From the NCBI GenBank assembly GCA_002787155.1, contig PCVY01000058.1, positions 5,837 to 57,945 of the forward strand: a stretch of DNA of 52,109 bases, read 5' to 3'. The notes under the pieces were generated by a model. That model ran no database searches. It was not told the origin of the DNA and was given only the letters and a program-made list of their open reading frames with translations. The position numbers were made by a program, and so were the translations under genes. The stretch comes from Candidatus Abzuiibacterium crystallinum. GTDB taxonomy: Bacteria > Omnitrophota > Omnitrophia > Omnitrophales > Abzuiibacteriaceae. Shown here piece by piece: positions 1-52,109 of the stretch (position 1 is the stretch's first letter; every line of letters begins with the position of its first letter).

Positions 1-77
1 TTTCTCAAGTTCACTATACCCCTGCCGATACACTCTTTACGAAACATTTCGAGCCAAAAAAGCAGGGAGAATCAATT

Positions 78-269
78 GTGAAAGAATCATATGTTTGTTC
101 GACATGCCATTGGTCAGGTGAAGAATCAAAGTTCTCTACTAAGATTCTAAGTATTATGTACCGCCCCAAACATGAGAACATTCAAGCATTTAAGCAAATC
201 AAATGCCCGAAATGCCACAATCTTGTGACGATTGTGTTTGAAACCCTCGACGGAACGCTCGCAAAGTAA
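78..269 (+). CDS. Small zinc-ribbon protein of unknown function
   Basis: This encodes 63 residues with two CxxC pairs (C7/C10 and C43/C46), the usual layout of a four-cysteine zinc ribbon. The start is GTG; an AGGGAGA Shine-Dalgarno sequence lies 7 bases upstream at 64-70, which supports real translation. It is one of only two credible plus-strand genes here and converges on surE with a 7-base gap, leaving no room for a separate terminator. I do not recognise a named family. A nucleic-acid-binding or metal-binding role is possible, but only inferred from the cysteines. Confidence 0.6.
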   Translation: MKESYVCSTCHWSGEESKFSTKILSIMYRPKHENIQAFKQIKCPKCHNLVTIVFETLDGTLAK

Positions 270-276
270 CTTGGCT

Positions 277-1059
277 TTATCGCTTCCTGCCGTTATTGAA
301 CCCCAACCACGTCTTGAGTTCAATCTTTTTCTTATGGCAAGTCGTGTCAAGACCGAGCGGCGTAATTGAAACAAATCCTTCCCGCAACGCTTCCTCGTCG
401 CTCGTGCCGTCGGGTGCTGTGAGATGGATATCCCCTTTCAGCGCGTAAGATTTAATTTGTTTGGCTTGATCTTCGGCTTGCAACTCATACCATTCCGCAA
501 ATCGTGAAGGCGCTTGGTTGGTTGATTTAATCCCCTTGATCTTAGTGCCGTCAAGGGCCGGGATATTGACGTTCAATAACACGTCTTTTGGCAACTGTCC
601 GGATAAATACCCTTCAAATAAATTCAAAACCAGTCCGGCACCATATGAAAAATCATTTCCCAACGCCCTATCTTGCGAAACCGCCATAGCGGGAACACCA
701 TTGATCAATCCTTCCCGGGCAGCACCAATGGTACCTGAATAATAAACACTAATGCCCGTATTGAGTCCGGGATTAATGCCTGAGATTACCAAATCGAATT
801 TGTTTTTTTGTCCTAATTCAAAAATACCGAATTTGACACAGTCAGCGGCGGTTCCGTCAACCGCATAGCCTTCAATGCTCTCGTTGATGGGATGCTTTTG
901 CACATGGATTTGATGATAAAGAGAAATGGCGTGACTTGTGGCGGAACGCTCGCGGTTGGGTGCTACAACGACACATTTCGCCTTTGATTTTAAGACATCC
1001 AAAACAGCCATTAAACCAGGCGCATGGATCCCGTCATCGTTGGTGAGTAAAATATTCAT
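277..1059 (-). CDS. surE: 5'/3'-nucleotidase SurE
   Basis: SurE is a metal-dependent phosphatase that removes phosphate from nucleoside monophosphates. The 260-residue product starts with the family signature MNILLTNDDGIHAPG. The expected metal ligands are visible: D8, D9, S39 (in NRERSA) and N96 (in VISGIN), and YSGTIGAA is also present. A longer reading frame begins at 1083, but families begin at this MNILL and the extra residues have no homology, so I chose 1059. The gene overlaps the end of the upstream YdjC-type gene by 26 bases, suggesting translational coupling. It is the last gene of the acpS-ydjC-surE group. Confidence 0.95.
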   Translation of the reverse strand: MNILLTNDDGIHAPGLMAVLDVLKSKAKCVVVAPNRERSATSHAISLYHQIHVQKHPINESIEGYAVDGTAADCVKFGIFELGQKNKFDLVISGINPGLNTGISVYYSGTIGAAREGLINGVPAMAVSQDRALGNDFSYGAGLVLNLFEGYLSGQLPKDVLLNVNIPALDGTKIKGIKSTNQAPSRFAEWYELQAEDQAKQIKSYALKGDIHLTAPDGTSDEEALREGFVSITPLGLDTTCHKKKIELKTWLGFNNGRKR

Positions 1060-1789
1060 GATCCGACTTTCGTGTCCGCACACTTAACACAATTTTCTCT
1101 TTTTTGAGCAGCTGCTTTAGCTTTGGGTTTGAGAAAAGCGAAAGCTCAACAGCTCTCCCTTGATTGAATGAACTGATTTTCCGCAAATATCCGTCACAAT
1201 AACCCGGATGACACATGAGTTCACTGGCGCCGTCCGGCAAGTTTTTGAGAATGGTTGTGAGACTTCTCAGAGTCCAATGGCGGTCATATCCAATACTGCC
1301 AAAGAAATAATCGGTGGTTAATGTCTGAGGCCCTAAACCGCAGACGCGTCTCATCGGAATGGCATGCTGACGGCTAAGTTTTTGAACGATTGCAAAGATG
1401 CTTGGATCGGCATGAATATGGTGATGGGTGTCTAAGTGATCCGGCATTTTGCCAAACACTTCGAAAAAGCGATTCAGTTGTGCGCGATATTCCCCTGCAA
1501 TTTCTCTCAGGTTGGGCCGTTGATGAAAACGCTTGAATGAACCTGTTTGATCTACCAGGCTTTTCACTCGTTTGGTATGCTGAACAGGCTGACCGTAAGT
1601 CATATTGAGATGGAGGCCTTGGCCGAGATGTTTCCGTTTTCTAAGGCCTAAAAATTGCTCGCGGGACAGCGGTAAATTAATAAAAATACTTGTGCTGGAT
1701 ACGATGCCGCAGTCAAAACAGCGGAAAATACCTTTTGAAACACCCGGGGTTAAATTGAAATCATCCGCATTAACGAAAAGTACTTTCAT
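1034..1789 (-). CDS. YdjC/ChbG-family carbohydrate deacetylase
   Basis: The 251-residue product belongs to the YdjC (ChbG, HpnK-like) family of metal-dependent deacetylases acting on N-acetylated sugars. Visible family features are NADDF near the N-terminus (D9, D10), GLHLN with H60, the metal-binding stretch HLDTHHHIH (about residues 118-126) and ELMCHPGY near the C-terminus. The substrate cannot be told from sequence; a cell-envelope glycan or glycolipid is plausible given the nearby acpS and bactofilin genes. The ATG overlaps the acpS stop in an ATGA junction, so the two are translationally coupled. Confidence 0.88.
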   Translation of the reverse strand: MKVLFVNADDFNLTPGVSKGIFRCFDCGIVSSTSIFINLPLSREQFLGLRKRKHLGQGLHLNMTYGQPVQHTKRVKSLVDQTGSFKRFHQRPNLREIAGEYRAQLNRFFEVFGKMPDHLDTHHHIHADPSIFAIVQKLSRQHAIPMRRVCGLGPQTLTTDYFFGSIGYDRHWTLRSLTTILKNLPDGASELMCHPGYCDGYLRKISSFNQGRAVELSLFSNPKLKQLLKKEKIVLSVRTRKSDHEYFTHQR

Positions 1790-2166
1790 ACCGCCATCAT
1801 GACGGTCGCAATGGCAAAATCACGTTCATGCGCCATGGTCAATCGAAATTCGGCCTGTGCCGGCACGGCAAGCTGCTTCCGTGCGCGGGGCGAGAGAAAA
1901 AGGTAGGGTTTACCGTATTGACCCCGTTTGACCTCGATGGCACTAAAAGCATAGCGGCCGGGACCGCCGCCTTTGGCTTTAATCAATGCTTCTTTGGCTG
2001 CAAAGCGGGCGGCATAGTTTTCATATTTATTCCGCTTGGCTTCACAATAGATTTGCTCGTCCGTCGTAAACACACGATCCAAAAACCGTTGGCCTTGTCG
2101 TTCAATGGCCAACCTCATTCGGGAAACGCTGACGATATCGACACCCACCTCAAAGGGAATTGACAT
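1786..2166 (-). CDS. acpS: Holo-[acyl-carrier-protein] synthase
   Basis: AcpS moves the 4'-phosphopantetheine arm of coenzyme A onto acyl carrier protein, activating fatty-acid synthesis. The 126-residue length fits the family. The Mg-binding residues are D10 in VGVDIVSVSR and E59 in RFAAKEALIKAKG, and the C-terminal AEFRLTMAHERDFAIATV strand is present. It lies 3 bases after the membrane helix-turn-helix gene and overlaps the next gene by 4 bases, so it sits inside one operon. No acpP or fab genes are near. Confidence 0.95.
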   Translation of the reverse strand: MSIPFEVGVDIVSVSRMRLAIERQGQRFLDRVFTTDEQIYCEAKRNKYENYAARFAAKEALIKAKGGGPGRYAFSAIEVKRGQYGKPYLFLSPRARKQLAVPAQAEFRLTMAHERDFAIATVMMAV

Positions 2167-2169
2167 AAG

Positions 2170-2460
2170 CTATAACTGAAAAAAGAGGATAATAAACACC
2201 AGGAGACAGACTGACGTAATGACGTAAAAGCTGTAGAATTTCCAAAAATCCCGAAATCGCTCTAACTGAGAGCGGCCCAGTTCTTCCGGTGCGATAAACT
2301 TTTTACCGCTCTTGAGTGCCACCACTTCTTCTTTTTTGAAACGAATGTATGACCCGCCCACACGAAAAGCGGTTAGTTTGCCTCTTTTCATCAGTTTTTG
2401 AATGTCGGCAGGCGTTTTCCCAAGGTAATGCTGAACTTCTTCTTCTGTCAAAAAAGCCAC
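2170..2460 (-). CDS. Membrane-anchored excisionase-type helix-turn-helix protein
   Basis: The predicted 96-residue protein has two parts. Residues about 4-50 form a winged helix-turn-helix of the MerR/excisionase type (EEEVQHYLGKTPADIQKLMK, then GGSYIRFKKEEV). Residues about 75-95 are one hydrophobic segment ending at the C-terminus (FYVITSVCLLVFIILFF). This predicts a DNA-binding or adaptor domain in the cytoplasm held at the membrane by a C-terminal anchor. An upstream TTG at 2475 is open but lacks a ribosome site; GTG at 2460 has GAAGGG 7-8 bases before it, so I chose that. It follows a bactofilin that carries the same kind of HTH domain. Exact function unknown. Confidence 0.75.
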   Translation of the reverse strand: MAFLTEEEVQHYLGKTPADIQKLMKRGKLTAFRVGGSYIRFKKEEVVALKSGKKFIAPEELGRSQLERFRDFWKFYSFYVITSVCLLVFIILFFQL

Positions 2461-2560
2461 AATGGTACCCTTCAATTAAAAAAAATAATTTGTAAATAGA
2501 ATTTTGATATCGGGACTTCGAGTTGCAGTCAGTGACTTCCGCTGATGAACTTCGAACTAA

Positions 2561-3079
2561 TTATGACTTAACTTTTTCGTCCTGAACCCATTTATCAATC
2601 ACGGTACGGCTGAAACGCCATTCGCCTTTTTCCATCCGAGCCGGAATCTTTTTCTTCTCAGCCCATTCCTGTACTACCTTGGCTTCGAGTTCCAGGTACT
2701 GTGCAACTTCGCGCAAGGACAATGTTTCAGCGGTAGGACCGGTAATATTGGTCATGATCAACTGACCTTCGATAATAGACCCTTCCGCAACGCTGAGTTT
2801 GGGGGTTCTAATATTTCCTTGTATATAAGCCGGCGCAATCGCCGTTAAACTTTCAAAAGCAATAATATCACCTGTTACTTTGCCGGCAATAATTAAGCGG
2901 TCGCCTTGAATATCAGCTTTCACATTGGCATTTTCACCAATGGTCAGGTTGCCGCGCGTGTCCAATTTACCTTCAAAACTACCGTTAATTCTTAGATTAA
3001 CAGGGTCCTTAAAGGAAATGGTTCCCTGCATACTCGCATCAACATCTAAAATCTTCTCGTCGGCGTTTCGTTTGGCCAT
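2561..3079 (-). CDS. Bactofilin with C-terminal helix-turn-helix domain
   Basis: The 172-residue product has a bactofilin core at about residues 10-110, recognised by repeated beta-helix turns with GxI/GxV spacing (INGSFEGKL, TIGENANVKADIQGDRLIIAGKVTGDI, IQGNIRTPKLSVAEGSIIEGQL). Bactofilins polymerise into nucleotide-free filaments that scaffold envelope enzymes or DNA-segregation proteins. Residues about 119-168 form an excisionase/MerR-like HTH (SLREVAQYLELEAKVVQEWA, GEWRFSRTVIDKWV), unusual for the family. Start ATG is supported by a strong AAAGGAGG. A good promoter lies upstream. The downstream gene encodes a second, membrane-anchored HTH. Confidence 0.88.
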   Translation of the reverse strand: MAKRNADEKILDVDASMQGTISFKDPVNLRINGSFEGKLDTRGNLTIGENANVKADIQGDRLIIAGKVTGDIIAFESLTAIAPAYIQGNIRTPKLSVAEGSIIEGQLIMTNITGPTAETLSLREVAQYLELEAKVVQEWAEKKKIPARMEKGEWRFSRTVIDKWVQDEKVKS

Positions 3080-3120
3080 AGAAAGCCTCCTTTAATCCAA
3101 ATGGGTGGTAAAGCAGTTCT

Positions 3121-3149
3121 AAGTTATCACTGAAAAGAGAGGGTGTCAA
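3121..3149 (-). promoter_or_regulatory. Sigma-70-type promoter for the bactofilin operon
   Basis: On the minus strand TTGACA (3144-3149) and TAACTT (3121-3126) are separated by 17 bases. Transcription would start near 3114, leaving about 35 bases of leader that contain the AAAGGAGG ribosome site of the bactofilin gene. The -35 box lies just past the tsaD stop codon, so this splits tsaD from the bactofilin-HTH-acpS-ydjC-surE unit. Confidence 0.65.
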
Positions 3150-3162
3150 GAAAAGCGTATCG

Positions 3163-4179
3163 CTATTCAAAATCAAGACTGGGATTGGGTGTTAAATCAA
3201 GCCCGGAACGCATACCCAAGCGATAACGCTCATAACCCAGTTTCGCAATCATCCCCGCATTGTCTAAAGTGAGAGCAAGCGGCGGTATGAGTAATTTGAT
3301 ACCATGCAACTGGCAAGCCTTGCTTAATTCGTTCCGTAGGCGCGAGTTAGCGCTCACGCCTCCTCCGACAACGATTTGCTTTAACTTATTTTCCTGGCAG
3401 GCAAGAATCGCCTTCTTAATCACCCAATCGGTAACAGCTTGCTGAAAACTGGCGCATAAATCATAAAGTTTCCGGCCCTGCCAACGTACGCCGGGCCTGT
3501 AGCGGCCGTTCTTACCATGCACATGATGTAAAACTGCTGTCTTGATACCGCTAAAACTAAATTGATAACGTCCGGCAACTTTCGGTTGCGTGAACGTATA
3601 AGCCCGCGGGTTACCTTTTTGTGCCAACCGGTCAATCGCAGGACCGCCCGGATATCCCAAACCTAAAATCTTGGCTGTTTTGTCATAAGCTTCTCCGATG
3701 GCATCATCCACCGTGCAGCCAATTTCCTTAAAATGCCACCGCTTGATCTTAAGCAAACTCGTGTGACCGCCTGATACGACAACACCCAAATAAGAACCCT
3801 TGGGCGTGGGATTGTCGATAAAATTAGCCGCCACATGCGCTTCGAGATGATTCACCCCTACCAGCGGCTTTTCCAAAGCAAATGCCAACGATTTGGCAAA
3901 AGAAACACCCACTAAGAGTGAGCCAACCAGGCCGGGTCCTTTGGTCACGGCGATTAAATCGATCTGCCGCGCCTTGAGGCGCGCTTTTTTTAAGGCTTCT
4001 CGATAAACCACATGAATGGCTTCTAAACAATGGCGGGAAGCGATCTCGGGCACAACACCGCCGAATGGTTTGTGTTTCTTGAGACTGGAAGAAATAATGT
4101 TAGCACGTAAGTGCCGTCCATTTTCAAGGAGTGCACAGGAAGTTTCATCACAGCTGGTCTCAATACCTAAGGTGATCAT
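3163..4179 (-). CDS. tsaD: tRNA N6-adenosine threonylcarbamoyltransferase TsaD
   Basis: TsaD, with TsaB and TsaE, transfers the threonylcarbamoyl group to A37 of ANN-decoding tRNAs (t6A). The 338-residue protein has the ASKHA-fold signature: GIETSCDETSCALL at the N-terminus, metal-binding H111 and H115 in NHLEAHVAAN, GGGVSANSRLR, and D306 in TLDNAGMIA. Length is standard. The start overlaps the stop of the deacetylase gene by 4 bases (ATGA), indicating coupling. tsaB and tsaE are not in the window. Confidence 0.97.
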   Translation of the reverse strand: MITLGIETSCDETSCALLENGRHLRANIISSSLKKHKPFGGVVPEIASRHCLEAIHVVYREALKKARLKARQIDLIAVTKGPGLVGSLLVGVSFAKSLAFALEKPLVGVNHLEAHVAANFIDNPTPKGSYLGVVVSGGHTSLLKIKRWHFKEIGCTVDDAIGEAYDKTAKILGLGYPGGPAIDRLAQKGNPRAYTFTQPKVAGRYQFSFSGIKTAVLHHVHGKNGRYRPGVRWQGRKLYDLCASFQQAVTDWVIKKAILACQENKLKQIVVGGGVSANSRLRNELSKACQLHGIKLLIPPLALTLDNAGMIAKLGYERYRLGMRSGLDLTPNPSLDFE

Positions 4180-5051
4180 AACAATTTCTTAAGCGGAACA
4201 ATCTCAAAACCTTCTTCTTCTAACTTCGGCAGCTCTTCTTTTAAAACGCTGAGCGTTGACCATTTGTAATGCCCAATGCCAATGGCTGTTCCTGTTTTTC
4301 CGGCAATGGATTTCACGTCATGAAGCCGTGAGCGAATGTAATCGGCATCGTCATTGTTATCCAAGAAAATGTCTCTTTGAAGATAGGAAACGCCTACTTT
4401 CTTCGCTTCGCCTTTTCCGACCGATAAAGAAGTGGTCATGCTGTCTAAAAAGAAAAGGTGACGGTCTTTCAGGACTGAGAAAACGGTATCCATCACACGT
4501 CTGTCTTGTGTCGCATAGGAACCCATGTGGTTACTCATGCCGACTGCCTGTGGAATTGATTTTAAATTCATCTTCACAGCACTTTCAATGGCGCGGTTGT
4601 CCATTTTCGTTTCGATCATCCCCTGGTAAGTACCATTCTGTTCATGCTGCGCTTCCATCGGTTGATGAATAATCACTTCAAACCCTTCTTTCTCAGCTAC
4701 TTTGGCAAAGCGCTCTGAATACGTGAGGCCAGGAATAACGGCCAAAGTTACCTTGGCAGGCAAAGAAAAAAGCAAGTCTTCTAAATGATGATCGTACCCG
4801 ATATCATCGATCACAATGGCAATTTGGGGCCGGGCGGGTGTTTTAACTTTAGAAGGTTTCGGCCGGGGTTTTTTTTGACGTTCGGCAGGCCGCTCTCTTT
4901 CAACCGGCGCCGGATAAGATTCGGCTGTTTGCTGTGCGCGTTTACCAAATAAAAAACCAACGAAAATACCGACAACAAAAACAATGATAATCAGATAGAG
5001 CGTTTGCCGGTCAAATGTCTCCCCGCCCTTTTTCTTTTGAGATTTGGCCAT
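4176..5051 (-). CDS. YibQ-type divergent polysaccharide deacetylase
   Basis: The 291-residue product has a basic N-terminus, one membrane segment at about residues 18-37 (LIIIVFVVGIFVGFLFG), a Pro/Lys/Arg-rich linker, then a NodB-like barrel of the divergent polysaccharide deacetylase family (PF04748, YibQ). Visible family stretches are IAIVIDDIGY, VIPGLTYS, HQPMEA, SNHMGS, FFLDSMTT and GIGHYKWSTL. It is anchored in the inner membrane with the domain outside, probably acting on envelope glycans. The exact substrate is unknown. It begins 2 bases after gatB. Confidence 0.85.
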   Translation of the reverse strand: MAKSQKKKGGETFDRQTLYLIIIVFVVGIFVGFLFGKRAQQTAESYPAPVERERPAERQKKPRPKPSKVKTPARPQIAIVIDDIGYDHHLEDLLFSLPAKVTLAVIPGLTYSERFAKVAEKEGFEVIIHQPMEAQHEQNGTYQGMIETKMDNRAIESAVKMNLKSIPQAVGMSNHMGSYATQDRRVMDTVFSVLKDRHLFFLDSMTTSLSVGKGEAKKVGVSYLQRDIFLDNNDDADYIRSRLHDVKSIAGKTGTAIGIGHYKWSTLSVLKEELPKLEEEGFEIVPLKKLL

Positions 5052-5053
5052 GC

Positions 5054-6493
5054 TTAGGATAATTTCTTTTGTAAAATTTCGTTCACAATTTTAGGATTGG
5101 CTTTGCCTTTCGTTTCTTTCATGATTTGGCCAACCAAAAATCCGATCGCTTGTGTTTTACCGCTTTTATACTGTTCAACCGGATTGGGATTAGCCGCAAT
5201 CACCCGCTCGGCGATGTCTTCTAAGAGTTTGGTGTCTGTGACCTGAACCAAATTCTTTTCTTTCACAATTTGATCGGCCGTCTTCTTTTCATCGATCATG
5301 AGCGGCAGCACATCTTTACCAATCTTTCCGCTGATCGTATTATTTTCAATCAAGGCCAACATGCCAGCTAAATGCTTAGGGGTGATCGGATTCTGATCAA
5401 ATGACAAACAGCGCTCATTTAAGGCGCCTAATAGATCCGTTTGAATCCAGTTGCAGGCCAATTTGGCGTTAGCGCCCTCTTTAACACAATTCTCAAAATA
5501 TTCACCCAACACCTTGTCATTGACTAAAACAGAAGCATCATAATCCGAAAGGCCGAAGTTTTTGACGAAACGTTCTTTGCGTGCCTGAGGCAGCTCAGGC
5601 AAAGCGCGCCGGACTGCTTCAATTTCCTTTTCCGTTACAGTAAAAGGCACGAGGTCAGGTTCCGGGAAATAACGGTAATCATGCGCATGCTCTTTGGAGC
5701 GCATGGAAATGGTTTTGCCTTGCATATCATTCCAAAGCCGTGTTTCCTGCGCAATTTTCTCGCCTTGCTCAAGCGCTTCGGTTTGACGTTCAATTTCATA
5801 TTGCAAAGCTTTCTGGACAGCTTTGAAAGAATTGAGGTTTTTAATTTCTACCTTGGTGCCAAATTGTGATTCACCCTTTGGGCGCAGCGAAACATTAGCA
5901 TCGCAGCGAAGACTCCCTTCTTCCATGTTGCAATCACTCACTTCTAAATAGAGTAAAACGGCTTTCAGCCGCGTCAGGTAATCATAAGCTTCCTCGGGCG
6001 AGCGGATATCGGGTTCAGAAACAATTTCAAGCAAGGGGATCCCTGCCCGATTGTAATCCACCCAACTGCCGTCTTTCACACCTTCATGCAGCAACTTGCC
6101 GGCATCTTCTTCCAAGTGAGCGCGGGTAATCCCGATTTGTTTGGTTATGCCGCCGCTTGATTCCGGTTGAATTGTTAAACCGCCGTGTGCGCAAACCGGC
6201 ATGTCATATTGAGAAATTTGATAAGCTTTCGGCAGATCAGGGTAAAAATAATTTTTACGGTCAAATTTAATTCGCTTGGCAATCGTCGTATTAAGCGCCA
6301 ACCCTACTTTCATGGCCAAACGCAGCGCCTGTTCGTTTAAAACAGGCAAAGTACCGGGCAAACCCATGCAAATGGGACAAGTGTTCGCATTTGGCTCCGA
6401 TCCGAATTTCGTGGAGCAAGCACAAAAGATTTTACTTTTGGTCGCCAGCTGCACGTGCACTTCAAGGCCGATCACGGGTTCGTATGTGTTCAT
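5054..6493 (-). CDS. gatB: Asp-tRNA(Asn)/Glu-tRNA(Gln) amidotransferase subunit B
   Basis: GatB activates the mischarged glutamyl or aspartyl group on tRNA and receives ammonia from GatA. The 479-residue protein has the usual N-terminal kinase-like domain with VIGLEVHVQL, a zinc site C24/C26 and C39/C42, KRIKFDRKNYFYPDLPKAYQ and SDCNMEEGSLRCDANVS, followed by the helical and YqeY-like tail ending FLVGQIMKETKGKANP. It is complete. It follows gatA after a 91-base gap that holds a perfect long hairpin, and no clear Shine-Dalgarno precedes its ATG. Confidence 0.97.
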   Translation of the reverse strand: MNTYEPVIGLEVHVQLATKSKIFCACSTKFGSEPNANTCPICMGLPGTLPVLNEQALRLAMKVGLALNTTIAKRIKFDRKNYFYPDLPKAYQISQYDMPVCAHGGLTIQPESSGGITKQIGITRAHLEEDAGKLLHEGVKDGSWVDYNRAGIPLLEIVSEPDIRSPEEAYDYLTRLKAVLLYLEVSDCNMEEGSLRCDANVSLRPKGESQFGTKVEIKNLNSFKAVQKALQYEIERQTEALEQGEKIAQETRLWNDMQGKTISMRSKEHAHDYRYFPEPDLVPFTVTEKEIEAVRRALPELPQARKERFVKNFGLSDYDASVLVNDKVLGEYFENCVKEGANAKLACNWIQTDLLGALNERCLSFDQNPITPKHLAGMLALIENNTISGKIGKDVLPLMIDEKKTADQIVKEKNLVQVTDTKLLEDIAERVIAANPNPVEQYKSGKTQAIGFLVGQIMKETKGKANPKIVNEILQKKLS

Positions 6494-6499
6494 AGTTAT

Positions 6500-6573
6500 G
6501 TCATTCTGAGGCCGCTTCGCTTGTCATCCTACTATGAATAATTGCGTCAATAATTATTCATAGTAGGATGACA
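6500..6573. repeat. Palindromic repeat with perfect 22-bp hairpin between gatA and gatB
   Basis: Two perfectly complementary 22-base arms (6522-6543 and 6552-6573) flank an 8-base loop. The outer ends read TGTCATCCT, and next to the hairpin at 6500-6521 is a GTCATTCTGAGGCCGCTTCGCT stretch. This matches the style of the widespread GTCATYCTGAG...GCGAAGC intergenic palindromes found in many bacteria. There is no T-tract, so it is not a classical terminator. In mRNA it would form a stable hairpin just before the gatB start. Confidence 0.8.
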
Positions 6574-6584
6574 TATTCCCGGTC

Positions 6585-8009
6585 TTATATCCTTGGTTTT
6601 TTCTTATGAAAATCCGTGGCTTGTTCAAAGGCATAAGCCGTGCTTAAAAGCGTGGCTTCATCAAAAGGTTTACCAATCAACTGAATACCAATCGGTAAAT
6701 CCCGATTGGTAAACCCGCCCGGAATGGAGATGGCAGGATTTCCTGCCAAATTAGCCGGAATGGTATACAAATCCGACAAGTACATGGCAAGCGGATCACC
6801 CGTTTTCTCACCCAGTTTAAAAGGCGGTGTCGGGGCAGTCGGCGTTAAAATGACATCGACTTGTTTAAAAGCTTCTTCAAAATCTCTCCTGAAGAAAGTG
6901 CGTGCTTTCAGCCCTCTGAGATAATAAGCATCATAATAACCTGCGGAAAGCACGAAAGTGCCAAGCAAAATACGCCTTTTGGCTTCTGCGCCAAAACCTT
7001 GATCGCGTGTATCAATGTACATCTCCGTTAAGTTAGAGGAAGGCACTCGAAGCCCATAACGCACGCCGTCATAACGTCCTAAGTTAGAGCTCGCCTCAGC
7101 CGTGGCTACAATGTAGTACACATGAACAGCGAAACGAGAATGCGGCAAACTGATATCAACAATCTTTGCACCCAAGTCTTGGTACGTTTTAGCCGCCTGC
7201 CGGATTGCTTTCTCAACATCCGGATCTAAACCAGCCGCAAAATGTTCTTTGGCCAGCCCGATTTTAAGACCATTAACCTGTTTGGAAAGTTTTTCAGTGT
7301 AATGCGGAACGGGTTCTTGTGCGGAAGTGGAATCAAGCGGATCATGGCCTGCCATCACTTGAAGTAAAAGCGCTGCATCTTCGACTGTTTTGGTAATGGG
7401 GCCGATTTGATCTAAACTTGATCCAAAAGCAACTAGCCCGTAACGTGACACTCGCCCATAAGTCGGTTTCAAACCCACCACGCTACAAAAACTGGCCGGC
7501 TGTCTGATAGATCCGCCTGTATCAGATCCCAATGCCGCAATGGCTTCTCCGGAACTCACCGCCGCAGCAGAACCGCCGCTCGATCCCCCAGGCACTCGCG
7601 TCAAATCCCACGGATTTTTGACGGGGCCGAAGGCAGATGACTCGTTAGAGGAACCAAAAGCGAATTCATCCATGTTGCATTTACCGACAATCACCGCTCC
7701 CGCTTCTTTCAGTTTACGAATGACCGTAGCATCGTAAGGCGGAATGAAACCTTTCAGCACTTTGGAGCCGCAAGTTGTCTCCCAGCCATGCGTGCACAAA
7801 TTATCTTTGACAGAAATCGGAACGCCGGCCAAAGGCCCTTGCTTGATCTCAAAAGTTTTCGGCAATTGAAATTGAATGTAAGCATTGATGGACTTGTCCA
7901 GCTGGTCCACCCGTTTTTTCAGCGCTTCGGCAACTGTCCGGGCCTTTTCGCTGCTTCCTTGGATAAAACGGGCAGCTGCTTGAATGGTGAGCGGTTCGGG
8001 ATTAGTCAT
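6585..8009 (-). CDS. gatA: Asp-tRNA(Asn)/Glu-tRNA(Gln) amidotransferase subunit A
   Basis: GatA is the amidase that releases ammonia from glutamine for GatB. The 474-residue product has the amidase-signature triad K68 (GVPISVKDN), S143 (PGGSSGGSAAAV) and S167 (GSDTGGSIRQPASF), and ends in the usual GNPAISIPGG...PIGIQLIGKPFDE region. A TTG 15 bases upstream (8024) is also open; I prefer ATG at 8009, which follows the gatC stop after one base. It is the second gene of gatC-gatA-gatB. Confidence 0.97.
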   Translation of the reverse strand: MTNPEPLTIQAAARFIQGSSEKARTVAEALKKRVDQLDKSINAYIQFQLPKTFEIKQGPLAGVPISVKDNLCTHGWETTCGSKVLKGFIPPYDATVIRKLKEAGAVIVGKCNMDEFAFGSSNESSAFGPVKNPWDLTRVPGGSSGGSAAAVSSGEAIAALGSDTGGSIRQPASFCSVVGLKPTYGRVSRYGLVAFGSSLDQIGPITKTVEDAALLLQVMAGHDPLDSTSAQEPVPHYTEKLSKQVNGLKIGLAKEHFAAGLDPDVEKAIRQAAKTYQDLGAKIVDISLPHSRFAVHVYYIVATAEASSNLGRYDGVRYGLRVPSSNLTEMYIDTRDQGFGAEAKRRILLGTFVLSAGYYDAYYLRGLKARTFFRRDFEEAFKQVDVILTPTAPTPPFKLGEKTGDPLAMYLSDLYTIPANLAGNPAISIPGGFTNRDLPIGIQLIGKPFDEATLLSTAYAFEQATDFHKKKPRI

Positions 8010-8010
8010 T

Positions 8011-8301
8011 TTAGGCTTGGTCAATCACTTTGGGTACTTTAAAAAAATTACCTTCCCGATGGGGAGAATGTTTGAGAACTTCTTCGCGAACTAAGGCGGG
8101 TTTGACTTCATCAGCTCTAAAGACATTTTCGAGCTTAGCCACATGCGTGGTAGGTTCAATGCCTTCCAGATTAAGCTGGCCTAAAGCCTCCACGTAGCCG
8201 AGTATTTTACTCAGATCGTTTGTGAGCTTTGCCTTCTCTTCCTTTTTAAGGCGAATTCTGGCTAAATCAGCCAATGAATCAATGTTAAACTTCTCGCTCA
8301 T
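8011..8301 (-). CDS. gatC: Asp-tRNA(Asn)/Glu-tRNA(Gln) amidotransferase subunit C
   Basis: The 96-residue GatC wraps around and stabilises the GatA-GatB pair. Family features are DSLADLARIRLKKEEKAKLTND, the ILGYVEALGQLNLEGIEPT segment and the C-terminal DEVKPALVREEVL...NFFKVPKVI. It is the first gene of the gat operon, about 35 bases downstream of the start predicted for a strong promoter. Together the three genes indicate an organism that makes Gln-tRNA and/or Asn-tRNA by transamidation. Confidence 0.95.
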   Translation of the reverse strand: MSEKFNIDSLADLARIRLKKEEKAKLTNDLSKILGYVEALGQLNLEGIEPTTHVAKLENVFRADEVKPALVREEVLKHSPHREGNFFKVPKVIDQA

Positions 8302-8342
8302 GCGTAACCTATATTTGCTCTAAGTCCTTAGAAAATAAGGGG

Positions 8343-8371
8343 ATAGTAGCATAGTTCAACCCGCTTGTCAA
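8343..8371 (-). promoter_or_regulatory. Sigma-70-type promoter of the gatCAB operon
   Basis: On the minus strand TTGACA (8366-8371) and TACTAT (8343-8348) are separated by exactly 17 bases, one of the best consensus matches in the window. Transcription would begin near 8336 and run into gatC. The promoter lies in the divergent gap between gatC and rsmA. Confidence 0.75.
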
Positions 8372-8435
8372 AGCGCCTGAATGGGGATAACTTCCTTTTT
8401 TCGGTAAAACACTGCAAAAAGGGCATTGTCCCCAT

Positions 8436-8441
8436 TATAAT
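8436..8441 (+). promoter_or_regulatory. -10 element of rsmA, probably giving a leaderless mRNA
   Basis: A perfect TATAAT lies 7 bases before the GTG chosen as the rsmA start (8449). A -35 match 17 bases upstream is weak (TGCAAA at 8413-8418). A start point 7-8 bases after the -10 box would fall on or next to the GTG, and no Shine-Dalgarno is present, which fits leaderless translation. Confidence 0.45.
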
Positions 8442-8448
8442 AATCACT

Positions 8449-9282
8449 GTGCAGCATCAACTTGAACTTCTTAAGAAATATGACATCCGGGTACGGGGCG
8501 TAAGGGGTCAGCATTTCCTGATTGACCCTAATATTCAGCGCAAGCTGATAGAATCTCTCTCCATTCAACCGAAAGATACCCTTATTGAGATTGGACCCGG
8601 TTTAGGAGCTTTGACCGAAGGTTTGGCTGCCGAAGGCACGTCAGTGATTGCGATTGATTCCGATAGACGTTTTGTTGAAATCCTGTCCAAAGAGTTGCAG
8701 CCCCAGCACCCTCATTTACAATTAAAGCACGCAGACATTTTGAAACTTGCCTTGGACGAATTGGCTCCGGCTAACGTGAAGCTAAAAGTCATCGGCAATT
8801 TACCTTATTACATTACAAGCCCCGTTATTTTTCATTTAATTCAGTACCGCCATGTAATTTCAGAAGCCGTTTTAATGGTTCAAAAAGAAATTGCCGAACG
8901 TCTGGTAGCGCCGCCCGGCAGTAAACATTATGGCCGCTTGTCTGTTTCGACGGCTTACTTTGCAAATTTAACGCGTCTTTTCAACGTCTCACGCTTCTGT
9001 TTTACGCCAAAACCCCGCGTGGAATCTTCCGTCATCAAACTTGAATTCAAAACAACCAAGCCCGATTTAGATGAATCATTGCTCCTTGCCATTATCAAGG
9101 GGGCTTTTGCGCATCGCCGTAAAAATGTTCTCAATTCGCTCTCGGGAGAATTAAAGGGCCGTTTTTCTAAAGAACACTTGGAGAAAGTGTTTGATGCTAT
9201 CAATTTAGACACGAAGAAGCGGGCTGAAATGCTCGCCCTCACCGATTATGAGCGGCTGTGCCAATCGCTCAGTCTTCAATAA
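8449..9282 (+). CDS. rsmA: 16S rRNA dimethyladenosine transferase RsmA (KsgA)
   Basis: RsmA dimethylates two adjacent adenosines near the 3' end of 16S rRNA using SAM. The 277-residue form starts LELLKKYDIRVRGVRGQHFL, aligning with the usual ILKKYG...GQNFLID opening (His replaces the usual Asn). The SAM motif EIGPGLGAL is at 47-55 and the catalytic NLPYY motif at 117-121. The open frame extends upstream to TTG 8365, but that segment has no homology and overlaps the gatC promoter, so I chose GTG 8449. It is the only large plus-strand gene and converges on pdxA. In E. coli surA-pdxA-rsmA are consecutive; here rsmA is inverted. Confidence 0.95.
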   Translation: MQHQLELLKKYDIRVRGVRGQHFLIDPNIQRKLIESLSIQPKDTLIEIGPGLGALTEGLAAEGTSVIAIDSDRRFVEILSKELQPQHPHLQLKHADILKLALDELAPANVKLKVIGNLPYYITSPVIFHLIQYRHVISEAVLMVQKEIAERLVAPPGSKHYGRLSVSTAYFANLTRLFNVSRFCFTPKPRVESSVIKLEFKTTKPDLDESLLLAIIKGAFAHRRKNVLNSLSGELKGRFSKEHLEKVFDAINLDTKKRAEMLALTDYERLCQSLSLQ

Positions 9283-9303
9283 TATTCTTTTTTTGAGAAA
9301 ATG

Positions 9304-10305
9304 CTAATTGCCGGCGAGTTTGACGGCAAGCTTCAGTGCCGATTGAAATGAGGCGGCATTCGCCTTATTTTGATAAGCAATATCAAACGCAGTGCCGTGG
9401 TCAGGCGAAGTGCGCACAAAAGGCAATCCCAGTGTTACATTCACACCGGTGTCAAAAGCCAGCATTTTGAACGGGGCAAGACCTTGATCGTGATACATCG
9501 CCACCACAGCATGAAAAAGGCCCTTTTTAGCGTCATAAAACACCTGATCTCCCGGTAAAGGCCCTTCCGCATTGATCCCTTTGTGTTTAGCGCGCTGAAT
9601 GGCAGGTGTAATCAAACGGTCTTCTTCATTGCCGAATTCCCTGCCGTGCGGATTGAGCGCGGCAACGGCAAGGCGGGGGTGTTTGATTCGAAGTTTTTGC
9701 TTTAAGAATTCGTGTGTCAGTTCAATTTTTGTTTGAATTTCCTGTCGCGTAATTCGATTTGATACTTCCTTCAAAGACATGTGAATGGTCACCAAAGTAA
9801 CGCAAAAAAAAGGACTGTAGAAAAACATCGCAAATCGTTTGGTTTTGGACTGATTTGCCAGAAACTCCGTATGGCCGGCAAATCCCGGCCGCACTTTTTG
9901 AACGGCCAGCTTATGAAGTGGCGCCGTGACAAGCGCTCTGGCAAAACCTTTTTGCGCTAAATCGGCGGCAACCGTCAGCGCCGTTAAAGCCAGCGCTCCA
10001 TTGGCGGCAGATATTTTGCCAATTTGAAAAGATCTGAAAATAATTTGCGGGAACTTTTTTTTGGCAAGTTTTGTAATATCAAGTAAATAAGTTTTGCCTT
10101 GTTTGAATACCGATGGATCAAATCGGGTGATCATTGTGAAAGGAACCGATTGGCGGGAACGTTTTGCCGCCAAGTCAAAGGCTTGTTTTGACCCAATCAC
10201 CAAACAGGGGTTTTGAGGCTTCTTTCTGAGAGATTTTAGGATAATCTCGGGCCCAATACCGCCCGGGTCTCCCATGGTAATGGCAATAACGGGACGTGAT
10301 TTCAT
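9304..10305 (-). CDS. pdxA: 4-hydroxythreonine-4-phosphate dehydrogenase
   Basis: PdxA oxidises 4-phosphohydroxy-L-threonine in the DXP-dependent pathway to pyridoxal 5'-phosphate. The 333-residue product starts with ITMGDPGGIGPEI and carries the metal-binding histidines H175 (LVTIHMSL), H220 (LNPHGREFG) and H272 (YHDQGLAPFK). Length is standard. It follows the surA-like gene after a 174-base gap filled by palindromic repeats. pdxJ and other pathway genes are not in the window. Confidence 0.96.
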   Translation of the reverse strand: MKSRPVIAITMGDPGGIGPEIILKSLRKKPQNPCLVIGSKQAFDLAAKRSRQSVPFTMITRFDPSVFKQGKTYLLDITKLAKKKFPQIIFRSFQIGKISAANGALALTALTVAADLAQKGFARALVTAPLHKLAVQKVRPGFAGHTEFLANQSKTKRFAMFFYSPFFCVTLVTIHMSLKEVSNRITRQEIQTKIELTHEFLKQKLRIKHPRLAVAALNPHGREFGNEEDRLITPAIQRAKHKGINAEGPLPGDQVFYDAKKGLFHAVVAMYHDQGLAPFKMLAFDTGVNVTLGLPFVRTSPDHGTAFDIAYQNKANAASFQSALKLAVKLAGN

Positions 10306-10345
10306 AAGTCAGTCGGTTTGTACGCGCTGATGATTTGTGCTTCGG

Positions 10346-10475
10346 CTCATTGATTGTGCCCGCTCCGCTCAGCCCTTCGATGATACTCATGACTGAGTCC
10401 TGAGCCAAGCCGAATGGACTCAGCGCTATAGTGAACGACATTGAAATTGGTAACCGCCAATTTCAACGGAGTCGA
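10346..10475. repeat. Palindromic intergenic repeats between surA and pdxA
   Basis: The gap holds at least two palindromes: a perfect 10-bp hairpin with a 6-base loop (10441-10450 with 10457-10466), and an 8-bp inverted pair CTGAGTCC/GGACTCAG (10393-10400 with 10416-10423). The text between them (GCTCAGCCCTTCGAT, GTCCTGAGCCAAGCCGAA, ACGGAGTCGAA) resembles the common CTTCGACTCCGCTCAG-type bacterial palindromes. No gene or clear terminator is visible, so this is most likely a mobile repeat insertion. Confidence 0.7.
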
Positions 10476-10479
10476 ACCA

Positions 10480-11493
10480 TTAGCGGAGAGAAATAAAGGC
10501 GGATTTTTTCAATTCTTCCATCCACTCTTCAAAACGGACATTTGCCTTTTTCTCGTATAAAATGTCGTGTATTTTATCGCGCGCTTCATCCAAAGCGAGT
10601 GTTTTGGGCGGCCGACGGTCATCCACTTTGAAAATATGATAACCGCGCTCCGTTTGCAATATATCGGTGACGGTCCCATTGGGAAGCGAGAAAATAACGT
10701 CATCAATCGTCCCGATCATGTCTCCCTTCGCCACATAACCGATTAAGCCGCCCTTTTCAGCGTGAGAATCCTGCGACATTTGTTTTGCGACCATCTCAAA
10801 ATCTTCTCCCGCTTGAAGCCGCTTGAGAGCCTGATAGGCTTTGCCTTTCGCCGCTTCGTCCATAATGCCTTTACGGGCCGCTTCATCACTCTTAGAAAGC
10901 GTAACCACCCACACCTTAACTTTTTCTTTTTCATTAAATAAATCCGGGTGTTCTTCGTAAAACGATGTAATTTCAACCGGGGACACGACCACACGCCTTT
11001 GCACTTGAATATAATGCAATTTTTGCATCATGAGTTGTTCGCGCAAGCGTTTCCGAATAAGTTTAATATCTGCACCTTGTTCTTCCAACATGCGATTAAA
11101 ATTGGCTTCGCTGCCGAATTGTCTTTGGAACTCTTTCAATTTGCCATCCACTTCCGCTTCCGAGACCTCAACTCCTAAACGCTTCGCTTCTTGCAGCACC
11201 AGCTTGTCTTCGATGATTTGGCTTAATAATTGTTGGCGGGTTTTTTCAATCTGAACGGCCAATTCCTGCCCTTGATAAGCTTGGCTTAATTGAGTTTCGA
11301 TCGGCCGCATCATTGTTTCTACTTCGCTTTGCGTGATCGGTTCTTGATTCACGACTGCCACGACTCGATCGAGCAATTGTTCTCCGGCATGAGTCAAACG
11401 CAACGGAAAAGCAATGCACAAGAGGCACAAACCGCCTGCTAAAACAATTATCCAATCAAGGCTAGACTGAGAAACAAATTTGGTCAATTTCAT
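10480..11493 (-). CDS. SurA/PrsA-like peptidyl-prolyl isomerase, exported
   Basis: The 337-residue product has an N-terminal hydrophobic segment at about 14-33 (WIIVLAGGLCLLCIAFPLRL), then a SurA-type N-domain (LLDRVVAVVNQEPITQSEVE...LLSQIIEDKLVLQEAKRLGVEVS) and one parvulin/PpiC domain (KVKVWVVTLSK...LIGYVAKGDM...TERGYHIFKVDDRRP). It should act outside the inner membrane as a folding chaperone for envelope proteins. Only one parvulin domain is present, against two in E. coli SurA. Its place next to pdxA supports a surA-like call. Confidence 0.85.
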   Translation of the reverse strand: MKLTKFVSQSSLDWIIVLAGGLCLLCIAFPLRLTHAGEQLLDRVVAVVNQEPITQSEVETMMRPIETQLSQAYQGQELAVQIEKTRQQLLSQIIEDKLVLQEAKRLGVEVSEAEVDGKLKEFQRQFGSEANFNRMLEEQGADIKLIRKRLREQLMMQKLHYIQVQRRVVVSPVEITSFYEEHPDLFNEKEKVKVWVVTLSKSDEAARKGIMDEAAKGKAYQALKRLQAGEDFEMVAKQMSQDSHAEKGGLIGYVAKGDMIGTIDDVIFSLPNGTVTDILQTERGYHIFKVDDRRPPKTLALDEARDKIHDILYEKKANVRFEEWMEELKKSAFISLR

Positions 11494-11501
11494 AAGCCTT
11501 T

Positions 11502-11529
11502 AGTATAGCACTTTCAAACAACGATTCAA
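11502..11529 (-). promoter_or_regulatory. Predicted promoter of the surA-like gene
   Basis: On the minus strand TTGAAT (11524-11529) and TATACT (11502-11507) are 16 bases apart. Transcription would start near 11495, within two bases of the ATG at 11493, so the mRNA may be leaderless. A short AAAGG lies between the -10 box and the ATG, but it would be upstream of or at the start point. Confidence 0.5.
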
Positions 11530-11592
11530 TGGGTCTCATGTCCGGGATATATCTAAGCTCTGACAGTTATCATGACAAATTTGCAAACTCTA

Positions 11593-13509
11593 TCAAGCGG
11601 CAGCCGCTCCCATGCCTGCTTTTTGCTCACGCACCACCTTCCTCAACATGCGGCAATAAAGATCAAACCCGACTTCATAAATAAATCCGCTTTGCTCAGC
11701 TCCCAAAATGTTGCCGGCTCCCCTGATTTCTAAGTCTTCCATGGCAATTTTGAAGCCGGATCCTAATTCGCTGAAGCGTTCGATAGCAGCGAACCGCTTT
11801 TTTGCATCCTGTGTCATCACCCAATTCTTTGGGACAAAAAAATAGGCATAGGCTTGGCGTTCGGTTTGAAACCGCCCGACACGGCCTCTCAATTGGTACA
11901 AGTCGGACAACCCAAAGGCATCTGCCCGATTGACTAGAATCGTATTGACATTCGGGATATCAAGCCCTGATTCAATGATGTTGGTTGAAATCAGGCAATC
12001 TATTTTACTGTCAATAAATTTAGTCATCACTTTTTCAAGCTGCAGAGGATCCATTTGGCCGTGCGCCACGCCAAAAGTGACGTCGGGAAGGAGTTTTTTT
12101 AAATGATGGTAAACTCGCTCGATTGATTGAACGCGGTTGTGCACAAAATAAACTTGTCCCTTGCGTTTCAATTCAGTTTCAATGGCTTGTTTGACACGGT
12201 GATCGTCATACTCCAATATTTCCGTTGAGACCGGCAATCTCTGTTTAGGCGGCGTGTTAATAATAGACATATCGCGAACGCCCATCAGCGAAATGTAAAG
12301 CGTGCGCGGAATCGGCGTTGCCGTAAGCGTTAAGACATCTACCATTTCCCGGAAATATTTGATTTTTTCTTTATGCTTCACTCCAAAACGCTGCTCTTCA
12401 TCCACTACCACCAATCCCAAATCTTTAAAAGCCACGTCTTTTGACAACAGCCGGTGCGTCCCCACCACGATGTCTATCGCGCCTGTTCTGGCTTGTGCGA
12501 CTACTGTTTTTTGTGCTTTGGCCGAACGAAAGCGCGATAATAGTTCGACACGAACCGCAAATGCTTTCATCCGTCGCTTAAGTACCACATAATGCTGCTC
12601 GGCTAAAATCGTTGTGGGTGCCAGAAAAGCCACCTGTTTTCCGTTAATGACAGCTTTAAAAGCAGCTCGGATGGCTACTTCGGTTTTGCCAAAGCCGACA
12701 TCACCGCAGATTAAGCGATCCATTGGTTTGGCGCCTTCCATGTCCTTAGCAACATCCTGAAATGCTTTCAATTGATCGGGCGTTTCTTCAAACGGAAAAG
12801 TTTCGGCAAATTCTTTTTCCCACTCGGCATTTGGTTTGAAAATAATCCCGACTTTTGAATGACGTTTGGCCTGAAGTTTTAGCATGTCGCGGGCAATACC
12901 TTCCAAAGCCAAACGGGTTTTTTCTTTGATTCTCTTCCATTCTTTACCGTTCAATTTGGAGAGTTTGGGAGACCGTCCGCCGACACCGATATAGCGTTCA
13001 AGCGAAACGGCGGCATCCGCCGGGATGTAAAGAATTTCCTTGTCGGCATATTCGATGGCCAAGTGGCGCTTTGGTGTCCCGGTTACTTCAATCATTTTGG
13101 AACCAAGAAATTTGCCTACCCCGTAATCAAAATGAACCACATAGTCCCCGCGGCGAATATCGTGCAATTCCGTTAACGGCTCAAAAGTTTCAAATTGATC
13201 CCGCAGGCGATGCGAGCGTTTGAGAAAAGGCCCTGTTACCGGTAATAAGAAAAGTTCTTCGAAAGCGGTCAAGCTTTTGCCGTCGGTTGGCGAAAAATCA
13301 CGGATAGATTCAATGGTATTGAAGTGAAAATGAATACGGATTGGTGCGCGATAAGAAATGGGATAGATGTCCACAATGGCGCCCCGGTGCGCAAATTCCC
13401 CGGGCGCTTCGACAGATCTTTCCTCTTGGTACTTTAATGCCTGTAATTGAGCCAGAAAGGCGTCTTTTTCGATGGTTTGGCCCTGGACCACCTTATACAG
13501 CTTTTCCAT
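11593..13509 (-). CDS. mfd: Short Mfd-like transcription-repair coupling translocase
   Basis: Mfd pulls stalled RNA polymerase off DNA and recruits UvrA. This 638-residue protein is about half the usual ~1150. It begins in the last part of the UvrB-like module (EAPGEFAHRGAIVDIYPI), continues with the polymerase-interacting domain (DIRRGDYVVHFDYGVGKFLG) and a complete translocase: Walker A G269-T276 (GDVGFGKT), DEEQ at 370-373, LTATPIPRTL, and LRGRVGR. It stops at EVGFDLYCRMLRKVVREQKAG, where family members continue into the C-terminal D7 domain. The 62-base upstream and 99-base downstream gaps cannot hold the missing parts, so the shortness is not a local frameshift. Confidence 0.9.
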   Translation of the reverse strand: MEKLYKVVQGQTIEKDAFLAQLQALKYQEERSVEAPGEFAHRGAIVDIYPISYRAPIRIHFHFNTIESIRDFSPTDGKSLTAFEELFLLPVTGPFLKRSHRLRDQFETFEPLTELHDIRRGDYVVHFDYGVGKFLGSKMIEVTGTPKRHLAIEYADKEILYIPADAAVSLERYIGVGGRSPKLSKLNGKEWKRIKEKTRLALEGIARDMLKLQAKRHSKVGIIFKPNAEWEKEFAETFPFEETPDQLKAFQDVAKDMEGAKPMDRLICGDVGFGKTEVAIRAAFKAVINGKQVAFLAPTTILAEQHYVVLKRRMKAFAVRVELLSRFRSAKAQKTVVAQARTGAIDIVVGTHRLLSKDVAFKDLGLVVVDEEQRFGVKHKEKIKYFREMVDVLTLTATPIPRTLYISLMGVRDMSIINTPPKQRLPVSTEILEYDDHRVKQAIETELKRKGQVYFVHNRVQSIERVYHHLKKLLPDVTFGVAHGQMDPLQLEKVMTKFIDSKIDCLISTNIIESGLDIPNVNTILVNRADAFGLSDLYQLRGRVGRFQTERQAYAYFFVPKNWVMTQDAKKRFAAIERFSELGSGFKIAMEDLEIRGAGNILGAEQSGFIYEVGFDLYCRMLRKVVREQKAGMGAAAA

Positions 13510-13517
13510 AGGTGAAT

Positions 13518-13523
13518 ATTGTA
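13518..13523 (-). promoter_or_regulatory. Extended -10 element upstream of mfd
   Basis: TGATACAAT on the minus strand is an extended -10 (TGN plus TACAAT at 13518-13523). No convincing -35 box is present. It lies 8 bases before the mfd ATG and no Shine-Dalgarno is visible, so if it is used the mRNA would be almost or fully leaderless. Confidence 0.4.
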
Positions 13524-13571
13524 TCAGGGATTAAAAAGGAAGAAAGTAGGTAAAACAGGCGGAGGAGGGAT

Positions 13572-14756
13572 TTAAGCGCGGCTCTTAAGCCATTCGCCAA
13601 TACGCCGAATGCCTTCGCGGATATTCTTTTCTGAGGCGGCGAAACTCAGCCTGACGGCATGATCATCACCGAAAGCGATGCCCGGGACCAAGGCTACTTT
13701 GGCTTCATCCAACAATTTATCGGCGAATTCAACGGAGGTTAATTTGAACTCGGAAATATCCAAAAATAAATAAAAAGCTCCTGCCGGCTTGAAATATTTA
13801 ACACCTTTGATTTGAGAAAACAACTCAACCATCAAATTACGCCGTTTTTCAAACTCAGCTTTCATCTTCTGAACGGCTGATTCTCCGTGTTGAATGGCTT
13901 CTAAAAATCCAACCTGCGCAAAAGAAGTTGGATTTGACGTCGAATGGCTCTGAAGTGAAGAGACTGCTTTGGCAATATCGGCGGGACATGCGGCATAACC
14001 CAACCGCCAGCCTGTCATCGAATATGCTTTACTCGCGCCGTTAACCGTGATGGCTAAATCTTTCATCTCGGGCATTAAAGCTCCGATGGAAACATGGTCG
14101 GCGCCGTCAAAAATCAACTTTTCATAGATTTCATCACTGAGAACACAAACATTCTTTTTGACCGCAATGGCTGCCAAAGCTTTTAGTTCATCCCGGTTGT
14201 AAACGGCACCAGTCGGATTTGAAGGTGAATTGAGAATGATAAGTTTGGTTTTGGGCGTGATGGCTGATTCAAGTTGTTCCGGTTTTATTTTATATCCGCT
14301 TTCAAGCGGCGTTTCGATTACGACCGAGCGACCGCCGGCCAAGGTAACCATTTCAGGGTAACTCAACCAGTAAGGACTACCGAAAATAACCTCATCGCCT
14401 TCGTTGACCAAAACCTGCAAAACATTATAGATCGAGTGTTTGGCGCCGCAGGAAACAATGATTTGTTCCGGTTGATAATTCAAACCGTTTTCTTGGGCAA
14501 GTTTCTGGGCAATCGCAGCTTTAAGTTCAGGGGTACCGGAAGCCGGTGTGTATTTGGTAAAGCCGCTTTTCAGTGACTCAATCGCTTTTTGCTTAATCGG
14601 TTCAGGGGTGTCAAAATCGGGTTCGCCTGCCGAAAAAGAGACCAAGTCTATCCCCTGCTGTTTCATTTGCTTGGCTTTCGCCGCAATGGCAAGCGTGAGT
14701 GACGGCTGGACTTTTTGGATACGGTTGGCAAGACGCATGGTCGTCGTTTGACTCAT
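13572..14756 (-). CDS. aspC: Class I aminotransferase, probably aspartate aminotransferase
   Basis: The 394-residue PLP enzyme is of the aminotransferase I subgroup common in Gram-positive and thermophilic bacteria (AspB-like). Seen: FSAGEPDFDTP, YTPASGTPELKAAIA, NSPSNPTGAVY, SDEIYEKLIFDG, PLP-binding K243 in NGASKAYSMTGWRLGYA, and AVRLSFA near the end. Aspartate is the most likely amino donor, but prephenate or broad specificity cannot be ruled out. ATG at 14738 (MRLANRIQ) is an alternative start. It begins 11 bases after rplQ and so may be read with the alpha operon. Confidence 0.88.
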   Translation of the reverse strand: MSQTTTMRLANRIQKVQPSLTLAIAAKAKQMKQQGIDLVSFSAGEPDFDTPEPIKQKAIESLKSGFTKYTPASGTPELKAAIAQKLAQENGLNYQPEQIIVSCGAKHSIYNVLQVLVNEGDEVIFGSPYWLSYPEMVTLAGGRSVVIETPLESGYKIKPEQLESAITPKTKLIILNSPSNPTGAVYNRDELKALAAIAVKKNVCVLSDEIYEKLIFDGADHVSIGALMPEMKDLAITVNGASKAYSMTGWRLGYAACPADIAKAVSSLQSHSTSNPTSFAQVGFLEAIQHGESAVQKMKAEFEKRRNLMVELFSQIKGVKYFKPAGAFYLFLDISEFKLTSVEFADKLLDEAKVALVPGIAFGDDHAVRLSFAASEKNIREGIRRIGEWLKSRA

Positions 14757-14767
14757 TGCAAAATTGA

Positions 14768-15331
14768 TTATTCTTCTTTGCCAGTTAAGAATTTACGCAA
14801 CCCGCTTAAGAACCCGCCTTTTTTAGCTGTCTCTTTACCGGATTCCGTTTCCTTTTCAGCTGCCGGGCTTTCTTGTTTCTTCTCGGCTGCTTTCTTGGGC
14901 GTTTCTTTGGCCGCAGGTTTTTCGGTTTTTTTCTTTTTCTCTTTCCGCGGTTTTTTGGTGATTTCCTCAACCGTTGTTGACCACTCTAAGAGAGCGAGTT
15001 GTGCACCGTCCCCCTTACGAACTTTGTACTGTAAAACACGCGTATAACCGCCTTGTCGATTCGAAAACTTAGGCGCTACCACATCGATCAGGCGTTTTGC
15101 CACGGCTTCTGTTCCGGAACCTAACTCAGAAATCAGCTGGCGCCTGGCATGCAAGGTGTTCTTCTTTGCAATCGTCACCAATTTATCCGCAAACCGAGAT
15201 GCTTCTTTGGCGCGCAAGTGTGTTGTCACCACTCGCTGATGCGCAACCAATTCCTTCGCTAAGTTGCGAAGCAATGAAACCCGATGCTCAGTTTCTAATG
15301 ATAATCTACCGCGGTGTTTTCGATGCCACAT
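14768..15331 (-). CDS. rplQ: 50S ribosomal protein L17 with long charged tail
   Basis: Residues 1 to about 125 are a normal bL17 (MWHRKHRGRLSLETEHRVSLLRNLAKELV, QGGYTRVLQYKVRKGDGAQLALLE). About 60 further residues form a low-complexity Lys/Glu/Ala-rich tail ending GGFLSGLRKFLTG. Bacterial L17 is usually 115-130 residues, so this tail is an addition. L17 closes the alpha operon as usual, 33 bases after rpoA. Confidence 0.96.
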   Translation of the reverse strand: MWHRKHRGRLSLETEHRVSLLRNLAKELVAHQRVVTTHLRAKEASRFADKLVTIAKKNTLHARRQLISELGSGTEAVAKRLIDVVAPKFSNRQGGYTRVLQYKVRKGDGAQLALLEWSTTVEEITKKPRKEKKKKTEKPAAKETPKKAAEKKQESPAAEKETESGKETAKKGGFLSGLRKFLTGKEE

Positions 15332-15364
15332 GATTAATTTCCTCTACTTCCTGAATTCGAATCG

Positions 15365-16354
15365 TTAGCTAACCGCTTCTTTTTTCTTGAGTTTAGCTTG
15401 GAGATCCATCCCTAAGTGTAAATTCATACCCGTCAGGATGCTGCTAATTTCTTGAAGCGATTTTTTGCCAAAGTTTTTGTACTTTAACATCTGCGCTTCC
15501 GTTTTCTGAATTAACTCACCGATCGTCTTGATATTAGCGGCTTCCAAACAATTAGCGCTGCGCACGGAAAGCTCAAGTTCGGTGATTGGTTTATTAATGA
15601 CATCCAAAAATTCCTTATCCTCTTCTTCCTCTTCTTCCTCTTCTTCAGGCAGTTCACCGTAATTGACAAAAATATCCAGGTGACGCTGTAAGATATTGGA
15701 AGCGTACAGCATAGCCTCTTCAGGTGACATGGCACCGTTCGTCGTGACTTCTAAGAGTAAGCGGTCATAATCGGTTGTTTGACCCACGCGTGTTTCTTCC
15801 ACAGCAAAATTGACGCGAATGACCGGTGAAAAGATAGAATCAACCGCAACCGAACCAATGGGCGATCCTTCTTTCTTGTTTCGTTCGGCCGGAACATAAC
15901 CACGACCGCGCGCCACATCCATTTCCATGCGGAACGGCATTTCTTTGGTGAGCGTGCAAATTTTGTGATCGGGATTAATGATTTCAATGGTTTCATCGGC
16001 CATAATATCCCGAGCGGTCACGACACCTTCTTTTTTGATGTCAATCGTGATGGTCTTGGTTTCTTTGCCGTGATAACGCAATACCAATTTTTTCACATTG
16101 AGCACAATTTGTGCAACGTCTTCTAAAACGCCGTCAATGGCAGAGAATTCGTGCAAAACGCCGTTCATGCGGATGCATGTGACGGCGGCGCCGTCAATGG
16201 ATGAAATGAGGACGCGCCTCATGGCATTGCCAATGGTAGCCCCGTAACCACGCTCAAACGGTTCGGCGACAAACTTGCCGAATGTCGGCGTGAGTGTTTC
16301 TTTGTCAACTTCTAAACGCTTTGGTACTTCAAATGTTTTCCAACGGATTCCCAT
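15365..16354 (-). CDS. rpoA: DNA-directed RNA polymerase subunit alpha
   Basis: The 329-residue alpha subunit carries the N-terminal dimerisation domain (GYGATIGNAMRRVLISSIDGAAV) and the C-terminal DNA- and activator-binding domain (PITELELSVRSANCLEAANI, GKKSLQEISSIL). The linker between them contains nine consecutive Glu encoded by an in-register GAAGAAGAG repeat (about 15625-15651). It sits between rpsD and rplQ, the standard position. Confidence 0.98.
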   Translation of the reverse strand: MGIRWKTFEVPKRLEVDKETLTPTFGKFVAEPFERGYGATIGNAMRRVLISSIDGAAVTCIRMNGVLHEFSAIDGVLEDVAQIVLNVKKLVLRYHGKETKTITIDIKKEGVVTARDIMADETIEIINPDHKICTLTKEMPFRMEMDVARGRGYVPAERNKKEGSPIGSVAVDSIFSPVIRVNFAVEETRVGQTTDYDRLLLEVTTNGAMSPEEAMLYASNILQRHLDIFVNYGELPEEEEEEEEEDKEFLDVINKPITELELSVRSANCLEAANIKTIGELIQKTEAQMLKYKNFGKKSLQEISSILTGMNLHLGMDLQAKLKKKEAVS

Positions 16355-16381
16355 TTTAATTCCTCCTAGAGATTCTCACTT

Positions 16382-17005
16382 TTACTTTGAGAACAATTCA
16401 ACGATTTGCGACTCTTCCACAGGAAGCTGCGCATCTGCTTTGGTCGGCTCACGCAATACTTTGCCGACTAATTTCTTTCGATCCAGTTCCAGCCATTCCG
16501 GAACTTGTAAATCCTGCCACTTCTCAAGACTTGCTTCCACACGCTTGATTGTTTTTTCTTTTTGTCTCACACCAATTACATCCCCAACCTGTATCGAATA
16601 AGACGGGATGTCTACCGGCTTACCATTGACAGTGATCAACCCATGATTCACCATCTGTCTCGCTTCACGACGTGTCGTGGAGAAAAGCAGTCTGTAGACA
16701 ACGTTATCTAAGCGACTTTCAAGTAACTGAATCAGCGTCTCACCGGTCACACCTTTTTTCTTAGCGGCGCGGCGAAAGAAAACGCGGAATTGATTTTCCA
16801 TCATGCCATAAATGCGTTTCAGCTTCTGCTTTTCGCGCAGCTGAAGCCCGTAATTTGATAACTTCTGGTGCCCGCGGCCATGCATACCGGGCGGCTGAGT
16901 CAGGCGCTCATCATATTTCTCATCGGTAGCACGGCGGCCTTTTAAACCCAAATTGGTACCTTCGCGGCGGTGAAGACGAATGACAGGACCTGTGTATCTA
17001 CCCAT
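16382..17005 (-). CDS. rpsD: 30S ribosomal protein S4
   Basis: S4 is a primary 16S rRNA binder. The 207-residue product is the zinc-free form (MGRYTGPVIRLHRREG without N-terminal cysteines) with the S4 RNA-binding domain LESRLDNVVYRLLFSTTRREARQMV. The frame opens at 17038, but ATG at 17005 follows a GAGGAGGG site located in the end of rpsK and gives the family start. Confidence 0.97.
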   Translation of the reverse strand: MGRYTGPVIRLHRREGTNLGLKGRRATDEKYDERLTQPPGMHGRGHQKLSNYGLQLREKQKLKRIYGMMENQFRVFFRRAAKKKGVTGETLIQLLESRLDNVVYRLLFSTTRREARQMVNHGLITVNGKPVDIPSYSIQVGDVIGVRQKEKTIKRVEASLEKWQDLQVPEWLELDRKKLVGKVLREPTKADAQLPVEESQIVELFSK

Positions 17006-17007
17006 GA

Positions 17008-17376
17008 TTAAACCCTCCTCCTCTTTGGCGGACGGCAACCATTGTGAGGCAGGGGCGTCACATCCTTGATTTGCGTTATTTGCAATCCTGCTGCTTGTAA
17101 ACCTCTAATGGCAGATTCACGACCTGAACCGGGGCCTGCCACGCGCACTTCAACTTCTTTCATGCCGTTTTCAAGTGCGACTTTGGCTGCTTTTTGCGAA
17201 GCAACTTGAGCTGCAAATGGCGTCGATTTCTTTGACCCTTTGAAACCAGCATTGCCGCTGCTAGACCAGCAAATGGCATTTCCTTTTAAATCGGTAATCG
17301 TTACTGTTGTATTATTAAAGGAAGCCAAAATATGAGCGACCCCTTTCGGAATGTGTTTTAGTTTTTTCTTTGCCAT
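17008..17376 (-). CDS. rpsK: 30S ribosomal protein S11
   Basis: The 122-residue uS11 lies on the platform of the small subunit near the mRNA exit. Family stretches [30 protein letters not shown], and the end [14 protein letters not shown] are present. It lies between rpsM and rpsD in the alpha cluster; only 2 bases separate its stop from the rpsD ATG. Confidence 0.97.
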
Positions 17377-17401
17377 AGAATTTTTTTATCCTCTCTTAAC
17401 A

Positions 17402-17791
17402 TTAACCGGGTGATGGCGCGCCTTTATTGAGACCGCCGATCGTTTTACGCGGACCTTTACGTGTTCGAGCGTTGGTATGAGTCCGTTGCCCCCTCACCGG
17501 CAATCCTTTCGCATGACGGAGGCCGCGGAAAGCCCGAATATCAATTAAACGCTTAATGTTTTGCTGAACTTCACGCCGCAAATCGCCCTCTACTTTTAAA
17601 CCACCCTTTTGGATTTCATTCGTAATACTTGAAATCTCGGTGTCCGTCAAATCTTTGGCGCGTTTGTTCACATCAATTTTGACATTCGCCAGAATTCGCT
17701 TAGACTGCGACCGGCCGATGCCATATAAATATGTCAGCGCAATTTCAATGCGCTTTGCATTGGGTATATCAACTCCTAAGATACGAGGCAC
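17402..17791 (-). CDS. rpsM: 30S ribosomal protein S13
   Basis: The 129-residue uS13 contacts the P-site tRNA and bridges the subunits. It shows [36 protein letters not shown] and the basic [19 protein letters not shown] tail. It is the first gene of the alpha group, after rpmJ. Confidence 0.97.
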
Positions 17792-17823
17792 TGATTTTCT
17801 CCTTTCAACGTCATCAACCCGGT

Positions 17824-17940
17824 TTAACCTTGTTTTTGTTTATGCCGGGGTTCGGATTTACAAATCACATAGACGACACCGCGCCTTTTAACGATTTTGC
17901 AATCCTGACAAATTCTTCTGACTGATGCTCTTACTTTCAT
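17824..17940 (-). CDS. rpmJ: 50S ribosomal protein L36, zinc form
   Basis: I found this 38-residue gene by reading the gap between infA and rpsM. The product begins [20 protein letters not shown] and has the zinc ligands C11, C14, C27 and H33, the C+ form of bL36. The position infA-rpmJ-rpsM is conserved across bacteria, and the ATG lies 9 bases after the infA stop. Confidence 0.95.
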
Positions 17941-17949
17941 AATTTATTC

Positions 17950-18168
17950 TCACTTTGAACGATAAGTAATTCTTCCTCTGGTTAAATCATAAGGCGACAA
18001 TTCTACTTTCACGCGATCGCCCGGTAAAATTCGTATATAATGCATGCGCATTTTCCCAGAAATATGCGCTAAAACTTTGTGTCCGTTATCCAATTCCACG
18101 CGAAACATGGCATTGGGCAACGGTTCCAACACCTTTCCTTCTACTTCAATCGCATCTTCTTTTGGCAT
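17950..18168 (-). CDS. infA: Translation initiation factor IF-1
   Basis: IF-1 blocks the ribosomal A site during initiation. The 72-residue OB-fold protein matches the family along its whole length ([56 protein letters not shown]). It is 14 bases downstream of map and 9 bases upstream of rpmJ. Confidence 0.98.
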
Positions 18169-18182
18169 CTATTTTTCAATTC

Positions 18183-18926
18183 TCAACGTGTCAAAATTTC
18201 AGGTCCGTTTTCGGTTAAAGCAATTGTATCTTCATAGTGTGACGACAGTTTTCCGTCACCGGTCACCACGGTCCATCCGTCTGAAAGAATGCTGACTTCG
18301 TGCGTTCCTTCGTTGACCATGGGCTCAATAGCGAGCACCATACCTACTTCAAGCCTTGGGCCTTTACCCGATTTACCAAAATTAGGCACTTGTGGATCTT
18401 CATGCAATGCTCGGCCAATACCATGTCCGACAAAGTCTCGAACAACCGAAAACTGATAAGACTCAATCACTTTTTGAACGGCTGATGAGATATCGCCGAC
18501 GTGATGACCGGCTTGCATCTGCTCAATTCCCGCATTCAGCGAATCTTTGGCTGCGCGGATTAATTTCTCCGCAACGGGAATTACCCTGCCCACGGGCCAA
18601 GTACGGGCTGAATCACTGTAAAAATCCTTCCAAACCAGCCCCATATCAACGCTCAAAAGATCGCCTTCTTTGATCTTCTGCTTCGAAGGAATCCCGTGCA
18701 CCACTTGCTCATTGAGCGACAGACATACCGAGCATGGAAAACCCCTATAGCCTTTAAATGCCGGTACGGCGCCCTGAGCACGAATCAGTTTCTCGGCTTG
18801 CGCATCAATGTCAAGCGTGCTCATGCCCGGCCGTACTAATTTTTCTAATTCAAAGAACACGTCGCGAAGCTTTTTCCCTGCTTCCCGCATCAGACCAAGC
18901 TCGCGTTTTGATTTGATTGAAATCAC
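18183..18926 (-). CDS. map: Methionine aminopeptidase type I
   Basis: Map removes the initiator methionine from new proteins. The 247-residue enzyme has all five metal ligands of the family (D94, D105, H168, E201, E232) and H78 in VVHGIP. It lacks an N-terminal zinc-finger extension. The adk-map-infA order is typical of Gram-positive-like spc operons. Confidence 0.97.
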   Translation of the reverse strand: MISIKSKRELGLMREAGKKLRDVFFELEKLVRPGMSTLDIDAQAEKLIRAQGAVPAFKGYRGFPCSVCLSLNEQVVHGIPSKQKIKEGDLLSVDMGLVWKDFYSDSARTWPVGRVIPVAEKLIRAAKDSLNAGIEQMQAGHHVGDISSAVQKVIESYQFSVVRDFVGHGIGRALHEDPQVPNFGKSGKGPRLEVGMVLAIEPMVNEGTHEVSILSDGWTVVTGDGKLSSHYEDTIALTENGPEILTR

Positions 18927-18970
18927 TGACGCCTCATTTCAATTGGCCAAATTGAGCCGTGCGCGAGTTA

Positions 18971-19609
18971 TTAAGATAATTGACCAAGTTCTGCTTGAAG
19001 CGGCTCGACGTCTAAATCACCATTCAAAGTCCGTAAAAGGCCGCTTTTCTTATAAAAATCAATCAAGGGTGCCGTTTTAGCTTCATAAACTTTCAAACGC
19101 TCCAACACCGTTTCCGGCTTATCGTCTTTACGTTGAATCAACCGGGTACCGCATTGGTCGCAAATTCCCTCCTTCTGAGGAGGAATGTTACGAATATGGT
19201 AATTTGCGTTACATTCCGGGCAGACACGCCTGCCCGACAAACGATCCAGCACTACTTTTTCCGACACCTTAAAATCAAGCACTGCGTCCAACTTCAATTG
19301 AAGATCTTGAAGCATTTTTTTAAGCGCTTCAGCCTGAGCAACCGTTCGCGGAAAACCATCTAAAATAAAACCTGCTTTGGCATCTTTTTCTGCCAAGCGT
19401 TCGCGAATCATTTGAATCACAAGCACGTCCGGCACTAACTCGCCTTTTTCCATGATGGCTTTCGCTTGGCGGCCCAATTCATTACCCGCTTTGACGTTAG
19501 CCCTTAGCAAATCACCGGTTGCCAAATGAACGACGCCGTATCGTTCGCTCATGATCTTGGCATGTGTCCCTTTGCCCGCACCGGGCGGCCCCATTAAAAC
19601 GATTCTCAC
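18971..19609 (-). CDS. adk: Adenylate kinase, zinc-lid type
   Basis: Adk interconverts ATP plus AMP and two ADP. The 212-residue protein has the P-loop GPPGAGKGT at 7-15, the AMP-binding TGDLLR and DGFPRT motifs, and a long LID with four cysteines (C130, C133, C150, C153), which should bind structural zinc. It lies between secY and map. Confidence 0.97.
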   Translation of the reverse strand: MRIVLMGPPGAGKGTHAKIMSERYGVVHLATGDLLRANVKAGNELGRQAKAIMEKGELVPDVLVIQMIRERLAEKDAKAGFILDGFPRTVAQAEALKKMLQDLQLKLDAVLDFKVSEKVVLDRLSGRRVCPECNANYHIRNIPPQKEGICDQCGTRLIQRKDDKPETVLERLKVYEAKTAPLIDFYKKSGLLRTLNGDLDVEPLQAELGQLS

Positions 19610-19621
19610 CGGACACCTTGT

Positions 19622-20983
19622 TTACCTGACGCGTGCACGCAGTTTACCTTTACGGACAAAACCCTCGTAGTGCCGCATTAACAATTGTGATTCGATGGTC
19701 TTCATGGTATCCAAAACAACACCGACAATAATCAAAAGACCTGTGCCCCCCATAAAACTGGCAACTAAGAATGGGATATTCAAAATTTTAGGCGAACTCA
19801 CAATGCTTGGGAAAATCGCCAACAAACCCAGGAAAATAGCCCCGCTAAACGCGATGCGAGTCATCATGTAATCAAGATGTTCCGCCGTATTCTTGCCCGG
19901 CCGAACACCCGGAATAAATCCGCCATATTTTTGCAAGTTCTTCGACACTTCAATGGGATTAAATGTAATCGCCGTATAAAAGAACGTAAAAAATATAATC
20001 AATAGAAAATAAATCGACTCATAAGGTACTGATCCGGGCGAAAGCCAAGTCGCCATCGAACGCATCGCACCTTGTTTTGGAAAAAACCCGGCGATGGTGG
20101 CCGGAAACAAAATAATCGATTGCGCAAAGATAATCGGGATCACGCCCGCTTGGTTAACTTTAAGCGGCAAATAAGTACTTTGTCCGCCATAAACCCGGTG
20201 TCCCCGGATTTGTTTGGCGTATTGTACCGGAATCTTGCGTTGGCCTTGAATGACCAAGATAACGCCGACCACGGTTACGACAAACAAAATCGCCATCAAA
20301 CCCAGCTTCCAATAAGCTAACTGCTGATGTGACGGATCAAAAGGTGATACCAAAATATACGTTTGAAAGAGCGCCGTCGGAATTGCTTCAATGATACCGG
20401 CTGTAATCAAAATAGACATCCCGTTACCAATGCCGGCCTCATCAATTTGTTCTGCCAGCCACATGATAAAAGCAGTTCCGGTTGTGAGCGTCAAAATGGT
20501 CATTAACCGAAACGACCAGCCCGGATTGGGCACGATAACCGTTCCTTGAAACGCGTTTGGATTCTCAAGCCAGAGCGAAATAAAAAAGGTCTGGATGAGC
20601 GCTAAAATAATCGTTCCGTAACGTGTGTATTGAATTAATTCCTTACGCCCCTCTTCTCCGCCGTCTTTAGCCAACTTTTCGAAATGCGGGATCACCACCG
20701 TCAAAAGCTGCATAATGATCGATGACGAGATGTACGGCATAATGCCTAAGGCAAAAATAGTAGCGCGTTGTAAAGCACCGCCTGAAAACAAGCCCATGAT
20801 GCCAAACAAGTTGCCGCCGGTCGTTCCGCTAATGCGTTGGAAAAATTGATTAAGCGCATTCCCATCGATGCCCGGTGTCGGAATGTGTGCGCCGACACGA
20901 TAAATGGCAATGATAAAGAGCGTAAACAAGACCTTCTTTCGAAGATCAGGAATTTTAAAAATATTGCCTAACGATCGCCACAT
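19622..20983 (-). CDS. secY: Protein translocase subunit SecY
   Basis: SecY is the protein-conducting channel of the Sec translocon in the inner membrane. The 453-residue protein has ten hydrophobic segments and the family stretches FALGIMPYISSSIIMQL (plug region), QGQRKIPVQYAKQIRG and NPIEVSKNLQKYGGFIPGVRPG. SecE, its partner, is encoded at 45331-45516; secG is not in the window. Confidence 0.97.
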   Translation of the reverse strand: MWRSLGNIFKIPDLRKKVLFTLFIIAIYRVGAHIPTPGIDGNALNQFFQRISGTTGGNLFGIMGLFSGGALQRATIFALGIMPYISSSIIMQLLTVVIPHFEKLAKDGGEEGRKELIQYTRYGTIILALIQTFFISLWLENPNAFQGTVIVPNPGWSFRLMTILTLTTGTAFIMWLAEQIDEAGIGNGMSILITAGIIEAIPTALFQTYILVSPFDPSHQQLAYWKLGLMAILFVVTVVGVILVIQGQRKIPVQYAKQIRGHRVYGGQSTYLPLKVNQAGVIPIIFAQSIILFPATIAGFFPKQGAMRSMATWLSPGSVPYESIYFLLIIFFTFFYTAITFNPIEVSKNLQKYGGFIPGVRPGKNTAEHLDYMMTRIAFSGAIFLGLLAIFPSIVSSPKILNIPFLVASFMGGTGLLIIVGVVLDTMKTIESQLLMRHYEGFVRKGKLRARVR

Positions 20984-21017
20984 GGCAATTCAATTCTCAA
21001 TTCAAATGTGAAAGTCG

Positions 21018-21470
21018 TCAATTTTGTGTTTGACGACGAGCGGCCTGTTCGATCAAAACTGCCTTACCGCCCGCTTTTTCAATGGCTGTTTTGGCAGATG
21101 CGCTAAAACGATGCGCCTTCACTGTGACCGCTCGATTTAGTTGTCCGCGTCCTAACACTTTAAGCCCGTTCAGCAAATGCTTAACCATGCCGTGCTGTAA
21201 TAAGATTTCAGGCGTCACTTCATTCGCTTCTAACTGAGCCAGCTGATCAAGATTAATAATAGCGAAACTGTTGCGTTCGGCTTGATTAAAACCGCGTTTT
21301 GGTACTCGGCGATAAAAAGGGTTTTGTCCGCCTTCAAATCCAGCTCGCTGATGAAAACCAGACCGCGATCTTTGGCCTTTCATGCCCTTGGTGGCAGTTT
21401 TACCGTGGCCGGAACCGCTGCCCCTGCCAATTCTTTTTGCCCGTTTATGATACGGCTTGCGCGCTTTCAT
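21018..21470 (-). CDS. rplO: 50S ribosomal protein L15
   Basis: L15 (150 residues) is a late-assembly core protein of the large subunit. It shows [25 protein letters not shown] and [19 protein letters not shown] at 21479 would add three residues; I chose ATG at 21470. It overlaps the end of rpsE by 26 bases. In most bacteria rpmD (L30) would lie here, but there is no space for it. Confidence 0.95.
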
Positions 21471-22095
21471 TGACTGCACTTTCTGTTGTCTGTTTACTAT
21501 TTTTCTGAATCATTAATTCAAAACCATTCAGGGTTGCTTTCAATACGTTGATGGCATTACTGCTGCCTAAACTTTTGGCTAAAATGTCACGCACACCCGC
21601 ACATTCACAAACCGCACGGACCGCGCCGCCGGCAATAATACCTGTTCCGGGAACGCCGCGGCGCATCACCACTTTAGCGGCCCCATATCGGCCGACAATA
21701 TCATGCGGAATCGTTGTGCCGTCCAGCGTTAACTTTTTAAAACTTTTCTTAGCGTGAACTAATCCCTTTCGAATAGCATCTGCCACTTCGTTAGCTTTTC
21801 CAAGAGCAAATCCTATCTCGCCCTTTCCGTTACCTACAATCACCAAAGCACTAAAGTGAAACCGTTTGCCGCCTTTCACTACTTTTGATACGCGGTTAAT
21901 TTGAATAACTTTCTCAATGAATTCGCCTTCTGTACGCTGTTTGTTTGGTTCACGGCGCCGAGGGGTTTTACCGCCCTTACGGCCCGAGGGTTTGCCTGAT
22001 CCGTGCTCGGAAGTCTTTGGCGTTACCGCGCTCAATTCAGCTGCTTTTTCGTTTGTTTGTTCTTGCGCTTCTTGACCGGTCTTAGATTCTGCCAT
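21445..22095 (-). CDS. rpsE: 30S ribosomal protein S5 with N-terminal extension
   Basis: The core uS5 runs from about residue 57 ([36 protein letters not shown]) and includes [13 protein letters not shown] and [13 protein letters not shown]. About 55 residues before it are hydrophilic and low complexity (Glu, Lys, Ser, Gly), unlike the short N-terminus of most S5 proteins. The end overlaps rplO. Confidence 0.95.
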
Positions 22096-22097
22096 GT

Positions 22098-22460
22098 TTA
22101 GAACTCGATTCCTTTTTCTCTGAGCGAATCAGCAAATGCCTTAATGCGGCCGTGATAGGCGTAACCGCCGCGATCAAATACGATTTTTTTGACGCCTTTT
22201 TTTTGTAATTTCTCTGCTAAAAAATGACCAAAACGCTTGGCTGCTTCAAGATTAGCGCCTGTTTTCTCTTTCGAGCGAAACGCAGACTCTAAAGTTGATC
22301 CCGACAAAAGTGTTTTACCCTCATAATCATCCACAATTTGTGCAGAAAGGTTTAAATTGGAACGGTAAACGGACAGTCGCGGTCTTTCCGTTGTTCCGAC
22401 AAGCTTCTTACGAAGCCGCTCATGCCTTTTTTTCCTTTGAATTGCACGTAAAAATGCCAT
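22098..22460 (-). CDS. rplR: 50S ribosomal protein L18
   Basis: uL18 (120 residues) binds 5S rRNA with L5. Family features: [31 protein letters not shown] and [23 protein letters not shown] at the end. Its start overlaps the rplF stop by one base (TAATG), indicating coupled translation. Confidence 0.97.
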
Positions 22461-22996
22461 TAAGCTACCGCTTTCCCTTTCTTACGACGAACATGCTCGT
22501 CAGCGTAACGTACGCCTTTGCCTTTGTAAGGTTCCGGCTTATAAAAACTTCTGATTTCCGCCGCTACTTGGCCGACCAGCGTTGCATCAATTCCGCTCAC
22601 GCTGATTTGCGTCGGCTTGGCAGCCGTCACTTTGACACCGCTCGGAATCACGTAATTAATTTGATGTGAATAACCCAACGACAACTGTAAGTTTTGTCCG
22701 TTCACCTGCGCCTTAAAGCCGACGCCTTCAATTTGTAATTGACGCGTAAATTCATTGACCACACCATGAATCATGTTTTGAACCAAACTTCGTGTGAGGC
22801 CATGAAGTGCTTTATTGCGATTGTCTTCACCCGATCGCTTAAAACTAATCTGGTCTTTTTCAACCTGAATTTTAATCAGCGGACTGGTTTTTTGCGTTAG
22901 TTTACCCTTTGGACCTTCTACGGTGACCGCAGGTCCGCTTACTTGAATTTTGACTCCCGAAGGAATTTGTATTGGTTTATAACCGACGCGCGACAT
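22460..22996 (-). CDS. rplF: 50S ribosomal protein L6
   Basis: uL6 (178 residues) lies near the GTPase-associated centre. It shows SRVGYKPIQIPSGVKIQV at the start and the signature PEPYKGKGVRYADEHVRRKKGK at the end. It follows rpsH by 5 bases. Confidence 0.97.
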   Translation of the reverse strand: MSRVGYKPIQIPSGVKIQVSGPAVTVEGPKGKLTQKTSPLIKIQVEKDQISFKRSGEDNRNKALHGLTRSLVQNMIHGVVNEFTRQLQIEGVGFKAQVNGQNLQLSLGYSHQINYVIPSGVKVTAAKPTQISVSGIDATLVGQVAAEIRSFYKPEPYKGKGVRYADEHVRRKKGKAVA

Positions 22997-23001
22997 TTAA
23001 A

Positions 23002-23400
23002 TCACCACACATGACAGATGATTTCGCCGCCAACTTTTTGCTGACGTGCTTGACGATCTGTCAAAACCCCTTTTGGCGTTGTCACAATAGCGCAGCCCAG
23101 CCCGCCCATCACCACAGGCAGCTTTTGGACGCTCTTGTAGTAGCGAATACCCGGCTTTGAAATCCGCTTTAAACCGCGAATGGCGGGCTTGCTATCGACA
23201 TAACGCAGGTGTAAGCGGATAAAACGCTTACCGCCTTCTTCAGTTACTTTAAAATTGTCTATATAACCTTCTGTTTTTAAAATTTCGGCAATTTTGAGCG
23301 TCACGTTTGAAACACGTGTGGTTACCCGTTCTTTATGGGCATGAATCCCATTTCGAATGACGGTTAAAAAATCTGCAATTGGATCTGTCTGCGCACCCAT
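23002..23400 (-). CDS. rpsH: 30S ribosomal protein S8
   Basis: S8 (132 residues) is a primary 16S rRNA binder and in E. coli also represses spc operon translation. It shows DPIADFLTVIRNGIHA, YYKSVQKLPVVMGGLGCAIVTT and GGEIICHVW. The frame opens at 23430, but ATG at 23400 is preceded by AAAGGGAC and matches the family start. Confidence 0.96.
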   Translation of the reverse strand: MGAQTDPIADFLTVIRNGIHAHKERVTTRVSNVTLKIAEILKTEGYIDNFKVTEEGGKRFIRLHLRYVDSKPAIRGLKRISKPGIRYYKSVQKLPVVMGGLGCAIVTTPKGVLTDRQARQQKVGGEIICHVW

Positions 23401-23410
23401 GATGTCCCTT

Positions 23411-23596
23411 TCACCAGCTCGATTTAACAACGCCCGGAATCTGTCCCCGGACTGCTAATTCACGAAAACAAATACGGCATAAATGAAATTTTCGAATCAA
23501 ACCCCGCGGACGGCCGCAGCCCACACAACGGTAATATTTCCGTACCGGAAACTTTGGTTTTCGATTTGCTTTCACGACCAAACATGTTTTTGCCAT
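23411..23596 (-). CDS. rpsN: 30S ribosomal protein S14, zinc type
   Basis: The 61-residue uS14 is the short zinc-binding form, with C24/C27 and C40/C43 ([22 protein letters not shown]). This form is typical of Gram-positive, thermophilic and many deep-branching bacteria rather than Proteobacteria. It lies in the standard place between rplE and rpsH. Confidence 0.97.
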
Positions 23597-23626
23597 AAGT
23601 CAAATTTTCCTTTTTAAATACTTGTT

Positions 23627-24190
23627 TTACTTTTTAAACGGAAGCCCCAACATTTGCAAAAGTTGTTTGGCTTCTTCTGTATGATTGGTGGAAGTCACAA
23701 ACGTCACATCCATCCCTTGAACTTTTTTAATCTTATCAAACTGTATTTCAGGAAAAATAATCTGCTCTTGAATACCTAACGTGTAATTACCGTTTGAATC
23801 AAAACTTTGATTTGAGTAACCGCGAAAGTCACGGATACGGGGCATGGCTACGTTAAACAAGCGATCGATGAACTCGTACATTCGGCTTTTGCGTAACGTC
23901 ACTTTCAAGCCAATGGGCGCCCCTTCTCTTAAATGAAAACTTGAAATGGACTTTTTGGCGCGCGTCACCACCGGCTTCTGACCGACAATCTGCGAAAGTT
24001 CGAGCGCAATTTGATCCAATATCTTAATGTCCTGGGCGCCTTCTTTAACACCCATGTTGATGACAACTTTTTCGAGATGCGGAACCTGCATCACGTTCTC
24101 ATACCCGAACTGTTTTTTCATCCCAACGACAATTTCTTCTCGGTATTTTTTCAATAACCGAGGGATGTAATGACCGTTTTTCTGGCTCAT
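23627..24190 (-). CDS. rplE: 50S ribosomal protein L5
   Basis: uL5 (187 residues) binds 5S rRNA and forms the central protuberance. It shows [36 protein letters not shown] and [21 protein letters not shown]. The ATG overlaps the rplX stop by 4 bases. Confidence 0.97.
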
Positions 24191-24495
24191 ATAATTTCCT
24201 GCGATTTCTTAGAAATTCTTTCCTTTTCGCCATTGGCCAAAACTTGGTATCCAATGCGTGTCGGTTTGCCTGTTTTCGGGCAAATCAACTGTACGTTTGA
24301 GACATGAATCCGAGATTCAATTTTCGCAAAACCACCCTGCGGATTCTGTTGGTTGGGGCGAACTGCTTTTGAAGAATAGTTCACACCTTCTACAATCACT
24401 TGTTGAGAAGTAGGAAACGTTTTTAAAACCTTTCCCTTCTTTCCTTTGTCTTTGCCGGCTGTTACCAGCACCATATCATTTTTTTTCAGTTTCAT
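24187..24495 (-). CDS. rplX: 50S ribosomal protein L24
   Basis: uL24 (102 residues) starts large-subunit assembly. It has the KOW motif near the N-terminus ([22 protein letters not shown]) and the downstream [22 protein letters not shown]. It lies 2 bases after rplN and overlaps rplE. Confidence 0.97.
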
Positions 24496-24497
24496 TT

Positions 24498-24866
24498 TTA
24501 CACCACTTCCGGCGCTAACGAGATAATCTTGGTAAACTCTTTTTCACGCAATTCACGTGCCACAGGTCCAAAAATGCGGGTACCCCGCGGATTCTTTTGA
24601 TTGTCAATAATCACAATGGCATTCGAGTTAAAACGTAACCGCGATCCATCCGCTCGCCTGATCGGACTGCGCGTCCGCACCACAACGGCCTTGACTACTT
24701 CACCGGCTTTAACCATGCCGTCCGGTAATGCCTCTTTAATGGAAGCGGTAATCACATCACCGATGGTAGCCGTACGCTTTGAACGGCGCCCGATCACGCC
24801 AATCATGGCAGCGCGTTTGGCGCCTGTGTTGTCCGCAATCTCTAAGATGGAACGTATCTGGATCAT
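24498..24866 (-). CDS. rplN: 50S ribosomal protein L14
   Basis: uL14 (122 residues) lies at the subunit interface. It has [15 protein letters not shown], the [17 protein letters not shown] stretch and [14 protein letters not shown]. Length and position between rpsQ and rplX are standard. Confidence 0.98.
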
Positions 24867-24889
24867 TTTTCTATTCTTTCAGAATTAAA

Positions 24890-25165
24890 TTAATGTTTTA
24901 AAACTTCAACCAATTGCCAGCTTTTTAGTTTAGAAATAGGCTTTGACTCCACAATACGGACTTTGTCGCCTAGTTTCGCGGCACTTTTTTCGTCATGAAC
25001 CAAAAACCGCCTTCTTTTTCTAATCACCTTACGATAAAGCGGGTGCTGTGTCAGCCGTTCAATTTCCACCACGATGGTTTTGGCAGCTTTAGCACGAATC
25101 ACTTGACCGACTTTTTCCCGACGAATACCGCGTTCGCGGGTTGAGTGTTTTTCTGTATTAGCCAT
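24890..25165 (-). CDS. rpsQ: 30S ribosomal protein S17
   Basis: uS17 (91 residues) is a primary 16S rRNA binder with an OB fold. It shows VGQVIRAKAAKTIVVEIERLTQHPLYRKVIRK and LGDKVRIVESKPISKLKSW. Its start overlaps rpmC by 8 bases. Confidence 0.97.
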   Translation of the reverse strand: MANTEKHSTRERGIRREKVGQVIRAKAAKTIVVEIERLTQHPLYRKVIRKRRRFLVHDEKSAAKLGDKVRIVESKPISKLKSWQLVEVLKH

Positions 25166-25370
25166 TTTGCTTTTGTCCTTCTAGCTTGTGACGAGCCGTT
25201 GATACTTTGGCAATTAACTTCTTTGTTTTCCAAATCCGTGATGTGTCAGTTAATTTCTGCAACTTCAGCTGTAATCTGAGATTAAACAGTTCCTTTTTAA
25301 GTGATTCATATTTTTCTTCGAGCTCACTCAACGATAATGATTCAAGTTCTTTATATTTTGTCTGCGGCAT
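25158..25370 (-). CDS. rpmC: 50S ribosomal protein L29
   Basis: uL29 (70 residues) lies at the polypeptide exit tunnel, where it helps dock targeting factors. It is helical, with LSLSELEEKYESLKKELFNLRLQLKLQKLTDTSRIWKTKKLIA. Placed normally between rplP and rpsQ. Confidence 0.96.
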   Translation of the reverse strand: MPQTKYKELESLSLSELEEKYESLKKELFNLRLQLKLQKLTDTSRIWKTKKLIAKVSTARHKLEGQKQNG

Positions 25371-25381
25371 ACGAACCTCGA

Positions 25382-25801
25382 TTAATGCGTTCCTTCGCGT
25401 TTCACAAATTTAGTCCGGAAAGGCAATTTATGTGCGCAGACACGCATCGCCGAACGCGCCAGCGTTTCGGGAATGCCGCCCATTTCAAATAAGATTTTAC
25501 CGGGTTTCACGACTGCCACGTAATACTCAGGAGCACCTTTGCCTTTTCCCATTCGTGTTTCAGCAGGCTTTTTGGTAAACGGCTTATCCGGAAATGCGCG
25601 CAGCCAAATTTTACCGCCACGTTTGATGTGCCGCGCCAAACTCACACGGGCCGCTTCGATTTGAATGGCGGTAAACCATCCGCGATCAAGCGCCTTCAAA
25701 CCAAAGTCGCCAAATGCCAGGCGATTGCCGTTCTCGGCATTTCCACGCATTTTACCGCGATGGTTTTTTCTGAATTTAACTCGACTCGGCATTAATGGCA
25801 T
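25382..25801 (-). CDS. rplP: 50S ribosomal protein L16
   Basis: uL16 (139 residues) helps position the A- and P-site tRNAs. It starts [20 protein letters not shown] and contains [38 protein letters not shown], which match the family along the length. Lies between rpsC and rpmC. Confidence 0.97.
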
Positions 25802-25806
25802 AACCC

Positions 25807-26577
25807 TTACTCCGCTTTCTCTTCTTGATGCCCTGAAGCTGCTGCGACTTCAGGATGCGCTTCCCGAGCGGCGGGTGTACTTTCAGCTTGTTGTTCCGCC
25901 TCACCCATGCGCCTGCGTTCTCTTTCCTTCTGGCGTTCTGCTTGTTCTTTTTTAACTAAAATATCACCGTGATAAATCCATATTTTGACACCGATCGTGC
26001 CGTAAGTCGTAAACGCTTGTTTAAAACCATAATCCACATTCGCCCGGAATGTCCCAAGCGGAACTTTGCCAACCCGATAACCTTCGGTGCGGGCAATTTC
26101 AGAACCGCCCAAACGGCCTTTGCACATCACCTTAATACCGCCGGCTCCTTTGGACATGGCCGTGGTAACCGCTTTTTTCATGGCTTTACGAAAAGCAACG
26201 CGTTTTTCAAGCTGCATGGCAATGTTTTCGGCCACTAACTGAGCATCTGTTTGCGGCACTTTCACTTCTTTAATATCTAAAACCACCTGGTCGTTCGTCA
26301 ATTTGGTTAATTTGGTTTTCACCCGGTCAATTTCTTGACCGCGCCGTCCAATAATGATACCGGGTCTTGCTGTAAAAATTTGAATGCGGACTTTTCCGCT
26401 CTTGCGTTCAATTTCAATAGAAGAAACACCCGCGGCCGCTAATTCTTTTTCGAGGAATTGGCGAAGTTTTAAATCTTCATGCAATGCCTCACGATAGCCT
26501 TTTTTGAAATACCAACGGCTCTTCCAATTTTTGATGTATCCTAACCTCAAACCATAAGGATGTGATTTTTGACCCAT
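25807..26577 (-). CDS. rpsC: 30S ribosomal protein S3 with C-terminal extension
   Basis: uS3 contacts mRNA at the entry channel. The core has the KH domain ([15 protein letters not shown]) and the signature end [25 protein letters not shown]. About 40 residues after it form a low-complexity Glu/Ala/Arg tail ([20 protein letters not shown]...HQEEKAE). It opens the reading toward rplP. Confidence 0.97.
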
Positions 26578-26589
26578 GAGTTTTCTCGA

Positions 26590-27060
26590 TTAACTAGCAG
26601 TGCCCGCTAGTTTCTTCTTCGATTCCTTTTTCGTTGATTTCTGAGCACCCGCTTTTCCTTGATCGGGCGCATTTGGTTTTGAAAACTGACGAATACCTTC
26701 CTCCACGACAACCGTGACATGCGATGTCCGCTTTAAAATTGAATCAGCGCGACCCATGGAACGCGGCCTAAAACGTTTCAGCGTCGGTCCGCCGTCCGCA
26801 AAGGCATAACGCACGATTAAACGGCTTTCATCCATCTTCTTGTGTTTGGCATTGGCAACTGCACTCTTTAATGTTTTGTTCACAATCCGAGCCGCTTTCT
26901 TAGGCATATTATCTAAAATGGAAAAAGCGGAACCAACCGATTGACGGCGAATAGCGCCCAAAATCACACGGACCTTACGGGGTGCAATACGCACATACCG
27001 CGTGACGGCGCGTGCCAATTTTTCATCTCTTAAATTGTGTACTTTAACGTCTTGTCTCAC
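26590..27060 (-). CDS. rplV: 50S ribosomal protein L22 with Lys-rich tail
   Basis: uL22 lines the exit tunnel. Core residues about 12-125 include [18 protein letters not shown] and the tunnel loop region [21 protein letters not shown] tail of about 30 residues is rich in Lys and Ala. The ATG overlaps the rpsS stop by 4 bases. Total 156 residues against about 110 usual. Confidence 0.96.
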
Positions 27061-27356
27061 GTGGTTGCCCCTGCCGATAAGGCCTTTGCCTTATCTTGTG
27101 CTGCGCTGTGTTTCCTAAAAGTTCTGGTGGGTGAAAACTCACCCAATTTATGACCGACCATATTTTCAGTAATATAAACTGCTTGAAACGACTTGCCGTT
27201 GTGGACCAGAAAATTGACGCCGACAAACTCCGGGGTAATGGTGGAACGTCTTGACCATGTCTTAATGGGTGCGCGGTCGCGTGTTTGTTGCGCACGCTGA
27301 ACCTTCATGAGCAACTTCTCATCAACAAAAGCACCTTTTTGAGCTGAACGTGCCAT
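27057..27356 (-). CDS. rpsS: 30S ribosomal protein S19
   Basis: uS19 (99 residues) binds the head of the small subunit with S13. It shows [48 protein letters not shown]. Length is slightly longer than the usual ~93. It lies 3 bases after rplB. Confidence 0.97.
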
Positions 27357-27359
27357 GAA

Positions 27360-28187
27360 TTATTTCCTCCGGTCTTTCACAATAAATTTATTGGTCAGTT
27401 TGCTTTTACGGCGCGTTTTATAACCTTTGGTCGGCAATCCCCACGGTGACACAGGGTGTCTGCCGCCGCTGGTTTTACCTTCACCGCCGCCGTGCGGATG
27501 GTCAACCGGGTTCATGGCCACACCGCGAACGCGCGGGCGCTTCCCCATCCAACGTATACGGCCGGCTTTGCCGTAACTGATGTTCTCGTGTTCAACGTTA
27601 GAACATTGACCGACAGTCGCGCTGGCATCAATTTTAACCTTACGCATTTCACCTGACGGCAGTTTAATATGTGTGTAATCGTGTTCTTTCGCCAAAATTT
27701 GCGCAACACCACCTGCTGCGCGGACCAGTTTCCCGCCGCGGCCAGGTTCTAACTCGATGTTGTGCACCATCGTCCCTTCAGGAATATGACGCATCGGCAG
27801 ATGATTGCCCACCTTGGCTTCCGCATTAGGCCCATTCATAACTTTGGTACCTATTTTGAGACCGTCCGGAGCCAAAATGTAACTTTTCTCACCATCTTTA
27901 TACTCAATGAGTGCAATGCGACAAGTGCGCATTGGATCATACTCGATGGTTTTAACAACCGCCTCAACATCGTGTTTGCGGCGCTTAAAATCTACCAAAC
28001 GAATGCGTTGCTTGTGACCGCCGCCAATGTAACGGGCTGTGATATGCCCTTGCTGGTTTCGGCCGCCGGTTTTCTTTTTGATCATCGTCAGCGACTTGGT
28101 GGGCCGCTGCGTCGTGATTTCTGAGAAATCGTATCCGCTGCCAAATCGTCTTGTCGGAGTTGTGGGTTTAAATTTAATCAGTGCCAT
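27360..28187 (-). CDS. rplB: 50S ribosomal protein L2
   Basis: uL2 (275 residues) supports the peptidyl-transferase centre. It shows [43 protein letters not shown]-like text and the signature [31 protein letters not shown]. The conserved histidine in DHPHGGGEG is present. Confidence 0.98.
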
Positions 28188-28471
28188 TATGATAACTCGA
28201 TTGTTTGACCTGCTTTAAGTGTCACGATTGCTTTCTTCCAGTCATTGGTTTTACCGGGTTCAAGCCGTACCCGTTTCCATTTACCGCCGTATTGAGCCGT
28301 ATGCACGCGAAGTACTTTGACGTTAAAAATTTCTTCCACGGCACGCTTGATTTGGTTCTTGTTCGCCTTTGGGTGAACGCGGAATTGGAACTTATTTTGT
28401 TTAGCTTGCATACTGCTTCCTTTTTCCGTGATCCAAGGCTGTTGAATAATTTCGTATAAATGAAGACTCAT
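28187..28471 (-). CDS. rplW: 50S ribosomal protein L23
   Basis: uL23 (94 residues) is the docking site for trigger factor and SRP at the tunnel exit. It shows [48 protein letters not shown]. It overlaps rplD by 4 bases and rplB by 1 base. Confidence 0.97.
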
Positions 28472-29142
28472 GCTGCCACCAATTCTTTCTCACTGGCTTC
28501 TAAACCGCCTAACAACCGTTTTTCCAGCAAAGCTACGGCAGATTTTTCAATAACGAGTTGCTTACGCCGCAACACATGGTAAGCATTTAATTCCTGAACC
28601 CGTTTGGTGGCAAAAATTTCTTTTAAATTTGCCGATGCTTTCTTGAGATTTTGCTTTTCCCCGGCGGTCACAAAAATAGAGCGTACCGAATGAATGCCTA
28701 AGGCTTTAATGACTTGGATCAATTCTTTGGTTTTAGGCTGAGCCAGATTTAAATCGTCGACAATTTTTAACTGGCCGGTTTCGCATCTAAAGCTAAGCGC
28801 GCTTAAAAGAGCTTGGCGCCTCAATTCCTGTGACATCCGGGTATCATAATCCCGCGGCGTCGGACCAAAAGTCGTACCGCCTCCGCGCCAGATGGGTGAA
28901 CGCGATGAACCATGACGTGCGCGTCCGGTACCTTTTTGGCGCCACGGCTTTTTACCGCCGCCTGACACTTCTTTTCTCTCTTTGGTGTCATGGGTGCCGC
29001 GCCGTTGATTGCCGGCATAAGATTTGAGCGCCAAATGAAGCAGCTCGTGATTGACAGGAACCCCAAAAACTTCAGGATTGAGTTCTATTTCTGAACCCTG
29101 CGATCCGTCTAATTTATAAATAGGTGTTTTAATCGTTGCCAT
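28468..29142 (-). CDS. rplD: 50S ribosomal protein L4
   Basis: uL4 (224 residues) lines the exit tunnel and in E. coli represses the S10 operon. It shows [43 protein letters not shown], the tunnel loop. Lies between rplC and rplW. Confidence 0.97.
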
Positions 29143-29144
29143 GA

Positions 29145-29891
29145 TTATTTTTTAGCGGCCGGTTTTGCGGCTGCCTTCGCTTTCTTAGTGACTTGCTGAA
29201 CTACTTTTTCCTGCAATTCTTCAACAGGTTGATCGGGTGCGCGCCAAGCCCGGGGCCTTCGCTTTTTAATGGCTTCCCGAATAATAAGGTAGCCGTCTTT
29301 AGGACCAGGTACCGCACCACTGACTGCCATGATGTTATTTTCTAAATCGATATTCACCACTTTCAAATTTTGCAATGTGACGCGTTCGTTACCCATGTGA
29401 CCCGGCATTTTGGTGCCCTTCAGCACGCGTGACGGAAATGCTGATTGGCCGATTGAACCAGGTTCGCGGCCATGTTTGGTTCCATGTGACTTGGTTTGAG
29501 CCCCCTTAAAGTGATGTCGTTTCACGACACCTTGATAGCCCCGGCCAATCGAGGTGCCAATGACATCTATCCAATCACCAATGGCAAAATTATTCACCCT
29601 TAGTTCTGCGCCGGGCTGCAAACCTTCCAGCGAGTCCGTTCTGATTTCTTTAACAAACCGCTTTGGGGTTGCGTTGCTTTTTTTGGCATGTCCCGCTTCG
29701 CTTTTCGAAGTCCTTTTTAACTTCTTGTCCAAGAAACCCAACTGAACGGCCTGGTAGCCATCCTTGCCGTCTTTTTGTTTAACTTGAAGAACCGTGCAGG
29801 GGCCCACTTCCAGCACCGTCACAGCCTTGCTTTGGCCGGCTTTGTCGAAAATCTGGGTCATTCCAATTTTTTTTCCTAATAATCCAATCAT
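29145..29891 (-). CDS. rplC: 50S ribosomal protein L3 with C-terminal extension
   Basis: uL3 (248 residues) is among the first proteins in large-subunit assembly. It shows LLGKKIGMTQIFDKAGQSKAVTVLEVGP and QGVVKRHHFKGAQTKSHGTKHGREPGSIGQSAFPSRVLKGTKMPGHMG. The last ~40 residues (from KKRRPRAWRAP) are a Lys/Ala-rich extension past the usual end. An 88-base gap separates it from rpsJ; no clear hairpin signal is visible there. Confidence 0.97.
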   Translation of the reverse strand: MIGLLGKKIGMTQIFDKAGQSKAVTVLEVGPCTVLQVKQKDGKDGYQAVQLGFLDKKLKRTSKSEAGHAKKSNATPKRFVKEIRTDSLEGLQPGAELRVNNFAIGDWIDVIGTSIGRGYQGVVKRHHFKGAQTKSHGTKHGREPGSIGQSAFPSRVLKGTKMPGHMGNERVTLQNLKVVNIDLENNIMAVSGAVPGPKDGYLIIREAIKKRRPRAWRAPDQPVEELQEKVVQQVTKKAKAAAKPAAKK

Positions 29892-29979
29892 GTCTTCTTC
29901 CGTCTTGAGAGAGTAAGTTTTTCCCCTCGTTTTTTTAAAGCGGGTCGATTTAAAACTTCCTGGGTAAGGAAATCAAACT

Positions 29980-30288
29980 TTACAGTTTGACTTCAACATC
30001 AACACCTGCAGGTAAATCCAATTTCATCAGCGAATCCACGGTTCGTGCGGTTGGTTCCACAATATCCAGCAACCGTTTATGGGTTCGCATCTCAAATTGC
30101 TCTCTCGACTTTTTATCAATATGAGGCCCTTTGAGCACCGTCGTCCGCCACATTTCTGTGGGCAGCGGAACAGGACCAATCACGCGTGCGCCTGTTTTTT
30201 TAACCGTATCAACGATTTCTTGGACACTTTGATCCAACAACCGATGATCATAGGCACGCAATTTAATTCGAATCTTTTCCTTATTCAT
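29980..30288 (-). CDS. rpsJ: 30S ribosomal protein S10
   Basis: uS10 (102 residues) works in the small-subunit head and, with NusB, in antitermination. It shows [30 protein letters not shown] and IGPVPLPT, plus the [18 protein letters not shown] loop. It opens the S10 cluster 25 bases after tuf. Confidence 0.98.
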
Positions 30289-30313
30289 GTGCGCTCAAAG
30301 ACCTTTCTAATTG

Positions 30314-31513
30314 TTACTGCAACACTTCAGTGACCACACCGGCACCGACGGTATGACCGCCTTCGCGAATCGCGAAACGCAGTTCTTTTTCCATCGCAAC
30401 GGGTGTAATGAGCTGTGCTTCTACGGCAACGTTATCACCGGGCATGACCATCTCGGTGCCTTGCGGCAACGTGACGACACCTGTAACGTCTGTCGTTCTG
30501 AAATAAAATTGCGGGCGGTACCCGGTGAAAAATGGGGTATGACGACCACCCTCTTCTTTGCTTAGAATGTAAATCTGTGCTTTGAACTTGGTGTGCGGCG
30601 TAACAGTACCCGGCTTTGCCAGGACCATACCGCGTTCCAAGTTGTTCTTATCCACACCGCGAAGCAAAAGACCCACGTTATCACCGGCCTGTGCCTCATC
30701 CAGTTCTTTGCGGAACATTTCAACGCCGGTAACGGTTGTCTTGGCTGATTTTTCACGCAACCCGACAATTTCAAGCTCTTCGTTGAGCCTCACTTTACCG
30801 CGTTCGACACGGCCTGTTCCCACTGTGCCGCGGCCGGAAATTGAGAAAACGTCTTCGACCGGCATTAAGAACGGTTTATCCGTATCACGTATCGGTGTCG
30901 GTACGTGTTCATCCACAGCTTTAATGAGTTGTTTAATACACTCACTGGCCTTGGGATCTTCAGGATGATTAAGCGCATTCAAACCTGAACCACGAACAAT
31001 CGGAATATCATCTCCCGGAAAGTCGTATTTCTTTAAGAGCTCGCGAACTTCTAATTCAACGAGATCAACCAATTCGGGATCATCCACTGCGTCCACTTTA
31101 TTTAAGAAGACAACAATGGCAGGCACGTTCACTTGGCGAGCCAAGAGGATGTGCTCCCGGGTTTGGGGCATCGGACCGTCAACGGCTGAAACCACGAGAA
31201 TCGCGCCGTCCATCTGAGCGGCACCGGTAATCATGTTCTTAATATAATCGGCGTGACCAGGACAGTCGACGTGCGCATAATGGCGCGTGTCTGATTCGTA
31301 CTCGACGTGTGCAACTGCAATGGTAACAATTTTGGTCTCGTCACGGACGGTTCCGCCTTTTGCAATCTGTGAGTATTCTTTAAACTCCGCCTTACCCTCT
31401 TTTGAAAGTACGCGGGTAATTGCAGCTGTCAATGTGGTTTTACCGTGGTCAACGTGACCGATCGTGCCGATATTGACGTGTGGTTTTGTCCGTTCAAATT
31501 TTCCTTTTGCCAT
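30314..31513 (-). CDS. tuf: Elongation factor Tu
   Basis: EF-Tu carries aminoacyl-tRNA to the ribosome. The 399-residue protein has [10 protein letters not shown] at about 18-27, [19 protein letters not shown], and [14 protein letters not shown] in domain 2. A strong AAGGAGG precedes the ATG. It lies between fusA and rpsJ as in the classical str operon; only one tuf is in the window. Its own promoter is predicted in the upstream gap. Confidence 0.98.
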
Positions 31514-31588
31514 TTCTGCCTCCTTAATTCCTTTTCTTTATATTTAAATATCTATCTATTTCTAATACCCCAACTCAAAATGCTACAC

Positions 31589-31616
31589 AGTATATCTAAA
31601 ATTATGATAAAGCCAA
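31589..31616 (-). promoter_or_regulatory. Predicted promoter of tuf
   Basis: On the minus strand TTGGCT (31611-31616) and TATACT (31589-31594) are 16 bases apart, in the 105-base AT-rich gap directly after the fusA stop. This would let tuf be made more strongly than the genes before it, as known for tufA in several bacteria. Confidence 0.45.
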
Positions 31617-31618
31617 CC

Positions 31619-33712
31619 CTAAGATTGAATAATTTTTTCAGCCAATTGCTTAGGCACCTCTTTATAACCGTGTAGTTCTAAAGGACTGGGGACTGCTCGG
31701 CCTTGCGACAAAGAACGAATGGCAGTCGCATAACCAAACATTTCACTCAAAGGCACCGTTCCTTTAATCACTTTTAAGTTGCCTCTTTGTGCCATTTCAT
31801 CAATTTGACATCGACGTGAATTTAAATCGCCTACAATGGCGCCCATCGATTCTTCCGGCATAGTCACTTCTAATTTCATAATCGGTTCAAGCAGCATGGG
31901 TTTGGCTTTCTTAAAAGCTTCTTTAAAACCAATGGAGCCCGCCATTTGAAATGCAATCTCGGAACTGTCTACTTCATGAAAAGAACCATCATAAAGCGTA
32001 ATCCGAATGTCGGTCACAGGATATCCTGCCAACACACCCGTCTGACACGCACCCATGACACCGTCTTCCACGGCTGGTACATATTCTTTTGGAATAGAAC
32101 CGCCTACAATTTTATTAACAAACTCGACCCCTTTTCCGCGTTCAAGCGGTTCGACTTCCAAATAAACATGTCCGTATTGACCGCGGCCGCCGGTTTGCTT
32201 AATGTATTTACCTTCTGCTTTTGACCCTGTCCGAATTGTTTCTTTGTAAGCAACTTGTGGTTTTCCGACGCTGGCCTGTACGCCAAACTCCCGCATCATG
32301 CGGTCAACAATAATCTCCAAGTGAAGCTCTCCCATTCCTGAAATAATGGTTTGACCCGTTTCTTCGTTCGATTTCACACGAAACGTCGGATCTTCCTGAG
32401 TCAGCCGCTGCAAGGTCATGGATAATTTGTCACGGTCAGATTTGGTTTTAGGTTCAATGGCAAGTGAAATAACAGGTTCGGGAATAAATAAGGATTCCAA
32501 TACAACGGGATCTTTTTCATCGCAAAGCGTATCCCCCGTCCGCATATCTTTTAGACCAATCACCGCCACAATATTACCGGCACCCACTTCAGCCACTTCT
32601 TCTCTTTTATTAGAATGCATCAAATAAAGACGTCCGATACGTTCTTTGGTTCCGCGGGTTGAATTAATCACATAAGAACCTTGCGTTAACACGCCTGAAT
32701 AAATCCGCACATAAGCTAAGTTACCGCCGCCGCCCGCAAACTTATCAGCGGCTAATTTATAAACTAGACCGGAAAAAGGTTCGCTTTCATTGGCATGACG
32801 CTCTACTTCTTCGTCTGAGTTTGGTCTTTTACCTTTAATAGCCGGCACTTCTTTTGGCGAAGGTAAATAATCAATCACGGCATCCAGTAATTGCTGAACG
32901 CCTTTATTTTTGTAAGAAGACCCGCAAAGAACGGGTGTAATCTTAATGCCTAAGGTCGCTTTGCGAATGCCCGCTTTAATTTCGTCCATCGTCGGTTCTT
33001 CGCCTTCAATAAATTTATGCATCAAGGCATCATCGTGTTCGGCCACTTTTTCAATCATGTATTCGCGCGCTTTTTTGGCTTTTTCTTTGTATTCTTCCGG
33101 AATTTCAACTTCATCAAATTTGGCCCCTAAATCTTCACTGTGGAATTCGTAGGCTTTCATTTTAACCAGATCAATCACACCCTTAAAATTGTCTTCTTTG
33201 CCGAGCGGGAGTTGAAGCGGTACGGCGTGTGCATTTAAGCGTTCACGCATTTGCTGAACGTCCTCTTCAAACTGAGCGCCCACACGATCCATCTTGTTAA
33301 TGAATGCAATGCGCGGCACATGATAACGATCCGCTTGGCGCCAAACGGTTTCAGATTGCGGCTCCACACCCTCGACGGCTCCAAAGAGCGCCACACAACC
33401 GTCTAAGACGCGGAGTGAACGTTCCACTTCGATCGTAAAATCAACGTGCCCGGGCGTATCAATGATGTTGATGCGGCAATCCTGCCAAAAACAAGTCGTC
33501 GCAGCCGAGGTGATCGTAATCCCTCTTTCCTGCTCTTGCTCCATCCAGTCCATGGTTGCAGTTCCCTCATGCACTTCACCGATTTTATGGGTTTTACCGG
33601 TGTAGTAGAGAATGCGTTCGGTGGTCGTCGTTTTGCCGGCGTCAATATGCGCAGCAATTCCGATGTTCCGAATCTTATCCAAAGTATATTTTTTCGCTGC
33701 TGTTTCTGCCAT
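31619..33712 (-). CDS. fusA: Elongation factor G
   Basis: EF-G drives translocation. The 697-residue form has the GTPase motifs [27 protein letters not shown] and NKMD, the switch segment [14 protein letters not shown], and the C-terminal domain IV/V region [14 protein letters not shown]. An ATG at 33724 overlaps the rpsG stop; I prefer 33712 ([19 protein letters not shown]), the family-like start. Confidence 0.97.
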
Positions 33713-33717
33713 CACGC

Positions 33718-34185
33718 TTACCATTTATAATGTGCAAAAGCTTGGTTTGATTCCGCCATCTTATGCACATCTTCTCTTTTCTTTATCGAAGAACCCGTTT
33801 TATTAAATGCATTGATAATTTCATCGGCCAACTTTTCACTCATAGGTTTGCCTTTGCGCTCGTGTGCAAAAGTTTTAAACCACCTAAGCGCCAAACCTGT
33901 GCCTCGATCCGGCTTGACACTGACCGGCACCTGATAAGTAGCGCCACCGACCCGGCGTGATTTGGTTTCTAAAAGCGGCCTTGCATTGTCTACTGCTTTT
34001 TTGAATATCTCTAATGGTTCTTTGCCTGTTTTGTTCTTAATAATGCCAAATGAGCCGTATAAAATCCGTTCTGCAAGTGACTTCTTACCGCGTTCCATGA
34101 TGATATTGATCATCTTGGCCACGGTCAAATCGTTAAACTTAGGATCCGGCAATATCAGTCTTTTGGGTGCTCTTCGTCGTCTCAT
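33718..34185 (-). CDS. rpsG: 30S ribosomal protein S7
   Basis: uS7 (155 residues) is a primary binder in the head and in E. coli represses the str operon. It shows [27 protein letters not shown] and [12 protein letters not shown]. Its ATG overlaps the rpsL stop by 4 bases. Confidence 0.97.
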
Positions 34186-34556
34186 TTCTTAGGTACCTTT
34201 GCTCCATATTTGGACCGCGAACGGTGCCTATCTTGGACACCGGCGGTATCTAATTTGCCACGAACAATGTGATAACGAACGCCCGGCAAGTCTTTGACAC
34301 GTCCACCGCGTACCAGCACAATGGAATGCTCTTGCAAATTGTGTCCGACACCGGGGATGTAAGCTGTCACTTCCTGGCCATTCGTTAACCTGACACGAGC
34401 AATCTTCCGTAAAGCTGAATTTGGTTTCTTGGGTGTCTGGGTCCTGACCGACAAGCACACACCGCGTTTAAAACAGTTCCCTTCCAGCGCCGGAGATTTC
34501 CCGCGTGTCTTAAAAGCTTTTCTACCTTTTCTAATTAATTGATTAATCGTTGGCAT
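34182..34556 (-). CDS. rpsL: 30S ribosomal protein S12
   Basis: uS12 (124 residues) controls decoding accuracy. It shows [25 protein letters not shown], the [17 protein letters not shown] segment and [29 protein letters not shown]. The lysines whose change gives streptomycin resistance (in PKKPNS and GGRVKDLPG) are the wild-type residues. It is the first gene of the str group, 3 bases after rpoC. Confidence 0.98.
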
Positions 34557-34559
34557 ATT

Positions 34560-37500
34560 TTACTCAGCTGATTCTTCCGTCGTTATTTCAGGTTTATTAT
34601 CAGTTAACACCGTTGCCCCTGCGTCCGCGGCTTCTTTGAACATCTTGACGTGTGCATACATCGGGTTACCGGTACCAGCCGGAACCAAATGACCCATGAT
34701 GACGTTTTCTTTAAGGCCCAGCAAGTCATCCCGCTTACCGCTGGCTGCTGCGTCTGTTAGAACGCGGGTTGTTTCTTGGAAACTTGCCGCTGAAATAAAG
34801 CTGTCTGTGGTCAGAGAAGCCTTCGTAATTCCGAGTAAAACCGGAACACCTTTGGCCGCCTTCTTGCCCTTCTTCGCCAGCTTTTCATTTTCATCTTTAA
34901 AACGCAAGCGATCCACTTGAGAACCGACTAAGAATTCACTGTCACCCGCATCTTCAATGCGAACTTTACGAAGCATTTGTCTGACAATGACTTCCACGTG
35001 TTTATCGTTAATTTTGACGCCTTGCAGACGGTAAACTTCCTGGACTTCCTGCACCAAGTATTCTTGCAGTGCCCGTTCACCGCTGACACGCAAAATATCT
35101 TGAGGAACCACGGGGCCGTCTACCAACTGCGTACCGGCTTGCACGCGGTCGCCTTTGTAAACGTTTAAGTGCTTGCCGTGCGGAATCAAATACTCTTTAA
35201 CCATGCTGGCAGAGCTTTTCACGATAATTTTACGTTGACCCTTAACCACTTCGCCAAATTCGACAATACCGTCGATTTCAGAAATAATGGAGGGGTTTTT
35301 CGGTTTCCGTGCTTCAAAAAGTTCTGCCACACGCGGAAGACCTCCCGTAATATCCCTGGTTTTAGCCACTTTGCGGGGCGTTTTGGCAATCAAAGTACCG
35401 CTGTCGACTGATTGTCCTTCCTTCACGACGATATGAGCGCCTGTCGGAATGGGATAAAAAGCCAACACCTCGCCCTTATCGCCTTCCATGATCAATTGCG
35501 GATGAAAATCTTCTTTGTGCTCGGTAACGACGCGCTCAATCAATCCTGTTGTCGCATCCATTTCTTCCGACACGGTAATACCAGGTTTAATATCCTCGTA
35601 GCGAACTTTACCGCTGACTTCAGTTAAAATCGGAACCGTATAAGGATCCCATTTCACGAAAACTTCATTTTTCTGAACTTGTTCGCCGTCTTTAAAACTC
35701 ATGAAAGCGCCTGACGGAATGGTGTAACGTTCAAGTTCACGGCCTGTTTTGTCATGCAAAGTCGTTTGGCCGTTTCGATTCAAGACAACAATTTCACCTG
35801 TTTTGGTGGTGACTGTCTTTAAGTTATGATATTTCAACTGACCGCCGTTACGCGCTTTAAAATAGGATTGTTCAACCACACGAGAAGCCGTACCGCCAAT
35901 GTGGAAAGTTCTCATGGTGAGCTGCGTGCCCGGTTCGCCGATGGACTGCGCTGCAATGACACCGACTGCAGTTCCGATTTCAACCATGCGGTTCGTGCCT
36001 AAATCACGGCCATAGCATTTGGCACAGACGCCTCGCTTGGTTTCACAAGTCAAAACCGAACGAATGCGGATTTTTTCAATGCCTACTTCTTCCAATTTTT
36101 CGGCCACTGCTTCGGTAATTTCTTCGCTCGATTTAATGAGAGCTTGATCCGTCACGATATCGGCAACGTTGTCAAGTGCAACGCGGCCGATGATGCGGTC
36201 CTTGAGAGGAACCACAATTTCTTCGCCGGAATAAACAGGTTCAATAAAGATACCGTTTAAGGTGCCGCAGTCTTCTTCAGTAATAATGACATCTTGCGCC
36301 ACATCCACTAAACGTCGAGTTAAGTAGCCTGAGTCGGCCGTTTTAAGCGCCGTATCTGCCAAACCTTTACGCGCACCGTGTGTTGAAATAAAGTACTCCA
36401 ACACAGTCAAACCTTCGCGGAAATTGGCCATAATCGGCGTTTCGATAATTTCACCTGACGGTTTTGCCATCAAACCGCGCATACCGGCTAATTGGCGGAT
36501 CTGTTGTTTCGAACCGCGGGCACCGGAATCGACCATCATAAAAATGGAGTTAAAAATACCCAAATCATTAAACATGCGGTCTGCAATTTCATCGGTGGTG
36601 TGCGTCCAAATATCGATGACTTTGTTGTAACGCTCACCATCGGTAATAAGACCGTTACGGTACTGCGTTTCAATGGCATCCACATGTTTTTTGGATTCTT
36701 GTAAAATCTTCTGTTTGCTCTTCGGAATCTGAATGTCGTCAATGGAAATCGAAAGTCCCGCTTTGGTGGCTTCTTCAAATCCCAACGCTTTTAAGCGATC
36801 CAACAGCTCAACGACTTCTTTGTGTCCGAAGCGTCTGTAACAATTGTAAATAATCTTGGAGAGTTTGCCTTTTGGAATCACTTCATTCACAAACTCAAAA
36901 CCTTTGGGCAGCGCTTCATTAAATAAAATGCGGCCCATGGTGGTCTCGATGATCTCACTGCTTTCCAACCGGAATTTGCATTTGGCGTGCTGTTCAATTT
37001 GATCGTCCTGGTAAGCCGTAATGGCATCCGCACGATCAGCAAACATCATGCCTTCTCCCTTGGAACCCGGTTTTTCTTTGGTGAGGTAATAAATTCCTAA
37101 TACAATGTCCTGTGAAGGTGAGGTAATCGGTTGGCCGTTGGCGGGTGAAAAGATATTGCTCGAAGACAACATTAAAATGCGCGCTTCCATTTGAGCTTCC
37201 ATGGAAAGCGGAATGTGAACGGCCATTTGGTCACCGTCGAAGTCCGCATTAAAGGCGGTACAAACGAGCGGATGAATCCGGATGGCTTTTCCCTCGATCA
37301 ACACCGGTTCAAAAGCTTGAATACCCAATCGGTGAAGCGTTGGTGCGCGGTTCAGGAGCACGGGATGTTCGTGAATCACTTCTTCTAAAATATCCCACAC
37401 TTCGGGTTTGACGCGTTCGACCATGCGTTTCGCTGATTTGATGGTGTGAACATGGCCGCGTTCTTTTAATTTACGAATGATAAACGGTTCAAAAAGTTCC

Positions 37501-38606
37501 AGCGCCATCTTTTTAGGCAAACCGCATTGGTGCAATTTAAGCTCAGGACCGATCACAATCACCGAACGGCCGGAATAGTCGACGCGTTTACCGAGCAAAT
37601 TCTGGCGGAAACGACCTTGTTTACCCTTGAGCATGTCGCTCAAAGACTTTAACGGACGGTTGCCTGCCCCTAGGACCGGGCGGCCATGACGACCATTGTC
37701 AAAAAGAGCATCCACCGCTTCTTGCAGCATGCGCTTTTCGTTTCGAATAATGATGTTCGGAGCTTTGAGCTCCATTAATTTCTTTAAACGGTTATTACGA
37801 TTGATGACACGGCGGTAAAGATCATTCAAATCACTGGTCGCGAAACGGCCGCCGTCTAATGCCACCAAAGGACGAAGGTCCGGCGGAATAACGGGAATAA
37901 CGTCTAAAACCATCCATTCGGGACGGTTGCCTGATTTACGGAAAGCATCCACAATACGCAAAATCTTAACGGCACGTGCACGGGCTTGCTTCGATTTTGA
38001 AGTGTTTAATTGCCGATGGTATTTTTGGGCCAATTTGTCTAAATCTAAATTGGCGAGCATTTCTTTGACTGCTTCAGCGCCCATTTTGGCATCAAAACTA
38101 CCGGCACCGTACTGATCGCTTGCTTTGTTGAATTCTTCTTCCGAGAGTAACTGTTTTTCTTTGAGAGGTGTTTCTTTGGGATTGATGACAATGTATTCTT
38201 CATAATATAAAACTTTTTCGAGGGCGCGGGCGGTTAAGTCCAACAGGTTGCCGATTCGGGAAGGCATGGATTTAAAAAACCAAATATGTGAAACGGACGT
38301 CACCAAATTAATGTGACCCATCCGTTCACGGCGAACGCGGGCCAACGTCACTTCCACGCCGCAGCGGTCGCAAACAATGCCTTTGTGTTTGATGCGTTTA
38401 TATTTACCGCAGGCACACTCCCAGTCACGAACCGGTCCAAAAATCTTTTCACAGAAAAGACCGTTTTTTTCCGGTTTCAGTGTCCGGTAATTGATCGTCT
38501 CCGGCTTCTTGACTTCCCCATGTGACCAAGAATGAATCACTTCGGGTGAAGCCACTTTGATGCTAACCGAATCAAACACGTTTATTTCATCATAATTAAC
38601 TGCCAT
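34560..38606 (-). CDS. rpoC: DNA-directed RNA polymerase subunit beta'
   Basis: The 1348-residue beta' subunit holds the catalytic Mg in N453-ADFDGD (aspartates at 455, 457 and 459). The N-terminal zinc finger uses C64, C66, C79 and C82 ([19 protein letters not shown]), and a second zinc site is [16 protein letters not shown]. The trigger-loop region [10 protein letters not shown] and the end region [22 protein letters not shown] are intact. It is 27 bases after rpoB. Confidence 0.98.
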
Positions 38607-38633
38607 AGAGATGGTCTCCCAATTGGGTTCAGC

Positions 38634-41600
38634 TTATGAAATCCCGAGCTTTTCCTTAGCTTTTTCTTTTCGGTCTTCCGATTTTTTGGCTTGGACAGCT
38701 GCTTTTAAATCGCGCGGCCGATTGGCATGCGCCTTCTTCTCCGGCACAATATCAAGACCCAAGCTTTGCAATTCTTTCACCAAAACGTTAAACGATTCCG
38801 GCGTTCCCGAATGCAATGCAGGTTCGCCTTTCACAATTGCTTCATACACTTTCGTACGGCCTGTGACGTCATCGCTCTTCACCGTTAAAAGTTCCTGCAG
38901 TGTAAAAGCCGCGCCATAAGCTTCGAGTGCCCACACTTCCATTTCACCGAAACGTTGACCGCCGAACTGCGCTTTACCGCCCAGAGGCTGTTGTGTGACC
39001 AGCGAATAAGGGCCAATGGAGCGGGCATGAATCTTGTCATCTGCTAAATGGTTGAGCTTCATCATATAGATGAAACCAACGGTAATCTTTTCATCGAATG
39101 CCAGTCCTGTACGGCCGTCATATAATGTTATTTTGCCGTCTTCGGGCAACTTTGCTTGACGGAGCATTTGTTTAATTTCATTTTCAGTGACACCTGAAAA
39201 AACCGGTGTTTCTACCTTCACGCCAAGGACTTTGGCAGCCCATCCGAGATGGGTTTCAAGGATTTGACCGACGTTCATACGAGACGGCACACCAAGCGGA
39301 TTCAAAACAATTTCCACCGCAGTTCCATCCGGCATAAACGGCATGTCTTCTTCGGGTAAAATCTTGGCAATCACACCTTTGTTACCGTGACGGCCGGCCA
39401 TTTTGTCACCGATTGCAATCTTGCGTTTTGAACAAACATAAGCCACCACGCGTTTTAATACGCCGGGCGGCAACTCATCGCCTTTTTTCACGCGATCGAT
39501 TTCACGAGCGCGTTCTTCGATGAGTTCATCGATTTCATCACCCCAAACACGGGCAATTTTACGAACACTTTCTTCTAGTTCGGGTTCGTCGTCGATGCGA
39601 ATAGATTCCCAATCGCAGTCTTCCAATTTTTTCAAATCTTTTTTCTCAATGGTACGGCCGGAGCGGATAATCACCTCTCCCAGCACGTCATCCACTAAAT
39701 CATCGGAGAGTTTTTTACCGACAACCATCGAAGAAATTTTTTGGATGCGTTCCTGTTTGAGCGAATCAATCCGGCTCTGGTAACGCTCTTTAATTTCTTC
39801 GATTTCATTTGATTCCTGGCGTCTTTCTTCACGCGTGCGGGCTTTGGATTCTTTGCGGGCAAACACACGTACATCCACCACCACACCTTCAACACCGGGC
39901 GGAACGGTGAGTGAAGCATCGCGCACATCGCCGGCCTTTTCACCAAAAATCGCACGAAGCAATTTTTCTTCGGGTGAGAGTTCGGTTTCTGATTTTGGCG
40001 TAATTTTACCGACCAAAATATCGCCCGGTTTCACTTCGGCACCAATCCGAATCACGCCTTCTTCGTCCAAATCTTTCAGAGCCTCTTCGCTCACATTGGG
40101 AATGTCGCGCGTGATTTCCTCGTTACCGAGTTTGGTATCGCGGGCTTCAATTTCGAACTCCTCAATATGAAGCGATGTGTAGGTATCTTCTTTTACCAAA
40201 CGTTCGCTGATGATAATCGCGTCTTCAAAGTTGTATCCACGCCACGGCATGAAAGCAACCAGCACGTTGCGGCCAAGGGCGAGCTCGCCTTTATCGGTAG
40301 CAGCGCCATCCGCAATCGGTTCACCGCGCTTCACTTTATCACCAACGGTGACAAGCGGGCGTTGGTTAATACAAGTGCCCGCGTTAGAACGTTCAAATTT
40401 TTTGAGTTTGTAAACAAGATCGTCAATGACAATTTGGCCTTGTGAAATTTCTTTAACGGTACCGCGCGCTTTGGCAGATAAAACGGCGCCTGAGTCAATC
40501 GCCACATGACCTTCCATGCCGGTGCCAACCAAAGGCGACTCTGTTTCCATGAGCGGAACTGCTTGACGCTGCATGTTCGAACCCATGAGAGCGCGGTTAG
40601 CGTCATCATGTTCCAAAAATGGGATCAAGGAAGCGGCCACGCTGACCAATTGTTTCGGTGAAACGTCCATGTAATCAATTTCAGTCGGTTTCTTCAGCGG
40701 GAAATCGCCGCGAAAACGAGTGGCGACCACAGGGTTTAAGTAATTGCCTTTACTGTCAATCGGTGCATTGGCCTGAGCAATAACATATTTATCTTCCAGG
40801 TCGGCTGACAAATAATCAATTTTGCCGGTCACACGGCCTTTTTCGACGCGGCGGTAAGGGGTTTCGATAAACCCGATCTCATTCACGCGGGCAAAAGTGC
40901 TGAGCGAAGCAATGAGACCGATGTTCGGACCTTCCGGCGTTTCAATCGGACAAATACGTCCGTAATGAGACGCATGAACGTCGCGGACTTCAAAACCGGC
41001 GCGTTCACGCGACAAACCGCCCGGCCCTAAGGCTGAGAGGCGTCTTTTGTGCGTTAATTCTGAAAGCGGGTTTGTTTGATCCATGAATTGGGACAATTGG
41101 CTTCGGCCGAAGAAGTCTTTAATGGCAGCTGAAATCAACTTGGGATTAATCAAATTGTGCGGCATCGCGGCATCTAAATCATAAATCGACATCCGCTCGA
41201 GCGCGGAACGTTTCATGCGAGCCAAACCGACTCGAAATTGATTTTGCAGCAACTCACCCACCGAACGAACGCGGCGGTTGCCTAAGTGATCGATATCATC
41301 CACTTTAAGTTCGCCGCTCCGTAATTTCAAAAGCGCTTGGACAGCTTTTAAGATGTCATCCGGCTGAAGAACGGTTTGTTCAAGCGATGTCTCTTCGCCT
41401 AACTTGCGATTCAACATGAAACGGCCCACTTGGCCTAAATTGTAACGCTGCGGATCGAAGAAAAGTTTAAAAATTAAATCCTTGGCACTTTCCGGTGTTG
41501 GCGGATCTCCCGGACGTGAGCGGCGGTAAATCGCAATTTGCGCATCTTCTTGGCTGTTGTAAGGATCGCGTTCGAAAGTTTTGCAAATGGCATAATCTTC

Positions 41601-42428
41601 ACCGATCGGACGAACAACTTCAAGCGTCGTCACATTGTGATCATAAATATTCTGAAGCACTTCTTTGGTGAGCTTGCAGCCTGCAACCGCAATGGGTTCT
41701 TTGCCGTTCGGATTGGCAACATCTTTTGCTAAAATAGTGTTTTCAAACTTCTTTAAATTACCACGGGAAAGATCTTTCACCTTTTCAATCGGAAAAAGCG
41801 CCTTCAAAATGTCGGCATTCGCGGAATAGCCAATGGCGCGAAGTAACGTTGTTGCCAGGATTTTGCGGCGGCGGTCAACATAGGCGTACAAAATATCATT
41901 GATATCGCCTTCAAACTCAACCCAGGCACCCCGATAAGGGATAATGCGGACGCTATAAACTCTTTTACCGCTCGGATGAATCGATTGCTCAAGTGAAATG
42001 CCGGGAGAACGGTGAAGCTGTGAAACCACAACGCGTTCGGCGCCATTGATCACGAAAGTACCGGTTTCTGTCATCAGCGGAATTTCGCCGATGTAAACCT
42101 CTTGTTCTTTTGCGACACCGCGTCTGACAATACGCAATTTAATTTTGAGGGGCGCTGCGAATGTCATGCTGCGTTTGTGACATTCAGAGACAGAGTACTT
42201 CGGTTTACCGATGTTGTACCCTAAATACTCCAACCGGCAGCTGCCATCAAAACTTTCGATGGGAAAAGATTCCTGAAAGACGGCTTCCAGACCCTGCTTT
42301 TTACGGCGGCGCCTAAAATCGACTTGCAGGAACTCTTCATATGAACGAATCTGGATTTCCACCAAATTCGGCAATTCCATTGCGTCTTGTATTTTGGAAA
42401 ACGACTTCCGTTCAGGTAATGACGGCAT
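38634..42428 (-). CDS. rpoB: DNA-directed RNA polymerase subunit beta
   Basis: The 1264-residue beta subunit begins [20 protein letters not shown]. The open frame runs 99 bases further upstream, but ATG at 42428 has GAAGGAG 8 bases before it, while the upstream part translates a repeat. The rifampicin pocket [20 protein letters not shown] and [16 protein letters not shown] has the sensitive residues D, H and S at the main resistance sites. Other family regions are the [12 protein letters not shown] motif (here [13 protein letters not shown]), [10 protein letters not shown] and the end [21 protein letters not shown]. Confidence 0.98.
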
Positions 42429-42485
42429 CCGTTTCTCTCCTTCTCGCTCAAACGATTCTGAGCAGTTGTGTGCTATATGTTTCAG

Positions 42486-42564
42486 TGACCCTATTTTCTC
42501 GGAAGGGTCATCCTTCGGGGTTATCACCCCTCAGGATAACAGGTTAAAAAATTTCAACCTGTTA
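42486..42564. repeat. Palindromic repeats in the rplL-rpoB gap
   Basis: Three inverted pairs are stacked in the gap: TGACCC/GGGTCA (42486-42491, 42505-42510), an imperfect 14-bp pair of the GTCATCCT..GGGG type (about 42507-42540) and a perfect 9-bp pair TAACAGGTT/AACCTGTTA (42537-42545 and 42556-42564). The last includes the rplL stop codon. The GTCATCCT/GGATAAC ends match the repeat style seen elsewhere here. Possible roles are attenuation or RNase processing between rplL and rpoB, as known in E. coli. Confidence 0.65.
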
Positions 42565-43014
42565 CTTAATTTCAACTTTTCCGCCCTGTGCTTCAACCGC
42601 TGCTTTAATTTTGGCAGCATCTTCTTTTGAAACACCGTCTTTAATGGGCTTGGGGGCGCTTTCAACCAGATCTTTGGCTTCTTTCAAACCGAGATTCGTC
42701 AAAGCTCTGATCTCTTTGATGACCTGGATTTTCTTGTCGCCGGCACTGGCTAAAATCACCTGAAAAGAGGTTTTCTCTTCAGCAGCGGCTCCGCCACCTT
42801 GAGCAGCACCGCCTGCTGGAGCGGCCACTGCAACTGCGGCTGCTGCGGAAACGCCGAATCTCTTTTCAAGACCTTTTACAAGTTCAGCCAATTCAATGAC
42901 TGAGAGTTCTTCCACAGCCTTGAGGATTTTGGCTAACTTTTCAGGAAGCTTAACGCCTTCTTCCTTCTTTTCAGTTGTTTCTTGCTTTGTTTCTTCTTTA
43001 ACTTCTGCTGACAT
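42562..43014 (-). CDS. rplL: 50S ribosomal protein L7/L12 with N-terminal extension
   Basis: bL12 forms the flexible stalk that recruits GTPase factors. The 150-residue product has an acidic, Lys/Glu-rich extension of about 25 residues, the N-terminal dimer domain ([29 protein letters not shown]), an Ala/Gly hinge, and the C-terminal domain ([39 protein letters not shown]). Typical length is ~120-130. Confidence 0.97.
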
Positions 43015-43045
43015 GGCTATTCTCCTTCTATATTATTTATTCCGT

Positions 43046-43576
43046 TTAACTCTTTTGCTTCTGAATTTGATCCAAGACGTTCACGAATGAACGCAGCACC
43101 TGGCCTAATCCGTTGACAAAACCGGCGATAGGGGCTTGCATACCGCCTACCACAGAAGCAAGCAACTCTTGACGAGAAGGGAGTTTGGCTAGATCTTGGA
43201 TGTACTGCTTTTGAAAAACATTTTTATTGATGAAGATGCCTTTGAGTTCAAAATTTTCTTTTTCTTTTGCGAATTCAACGAGTACTTTAGAAACAACTTG
43301 GGGATCACGATGACCGGTGGTGAGGAGGACGCTGCCGTCCAGAAAAGCTTGCGCATCTTTCATATTCATGCGCTCCAGAATCAAGCGGGCAATTGAATGT
43401 TTCACAACGACCGAAGCGTCGGCCGCTTTTTCTAGTTTGCGGCGCAAATTGTTCATGTCATTTGCACCAATCCCCGAAAACTTGGCAAAGAAAACATAAT
43501 CCTTGCCGTCCATCAGCTGCATGACGTGATTAAAAACCAACTCTTTTTCTTGTGTAATTTTGTCGTCTTTGGTCAT
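43046..43576 (-). CDS. rplJ: 50S ribosomal protein L10
   Basis: uL10 (176 residues) is the base of the stalk and binds L12 dimers with its C-terminal helix. It shows YVFFAKFSGIGANDMNNLRRKL, SIARLILERMNM, and LASVVGGMQAPIAGFVNGLGQVLRSFVNVLDQI. In E. coli L10 represses its own operon. Lies 2 bases after rplA. Confidence 0.96.
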   Translation of the reverse strand: MTKDDKITQEKELVFNHVMQLMDGKDYVFFAKFSGIGANDMNNLRRKLEKAADASVVVKHSIARLILERMNMKDAQAFLDGSVLLTTGHRDPQVVSKVLVEFAKEKENFELKGIFINKNVFQKQYIQDLAKLPSRQELLASVVGGMQAPIAGFVNGLGQVLRSFVNVLDQIQKQKS

Positions 43577-43578
43577 GA

Positions 43579-44289
43579 TTATTCTTCCGTTTCCGTCCGC
43601 AGAAATGAACTCACTTCAATGGGGAGTCCCAGGCCTTGTGTCGAAGACATAAAAACGCGTCTCACATAATCGCCTTTAGCCGAAGCCGGTTTGGCTTTGA
43701 CGATGGCTTGTAAAACCGTCGTGGCATTTTCAACCAAGGCAGGTTCGGCAAACGACAGCTTACCGCATGCCACATGAATACCGCCTGTTTTATCGCTTTT
43801 AAACTCAGCTCTTCCCGCTTTGATTTCTTTGATGGCTTGCGCCACATTCATGGTCACGGTTCCTGTTTTGGGAGTCGGCATCAAACCCCGGGGACCAAGT
43901 ACGCGGCCTAATTTACTGACTTCCCGCATCATCTCGGGATGAGCCACCACACTGTCAAACTCCATCCAACCTTTTAAAACTTTCTCTACCAATTCTTCGC
44001 CGCCCACTTCATCGGCACCGGCTGCTTGAGCACCGCGGGCGCCTTCGCCTTTACAAAAACAAATCACACGAACTTTCTTACCTGTCCCATGCGGCAAACC
44101 AACTGAACTGCGAACGCCTGCTTCCGAACCATCCAACTTAAGACCAAGCTGAAAATGAAGTTCGACGGTTTCATCAAACTTGCGGTTTTGCTGCTGCTTG
44201 AGCAATTTGACGGCTTCGGCAATCGAATAAACTTTTCCGATTTCTTTTGTTTTCACGTTTGCCTGATGGCGCTTACTGGCTGTTTTCAT
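43579..44289 (-). CDS. rplA: 50S ribosomal protein L1
   Basis: uL1 (236 residues) forms the mobile stalk at the E site. It shows [51 protein letters not shown] and the end [19 protein letters not shown]. In E. coli L1 represses rplKA. It overlaps rplK by 4 bases. Confidence 0.97.
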
Positions 44290-44708
44290 TTGATTTCGAT
44301 ACCCATGCTGCGGGCAGTCCCTGCGACAATCCGCTTCGCGCTTTCAATATTATTGGTGTTCAAATCGGGCATTTTCTCTTTGGCAATTTGCTCGACATCT
44401 GCCGGGCTTACTTTGCCGATTTTCAACTTGTTCGGCTCACCACTCGCTTTGGCAAGGCCTGCCGCTTTTTTGAGCATGGCTGCGACCGGTGCTGTCTTCA
44501 TAATAAAAGTAAAAGTGCGATCTTCGTAAACAGTGATAACAACCGGAACCACTTGGCCTTGCTTGTCTTTGGTCTTCTCATTGAATTGCTTACAAAAGTC
44601 CATGATGTTAACACCATGCTGACCCAAAGCAGGACCGATGGGCGGTGCGGGATTGGCCCCTCCGCCTGTGACTTGCAATTTAATGAGTGTTTTAACTTTT
44701 TTTGCCAT
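44286..44708 (-). CDS. rplK: 50S ribosomal protein L11
   Basis: uL11 (140 residues) forms the GTPase-associated centre and senses stalled tRNA through RelA. It shows [36 protein letters not shown] and the C-terminal rRNA-binding domain ending ARSMGIEIK. It is separated from nusG by an 89-base gap filled by a palindromic repeat. Confidence 0.98.
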
Positions 44709-44711
44709 AAC

Positions 44712-44776
44712 TTGTCATCCTGAGTTGCGTAGCAACGGAGGATTTGTTTTTCCAGATCCTTCACTGCGTTCAGGAT
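44712..44776. repeat. GTCATCCTGA-type palindromic repeat between nusG and rplK
   Basis: The gap starts with TTGTCATCCTGAGTTGCG and ends with the inverted TGCGTTCAGGATGG, with GGAGGAT and AGATCCTT between. This is the common GTCATCCTGA...GAAGGATC intergenic palindrome known from many bacterial genomes. No reading frame is present. It separates the secE-nusG pair from rplKAJL. Confidence 0.8.
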
Positions 44777-44811
44777 GGAAAAAATTTGAAGCTGTTTTCA
44801 AATTTTTTCCA
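44776..44811 (-). terminator. Perfect hairpin overlapping the nusG stop codon
   Basis: Arms 44776-44790 and 44797-44811 are perfectly complementary over 15 bases with a 6-base loop. The right arm contains the nusG stop codon, and the transcript reads GGAAAAAATTTGAA, loop, then TTCAAATTTTTTCC. The second arm has six U's, so it could work as a partial terminator or RNA-stability element between nusG and rplK. Role inferred. Confidence 0.5.
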
Positions 44812-45328
44812 CCTGCCAATATTCTAATTCAATCGGGGTGGCCCGGCCAAAAATACTGACCATGACTTTTAATTTGCCTCGGTTCGGATTTAATTCTTCC
44901 ACGGTGCCGTTAAAATTTGCAAAAGCACCTTCTTTCACCCGAACGCTTTCACCCGGTTCAAATTCAACTTTGGGTTTTGGTTTCGACATCTTTTCTTCTT
45001 GCTGCTGAAGGATGTCTGAAACTTCCGATGCTGCTAACGGCAACGGCCGCTTGCCGGAACCGACAAATCCGGAAACGCCCGGGGTATTTTTAACCAAATA
45101 CCAGCTTTCATCGGTCATTTCCATATTGACCAAGATGTAACCGGGGAAAAACTTGCGTTCCGTAATCTTTTTCTTCCCGCCCTTGACTTCGCTGACCTTC
45201 TCAGTCGGGATCAAAACTTCGTGTATGAGCTGCGTCAAACCGGCGTCCTTGGCGCGAGACTCTAAATTGGTCTTTGCCTTTACTTCCGCACCTGTTTGTG
45301 TATGTACCACATACCAAGAAAGAGCCAT
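44798..45328 (-). CDS. nusG: Transcription termination/antitermination protein NusG
   Basis: NusG binds RNA polymerase and couples it to the ribosome or Rho. The 176-residue protein has the N-terminal NGN domain (MALSWYVVHTQTGAEVKAKTNLESRAKDAGL, FFPGYILVNMEMTDESWYLVKNTPGVSGFVG) and a C-terminal KOW domain (FEPGESVRVKEGAFANFNGTVEELN). It follows secE by 2 bases. Confidence 0.97.
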   Translation of the reverse strand: MALSWYVVHTQTGAEVKAKTNLESRAKDAGLTQLIHEVLIPTEKVSEVKGGKKKITERKFFPGYILVNMEMTDESWYLVKNTPGVSGFVGSGKRPLPLAASEVSDILQQQEEKMSKPKPKVEFEPGESVRVKEGAFANFNGTVEELNPNRGKLKVMVSIFGRATPIELEYWQVEKI

Positions 45329-45330
45329 AT

Positions 45331-45516
45331 TTAGCCTACCAGTAAACGAATCAAAAAAGAAAAAATGGCGTCTAAAATACCGATAAAAACAGCCATTATT
45401 AAGGTAACGACGATTACTAAAATCGTTGACTGCACTAACTCATCGCGTGTCGGCCAGCTGACCCGTTTGAGTTCTTGCTTTGACTCACTAAAAAAAGATG
45501 TAAATTTGTTTGCCAT
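45331..45516 (-). CDS. secE: Protein translocase subunit SecE
   Basis: SecE clamps the SecY channel. The short 61-residue form has the conserved FFSESKQELKRVSWPTRDE amphipathic segment and one membrane helix (LVIVVTLIMAVFIGILDAIFSFLI). The gene order tRNA-Trp, secE, nusG, rplK is common. Confidence 0.95.
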   Translation of the reverse strand: MANKFTSFFSESKQELKRVSWPTRDELVQSTILVIVVTLIMAVFIGILDAIFSFLIRLLVG

Positions 45517-45555
45517 AATTTTTAATTATCGATTCCTGCTCTGTTCATTTGAGAA

Positions 45556-45627
45556 CAGGAGCGGCAGGAATCGAACCTGCAGTCCCGGTTTTGGAGACCG
45601 GTGGTTTACCAATTAACCGACGCTCCT
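45556..45627 (-). tRNA. tRNA-Trp (anticodon CCA)
   Basis: A 72-base cloverleaf can be folded by eye on the minus strand: acceptor AGGAGCG with CGCTCCT, D arm GGTT/AACC, anticodon stem CCGGT/ACCGG with loop CTCCAAA, T arm GCAGG-TTCGATT-CCTGC. The A1-U72 pair and the discriminator G match bacterial tRNA-Trp. The CCA end is not encoded. Confidence 0.95.
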
Positions 45628-45668
45628 TCGCATGACAAAAAACGGAACTGCCTTTCCTTACAAAGATC

Positions 45669-45818
45669 TTACTTAATTTCACGATGGATGACGTGCTTAC
45701 CGCAAGGCCGGCAGAATTTGTTTAATTCCAAACGGGCCGTTGTCTTCTTTTTATTTTTTTCCGTCGTATAATTGCGGCTCTTGCATTCTGTGCAAGCTAA
45801 AGTAATAATTTCACGCAT
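45669..45818 (-). CDS. rpmG: 50S ribosomal protein L33, zinc form
   Basis: I found this 49-residue gene by reading the gap between the two tRNAs. It starts [20 protein letters not shown] and has the zinc cysteines C9/C12 and C36/C39 (FCRPCGKH), the C+ form of bL33. The tRNA-rpmG-tRNA-Trp-secE arrangement is common in bacteria. Confidence 0.95.
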
Positions 45819-46010
45819 ACATTAATTCCGAATTTAGAAAAAAATTTACTTTTTACCTTTTTAAGCGCTGATGATTAACGGTAGGGCTCTCTCATCTACA
45901 GGTAATGTGATGAAGCCTCTCTGATGTCGCTTAAGATGCTAGATCATCACTTCGAGAGAACGTTTCATTTCATCATGCAACTTCCAAATAACTTTTTACT
46001 CAAGCAACTC
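45819..46010. other. Intergenic stretch between tRNA-Thr and rpmG, nothing recognised
   Basis: The 192 bases have no open frame with homology and no second tRNA that I can fold, though tRNA-Tyr or tRNA-Gly often occurs here. A 7-base inverted pair TTAAGCG/CGCTTAA (45861-45867 and about 45928-45934) and alternating CTCTCTC/GAGAGAA runs suggest some RNA structure only. Confidence 0.5.
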
Positions 46011-46083
46011 AGCTGCTGATCGGGATCGAACCGATGACCTCGTCCTTACCAAGGACGTGCTCTACCAACTGAGCTACAGCAGC
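46011..46083 (-). tRNA. tRNA-Thr (anticodon GGT)
   Basis: A 73-base cloverleaf is clear on the minus strand: acceptor GCTGCTG with CAGCAGC, D arm GCTC-AGTTGGTA-GAGC, anticodon stem CGTCC/GGACG with loop TTGGTAA, T arm ATCGG-TTCGATC-CCGAT. CCA is not encoded. It probably starts the transcript that continues into rpmG, tRNA-Trp and secE. Confidence 0.95.
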
Positions 46084-46106
46084 ACCAACTTTCCTTATTG
46101 ATCAGT

Positions 46107-46135
46107 ATTATCAATTAGGAAGTTGGTGCAGTCAT
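46107..46135 (-). promoter_or_regulatory. Possible promoter of the tRNA-Thr/rpmG/tRNA-Trp unit
   Basis: On the minus strand ATGACT (46130-46135) and GATAAT (46107-46112) are 17 bases apart, with a predicted start about 13 bases before the tRNA. Both boxes deviate from consensus, so the call is weak. It overlaps the arm of a long inverted repeat. Confidence 0.35.
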
Positions 46136-46200
46136 TGAGACTGCGATCAACGACCCTCTTTTGTTTTTAAGGTGCTCAATGGCAGCACCAACTTTTTTTT
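46120..46200 (+). terminator. Long hairpin followed by T8 on the plus strand
   Basis: Arms 46120-46139 and 46175-46194 pair at 18 of 20 positions, and the second arm runs into eight T's (46193-46200). A small perfect hairpin GCAGTC/GACTGC (46128-46133, 46139-46144) competes with it. The form is that of a Rho-independent terminator or small RNA read on the plus strand, yet no plus-strand gene lies nearby. Confidence 0.45.
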
Positions 46201-46480
46201 AGCCGTACTGCTGTCAAAATAAAATATGATCATTACTTAAAACTAAATGGATGAAATTAAGGGACAGTCTGCCCCTATCAAAAAGTTCGAAGATTATATG
46301 CAAACGAAAATAAGGAGTCAAGCTATTTCCTGAAAAAAATCAGTAAATAATTCAACCGCTTATTGACCAGGTGAGTTTTTCACTTCCCACACCTTAAAAT
46401 CACCTTATTTTATGCGAAAGATGATGTTTGTCAGTCTGGGCATAAACGACCAGTTTCTGACCGGGCTGAAGTACTTTTTT
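46201..46480. other. Non-coding gap after truA with no clear gene
   Basis: Together with the hairpin region this gap is about 400 bases. It contains a small palindrome GGGACAGTCTGCCCC at 46261-46275 and short frames of under 30 codons without homology. On the minus strand, the 26 codons in frame after the truA stop (46400-46480) read KKVLQPGQKLVVYAQTDKHH, which resembles the end of a LysM repeat and may be a decayed gene fragment. Confidence 0.4.
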
Positions 46481-47251
46481 TCACTTTTTTTCAAATAATT
46501 CAGGATACCAGACCCGTACTAAGGTAAGCGCATGCGCCGGTACCGTGGGCCCCAAATGCCGCCGATCCCGCCCGCGGAGAATTTTTTTGAGCTCATCCGG
46601 CGTGATTCTTCCCCGCCCTACCATTAATAAAGCACCCACCAAATTACGCACCATATGCTGCAGAAACCCATCCCCCGTCACCGTAAAAATAATTTCGCTT
46701 CCTTTCCTTCGAATGGCAAGCGCGCAGAGCGTCCGGACTGTGTGAGCACGCGATTCGCCGGATTGAAACGATTTAAAATCATGCCGGCCGAGTAAGTATC
46801 GAGCGGCCTGCTGTATCAGTGCTAAGTTAACATCAAAAGGATAATGAAAAGTCTTCCGGCGCCTTAAGGGCGAGCGAATACGGTTGTTCCAAACACGATA
46901 TTGATAAGTTTTTCTTTTTGCCCAAAAACGGGCATGAAAGCCGGCGGGCGCCTTTTCAAGCTGAATCACCGCGATGTCTTCGGGCAGATATGTGTTTAAC
47001 CCAAGCAGCATTTTATGAGGCGGAATTCGGGAATCAACTTTAAGGCCGACCACTTGTTTGGCTGCATGAACGCCGGCATCGGTTCGTCCGCTGGCTGAGG
47101 CAATTTTAAGTTTTTGGCGGAAGAGCCTTTTGAGAGCTTTTTCGAGTTCGGCTTGGACAGTGCGTTTACGGGTTTGGCGCTGAAATCCAAAGAAATATTC
47201 TCCGTCATATTCAATGGTAAGCTTGTATTGGCATCGGTTCCAACCCCGCAT
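46481..47251 (-). CDS. truA: tRNA pseudouridine(38-40) synthase TruA
   Basis: TruA makes pseudouridine in the anticodon arm of tRNAs. From ATG 47251 the protein is 256 residues, the family length, with LTIEYDGEYFFGFQRQ, catalytic D58 in ASGRTDAGVHA, and DFKSFQSGESRAHTVRTL and FLQHMVRNLVGALL later. The frame is open to 47437; upstream ATGs at 47293 and 47326 are possible (47326 has GAGG nearby), but that part is encoded by a palindromic repeat, so I treat it as not native. Confidence 0.92.
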   Translation of the reverse strand: MRGWNRCQYKLTIEYDGEYFFGFQRQTRKRTVQAELEKALKRLFRQKLKIASASGRTDAGVHAAKQVVGLKVDSRIPPHKMLLGLNTYLPEDIAVIQLEKAPAGFHARFWAKRKTYQYRVWNNRIRSPLRRRKTFHYPFDVNLALIQQAARYLLGRHDFKSFQSGESRAHTVRTLCALAIRRKGSEIIFTVTGDGFLQHMVRNLVGALLMVGRGRITPDELKKILRGRDRRHLGPTVPAHALTLVRVWYPELFEKK

Positions 47252-47309
47252 GGGCTGTTTTGCCGAAGTGACGGGTTTCTTTTTCTGTTTCATCGCAATT
47301 AAAGAACTA

Positions 47310-47474
47310 CTGGGAACTGGTTTCATAAGTCCTCGTAAACCTAATAAAGACATGTCATTGCGAGCCGCCTTAGGCGGAGAAGCAATCTCAGGTTTTAAAG
47401 AGGGATTGCCACGTCGCTCCTTCGGAGCTCCTCGCAATGACGTGAATAAGGTAACTTATGAAACCAGTTCTGGG
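47310..47474. repeat. Nested palindromic (MITE-like) element at the truA 5' end
   Basis: A perfect 17-bp outer inverted repeat (47314-47330 and 47454-47470) encloses an inner pair GTCATTGCGAG/CTCGCAATGAC (47353-47363 and 47431-47441) with the linked texts GAGAAGCAATCTC and GGGATTGCCACGTCGCTCC. The inner part is the widespread GTCATTGCGAGGAGC...GCAATCTC bacterial palindrome. It sits between asd and truA and extends the truA frame artificially. Confidence 0.8.
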
Positions 47475-47483
47475 GGTACCTGT

Positions 47484-48557
47484 TTAGATCAACAATTCGG
47501 CAATTTGGACCGCGTTCAGCGCAGCCCCCTTGCGCAATTGATCGCCCGCCACAAAAAGTGCTAAGCCGGTTTTGGATGATAAGTCTTCACGAATTCGGCC
47601 GACATAAACATCATCCCGTCCACTGGCATCGGTAAAAGGCATGGGGAAACGGTTTTTGGCTCTGTCATCGACCAAAGTCACCCCTTTGGCCTTGGATAAA
47701 ATTTGGCGTGCCGCTTCAACGCTCATGGGTTTTTCAAACTCAAGCAGTACGGACTCCGCATGTGATTGAAATACCGGAACACGTACGGCGGTCGGACAAA
47801 TTTGAATATCCGGATCACCCAAGATTTTCTTTGTTTCAGCGATCATTTTATTTTCTTCGCCCGTGTAACCATTTTCGGCAACGTTTGAATTGTGCGAGAA
47901 AAGATTAAAAGCAATTTGGTGCGGAAAGACTTCCATTTGAAGTGCTTTTCCTTTTTGGATATTCTCGGTCTCTAAGCGAATGGCTTCTAAAGCATCCCCG
48001 CCGCGTTTTTCGATACGGCCGATAAATTCCTGCGTTTGGGCATACAGTTCACGCATCGCGCCGGCGCCGGCGCCGCTCGCCGATTGATAAGTGGAGACAA
48101 TGACGCGTTTAATGCGGTTTGCCCTGTGAAGCGGCGCAATCGCAATCAGCATTACAATGGCGGAACAATTGGGATTGGCGATGATGCCTTTGTGTTTTTT
48201 AATATCATTGCCGTTTACTTCGGGCACCACCAAAGGCACATCCGCATCCATCCGAAAAGCGCTGGTGTTGTCGATCACGACAATCTTTTTGTTGTGCGCG
48301 ATAAGCGGCCTGACAAATTTTTGACTCACCGATGCGCCCGGGCTTGAAAGCACAATGTCAACGCCGTCAAACTGCTTTGGATCAAACGCCAACTCTTCTA
48401 CTTGAAGGGTTTTTCCCCGAAAAGAAACAGATTGGCCCTTCGAACGGCTGGAGCCAAAAAGACGGAGTTCACCGCTTGCCCATTCGCATTTTTCCAAAAT
48501 ACGGCGCATCTCAGAGCCAACAGCCCCGCGCGCGCCTACAATCGCTACTTTTTTCAT
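47484..48557 (-). CDS. asd: Aspartate-semialdehyde dehydrogenase
   Basis: Asd reduces aspartyl phosphate to the semialdehyde, the branch point to lysine/diaminopimelate, threonine and methionine. The 357-residue protein begins MKKVAIVGARGAVGSEM, has active-site C131 in NPNCSAIVML, and later SASGAGAGAMREL and FPHQIAFNLFSHN. It starts after leuB with a 20-base gap containing GGTACC. Confidence 0.95.
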   Translation of the reverse strand: MKKVAIVGARGAVGSEMRRILEKCEWASGELRLFGSSRSKGQSVSFRGKTLQVEELAFDPKQFDGVDIVLSSPGASVSQKFVRPLIAHNKKIVVIDNTSAFRMDADVPLVVPEVNGNDIKKHKGIIANPNCSAIVMLIAIAPLHRANRIKRVIVSTYQSASGAGAGAMRELYAQTQEFIGRIEKRGGDALEAIRLETENIQKGKALQMEVFPHQIAFNLFSHNSNVAENGYTGEENKMIAETKKILGDPDIQICPTAVRVPVFQSHAESVLLEFEKPMSVEAARQILSKAKGVTLVDDRAKNRFPMPFTDASGRDDVYVGRIREDLSSKTGLALFVAGDQLRKGAALNAVQIAELLI

Positions 48558-48577
48558 GATCTGGTACCTTAACTTAA

Positions 48578-49651
48578 TTAATTAATCCGCTCGCAGACCA
48601 ACCGGCCCATCTCTCGGCAACCCACCATTTGACATGAGCCGTCATGCGACAAATCCTGCGTGCGAAAGCCATCCTCTAAAACTTTCTTGACGGCATTTTC
48701 CACACTTATCGAAACATCCAATAAATCAAATGAATACTTAAGCATCATCGCACACGATAAAATCGTTGCCAGAGGATTGGCTTTGTCTTGGCCTGCAATA
48801 TCAGGCGCCGAACCGTGTACCGGTTCATAAAGCGCGAGGCGCTCTCCCATACTGGCAGAGGGCAGCATGCCAATGGAGCCGGTTAGCATGGCAGCCTCAT
48901 CGCTTAAAATGTCACCAAACAAATTAGAAGTCACAATCACGTCAAACTGTTTGGGCTGACGAATAAGCTGCATGGCGCAATTATCTACATACATGTGCGA
49001 AAGCTGGACGTCCGGAAAACGTTTGGCCACTTGCGTCACCACTTGGCGCCATAGGACACTCGATTCTAAAACATTCGATTTGTCCACCGAACAGACTTGG
49101 CGTTTGCGCTTACGCGCTAATTGAAAAGCTTTCTGGGCAATGCGTTCGATCTCGGGGGTGGAGTAAACCTCTGTATTAAAACCGCGTTCCGTGCCGTCTT
49201 CGTTTTTTTGAATGCCTTTGGGCTTGCCAAAATAAATGCCGCCTGTGAGTTCGCGTACCACCAGGATATTTGTACCGCTCACAATTTCTTTTTTTAAACT
49301 GGAAGCGTCTACCAAACTGTCATAGACCATGGCAGGCCTGAGGTTGGCATAAAGCCCCAAAGCTTCTCGAATACCTAAAAGCCCGGCTTCAGGCTTTAAA
49401 TGATGACTCAGGTTTTCCCATTTTGGACCGCCGACGGCACCTAAGAGAACCGCATCGGCTTGTTTGGCTTTCTGGATCACCTCATCGACGAGCGGCTTCC
49501 CATACTGATCAATCGAGGCACCGCCAATCAAAGCTTCTTCGGTTTCAAAAACCAAATGAAACGTTTTGGCCACATGTTTTAAGACCTGAGCGGCGACTTG
49601 AACGACTTCGGGTCCGATGCCATCACCGGGCAATGTTAATATTTTATACAT
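48578..49651 (-). CDS. leuB: 3-isopropylmalate dehydrogenase
   Basis: LeuB oxidises 3-isopropylmalate in leucine synthesis. The 357-residue product has [11 protein letters not shown], the arginine-bearing [23 protein letters not shown] (LeuB-type, not isocitrate dehydrogenase), [26 protein letters not shown], and [13 protein letters not shown]. leuA, leuC and leuD are not in the window. Confidence 0.96.
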
Positions 49652-49712
49652 CTTGCTTACCTATGTTTATTTTAAAACAAGGATGGATTTAATCTTTATC
49701 TTGGTATTTCTT

Positions 49713-49740
49713 GATACCGGTTCTAAACAGTCGTGGTACC
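49713..49740. repeat. Short GGTACC-type palindromic element at the thiG stop
   Basis: The element reads GATACCGGTTCTAAACAGTC then GTGGTACC. Its GGTACC end and ACCGGTTCTAAA core match the longer element at 50523-50604. It overlaps the last thiG codons and supplies the TAG stop. Confidence 0.6.
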
Positions 49741-50517
49741 TGCTTGGGTTTGCTTACCCGTCAGTCCTTCTTGAGGACTGGAGGCGCTGCCGTATTCTTT
49801 GATCGGAATCCGTCCGGCTAAAAATGCTTTGCGTCCGGCAGAAACTGCCTCACGCATCGCACTTGCCATGAGCACGGGGTTATCCGCACAAGCAATGGCC
49901 GTATTCATGAGCACGCCATCGGCACCCAACTCCATACAAACAGCAGCATCCGAGGCTGTTCCGACACCGGCATCAACGATGACGGGGATACGGACAGCTT
50001 CTTTGATAAATTTAATGTTGATCGGGTTTTGAATGCCGCGGCCAGATCCGATCGGTGCCGCAAGGGGCATCACACAAGCCGCCCCCGCCTCTTCCAACTT
50101 TTTTGCCAACACCGGATCATCCGTCATATAAGGCATGACGATAAAACCTTCTTTGACCAGGATTTTGGTTGCTTCCAAAAGAGCACTGCAATCGGGCAAT
50201 AAAGTTTTTGGATCGCCGATTACTTCGAGCTTCACCAAATCACCCATCCCCGCCGCACGGCCCAAACGCGCAATGCGGAGAGCGTTTTCAATGTCATAAG
50301 CACCGGCTGTGTTGGGAAGAATCGTATATTGATTCCGGTCAATGTAATCAATTAAAGTCTTTTCTTGCGGACTGTTAAGGTTCACCCGTCCGATGGCAAC
50401 AGTCACCATTTCACAGCCTGAGGCATCCAAAGCCCGTACCATGTCTTCAAAACTACGGTACTTGCCTGTCCCCGTAATGAGCCGCGATTTAAATTCGTAT
50501 TTACCTATTTTTAACAT
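49723..50517 (-). CDS. thiG: Thiazole synthase ThiG
   Basis: ThiG forms the thiazole phosphate of thiamine. The 264-residue TIM-barrel protein has the Schiff-base lysine K96 ([10 protein letters not shown]), [30 protein letters not shown] and [26 protein letters not shown]. The C-terminal residues after [15 protein letters not shown] are encoded partly by a palindromic repeat. thiS, thiH/thiO and thiF are not next to it, so it is an orphan in this window. Confidence 0.96.
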
Positions 50518-50522
50518 ATACT

Positions 50523-50604
50523 GGTACCGGTTCTAAAAGTGCCGGGTTTTCTTTCCTATTTTTTCTGTACCGATCCTAAACCTGGCACTTTTAGAACCGG
50601 TACC
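50523..50604. repeat. GGTACC palindromic element between glgA and thiG
   Basis: Arms 50523-50548 and 50579-50604 are complementary at 25 of 26 positions, each beginning GGTACCGGTTCTAAAAGTGC from outside. The 30-base middle also holds GTACCGATCCTA, a degenerate third copy. It fills nearly the whole gap, and related partial copies lie at 49713-49740 and near 47470 and 48572. Confidence 0.85.
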
Positions 50605-50614
50605 TGTTTTTAAA

Positions 50615-52084
50615 TTATAAACCAGAACTATCGGAAATGGTCTTTTTTTCTGCCCGCTCATACACGTCTACATATTGACGAGCACTGGCCTGCCAGGAGA
50701 AATCGCACTCCATTCCCCGCAAAATCAACTTGCGCCAGGCCTCTTTATCTTGAAAAACCTGCACAGCTTTCTTCATGGTTTTAAAGAGCGTTTGAGGCGT
50801 ATAATCCAAAAACCGAAAGCCCGTACCCTTATGGCTTCTGGCCTTATAGGGTGTTACCGTATCGACCAACCCGCCTACTTCGCGAACAAGCGGTACCGTG
50901 CCATAACGCAAGGCATACATTTGACCCAGCCCGCAGGGCTCATACTGCGAAATCATCAGAAAAAGATCCACGCCCGCATAAATGCGCTTTGCCATGGCCC
51001 CGTCAAAGGTAATGTGTGCACTAAAATGCTGCGGGAATTTGCGCGCCGCCTCTCTGAAGCGTTGCTGGTATTGGTCATCGCCCGTTCCCAACAAAATAAG
51101 CTGCCACCCGGCTTTTTTGATGTTTTCTATAATGGGTTCTAAAAGATCAATCCCTTTTTGAGAACTAAGGCGCCCGATAAAACCAAACAAAGGGACGTCT
51201 GGGTCTACTTTCAGTTTGTTTTCTTTTTGGAGTGCAAGTTTACACTCCGTTTTTCGCTCAATTGTTTTTGCGGTGTAATTTTTCGGGATATCAGGGTCAT
51301 GCGCCGGATTCCATTCTTTTAAATCAATGCCGTTTAAAATGCCGACGAGTTCGTCTTTGCGGTCGCTTAAAACAGATTCCATGCCGCAGCCAAAATCACT
51401 GGTTTGAATTTCTTCCGCATAACGTTTGCTCACCGTTGTGAGCAGGTCCGAATACACCAAACCGCCTTTTAGGAAACTAATTTTTCCGTAAAACTCGAGC
51501 CGGTCATAACGAAATTCATCCCACGAAAGTCCGGTGGTCGAAATCGAGTCGGGCGGAAAATTGCCTTGATATGCCAAATTGTGAATGGTAAAAATGGTTT
51601 TCGTGTCTTTGTAAAAAGGGTCTTTTCGATAAATGGTTTTGAGATAAACCGGAATCAACCCGCCCTGCCAGTCATGGCAATGAATGATATCAGGCTTGAG
51701 TTTCAATTTTTTTAAACTCTCAATCACCGCCCGCTGAAAGAAAATGAAACGGATGTCATTGTCCGGATAATCTCCCATTGGCGTGCCGTATAACGCATCG
51801 CGGTCATATAAATAAGGTTGATCGATAAAGAAAACGTTCACATCGCCCCAACGCCCGCCGTACAAACGGCCGGTTTCCACTTCGGTACCCACCGGAATAT
51901 CAATGGGGTCAAGCAGCAGTTCGAGGGAATATTTATGTTCCGAAACAGACCTGTATTTAGGCAGAAAAACCGACACCCGGTGGCCCAAAGCAACAATTTC
52001 CTGCGGCAGCGAACCGCACACATCAGCCAATCCGCCCGTCTTGGCGAAGGGCTCCATTTCAGCTGTAATAAATACGATTTCCAT
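50615..52084 (-). CDS. glgA: Glycogen synthase (ADP-glucose type)
   Basis: GlgA extends alpha-1,4-glucan chains from ADP-glucose (GT5 family). The 489-residue protein shows the N-terminal substrate loop with K15-TGGLADV, HCHDWQGGLIPVYLK, GIDLKEWNP, GFIGRLSSQKGIDLL and MISQYEPCGLGQMYALRYGT, including the family glutamate. It is complete, with AAGGA about 9 bases before the ATG. It implies glycogen storage; glgB and glgC are not in the window. Confidence 0.97.
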   Translation of the reverse strand: MEIVFITAEMEPFAKTGGLADVCGSLPQEIVALGHRVSVFLPKYRSVSEHKYSLELLLDPIDIPVGTEVETGRLYGGRWGDVNVFFIDQPYLYDRDALYGTPMGDYPDNDIRFIFFQRAVIESLKKLKLKPDIIHCHDWQGGLIPVYLKTIYRKDPFYKDTKTIFTIHNLAYQGNFPPDSISTTGLSWDEFRYDRLEFYGKISFLKGGLVYSDLLTTVSKRYAEEIQTSDFGCGMESVLSDRKDELVGILNGIDLKEWNPAHDPDIPKNYTAKTIERKTECKLALQKENKLKVDPDVPLFGFIGRLSSQKGIDLLEPIIENIKKAGWQLILLGTGDDQYQQRFREAARKFPQHFSAHITFDGAMAKRIYAGVDLFLMISQYEPCGLGQMYALRYGTVPLVREVGGLVDTVTPYKARSHKGTGFRFLDYTPQTLFKTMKKAVQVFQDKEAWRKLILRGMECDFSWQASARQYVDVYERAEKKTISDSSGL

Positions 52085-52109
52085 CAGGATAAGTCCTTGT
52101 GTATTAGAA

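Follow-up and report, generated by a model that had tools for sequence, protein, structure and literature searches.

A bactofilin–helix-turn-helix fusion and its adjacent tail-anchored helix-turn-helix gene in Candidatus Omnitrophota

The ties of bactofilins to the membrane and to client proteins are known in a few species only. The usual membrane-targeting peptide of bactofilins is an N-terminal, MFSKKKK-like one (PMC12448750); such a peptide is common among bactofilins, though not universal, and is not decisive for membership. Among DNA-binding helix-turn-helix (HTH) proteins, BldC reaches bases with Lys26 and Arg30 and phosphates with Thr27, Thr29 and Lys33, and makes further contacts with His46, Arg47 and Arg48 in its wing (PMC5859096). 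The R30A substitution essentially abolishes DNA binding by BldC, and RacA relies on the equivalent arginine (PMC5859096). HTH folds may also bind proteins, as the HTH of RodZ binds MreB and not DNA (PMC6946637), and CbpM, whose MerR fold no longer has the DNA-contacting residues, binds a J-domain (PMC4063869). Here we describe a bactofilin fused to an HTH domain, and the membrane-anchored HTH gene beside it, from a window of 52,109 nucleotides (the whole stretch of DNA that was analysed) of a member of Candidatus Omnitrophota, which NCBI taxonomy places in the PVC group. A literature search found no paper joining bactofilin to Omnitrophota, although most subscription journals were out of reach and absence is therefore unproven; the one Omnitrophica paper returned names bactofilin once.

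The two proteins and their operon

The fusion gene (2561..3079, minus strand) encodes 172 residues and is the sole bactofilin of the source genome. Pfam assigns residues 10–107 (2759..3052, minus strand) to Bactofilin (PF04519; E = 4.9e-22, 78.5 bits against a cut-off of 27.9) and residues 120–167 to HTH_17 (PF12728; E = 4.5e-10, 40.1 bits against a cut-off of 27). The AlphaFold2 model has a mean pLDDT of 86, with 85–97 across residues 10–107 (93–97 in the core), 86–90 in the HTH, and values below 50 in a short, disordered linker (residues 113–116). The core is modelled as a right-handed beta-helix, and Foldseek places it with Caulobacter BacA (2n3d) and the Thermus bactofilin (6rib) at a probability of 1.00 and target-normalised TM-scores of 0.74–0.76, with an E-value of only 4e-3; sequence searches match the same bactofilin structure entries. 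The C-terminal segment folds in the model as a winged HTH_17/MerR-like domain (residues 119–168; 2576..2725, minus strand). For this HTH and for that of the membrane protein, BldC, RacA and Xis are the closest solved folds. Over the core and the two HTHs, the Foldseek E-values are modest (best 4e-3 and 7e-3), but the probability is 1.00 and sequence searches concur. Thus, the arrangement proposed from the letters alone, a bactofilin core followed by an HTH in one protein, is borne out by Pfam and AlphaFold2 together, and Foldseek agrees that the C-terminal segment is an HTH. The sequence of the domain hints at a possible origin in HTH_17 proteins of mobile-element type.

The next gene (2170..2460, minus strand) encodes 96 residues from a GTG at 2460; a TTG at 2475 is possible, but the GTG is the more likely start, as AAGGG lies upstream of it and homologs begin there. 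An HTH_17 domain (residues 3–50; 2311..2454, minus strand; E about 1e-8) is followed by a C-terminal hydrophobic helix, and AlphaFold2 (mean pLDDT 78) models the HTH, a linker, and a helix of 31 residues (65–95) with pLDDT of 83–95 over most of its length. The same HTH type and the membrane helix that had been read from the sequence are thereby confirmed for the neighbouring gene. From the modelled helix and its hydropathy, the transmembrane part (2176..2229, minus strand) would be a tail anchor with ∼2 residues beyond it, and a hydropathy scan of the homologs gives a tail with a median of 2 and a maximum of 9 residues. At the membrane face lies a motif (residues 71–80; 2221..2250, minus strand) that reads DFWKFYSFYV here and DFFYFNDFYI as the phylum consensus, with conservation of D71 at 93%, F72 at 94%, F75 at 85%, N76 at 81%, F78 at 90% and Y79 at 100% in an alignment of 132 proteins. 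It is present in 168 of 191 membrane-HTH proteins, and is better conserved than the linker or the membrane core of the same protein. Such conservation, with an invariant Tyr79, implies that the motif probably makes a specific contact at or within the membrane.

Upstream of the pair, inspection reveals a possible promoter (3121..3149, minus strand) with a perfect TTGACA at 3149–3144 and, at a spacing of 17 nt, a weak −10 element, TAACTT, matching at 3 of 6 positions; this pair is absent from the list given by a consensus promoter scan. A scan for terminators between the two genes found none. The sequence-only reading held that one promoter drives both genes, which is plausible given the TTGACA and the uninterrupted interval, but is weakened by the poor −10 element and its omission from the scan. 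The tsaD gene (3163..4179, minus strand; context conserved at 75 loci) ends 83 nt upstream of the bactofilin gene, and an acpS-like gene (1786..2166, minus strand; 26 loci), probably on the same transcript, starts 3 nt past the membrane-HTH gene, so the operon may extend beyond the pair.

Distribution and linkage in Omnitrophota

We sampled 384 genomes of the phylum. The fusion profile matches at E ≤ 1e-6 in 358 of them, of which 40 are weak matches by inspection, mostly to the HTH only, and were left out; of the 384 species, 318 have the full-length fusion (E ≤ 1e-30), mostly as a single copy. A plain bactofilin search is positive in 319 of the 384 genomes, nearly all with one copy, so that the phylum has, in essence, no bactofilin other than the HTH fusion. 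The membrane-HTH profile matched (E ≤ 1e-6) in 318 of 318 fusion species, a count that includes a few weak matches (2e-7 in G376) that could be other HTH_17 proteins. Within the order of the source, both genes are found in 35 of 39 genomes and are adjacent on one strand in all 35. Phylum-wide, 195 loci were examined, chosen via either gene, and in 191 the pair is adjacent on the same strand with the bactofilin first and a gap of −32 to 339 nt (median 23). The four exceptions are a locus with a bactofilin partly masked by Ns (L050), two at contig ends (L292 and L180), and one from genome G279 (L192). In G279 (L192; also L325 and L308), the pair is split over contigs C12 and C18. Linkage of the two genes in related genomes is therefore far above chance, and Omnitrophota have, as their standard bactofilin locus, the fusion with its membrane-HTH partner, an architecture and linkage confirmed to be much more general than a reading of one locus could show. 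A short exact peptide scan of a contig collection returned one Omnitrophica locus, a plasmid search yielded bactofilins and HTHs separately with no fusion, and a search of viral contigs found no fusion or related match. The bactofilin HTH (2576–2725) shows 45% identity to HTH proteins on Klebsiella plasmids, and scores 2.9e-11 against a MAD1 defence HTH model, under that model's cut-off.

The common context is tsaD–(mgtC)–bactofilin–membrane HTH–larB or acpS, and the neighbour clusters that recur comprise tsaD, mgtC, a divergent polysaccharide deacetylase, larB/larC and acpS. No peptidase is recognised among these recurrent clusters, and a peptidoglycan-enzyme operon of the Hyphomonas kind is accordingly disfavoured. 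In much of the phylum the order is tsaD, an MgtC/SapB-like gene, bactofilin, membrane HTH, LarB and LarC (e.g. L323 and L324), genes with no obvious functional link.

The expectation that the membrane-HTH gene is always the neighbour holds in one direction, in that a bactofilin implies a membrane HTH, and breaks down in the other, in that the membrane HTH occurs without a bactofilin in at least two lineages. In family f20 (8 genomes; L309, L313, L314 and L317–L321) and in genera g41 and g207 of family f14 (5 genomes; L310–L312, L315 and L316), there is no bactofilin match, and the membrane HTH with its motif still lies at the tsaD locus, as tsaD–htm–polA or tsaD–mgtC–htm–larB (htm, membrane HTH). 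As other f14 genera carry both genes, the absence within f14 is most simply a loss. The f20 membrane HTH has His for Tyr in the wing and retains the juxtamembrane FNDFY motif. Since the membrane HTH survives without bactofilin in two lineages, it must have a role or partner besides bactofilin. In a further family, f46 (G151, G165, G193, G227, G243, G251, G268, G275, G323 and G373), there is neither a bactofilin nor a clear membrane-HTH homologue; the six f46 genomes checked have MreB-family matches, whereas five of them have no RodZ-type HTH_25 and the sixth has only a weak match.

Retention at the tsaD locus without bactofilin is what would be expected if the two genes had separate functions in an ancestral operon, the bactofilin HTH docking some other client, the membrane HTH serving another envelope or signalling role, and the linkage reflecting co-regulation and conserved gene order. 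The tsaD–mgtC–bactofilin–membrane HTH–larB order, conserved despite no obvious functional relation, is consistent with this, as is the outcome for the two HTHs of a coevolution analysis by mean-field DCA on a paired alignment (191 pairs, effective 148). Inter-protein couplings overall exceed both shuffled and clade-shuffled nulls, and the HTH–HTH block holds 15 of the top 50 couplings against 8.5 by area, but clade-shuffled pairings give 12.8 ± 3.1, such that the enrichment vanishes and no specific HTH–HTH signal is left. On the other hand, the pair stays adjacent in varied downstream contexts (larB, acpS, polA, greA-like and PilB-like), which is more than shared gene order alone predicts, and no bactofilin lacking a membrane-HTH match was found among the 318 fusion species. 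We consider separate functions possible, though on balance doubtful.

DNA-contact residues and the proposed module

We aligned 132 bactofilin HTHs and 132 membrane HTHs, together with a control set of 34 further HTH_17 domains taken from the order of the source. At the BldC Arg30 position (Glu138 in the fusion protein), the bactofilin HTH is acidic in 83% (Glu 64%, Asp 18%) and basic in 6%, and the membrane HTH is acidic in 43% and basic in 33%, whereas the controls are acidic in 0% and basic in 79%. The median charge of the recognition helix is −2 in both HTHs of the pair versus +3 in the controls, and the net charge of the domain is about −4 in the bactofilin HTH, +1 in the membrane HTH and +6 in the controls; these figures are charge statistics and do not amount to an assay, and most of the control domains belong to a few orthologous groups that score strongly against HTH_17. 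A basic Arg at the Arg30 position together with a basic recognition surface is thus found in neither HTH of the pair. The recognition helix of the membrane HTH is acidic and variable, and its wing carries a charge of +4 with an invariant Arg at the BldC Arg48 position (Arg40 here), complementary to the acidic bactofilin HTH. The hydrophobic core of the bactofilin HTH is kept (Leu129, Pro146 and Trp164 are invariant), which indicates that the surface has been altered and argues against decay. From these substitutions we infer that the bactofilin HTH no longer reads DNA.

With confidence that falls a little short of even, we favour a module in which both HTHs dock proteins, with the tail-anchored protein acting as a RodZ-like membrane adaptor that binds the bactofilin by protein contact. 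In its favour are the phylum-wide linkage, the substituted DNA-contact residues, the complementary charges and the RodZ and CbpM precedents; against it stand an HTH–HTH block no richer in couplings than clade-shuffled pairings, the lineages that keep the membrane HTH without a bactofilin, and, beyond the order of the source, the presence of RodZ and of a plausible membrane peptide on most of these bactofilins. The bactofilin core would polymerise beneath the inner membrane and display its HTH as a docking module along the filament, for which the tail-anchored HTH protein would be the membrane receptor or adaptor. This adaptor may contact the filament via the basic wing of its HTH and a membrane-embedded partner via the invariant juxtamembrane/transmembrane motif, acting, by analogy, as RodZ does for MreB with a cytoskeleton-binding HTH on a single-pass membrane protein. 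A narrower version, which we hold to be rather unlikely, has the HTH of each filament subunit and that of the tail-anchored protein, both derived from DNA-binding domains, bind each other as a RodZ-like link between filament and envelope machinery, perhaps in a BldC-like head-to-tail array. The membrane HTH retains the equivalents of the BldC interface residues Glu16 and Gly44; the bactofilin HTH, however, has Glu at the BldC Arg22 position, which would preclude the salt bridge of BldC, and such an array is speculation.

In the order of the source, none of 34 bactofilins has F, L, I, W or M at positions 2–4, versus 117 of 157 elsewhere, and a strong RodZ-type HTH_25 is absent in 8 of 8 tested genomes (G000 and seven others); MreB-family matches are present in 31 of 31 genomes tested. 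As this order has no clear RodZ and its bactofilin has no usual membrane peptide, the likeliest role of the membrane HTH there would be as the membrane anchor of bactofilin. Almost every other lineage in the sample has strong HTH_25 matches. Replacement of RodZ by the membrane HTH suits the order of the source only, since elsewhere the pair and RodZ occur together; in f46, both genes of the pair are absent and RodZ is mostly absent too, leaving at most a partial replacement.

In the sequence-only reading, the module would link a membrane filament either to DNA or to a partner protein. Phylum-wide linkage and the tail anchor uphold the membrane-filament part, whereas the acidic Arg30 position and the charges disfavour DNA as the cargo. 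A tether in which either or both HTHs bind DNA and tie the nucleoid to a membrane filament, in the manner of RacA–DivIVA or Myxococcus BacP–PadC–ParABS, would accord with the nearest solved folds being DNA-binding, with the basic wing of the membrane HTH and its invariant Arg, and with the capacity of bactofilins to organise chromosome segregation through adaptors (PMC5703909). We nevertheless judge it improbable in view of the predominantly acidic residue at the key base-contact position and negative net charge of the bactofilin HTH, and of the acidic recognition helix of the membrane HTH relative to same-order controls. A transcriptional module of a membrane-tethered regulator and a filament-sequestered one, suggested by HTH_17/MerR family membership, is very improbable as the DNA-reading helices are lost in both HTHs and almost no residues follow the membrane helix, leaving no sensor domain.

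Comparison with known systems

An almost wholly uncultured phylum thus has one fused form of bactofilin with a near-constant partner gene. Should protein docking be the role of the HTHs, an HTH would have become a coupler of cytoskeleton and membrane for a second time, independently of RodZ, and the labelling of such proteins as transcription regulators would call for caution. The fusion shares the bactofilin domain and beta-helix with canonical bactofilins (Caulobacter BacA, the Thermus bactofilin and H. pylori CcmA), but has a folded HTH in place of the disordered C-terminal tail, is single copy phylum-wide, and in the order of the source is missing the N-terminal membrane peptide. The membrane protein resembles RodZ, the MreB adaptor, in joining a small cytoplasmic HTH to a single transmembrane segment, and differs from it in matching HTH_17/MerR-like and not Xre-like HTH_25 (PF13413), in being a tail anchor without a periplasmic domain, and in that its gene adjoins that of a bactofilin and it is not known to act on MreB. 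Both HTHs share the fold of BldC, RacA and Xis, and the membrane HTH keeps the wing Arg, Glu16 and Gly44, whereas Lys26, Thr27 and Arg30 of the recognition helix are not kept and the bactofilin HTH is acidic at Arg30. CbpM is likewise a MerR-like HTH with replaced DNA-contact residues that binds protein (PMC4063869), but this soluble co-chaperone regulator forms a coiled-coil dimer and has no cytoskeletal link. In Myxococcus BacP–PadC–ParA, the C-terminal region of the bactofilin recruits an adaptor (PMC5703909); however, the BacP tail is disordered and PadC is ParB-like and not a tail-anchored HTH protein. Finally, Hyphomonas BacA is functionally paired with the single-pass membrane protein LmdC (PMC10945521), although LmdC is an M23 endopeptidase that is bound via its N-terminal cytoplasmic region.
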